Part shown: positions 1 through 8,990 of the stretch, in pieces | How positions within the stretch are numbered: position 1 is the stretch's first letter | How the letters are laid out: every line of letters begins with the position of its first letter | Origin: Acidimicrobiales bacterium | GTDB taxonomy: Bacteria; Actinomycetota; Acidimicrobiia; Acidimicrobiales; CADCSY01 | Reading direction: 5' to 3' | Assembly (NCBI GenBank): GCA_030447125.1 | Contig: JAUJLZ010000064.1 | Coordinates: 1-8,990, forward strand | DNA length: 8,990 bases | Position numbers and translations under genes: made by a program | The notes under the pieces: model-generated | Told to the model about the DNA's origin: nothing | Database searches by the model: none | What the model saw: only the letters and a program-made list of their open reading frames with translations

Positions 1-3000
1 CATCGGCGTACGCCTGCAGCTGGACCGAGTAGCGCTCGACCTTGGCCTCGAGATCCGCCTCGGTGGACCAGGCGTCGGTCTTGTAGTCCACCACCACGAG
101 CCCGTTGTCGTCCCGGTAGAGCAGGTCGATGTAGCCCTCGAGCACGCCGTCCCCATAGGGGACGCCGACATAGACTTCCCGCCAGTGCGGGCGCTCGGCG
201 GCTCGTTTGACGATGTCACTGGCTAGCGCGGAGCGGCACAGGGCTTCGATGACGTTCTCCTTGCCCAGCACGCCTTCGGCGGCGGCCTGGGCAGCGACGG
301 CCTGCTCGAGACCCTTACCGGTGGCGAGGTCAATGGTTTGCAGCACGCCGTGGACGGCTCGGCCGACGGCGGTGCCGTAGCGGCCCTTCTGCCAAGGGGG
401 CAGGTCGACGTCTTTGGCACCCTTGGCCAGGCCGGGGTCGCCGGCGGCGGCGCGGGCGGCTTCCTCCTCGGCTTCCTTCTGTGCTGCGGCTTCGGCGGCG
501 AGGCGGGTGGCGGAGGTGGCGACCGGCTTCGACGCGGCAGCGAGAGCGGCGTCGTGCGACCGGCGCCACTCATCGGGTGTCGGGAGGCTGACCGTGTCGG
601 CCGGTGTGTCCGGCGGCGTCGTCGCTTGGAACGGTGCGTGGTCGAGCTCGAGGTGCGTCACCTGGGCCGGGTCCCAACCAGCACGATGGAGCACCTCGGC
701 AGCCGTCGGACATTTCGGGTTCGTGCGGTCCTTGCGGTGGACGGACACGACGAGGTGGTCGCGGGCACGGGTGGTGGCCACGTAGAGCAACCGGAGTCGC
801 TCGTGGTGGTCCATCTGCTCCTCGAGGGGTTGGGTGAGCTCGAACTCGGCAGTGCTCAGGCCCTTCTTCAGCTTGATGGCCCACGCCTCGGTGGGCGGGA
901 AGCGCACCTCGACGCCTCGGGGGAAGGCGCGCATCTCGGTGGTGAGGCCCGACAACACGACGATCGGGAACTCCAGGCCCTTGGCGCCGTGAACGGTGAG
1001 GATGCGCACGGCGTCGTCGTCGCTCTCGGGAAGCACGGTCTCGACGACGCGGGAGCCCTCGGCCGACTGGCCTTCGGCCCAGCGGAGATACTGGCGCAGG
1101 GTGACGCCACCCGCTTCCTCCCACGCCCGGCACTGGTCGAGCACGAAGCGCAGGCGCCGCCACAGGTCACGAGGTCGGCGCTCGACCACGGCCAGCTCCA
1201 TGAGCCGACGGTCACGCACGATGCGCTCGAGCACCTGGCTGGGCGACAGCCACAACCGCTCACGGTGCAACTCCCCGAGCCAGGCGAGGCCGAGCGCCAC
1301 CCGATGGTCGGCCGGCGCGCCCTGGGGCGGTGGGCCCTGGTGGTCCCAGGACCCGCCGTGGCGCTTGCGCCAGGTGAACAGGTCGTCGTCACCACAGGCG
1401 AAGCCCGGCGTGCGAAGGGCGGCGACCACGGCGAGGGCATCGGTGGGGTCCTCCACGGCCCGAGCGATCAGGAGCAGGTCGCGCACCTCACGGGTGCCGT
1501 AGACGAGCGAGGAGGTCTCGGCCCGGTACGGCACCGCCGCCGCATCGAGCGCCTGCTCGAGGAACGGAAGCGATGTGCGGGCGGGCAACAGGATGGCGAT
1601 GTCGGACCAGTTCGGGTCGCACCAGATCTCGGTCCCGTCGTCCTGGCGCCTCCCGACCGACCACTGGTCGTTCATGGCGGTACAGATGGCGGCCACCACG
1701 TCGCGGGCCTCGGCCTCGCGTACCTGCCCAGCTGACGCCCTGGGGTGGTGCACCGTCCCGACGAATGCGACCGGTGGGCCCACCTCGGGCGACGGCCGCT
1801 CCCCTTCGAGGGGCAGGTAGGCCGGCTGCGAGTCAGGGACCTCGGCGATGAGCTGGTCGAAGGTGTGGTTGACCCAGTCGACGATCGGTCGACCAGCGCG
1901 GAAGTTCTTGGTGAGCGGCTCGCTGCTGCCGACGAGCTTGTCCCGGGCCATCAAGAACATGCCGATGTCGGCTCGGCGGAACCGGTAGATCGACTGCTTG
2001 GGGTCGCCGACGAAGAAGAGCCGGCCCGGCTCGATGTCGATCTGCGACCAGTGGCAGCCGCTGGCGGCCGGGTCGTCGGAGCCGATCAGTGCGGCGAGCT
2101 CGATCTGGATGGGGTCGGTGTCCTGGAACTCATCGAGCAGCAAGCGCTGGTAACGCTGGGCGAGGGCGGCCCGCACGCCTGGACCCTGGTCGCGGTCGCG
2201 CAGCACGGCGCGGGCCAGCACCAGGAGATCGTGGAACTCGAGCTCGCCCGCCCGCCGGCGGGCGTGGGCGCTGCGGACGGTGAAGTCAGCCAGGGAGGAG
2301 GCAAGGACCTGGAGCACGCCCTCCTGCACCGCTTGGCGGAGCAACTCGCAGTCGGCGTCGAGACCAGCGAGCAGGTCCTTCACCACGCCGATACCGACGC
2401 TGGACCAGTTTGCCTGGCGGCCGTAGCCGTAGGAGAGCTTGGCCTGCAGCAGGCTGAGCCGAGTGTCGTCGTCGATGGCGTCCTCGAGCCGGCGGGCGAG
2501 GTCGGTCACCGGGCCGTGGAGGTGCCCCAGGAGCTTGTCTTCGTGGTCGGTGCAGTGATCGGCGAGGGCAAGGACCGCCTCCAGCTGGGTGAGGATGGCG
2601 TCGACGTCGAGCGGCGGCACGTCCGGTGGTCGCCAGCTGGCCCGGTCCTCCACGAGGTCCCAGTTGGCGTTGAACGCCGCGGCGACGTCGTGGAGGTGCT
2701 TCAGGTCGGCGCCGCTGGCGAGCAGGAGGCGAAGCGCCTGTTCCCTTGCCGGGTCCTCCAGCAGTTCATCGATGTACGCCTCCCACCTGGCCTCGAACGC
2801 CACCTGGGAGGCGATCTCGTCGAGCACGTGGATGCGCGGGGGGAGGCCGGCCTCCACGGGATGCTCGTTCAGGACCCGCTGGGCGAACGAATGGAGGGTG
2901 CCGATGGCCGCCCGGTCGAGCACGACCAGGGCCTGAGCGCAGGCAGTACGTCCGGCACGAGCGCGTTCCTCGAGCTCGCCTCTGATGCGATCGAGGAGCT

Positions 3001-3187
3001 CGCCGGCGGCCTTCTCGGTGAACGTGATCGCCGCGATGTGATCAGCCGGGATCCCCGACTCGACCAGGGCCACGAACCGGGTGACCAGGCACGACGTCTT
3101 GCCCGAACCGGCTCCCGCCTCGAGGAACAGGGTGCGGTCGAGGTCGTCGGCGACGGCCCGGCGGGCCTCGTCGTCAGACGTCGGCAT
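1..3187 (-). CDS. AddA/AdnB-like UvrD-family helicase-nuclease, 3' end beyond window
   Basis: This is the motor and nuclease subunit of an AddAB/AdnAB/RecB-type enzyme that unwinds and resects double-strand DNA ends. The frame is open from ATG 3187 to the left edge (1062 codons, C-terminus missing). Superfamily 1 motifs read: Walker A AGAGSGKT at 24-31, Ia ITFTEKAAGEL at 54-64, Ib IGTLHSFAQR at 95-104, II DEFQDTD at 352-358, III GDPKQS at 394-399, IV NFR at 428-430, V TVHGAKGLEF at 731-740, and VI YVATTRARD at 802-810. An Ala/Glu-rich linker leads to a RecB-type nuclease: GTAVGRAVH (H946), GYID (D1021), DYKT (D1034, K1036) and QLQAYA (Q1056, Y1060), so both active sites look intact. The start lies inside the upstream AddB-like gene (14-base overlap). 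GGAGG at 3194-3198, six bases before the ATG, supports it. Few residues should be missing, since family members run about 1050-1250 aa. The AddA versus AdnB name is uncertain; the helicase-nuclease function is not. Confidence 0.95.
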   Translation of the reverse strand, partial: MPTSDDEARRAVADDLDRTLFLEAGAGSGKTSCLVTRFVALVESGIPADHIAAITFTEKAAGELLDRIRGELEERARAGRTACAQALVVLDRAAIGTLHSFAQRVLNEHPVEAGLPPRIHVLDEIASQVAFEARWEAYIDELLEDPAREQALRLLLASGADLKHLHDVAAAFNANWDLVEDRASWRPPDVPPLDVDAILTQLEAVLALADHCTDHEDKLLGHLHGPVTDLARRLEDAIDDDTRLSLLQAKLSYGYGRQANWSSVGIGVVKDLLAGLDADCELLRQAVQEGVLQVLASSLADFTVRSAHARRRAGELEFHDLLVLARAVLRDRDQGPGVRAALAQRYQRLLLDEFQDTDPIQIELAALIGSDDPAASGCHWSQIDIEPGRLFFVGDPKQSIYRFRRADIGMFLMARDKLVGSSEPLTKNFRAGRPIVDWVNHTFDQLIAEVPDSQPAYLPLEGERPSPEVGPPVAFVGTVHHPRASAGQVREAEARDVVAAICTAMNDQWSVGRRQDDGTEIWCDPNWSDIAILLPARTSLPFLEQALDAAAVPYRAETSSLVYGTREVRDLLLIARAVEDPTDALAVVAALRTPGFACGDDDLFTWRKRHGGSWDHQGPPPQGAPADHRVALGLAWLGELHRERLWLSPSQVLERIVRDRRLMELAVVERRPRDLWRRLRFVLDQCRAWEEAGGVTLRQYLRWAEGQSAEGSRVVETVLPESDDDAVRILTVHGAKGLEFPIVVLSGLTTEMRAFPRGVEVRFPPTEAWAIKLKKGLSTAEFELTQPLEEQMDHHERLRLLYVATTRARDHLVVSVHRKDRTNPKCPTAAEVLHRAGWDPAQVTHLELDHAPFQATTPPDTPADTVSLPTPDEWRRSHDAALAAASKPVATSATRLAAEAAAQKEAEEEAARAAAGDPGLAKGAKDVDLPPWQKGRYGTAVGRAVHGVLQTIDLATGKGLEQAVAAQAAAEGVLGKENVIEALCRSALASDIVKRAAERPHWREVYVGVPYGDGVLEGYIDLLYRDDNGLVVVDYKTDAWSTEADLEAKVERYSVQLQAYAD

Positions 3188-6100
3188 CGAGCGCCTCCGG
3201 GTCGGCCAGGCCGACATAGTCGGCCAGCACGGGGTCGAGCCGCTTGCGCTCCCACTCGCGGCGGCGGTCGGCAGCGCTGAGACCGTCAGGCGTGCAGTAC
3301 CAGCAGTCGACGTGGCCGACCCGGCTGGACGGCACCGACGGGTGGGCGGGGAACAGCCCCGCAGCGATGCCTTCGACGATGGTGTCGATGGCTGCGGACA
3401 CCTCGGCGGCGACCTCGGGGCTGACGACGTAGCCGCGCTCTTTGAACCCGCCCTTGCTGGTGTTGAACCAGTAGGCCGACCAGATAGGAAGGTCGGTCGG
3501 GAAGGCGGCCTCGGTGGCGACGGCGTAGAGGTAGAGCTGGAGCCACCGGCCCCCGCCATGCGGGTTCTGCTCCGAGAGGCCCTGATAGCTGTCGGCCCTG
3601 CCCGTCTTGTAGTCGAGGACGGCCAGTGAACCGTCCGGCCGGCGGTCGATGCGGTCGATCTTGCCACCCACGAGCAGCACGTGGCCGCTGGGCAGCGTCA
3701 CCGGCACGTCGGCGAAGGGATGCTCGGTCCCCAGCGGGCGGTAGCCCTGGGCGAGGCGCTCGGAGTCCTGCTCGAGGAACCGGTCGAGATCGGCGAGGAT
3801 CTGCGCACGGTCCCGGCGCCAGAAGAGGCGGCGCCCGGTGCGGCCGTCGGCTTCGTAGCGGGCGAAGTGCGCCTCGGCCACGAGCGTGAGCCGCGCCTGG
3901 TCAGCTGGCGTCCAGCCATCCAGCGGGTGCCCGGAGCCGATGGCCGTGCCGACGAACTCGTCGAGGATCTCGTGGATCAAGCTGCCCTTGTCGAGGGGGC
4001 TGATCATGAGCAGCCGCTCGGGCTCCTCGATCGGCTGCACGCCGAGCACGTACTGCAGCAGGTACCGGTGCGGGCACGCGGCCCACGTCTGCAGCCGGGT
4101 GGCCGACGCCCTCGGAGGTCGGCCCAGCTCGGAGGCGACGGTCCCAAGGTTGCCGTCGAAGCGGGTGAAGTGGTGGCTACGGCGGGCCTCCACGACCTCC
4201 AGCGCGGCGACGAGCGGGCCGTCAGCGGTGACGGCGGGATGGTCGTGCTGGCGGCGAGCGATCGCGGCGAGCCGCAGTTCCTGCTCCGATGCCGGGGAGG
4301 CCAGGCGAACGAGGCCCCCCTCGAACGACGGCACGTGATCGAGCCATGCCGCACCGGCATGCTCGGCGAGGTCGCCGGAGCGGAGGCCAGGTACGCCCGA
4401 CAGGCGGGCGGCATCGGCCACCAGCCAGCGGGAGGCCGGACGCTCACGGGAGCGCCGGAGGTCGCCCCGTGGCTGGCACAACACCGCCTCGTCGGCCGAT
4501 GCCGCCGCGGCGAGGAGGTGGCGGCGGTCGTCATGGACCCGTTGGGCCCGGAGCTGGAGGGCCCCGCCGGCAAACGTGCGCTCGGCATCGGGAAGCAGCG
4601 AGTCCTCCAGCCGGCGGGGCGGGAAGACACCTTCGGCCATACCCAGCACGATGACCCGGTCGAGGACCAGGCCCGAAGCGATTGCCACTGGGCCGACCAG
4701 CACACCGTCGCCGAGCCTTCCCACCCGACGGCCAGCCTGGTCGAGCTCTCCCTCGAGCGCCCGGCGGAACACCTCGACCGTCGGCGCCGGTCCTTCCAGT
4801 GCGTCCAGCCCGGCCAGGCGGTCGAGCGCCGCCTCCACCCGCTCGGCGGCGAGGCGTTCTTCGTGCGGCCAGCGCACCCGCCGCCGCTCGTCTCCCAGGT
4901 AGGTGGCGACGAGGCCTTTGGCCCACTCGACCAGCGCCCCCCACGAACCGGCGGCGGCACCGGCGTCGAGATCGGCTCGCAGCCGGCGAACGAACAGGGC
5001 CAGCGCGTCGGCGGTCTCGGCGTCGCGGCGCTTGCGGTCGGCCCGCCAGTCGTCCTCCCGTTCGGCGTCGATGGCCTCGGCGTCACGGCGCTGCTCGGAG
5101 GAGAGGTTGGCCAGGCGCTCATCCCAGTCGTCGCCGCCGACCACGCCGGCCTCACGGGACAGCCGCTCCCATGCCCGTCCCGGCACCCGACCCTCACCGT
5201 CGAGCAGCGGTGCAGCCGTGAGCACAGCGAGCACGTCAGGGCGCCGGTAGCCGCGGTCGGGCAGCGCGAGCAGGGCCCGGAGGGTCCGACCGAACAGCAG
5301 GTCACCGACGGTTCGCACCGGGGCACCGTTCCAGGGGATCCCGGCGGCGGCGAGCTGCTCGTGCACCAGGCGGGCGTACGGGTGGGGCGTGCCGTAGACG
5401 AGAGCGATCCCGGCCAGGTTGATTCCTTTGTGCATCCACTGGGTGACGAGGCGCACCGCCGCCCGCACTTCGTCGTCGGCGTCGCTGGTGCTGACGATGC
5501 TGGTGGCACAACGGGGCTCCATCTCCGGGGCTCTGACTTCGATGTCCGCCCGCCGATGGGAAGCGAGGACGGGGCTGTCGGCGTCGTGGTCGCCGGTGAT
5601 GCCGACGTTGACGTGAACGGGACGAAGCAGCCGGAGCAGGTCGGCGCCGGCCGGAGGGATCTCTTGCAGTAGGTGAACGATGACCGGACCACTCTCGACG
5701 GTCGTGCTTCCGAGCCAGGCCTCGGCTGCGGCGACCAGCAGATCATGCTCGCCGTACCAGTCGCCCACGAGGTGAGATCGAACGGCCCGATGGATCCGGA
5801 CGACATCGTTGGCACGGGGCGAGCAGGTGGCCACCAGGTCGAGCGCACCGTCGGGGACGGCAGCCAGCTCCCGGTGGGCAGCGACCAGGGCGCGCTCGGT
5901 GGCGGGATGAGCGGCGACGGGAGCGAACACCCCCGGCTCGTCGTCGAGCACGGTCCGCACGGCGGCGGCGATCACCGGCGCCGACACCGGCCGGCGGCCG
6001 GCGGCGGCGAGCGTGGCCGCGCCCAGTCGTTCGGCCAGGCGGTGCAGCGTGAGGAACGAGACGTTGGCGACGCCGCCAGGGCGGGCAGCCAGCGCTCGAC

Positions 6101-6275
6101 GGGCGGCGACGGCGACATAGTTCGAGGCGACGACCACCGTCACCGGAGCGAGCGGGTCGCCGCCTTTGATCTCGACCACCTGCCGGGCGAGTATGGCCAC
6201 CGCCTCGCGGCCGTAGGGGGTCGCATGTCCTTGAGTGTGCACGTTGGCGTTGTACTGGTCAGCCGTGACCGTCAT
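3174..6275 (-). CDS. AddB-like PD-(D/E)XK nuclease subunit of the helicase-nuclease
   Basis: This is the partner subunit of the downstream helicase-nuclease, expected to cut one strand during end resection. Numbering here uses a TTG start at 6287 (1037 aa). ATG 6275 gives 1033 aa and is preferred as the commoner codon; neither has a strong SD, and the short inverted repeat TGGCC-cc-GGCCA (6275-6286) lies between them. The N-terminal region is a degenerate helicase fold: TPYGREAV stands where a Walker A would be, and an AddB-like GMAEGVFPPR segment follows later. The nuclease core is complete: H772 (GSLIHEILDEF), D878 (GGKID), DYKTG with D892 and K894, and QLYLYA with Q917 and Y921. AddB enzymes usually carry four iron-sulfur cysteines, one before the nuclease and three after. 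Here C738 (WAACPHRY), C995 and C998 (DCWYC) are present, but the fourth position appears to be S1004. The gene is translationally coupled to the helicase gene and lies 65 bases after the accessory cassette, so read-through transcription is possible. Confidence 0.93.
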   Translation of the reverse strand: MTVTADQYNANVHTQGHATPYGREAVAILARQVVEIKGGDPLAPVTVVVASNYVAVAARRALAARPGGVANVSFLTLHRLAERLGAATLAAAGRRPVSAPVIAAAVRTVLDDEPGVFAPVAAHPATERALVAAHRELAAVPDGALDLVATCSPRANDVVRIHRAVRSHLVGDWYGEHDLLVAAAEAWLGSTTVESGPVIVHLLQEIPPAGADLLRLLRPVHVNVGITGDHDADSPVLASHRRADIEVRAPEMEPRCATSIVSTSDADDEVRAAVRLVTQWMHKGINLAGIALVYGTPHPYARLVHEQLAAAGIPWNGAPVRTVGDLLFGRTLRALLALPDRGYRRPDVLAVLTAAPLLDGEGRVPGRAWERLSREAGVVGGDDWDERLANLSSEQRRDAEAIDAEREDDWRADRKRRDAETADALALFVRRLRADLDAGAAAGSWGALVEWAKGLVATYLGDERRRVRWPHEERLAAERVEAALDRLAGLDALEGPAPTVEVFRRALEGELDQAGRRVGRLGDGVLVGPVAIASGLVLDRVIVLGMAEGVFPPRRLEDSLLPDAERTFAGGALQLRAQRVHDDRRHLLAAAASADEAVLCQPRGDLRRSRERPASRWLVADAARLSGVPGLRSGDLAEHAGAAWLDHVPSFEGGLVRLASPASEQELRLAAIARRQHDHPAVTADGPLVAALEVVEARRSHHFTRFDGNLGTVASELGRPPRASATRLQTWAACPHRYLLQYVLGVQPIEEPERLLMISPLDKGSLIHEILDEFVGTAIGSGHPLDGWTPADQARLTLVAEAHFARYEADGRTGRRLFWRRDRAQILADLDRFLEQDSERLAQGYRPLGTEHPFADVPVTLPSGHVLLVGGKIDRIDRRPDGSLAVLDYKTGRADSYQGLSEQNPHGGGRWLQLYLYAVATEAAFPTDLPIWSAYWFNTSKGGFKERGYVVSPEVAAEVSAAIDTIVEGIAAGLFPAHPSVPSSRVGHVDCWYCTPDGLSAADRRREWERKRLDPVLADYVGLADPEALDADV

Positions 6276-6340
6276 GGCCCCGGCCAAGTTTTCGCTAGCC
6301 GGGTGGCCGGAGGCGACGGTGCGAAAGGCATCGGCATCAT

Positions 6341-6709
6341 CTAGCAGGGCTCACCAAACCCGCCGCGAGGAATGTCGCAACTCGCCATGATGTCACCGTC
6401 GGGCTCCACGTAGACGGCGTCGTCCGGACCGAAGACGGCGCACGTCCGTCTCGTGGTGGATCGGGAGAGATCCACCAGGCGCTCGACCAGCACTGCCCGG
6501 CTGGGGTCAGAGGCTTCACTCTCTGAATCGGTGACAGGAACCAGGAGGGTGTCGCCCGACTGCGACAAGCCGGCGGCGTCTTCGACGAAGCGAACTGGCA
6601 TCCACTCGTAGGTGGCAGCGAAGTGGCGGATCACCACGTACGGGAACTGCCCTGCCCTGCCCGGTGAAAAGTCTTGTCCGTGCAATGCATCGACATCGTC
6701 GTTGTTCAT
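6341..6709 (-). CDS. Hypothetical protein, 122 aa, last gene of the accessory cassette
   Basis: I do not recognise this protein. It is small and acidic, starts MNNDDVDALHGQDF, has an aromatic stretch around residues 22-40 (FPYVVIRHF, TYEWMPVRF), a central Ser/Asp/Glu-rich part, and ends in FGEPC. I see no membrane segment, signal peptide or catalytic motif. Its ATG (6709-6707) overlaps the stop of the preceding 165-aa gene (TGA, 6708-6706) in an ATGA arrangement, which supports both the start and co-translation. AAGG sits about nine bases upstream. The stop is TAG at 6343-6341. The tight coupling suggests it works with the 165-aa protein, perhaps as a partner, but that is inference only. It may be restricted to this cassette. 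Confidence 0.72.
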   Translation of the reverse strand: MNNDDVDALHGQDFSPGRAGQFPYVVIRHFAATYEWMPVRFVEDAAGLSQSGDTLLVPVTDSESEASDPSRAVLVERLVDLSRSTTRRTCAVFGPDDAVYVEPDGDIMASCDIPRGGFGEPC

Positions 6710-7203
6710 CCGGTTTTGCCTTGGTCAGTTGACCATCTGGCCCTTTGCCAGCGACCTCGCCGTGCAACTTCTTCGGCGACGCTCGATTCAGCAATCAGAG
6801 GCAGGCCGTCGACATGCTCGACATCGGCGTCGGTCAAAGGGGAGACTCGGACACGAGAGCGGGCAGCGTGCAATAGAAGGACGAGGAGGTCCTCTGGATC
6901 CACCTCGCCCCAGCGCGCCTCAATCAAGGCATCATGAAGGTCAGACATGCCGAAGGAGGCTTCGACGCTCCACTCGCCTTCGATCTCGATCACCAAGTCG
7001 AGATGGTCGGCCAGGTAGTCCACCCGAAGGAAGAGATCGTGGTACCACCCGTAGGTGTCGGTACCGAAGCCATCGGGAGCGACGTAGTGGAACCGGACGA
7101 TTGGCTGGCCCATGAGGTCGACCTCACAGTCGGCCCATGCCGGGGTCGGATTCGGGGCCCAGTGGTCGAGATCGAGTGCGAACAGCCCCGAAGTGAAGGT
7201 CAT
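6706..7203 (-). CDS. Hypothetical protein, 165 aa, coupled to the CBS-HEPN gene
   Basis: I do not recognise this protein. It is acidic and looks like a soluble alpha/beta fold. The N-terminal half has beta-like stretches (GQPIVRFHYVAPDG around residues 32-45, LFLRVDYL and LDLVIEIEGEW around 57-78); the C-terminal half looks helical (SDLHDALIEARWG, EDLLVLLLHAARSRVRV). There is no signal peptide, membrane helix or evident catalytic motif. ATG 7203 overlaps the TGA of the CBS-HEPN gene (7202-7200) as ATGA, and AAGGGG lies about seven bases upstream, so I prefer it to the in-frame start at 7230, which would lie 30 bases inside the preceding gene. Its stop overlaps the next start in the same way. 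Being sandwiched between two ATGA junctions implies fixed stoichiometry with its neighbours. It could be an antitoxin or regulatory partner of the HEPN protein; nothing in the sequence proves this. Confidence 0.78.
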   Translation of the reverse strand: MTFTSGLFALDLDHWAPNPTPAWADCEVDLMGQPIVRFHYVAPDGFGTDTYGWYHDLFLRVDYLADHLDLVIEIEGEWSVEASFGMSDLHDALIEARWGEVDPEDLLVLLLHAARSRVRVSPLTDADVEHVDGLPLIAESSVAEEVARRGRWQRARWSTDQGKTG

Positions 7204-8141
7204 GTCGGCGTCCCCTTCGCTTGCGCCCAAAGTTGGTTGCGGATCCTCTCCGAGAGGTCAAGGAGGCGTTCGTCAAACCTTACAAGCCCCTCGATCGAGT
7301 ACTCGGCGGTGATGCTCCCTTTAGAAGGGTGCATCACCCAATTTCGAAGGGAGTCGAGGGAGCCCGTCGCCTTCTTCCATTGCTCTCCCGTAAAGCCAAG
7401 GCGGATGGCTTCCGTCTTTCCGACCACCTTCATCAGATCGGCGAACATGAAATAGCTGACGACATCGGCGTCAAGGTCCTGGCGACGGTCGCACAACATC
7501 CGGCTCTCCACCTCAGCGCGCCGTTGGGCTGAAAGGACCCTCAAGACGCTTGGCAAAGGGTCGAAGTGCCGCCGGATGAGGTTAGCCATACCGATCTCCA
7601 CCTCTGCAACCAACAGGTAGAAGTAGGAGCGAACGGGTTGCTTGTTTGTGTCCGAAGGGGTGACGAAACCCGTCAGGCGGTTACCCTCTAAAACGAACAA
7701 GAACCCGCAATCGAGCCATCGAATCATGTCGTGAAAAGGAGCGTCGCCAGTCACGATCATTTGTGGCGTAATGGGCCGTAGTCGAGCACTGACATCTTCT
7801 TGGCCGTCATCCTGTAAGTCTGTTCCGGCGACGTAACCGACTAGCTGACTTTCGCGTCTGACCGGCGCGAAATCAAAGCGCCTCTCACGGAGGGCTCGCT
7901 TCGCTGCACCCTCATTCTCAGTTACATCAAAAATGGTGGCATTGGTCAGGATCGTCTGGAACTGTCGAACGCGTATGGATCCGCTTAACTGCACATACTC
8001 GACCTCTACGGGAGGTTCGGAGTACGGTGTGGGGGACGCGCTAGTGCTGGCCATCATGGGCGAATGAACCTGAAGTCCTCGCCGTTTGTGTTCGGTGCCT
8101 ACGGGAGTAGTGATGAGCGAGGTGGCAGACTTATCAGGCAT
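7200..8141 (-). CDS. CBS-domain protein with C-terminal HEPN-like domain, 313 aa
   Basis: Two CBS repeats are visible after a disordered, Ser/Pro/Thr-rich N-terminus (1-45). CBS1 is at about 70-110 (ending FAPVRRESQLVGYVAGTDL) and CBS2 at about 124-165 (MIVTGDAPFHDMI, then LEGNRLTGFVTPSD). CBS pairs commonly bind adenine nucleotides and gate an attached domain. The remaining 150 residues are helical: SYFYLLVAEVEIGMANLIRR at 172-191, a basic stretch, then SLRNWVMHPSKG at 264-275. R266 and H271 make an R-x4-H motif with Asn after the Arg, the signature of HEPN domains, many of which are metal-independent RNases in toxins and antiphage systems. RNA cleavage is inferred, not shown. ATG 8141 is chosen because TAAGG lies nine bases upstream; a TTG at 8162 would add seven residues. 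Codon use is more AT-rich than in addAB, which suggests transfer. The ATGA overlap with the next gene implies coupled translation. Confidence 0.85.
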   Translation of the reverse strand: MPDKSATSLITTPVGTEHKRRGLQVHSPMMASTSASPTPYSEPPVEVEYVQLSGSIRVRQFQTILTNATIFDVTENEGAAKRALRERRFDFAPVRRESQLVGYVAGTDLQDDGQEDVSARLRPITPQMIVTGDAPFHDMIRWLDCGFLFVLEGNRLTGFVTPSDTNKQPVRSYFYLLVAEVEIGMANLIRRHFDPLPSVLRVLSAQRRAEVESRMLCDRRQDLDADVVSYFMFADLMKVVGKTEAIRLGFTGEQWKKATGSLDSLRNWVMHPSKGSITAEYSIEGLVRFDERLLDLSERIRNQLWAQAKGTPT

Positions 8142-8150
8142 AAGGCTGCG

Positions 8151-8155
8151 CCTTA
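8151..8155 (-). promoter_or_regulatory. SD TAAGG overlapping the stop codon of the 66-aa gene
   Basis: Minus-strand TAAGG contains the TAA stop of the zinc-finger gene and stands nine bases before ATG 8141 of the CBS-HEPN gene. It decides that start over the TTG at 8162 and suggests that ribosomes ending the first gene reinitiate on the second. Confidence 0.6.
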
Positions 8156-8353
8156 GTAACAATCAGAGTGAATCCAAGTGCCGTCATCGTCCGAAACCAG
8201 GAGATCCGCCCCTAGGCCGAACTCTTGGCTCTCGGGCTCGACTTGGATCGCTCCTCCACAGCGGTAGCACGTCCCTCCGTACCGGGCCCGCATCCTGGGC
8301 CGAGTACCCGCCCGACCGAGCGTGGGCGCAAGCTCATCGAAGTGATCATCCAT
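8153..8353 (-). CDS. Small zinc-finger-like protein, 66 aa, first gene of the cassette
   Basis: A basic N-terminal half (RAGTRPRMRARYGG) leads into a CxxC...HxxC pattern: C29 and C32 in TCYRCGGAI, then H62 and C65 in WIHSDC at the extreme C-terminus. This spacing and the flanking GGTCYRCGGAI and W-x-H-x-x-C phrases match small treble-clef zinc domains that are common in actinobacterial proteins. Metal binding is very likely; the ligand (nucleic acid or protein) is unknown. The start is well supported: GGAGGG at 8364-8359 stands five bases before ATG 8353. The stop TAA (8155-8153) forms part of the TAAGG ribosome-binding site of the CBS-HEPN gene, so the two are probably translated from one message. 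It is the promoter-proximal gene and could be an autoregulator or an accessory subunit. It is complete but small, and a false call remains possible. Confidence 0.75.
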   Translation of the reverse strand: MDDHFDELAPTLGRAGTRPRMRARYGGTCYRCGGAIQVEPESQEFGLGADLLVSDDDGTWIHSDCY

Positions 8354-8430
8354 TGTGTCCCTCCAGCCTTCGTCCGTCGAGCACAGCGTTCTGATCAGTA
8401 TCGACGCTTGCCGCGTCCACCTTTAGGGCG

Positions 8431-8447
8431 TGAGGGTGACCCCCTCA
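8431..8447. repeat. Inverted repeat, 6-base arms, in the divergent intergenic region
   Basis: TGAGGG and CCCTCA flank the 5-base spacer tgacc. It lies one base from the larger palindrome at 8449-8472, in the 171-base gap between the divergent 66-aa gene (8353) and the transposase relic (8525). No T-run follows on either strand, so a factor-independent terminator is unlikely. It could be an operator half or chance in GC-rich DNA. Confidence 0.5.
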
Positions 8448-8448
8448 T

Positions 8449-8472
8449 AGTGGTCCAGGCCACTGGACCACT
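8449..8472. promoter_or_regulatory. Perfect 10-base inverted repeat, possible operator or transposon-end structure
   Basis: AGTGGTCCAG (8449-8458) is followed by gcca and its exact reverse complement CTGGACCACT (8463-8472). It sits 52 bases before the GTG of the transposase relic and about 95 bases before the 66-aa gene, so it could bind a dimeric repressor controlling either direction, or mark the left end of the former insertion sequence. No T-run follows, so I do not call it a terminator. I found no convincing -35/-10 pair for the minus-strand operon. The best -10 guess is GATACT near 8400, with no good -35 element. Confidence 0.6.
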
Positions 8473-8524
8473 CACCGCTTCTTCGCTGTGGTCACACACG
8501 ACCGCGACGAAGGAGGGCCGGACG

Positions 8525-8860
8525 GTGCTGGTGGAGCTGGGGTTGGTGGAACAGCGGCTTAGGGCAGTGCTGGAGGTGCTGACCACGCTCAACGACGGGG
8601 CCAGCGTCAGGGACGTCGCCTGCCGCAATGGGGTGGCGCGCCAGACCGTGCACCGGTGGCTGCGCAAGTACGCGTCGGGCGGACTCGCCGCCCTCGCCGA
8701 CGGAGCTCCGACCCGACACGTGCCCCCACACTCAACCGGCGAGCGCTGCCGGTTCCGGAACGGCGCCGGAGGCGACCCGAAACACGGCTCAGTTAGGTTG
8801 CCGGATGGGCAGGTCCCCCCCGTGACGTCCATGCCGGCAACAGGTTCGTCAACCCGATGA
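8525..8860 (+). pseudogene. IS481-type transposase relic, N-terminal HTH only, frameshifted
   Basis: The first 60 residues read as an IS481-family transposase start: LVEQRLRAVLEVL, then a helix-turn-helix at about 26-48 (GASVRDVACRNGVARQTVHRWLRK), then YASGGLAALAD. GTG 8525 has a perfect SD (AAGGAGGG, 8510-8517, seven bases upstream), so I reject the longer frame from 8225, which would run antisense through the 66-aa gene. After residue 59 the family pattern jumps to another frame (ELRPDTCPHTQPA near 8705-8745 resembles the RP-x-x-CPHQ-x-PA continuation), so a small indel lies near 8700-8710. The DDE catalytic domain is absent: the broken frame ends at TGA 8860, and nothing after it looks like a transposase. 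The product would be an inert DNA-binding fragment at most. It marks past insertion-sequence activity beside the accessory cassette. Confidence 0.8.
8797..8841. repeat. Imperfect hairpin with 12/13-base arms in the relic's 3' part
   Basis: GTTGCCGG-ATGG (8797-8808) pairs with CCAT-g-CCGGCAAC (8829-8841), with one bulged base and a 20-base loop containing a run of seven C. A second short repeat, GGTT-cgtc-AACC, follows at 8843-8854. It may be a remnant of an insertion-sequence end or a structured RNA element; its function is unknown. Confidence 0.5.
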
Positions 8861-8990
8861 GGGCGCGCAGAACGCGGTTCGGAGCGGCGTGGCGGTGGCG
8901 CGTCTGTCCGGCTCGTGCGCTGATAGGTGCGGCAGATTCAGGGGCTGGGGGCGCGAACCGCCCGGCTCGCGCTTGGCGCCGGATGAAAGG
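8861..8990. other. GC-rich edge sequence with no recognisable gene
   Basis: An ATG frame from 8857 on the plus strand and a frame entering from the right edge on the minus strand (ending at a TAA near 8795) are both open. Neither has an SD or a recognisable motif, and open frames are expected by chance at this base composition. A five-base hairpin, GGGCG-gttcg-CGCCC on the minus strand, lies near 8950-8965. I call no gene here. Confidence 0.4.

Follow-up and report, generated by a model that had tools for sequence, protein, structure and literature searches.

The window, by which we mean the whole 8,990-nt stretch of DNA analyzed, carries a gene for a 313-residue protein with CBS and HEPN parts, followed on the same strand by genes for a 165-aa protein, a 122-aa protein, an AddB-like protein and an AddA-like protein, in that order (Table 1). 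The preliminary description had the coordinates of the CBS-HEPN reading frame right and left its strand unstated; we found the gene on the minus strand and rejected a plus-strand reading of 7200-8141 because of in-frame stops. The start was taken as the ATG at 8141, which gives 313 codons, and an alternative TTG at 8162 would add seven more. A search of ~5.8 billion proteins recovered a 313-aa protein (P0001) that is 95% identical to the window protein. Upstream, a 66-aa gene stops 11 bases short of the CBS-HEPN start codon, and its product, read by eye, might be a zinc ribbon. The sole Pfam match of the 165-aa protein was the Luciferase domain at an unusable E of 3.1. The AddB-like gene lies 53 bp downstream of the 122-aa gene if it starts at TTG 6287, and the start of the AddA-like gene near 3190 was judged from the gene junction. 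No promoter-like site was found by a promoter scan, and a terminator scan gave a count equal to the shuffle level. A plus-strand reading frame at 8225-8860 gave transposase-type helix-turn-helix matches, suggesting that a mobile element may flank the putative operon.

Table 1. Positions of features in the window and at loci compared with it
Feature	Position	Strand	Basis or remark
AddA/RecB-like UvrD helicase with PD-(D/E)XK domain	2..3190	minus	domain matches; runs off the window
AddB-like protein with PD-(D/E)XK nuclease domain	3174..6287	minus	domain matches
122-aa protein	6341..6709	minus	no Pfam family; ATGA overlap with the 165-aa gene
165-aa protein	6706..7203	minus	ATGA overlap with the CBS-HEPN stop
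CBS-HEPN protein, 313 aa	7200..8141	minus	ORF list, close homologue, model
HEPN-like helical domain, residues ~168-309	7215..7640	minus	models, VIA-align, weak Pfam HEPN in relatives
R-N-x3-H motif RNWVMH, residues 266-271	7329..7346	minus	sequence and conservation
E182, conserved acidic residue, first HEPN helix	7596..7598	minus	conservation
CBS pair, residues ~49-166	7644..7997	minus	AlphaFold2 model and PDB Foldseek
Second CBS motif G158-F-V-T-P-S-D164	within 7644..7997	minus	conservation of D164
66-aa protein, C-x2-C ... H-x2-C pattern	8153..8353	minus	no Pfam family
DS-11 members over cut-off, Chloroflexota	L063:1399-2529, L064:1426-2430, L065:1471-2487, L066:1480-2544		NF053863
~118-aa gene, haloarchaeal plasmid loci	L004:3413-3769, L006:3413-3769, L051:6416-6772, L053:6423-6779, L054:6320-6676, L061:6515-6862, L062:6441-6797		divergent to CBS-HEPN
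Gene at the same place, eighth locus	L005:3425-3808		doubtful
ADP-ribosylglycohydrolase-type gene	L004:2137-3045, L005:7891-8537, L054:7664-8644		annotation

Pfam detected no domain in the CBS-HEPN protein, even at E 1, and the CBS assignment therefore rests on its relatives and on the predicted structure; PADLOC had no family for the protein or for four of its relatives. In the AlphaFold2 model (mean pLDDT 81, pTM 0.74), residues 1-45 fall below pLDDT 50 and are predicted to be disordered. With the whole model, the 50 PDB Foldseek matches listed were all CBS or CBS-containing proteins (E 2e-6 to 5e-5), topped by CBS pairs at E 2e-6; the matches include the CBS pairs of CorC/CNNM transporters and AcuB, and several carry AMP, ADP or ATP. 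A BFVD search with the same model gave one match below E 0.001, a CBS protein, and added nothing useful. Pfam CBS was detected in 28 of the 29 members of an alignment picked from our searches (A5), whose archaeal rows are ~20% identical to the window protein, though it is absent from the window protein's own Pfam result. The two sites of the pair differ in conservation in a 73-row alignment of the window family (A2): G158 and D164 of the second site are each kept in 71 rows, the remaining two being gaps, whereas Asp108, the equivalent position of the first site, is Asp in 18 rows. This difference suggests a single canonical nucleotide site per chain.

The C-terminal half of the protein is helical in the predicted models, with a helix at residues 262-270 followed by a loop, such that the Rx4-6H motif sits at the end of helix 3. 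It is predicted to form a HEPN helical bundle, which VIA-align matched to HEPN structures, Csm6 among them, with middling Z; plain Foldseek of the HEPN part alone was uninformative. Of the 73 A2 rows, 66 carry both R266 and H271; five of the others end short of the motif, and the remaining two, P0015 and P0057, are truncated or out of register there. N267 is found in 60 rows (otherwise R in 3, H in 3, D in 2 and a gap in 5), and E182 in 71 rows (one K, one gap). The ten invariant columns of A5 are D90, A92, P93, G102, D164, E182, L236, R266, V269 and H271, and conservation of the motif, as read from these alignments, is above chance. A HEPN-type domain with the full catalytic-type set (E182, R266, N267 and H271) is thus present. 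These results confirm the sequence reading of the preliminary description: its CBS pair and its placing of RNWVMH in a helical C-terminal region were borne out, as were the HEPN fold and the conservation of the Arg and His that it had proposed to check. The profile search that it had also proposed was silent on the window protein and gave CBS and weak HEPN matches in relatives.

We found 17 proteins matching the window protein at E <= 1e-3 in the set of ~5.8 billion. Two profile searches, each of which scored only the ~8,000 candidates sharing most words, brought the number to 72 at E <= 0.01 and, in a third search with divergent members added, to 149 at the same threshold; among the 120 of these 149 matches that were listed, the organisms read, where given, were haloarchaeal. 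The motif was present at 12 of 13 haloarchaeal plasmid loci, the exception being L005 (228 aa). The copy at that locus (L005:3887-4573) ends early, lacks the motif and lies directly at an IS630-type transposase gene. A survey of 400 Chloroflexota genomes gave 21 matches, of which ranks 5-21 (17 matches, below 38 bits) covered the CBS part only and, being generic CBS proteins, were set aside; full or partial relatives occur in four of the 400 genomes, a patchy occurrence. Searches of phages and of viral contigs gave no match, and neither did a search of plasmids with the L009 protein.

The preliminary description knew of no well-characterized system of this build. That statement did not hold, since DS-11 has been tested and CBS-HEPN fusions were reported in 2013. 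The available text of PMC13092281 (DefensePredictor) presents DS-11, described in 2026, as a one-protein anti-phage system of CBS and HEPN domains, whose defense is abolished by the CBS-domain mutation Y157A and by HEPN catalytic mutants; its authors propose an undiscovered adenine derivative as the regulator of the nuclease. Our literature search, by titles and the starts of abstracts and with few subscription journals, found the CBS-HEPN architecture only in PMC13092281 and PMC3710099, and no member other than DS-11 for which phage data are published. Against the NCBIfam model for DS-11 (NF053863, DS11_antiphage; curated cut-off 260 bits), the window protein scored 14.6 bits (E 0.013), below the cut-off, and relatives scored better (P0017, 35.3 bits). 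Weak matches to this model mean little by themselves, because they are also found in most control genomes: 13 of 14 at E 0.001 and 9 of 14 at E 1e-6, the latter threshold being reached in 150 of the 400 Chloroflexota genomes. DS-11 members above the cut-off occur in four of the 400.

These four, together with a sequence scoring 206 bits, made up a set of five Chloroflexota DS-11 sequences (A7), with the motifs RNDVMH (three), RNEVMH (one) and RNRLMH (the 206-bit sequence). Compared with the window family by hhalign, the set gave 97.0% (E 1.2e-10) over window residues 52-297, with RNDVMH aligned on RNWVMH, and 98.2% (E 4e-14) with the wide family. The HEPN part alone gave 92.4% with the window family and 94.2% with the wide family, and the CBS part alone 93.1% and 97.2%. 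We also compared the ends of the NF053863 matches in 15 proteins: in eight (P0016, P0017, P0051, P0060, P0063, L004, L006 and L008) the match stops at profile position 284, where each of them has its HEPN His, in five it stops earlier, and in the window protein and P0002 it continues past this position. Together, the hhalign comparisons and the match ends indicate, at the level of sequence, that the two families are homologous and colinear along both CBS and HEPN. Like DS-11, the window protein has a CBS pair followed by a HEPN domain with R-N-x3-H, and a joint alignment (A8) of 21 selected rows, DS-11 included, has seven invariant columns; these include the Asp of CBS and, in HEPN, Glu (E182), Arg, Asn and His, which both families share. 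The DS-11 sequences differ in having ~90 to 130 residues ahead of the aligned part, compared to 51 in the window protein (L063 residue 132 and window residue 52 are the first to pair, so that the DS-11 N-terminal region is missing), and identity to the window protein is 17%. Far below the cut-off and without this region, the window family appears as a branch separate from DS-11. An alternative is a HEPN fold that lacks RNase function and, controlled by the CBS pair, serves as an adaptor for dimerization or RNA binding, as would fit the middling Z of the fold match and the inactive HEPN families noted in the available text of PMC3710099. We regard it as highly improbable, as the RNase-site Glu, Arg and His show no substitution down to ~20% identity and DS-11, according to the available text of PMC13092281, needs its HEPN catalytic residues.

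We propose that the window protein is probably related, as a minimal and divergent form, to the CBS-HEPN proteins exemplified by DS-11, and that it would act as a dimeric, nucleotide-regulated RNase in phage defense. Dimers are the usual working form of HEPN RNases and of CBS pairs alike. In the mechanism, which we take from DS-11 and HEPN chemistry, the protein would act as a dimer whose second CBS site, which has the conserved Asp, would bind an adenine nucleotide; the bound nucleotide would rearrange the dimer, and the two R-N-x3-H motifs would form a metal-independent RNase site. Infection would change the nucleotide, leading to cleavage of host or phage RNA. The nucleotide-gated ribonuclease of the preliminary description is in part supported, as the best available mechanism, predicted from the domains and from homology to DS-11. 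By this distant kinship, the window protein widens a known kind of defense protein and does not found a new one. What is of value here, judged by the alignments, is a distinct, minimal CBS-HEPN branch with relatives in bacteria and archaea.

The surroundings of the relatives bear on whether the RNase could instead be a housekeeping or stress enzyme, whose CBS pair reads an energy or alarm nucleotide while HEPN trims host RNA with no phage role. A restriction or defense gene was present in the fetched stretch at 9 of 17 other loci, where annotation depth is uneven: DpdE/DrmD-like and McrB-like at L001, MkoA-like at L004, an AspBHI-type endonuclease at L051, DrmA at L052, BREX by annotation ~7 kb away at L054, and a restriction endonuclease by annotation at L055, L059, L060 and L061. 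The count was zero in the fetched stretches of L005, L006, L053, L058, L062 and L028, and L029 and L030 are hardly annotated; L058-L060 are weak relatives. Among the six loci with a zero count, L028 nevertheless shows a weak, partial match to PycC and, ~5 kb away, a NERD-UvrD helicase; a KAP NTPase is present at L058 and a TnpB gene at L005. With uneven annotation and no background rate, the count is support for defense, not proof. A host-RNA role for CBS-HEPN fusions of this sort was proposed in 2013, according to the available text of PMC3710099, which also states that CBS domains sense nucleotides and their derivatives. Consistent with such a role, the neighborhood is metabolic at L053 and, for the most part, at L028, and the window gene adjoins AddAB-like and small genes with no recognized defense system. 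We nevertheless consider a housekeeping enzyme unlikely in view of the patchy Chloroflexota occurrence, the copies on haloarchaeal plasmids, the proximity of several copies to restriction or defense genes and the homology to DS-11, a tested anti-phage protein.

Unlike the one-protein DS-11, the window copy has overlapping small genes, and HEPN toxins often have such small partner genes. HEPN could thus be the toxin of a toxin-antitoxin pair, with the 165-aa downstream or the 66-aa upstream protein as antitoxin, a reading to which the ATGA overlaps coupling CBS-HEPN to the 165-aa gene and the latter to the 122-aa gene would be suited. A conserved ~118-aa gene, a candidate regulator or antitoxin, likewise lies divergently beside CBS-HEPN at seven of eight short-type haloarchaeal plasmid loci, with a doubtful gene (21% identity, not linked by tblastn) at the same place in the eighth. 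The window's small genes are, however, unmatched beside the compared copies, apart from a 40-residue stretch of the 122-aa protein that is 45% identical to the product of L028:10760-11488 (E 3e-7 when this pair, chosen by eye, was compared singly; 1e-4 to 2e-4 in searches of the fetched loci). The 122-aa gene was rejected as a constant partner: its homologue was found in 1 of 400 Chloroflexota genomes (G366), on a 4.5 kb contig where the listed ORFs include no CBS-HEPN gene. Relative to the HEPN-MNT system (HepT-MntA), the window protein differs by its fused CBS pair, and no MNT/nucleotidyltransferase antitoxin was matched by Pfam among the 66-, 165- and 122-aa neighbors. These points, and the one-protein nature of DS-11 in the available text of PMC13092281, make a toxin-antitoxin pair quite improbable in our judgment.

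The RNase in phage defense that we favor resembles other systems in outline. Csm6/Csx1 of type III CRISPR fuse an adenine-based ligand sensor (CARF) to a HEPN RNase; the outline is alike and Csm6 is among the fold matches of the window HEPN domain, but the window sensor matches CBS structures and not CARF, and no CRISPR gene came to notice in the window. The CBS-HEPN fusions of Anantharaman et al., with alr3009 and a Pelobacter propionicus protein as named examples, have the same domain combination and were suggested to regulate RNA stability by nucleotides (available text of PMC3710099), the same proposed nucleotide-responsive RNA control. Some of them are CBS-HD-HEPN proteins, whereas no HD match was found in the window protein. 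CBS-HEPN proteins would place an RNA-cutting domain under a widespread nucleotide sensor, and this plan appears wider than the curated DS-11 family, with a minimal form in bacteria and on haloarchaeal plasmids that retains the CBS Asp and the HEPN site of DS-11. The window family may thus provide a comparative handle on the ligand-reading residues and offer archaeal test systems.

The AddAB-like pair suggests a further reading, in which CBS-HEPN, the three small genes and the pair form one operon and the attack or failure of AddAB would change an adenine nucleotide and trigger RNA cleavage, making this cleavage a second line of defense behind the AddAB attack on foreign DNA. It rests on the window, on the arrangement at L052 (a Haladaptatus plasmid), where AddB-like and AddA-like genes directly precede, in the vicinity of DrmA, the gene for a 490-aa protein with CBS-HEPN at its end, and on L001, where the start of CBS-HEPN is overlapped by the gene for a UvrD helicase. 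The Chloroflexota survey gave it no support, and we hold it to be very doubtful. AddAB as a general constant partner was rejected, as AddB-like proteins (E 1e-20) occur in 34 of 400 Chloroflexota genomes and a CBS-HEPN relative in 4; only G242 has both, on different contigs. The best eight Chloroflexota matches of the AddB-like protein are 35-37% identical, and three plasmid records match it, the best being from Microbacterium (40.8% over 67% of the length).

An ADP-ribosylglycohydrolase-type gene is annotated near three of the eight short-type haloarchaeal copies. At L052:6095-7567 and L055:6137-7552, CBS-HEPN forms the C-terminus of longer proteins of 490 and 471 aa, respectively, the latter weakly matching Methyltransf_25 at the N-terminal end.
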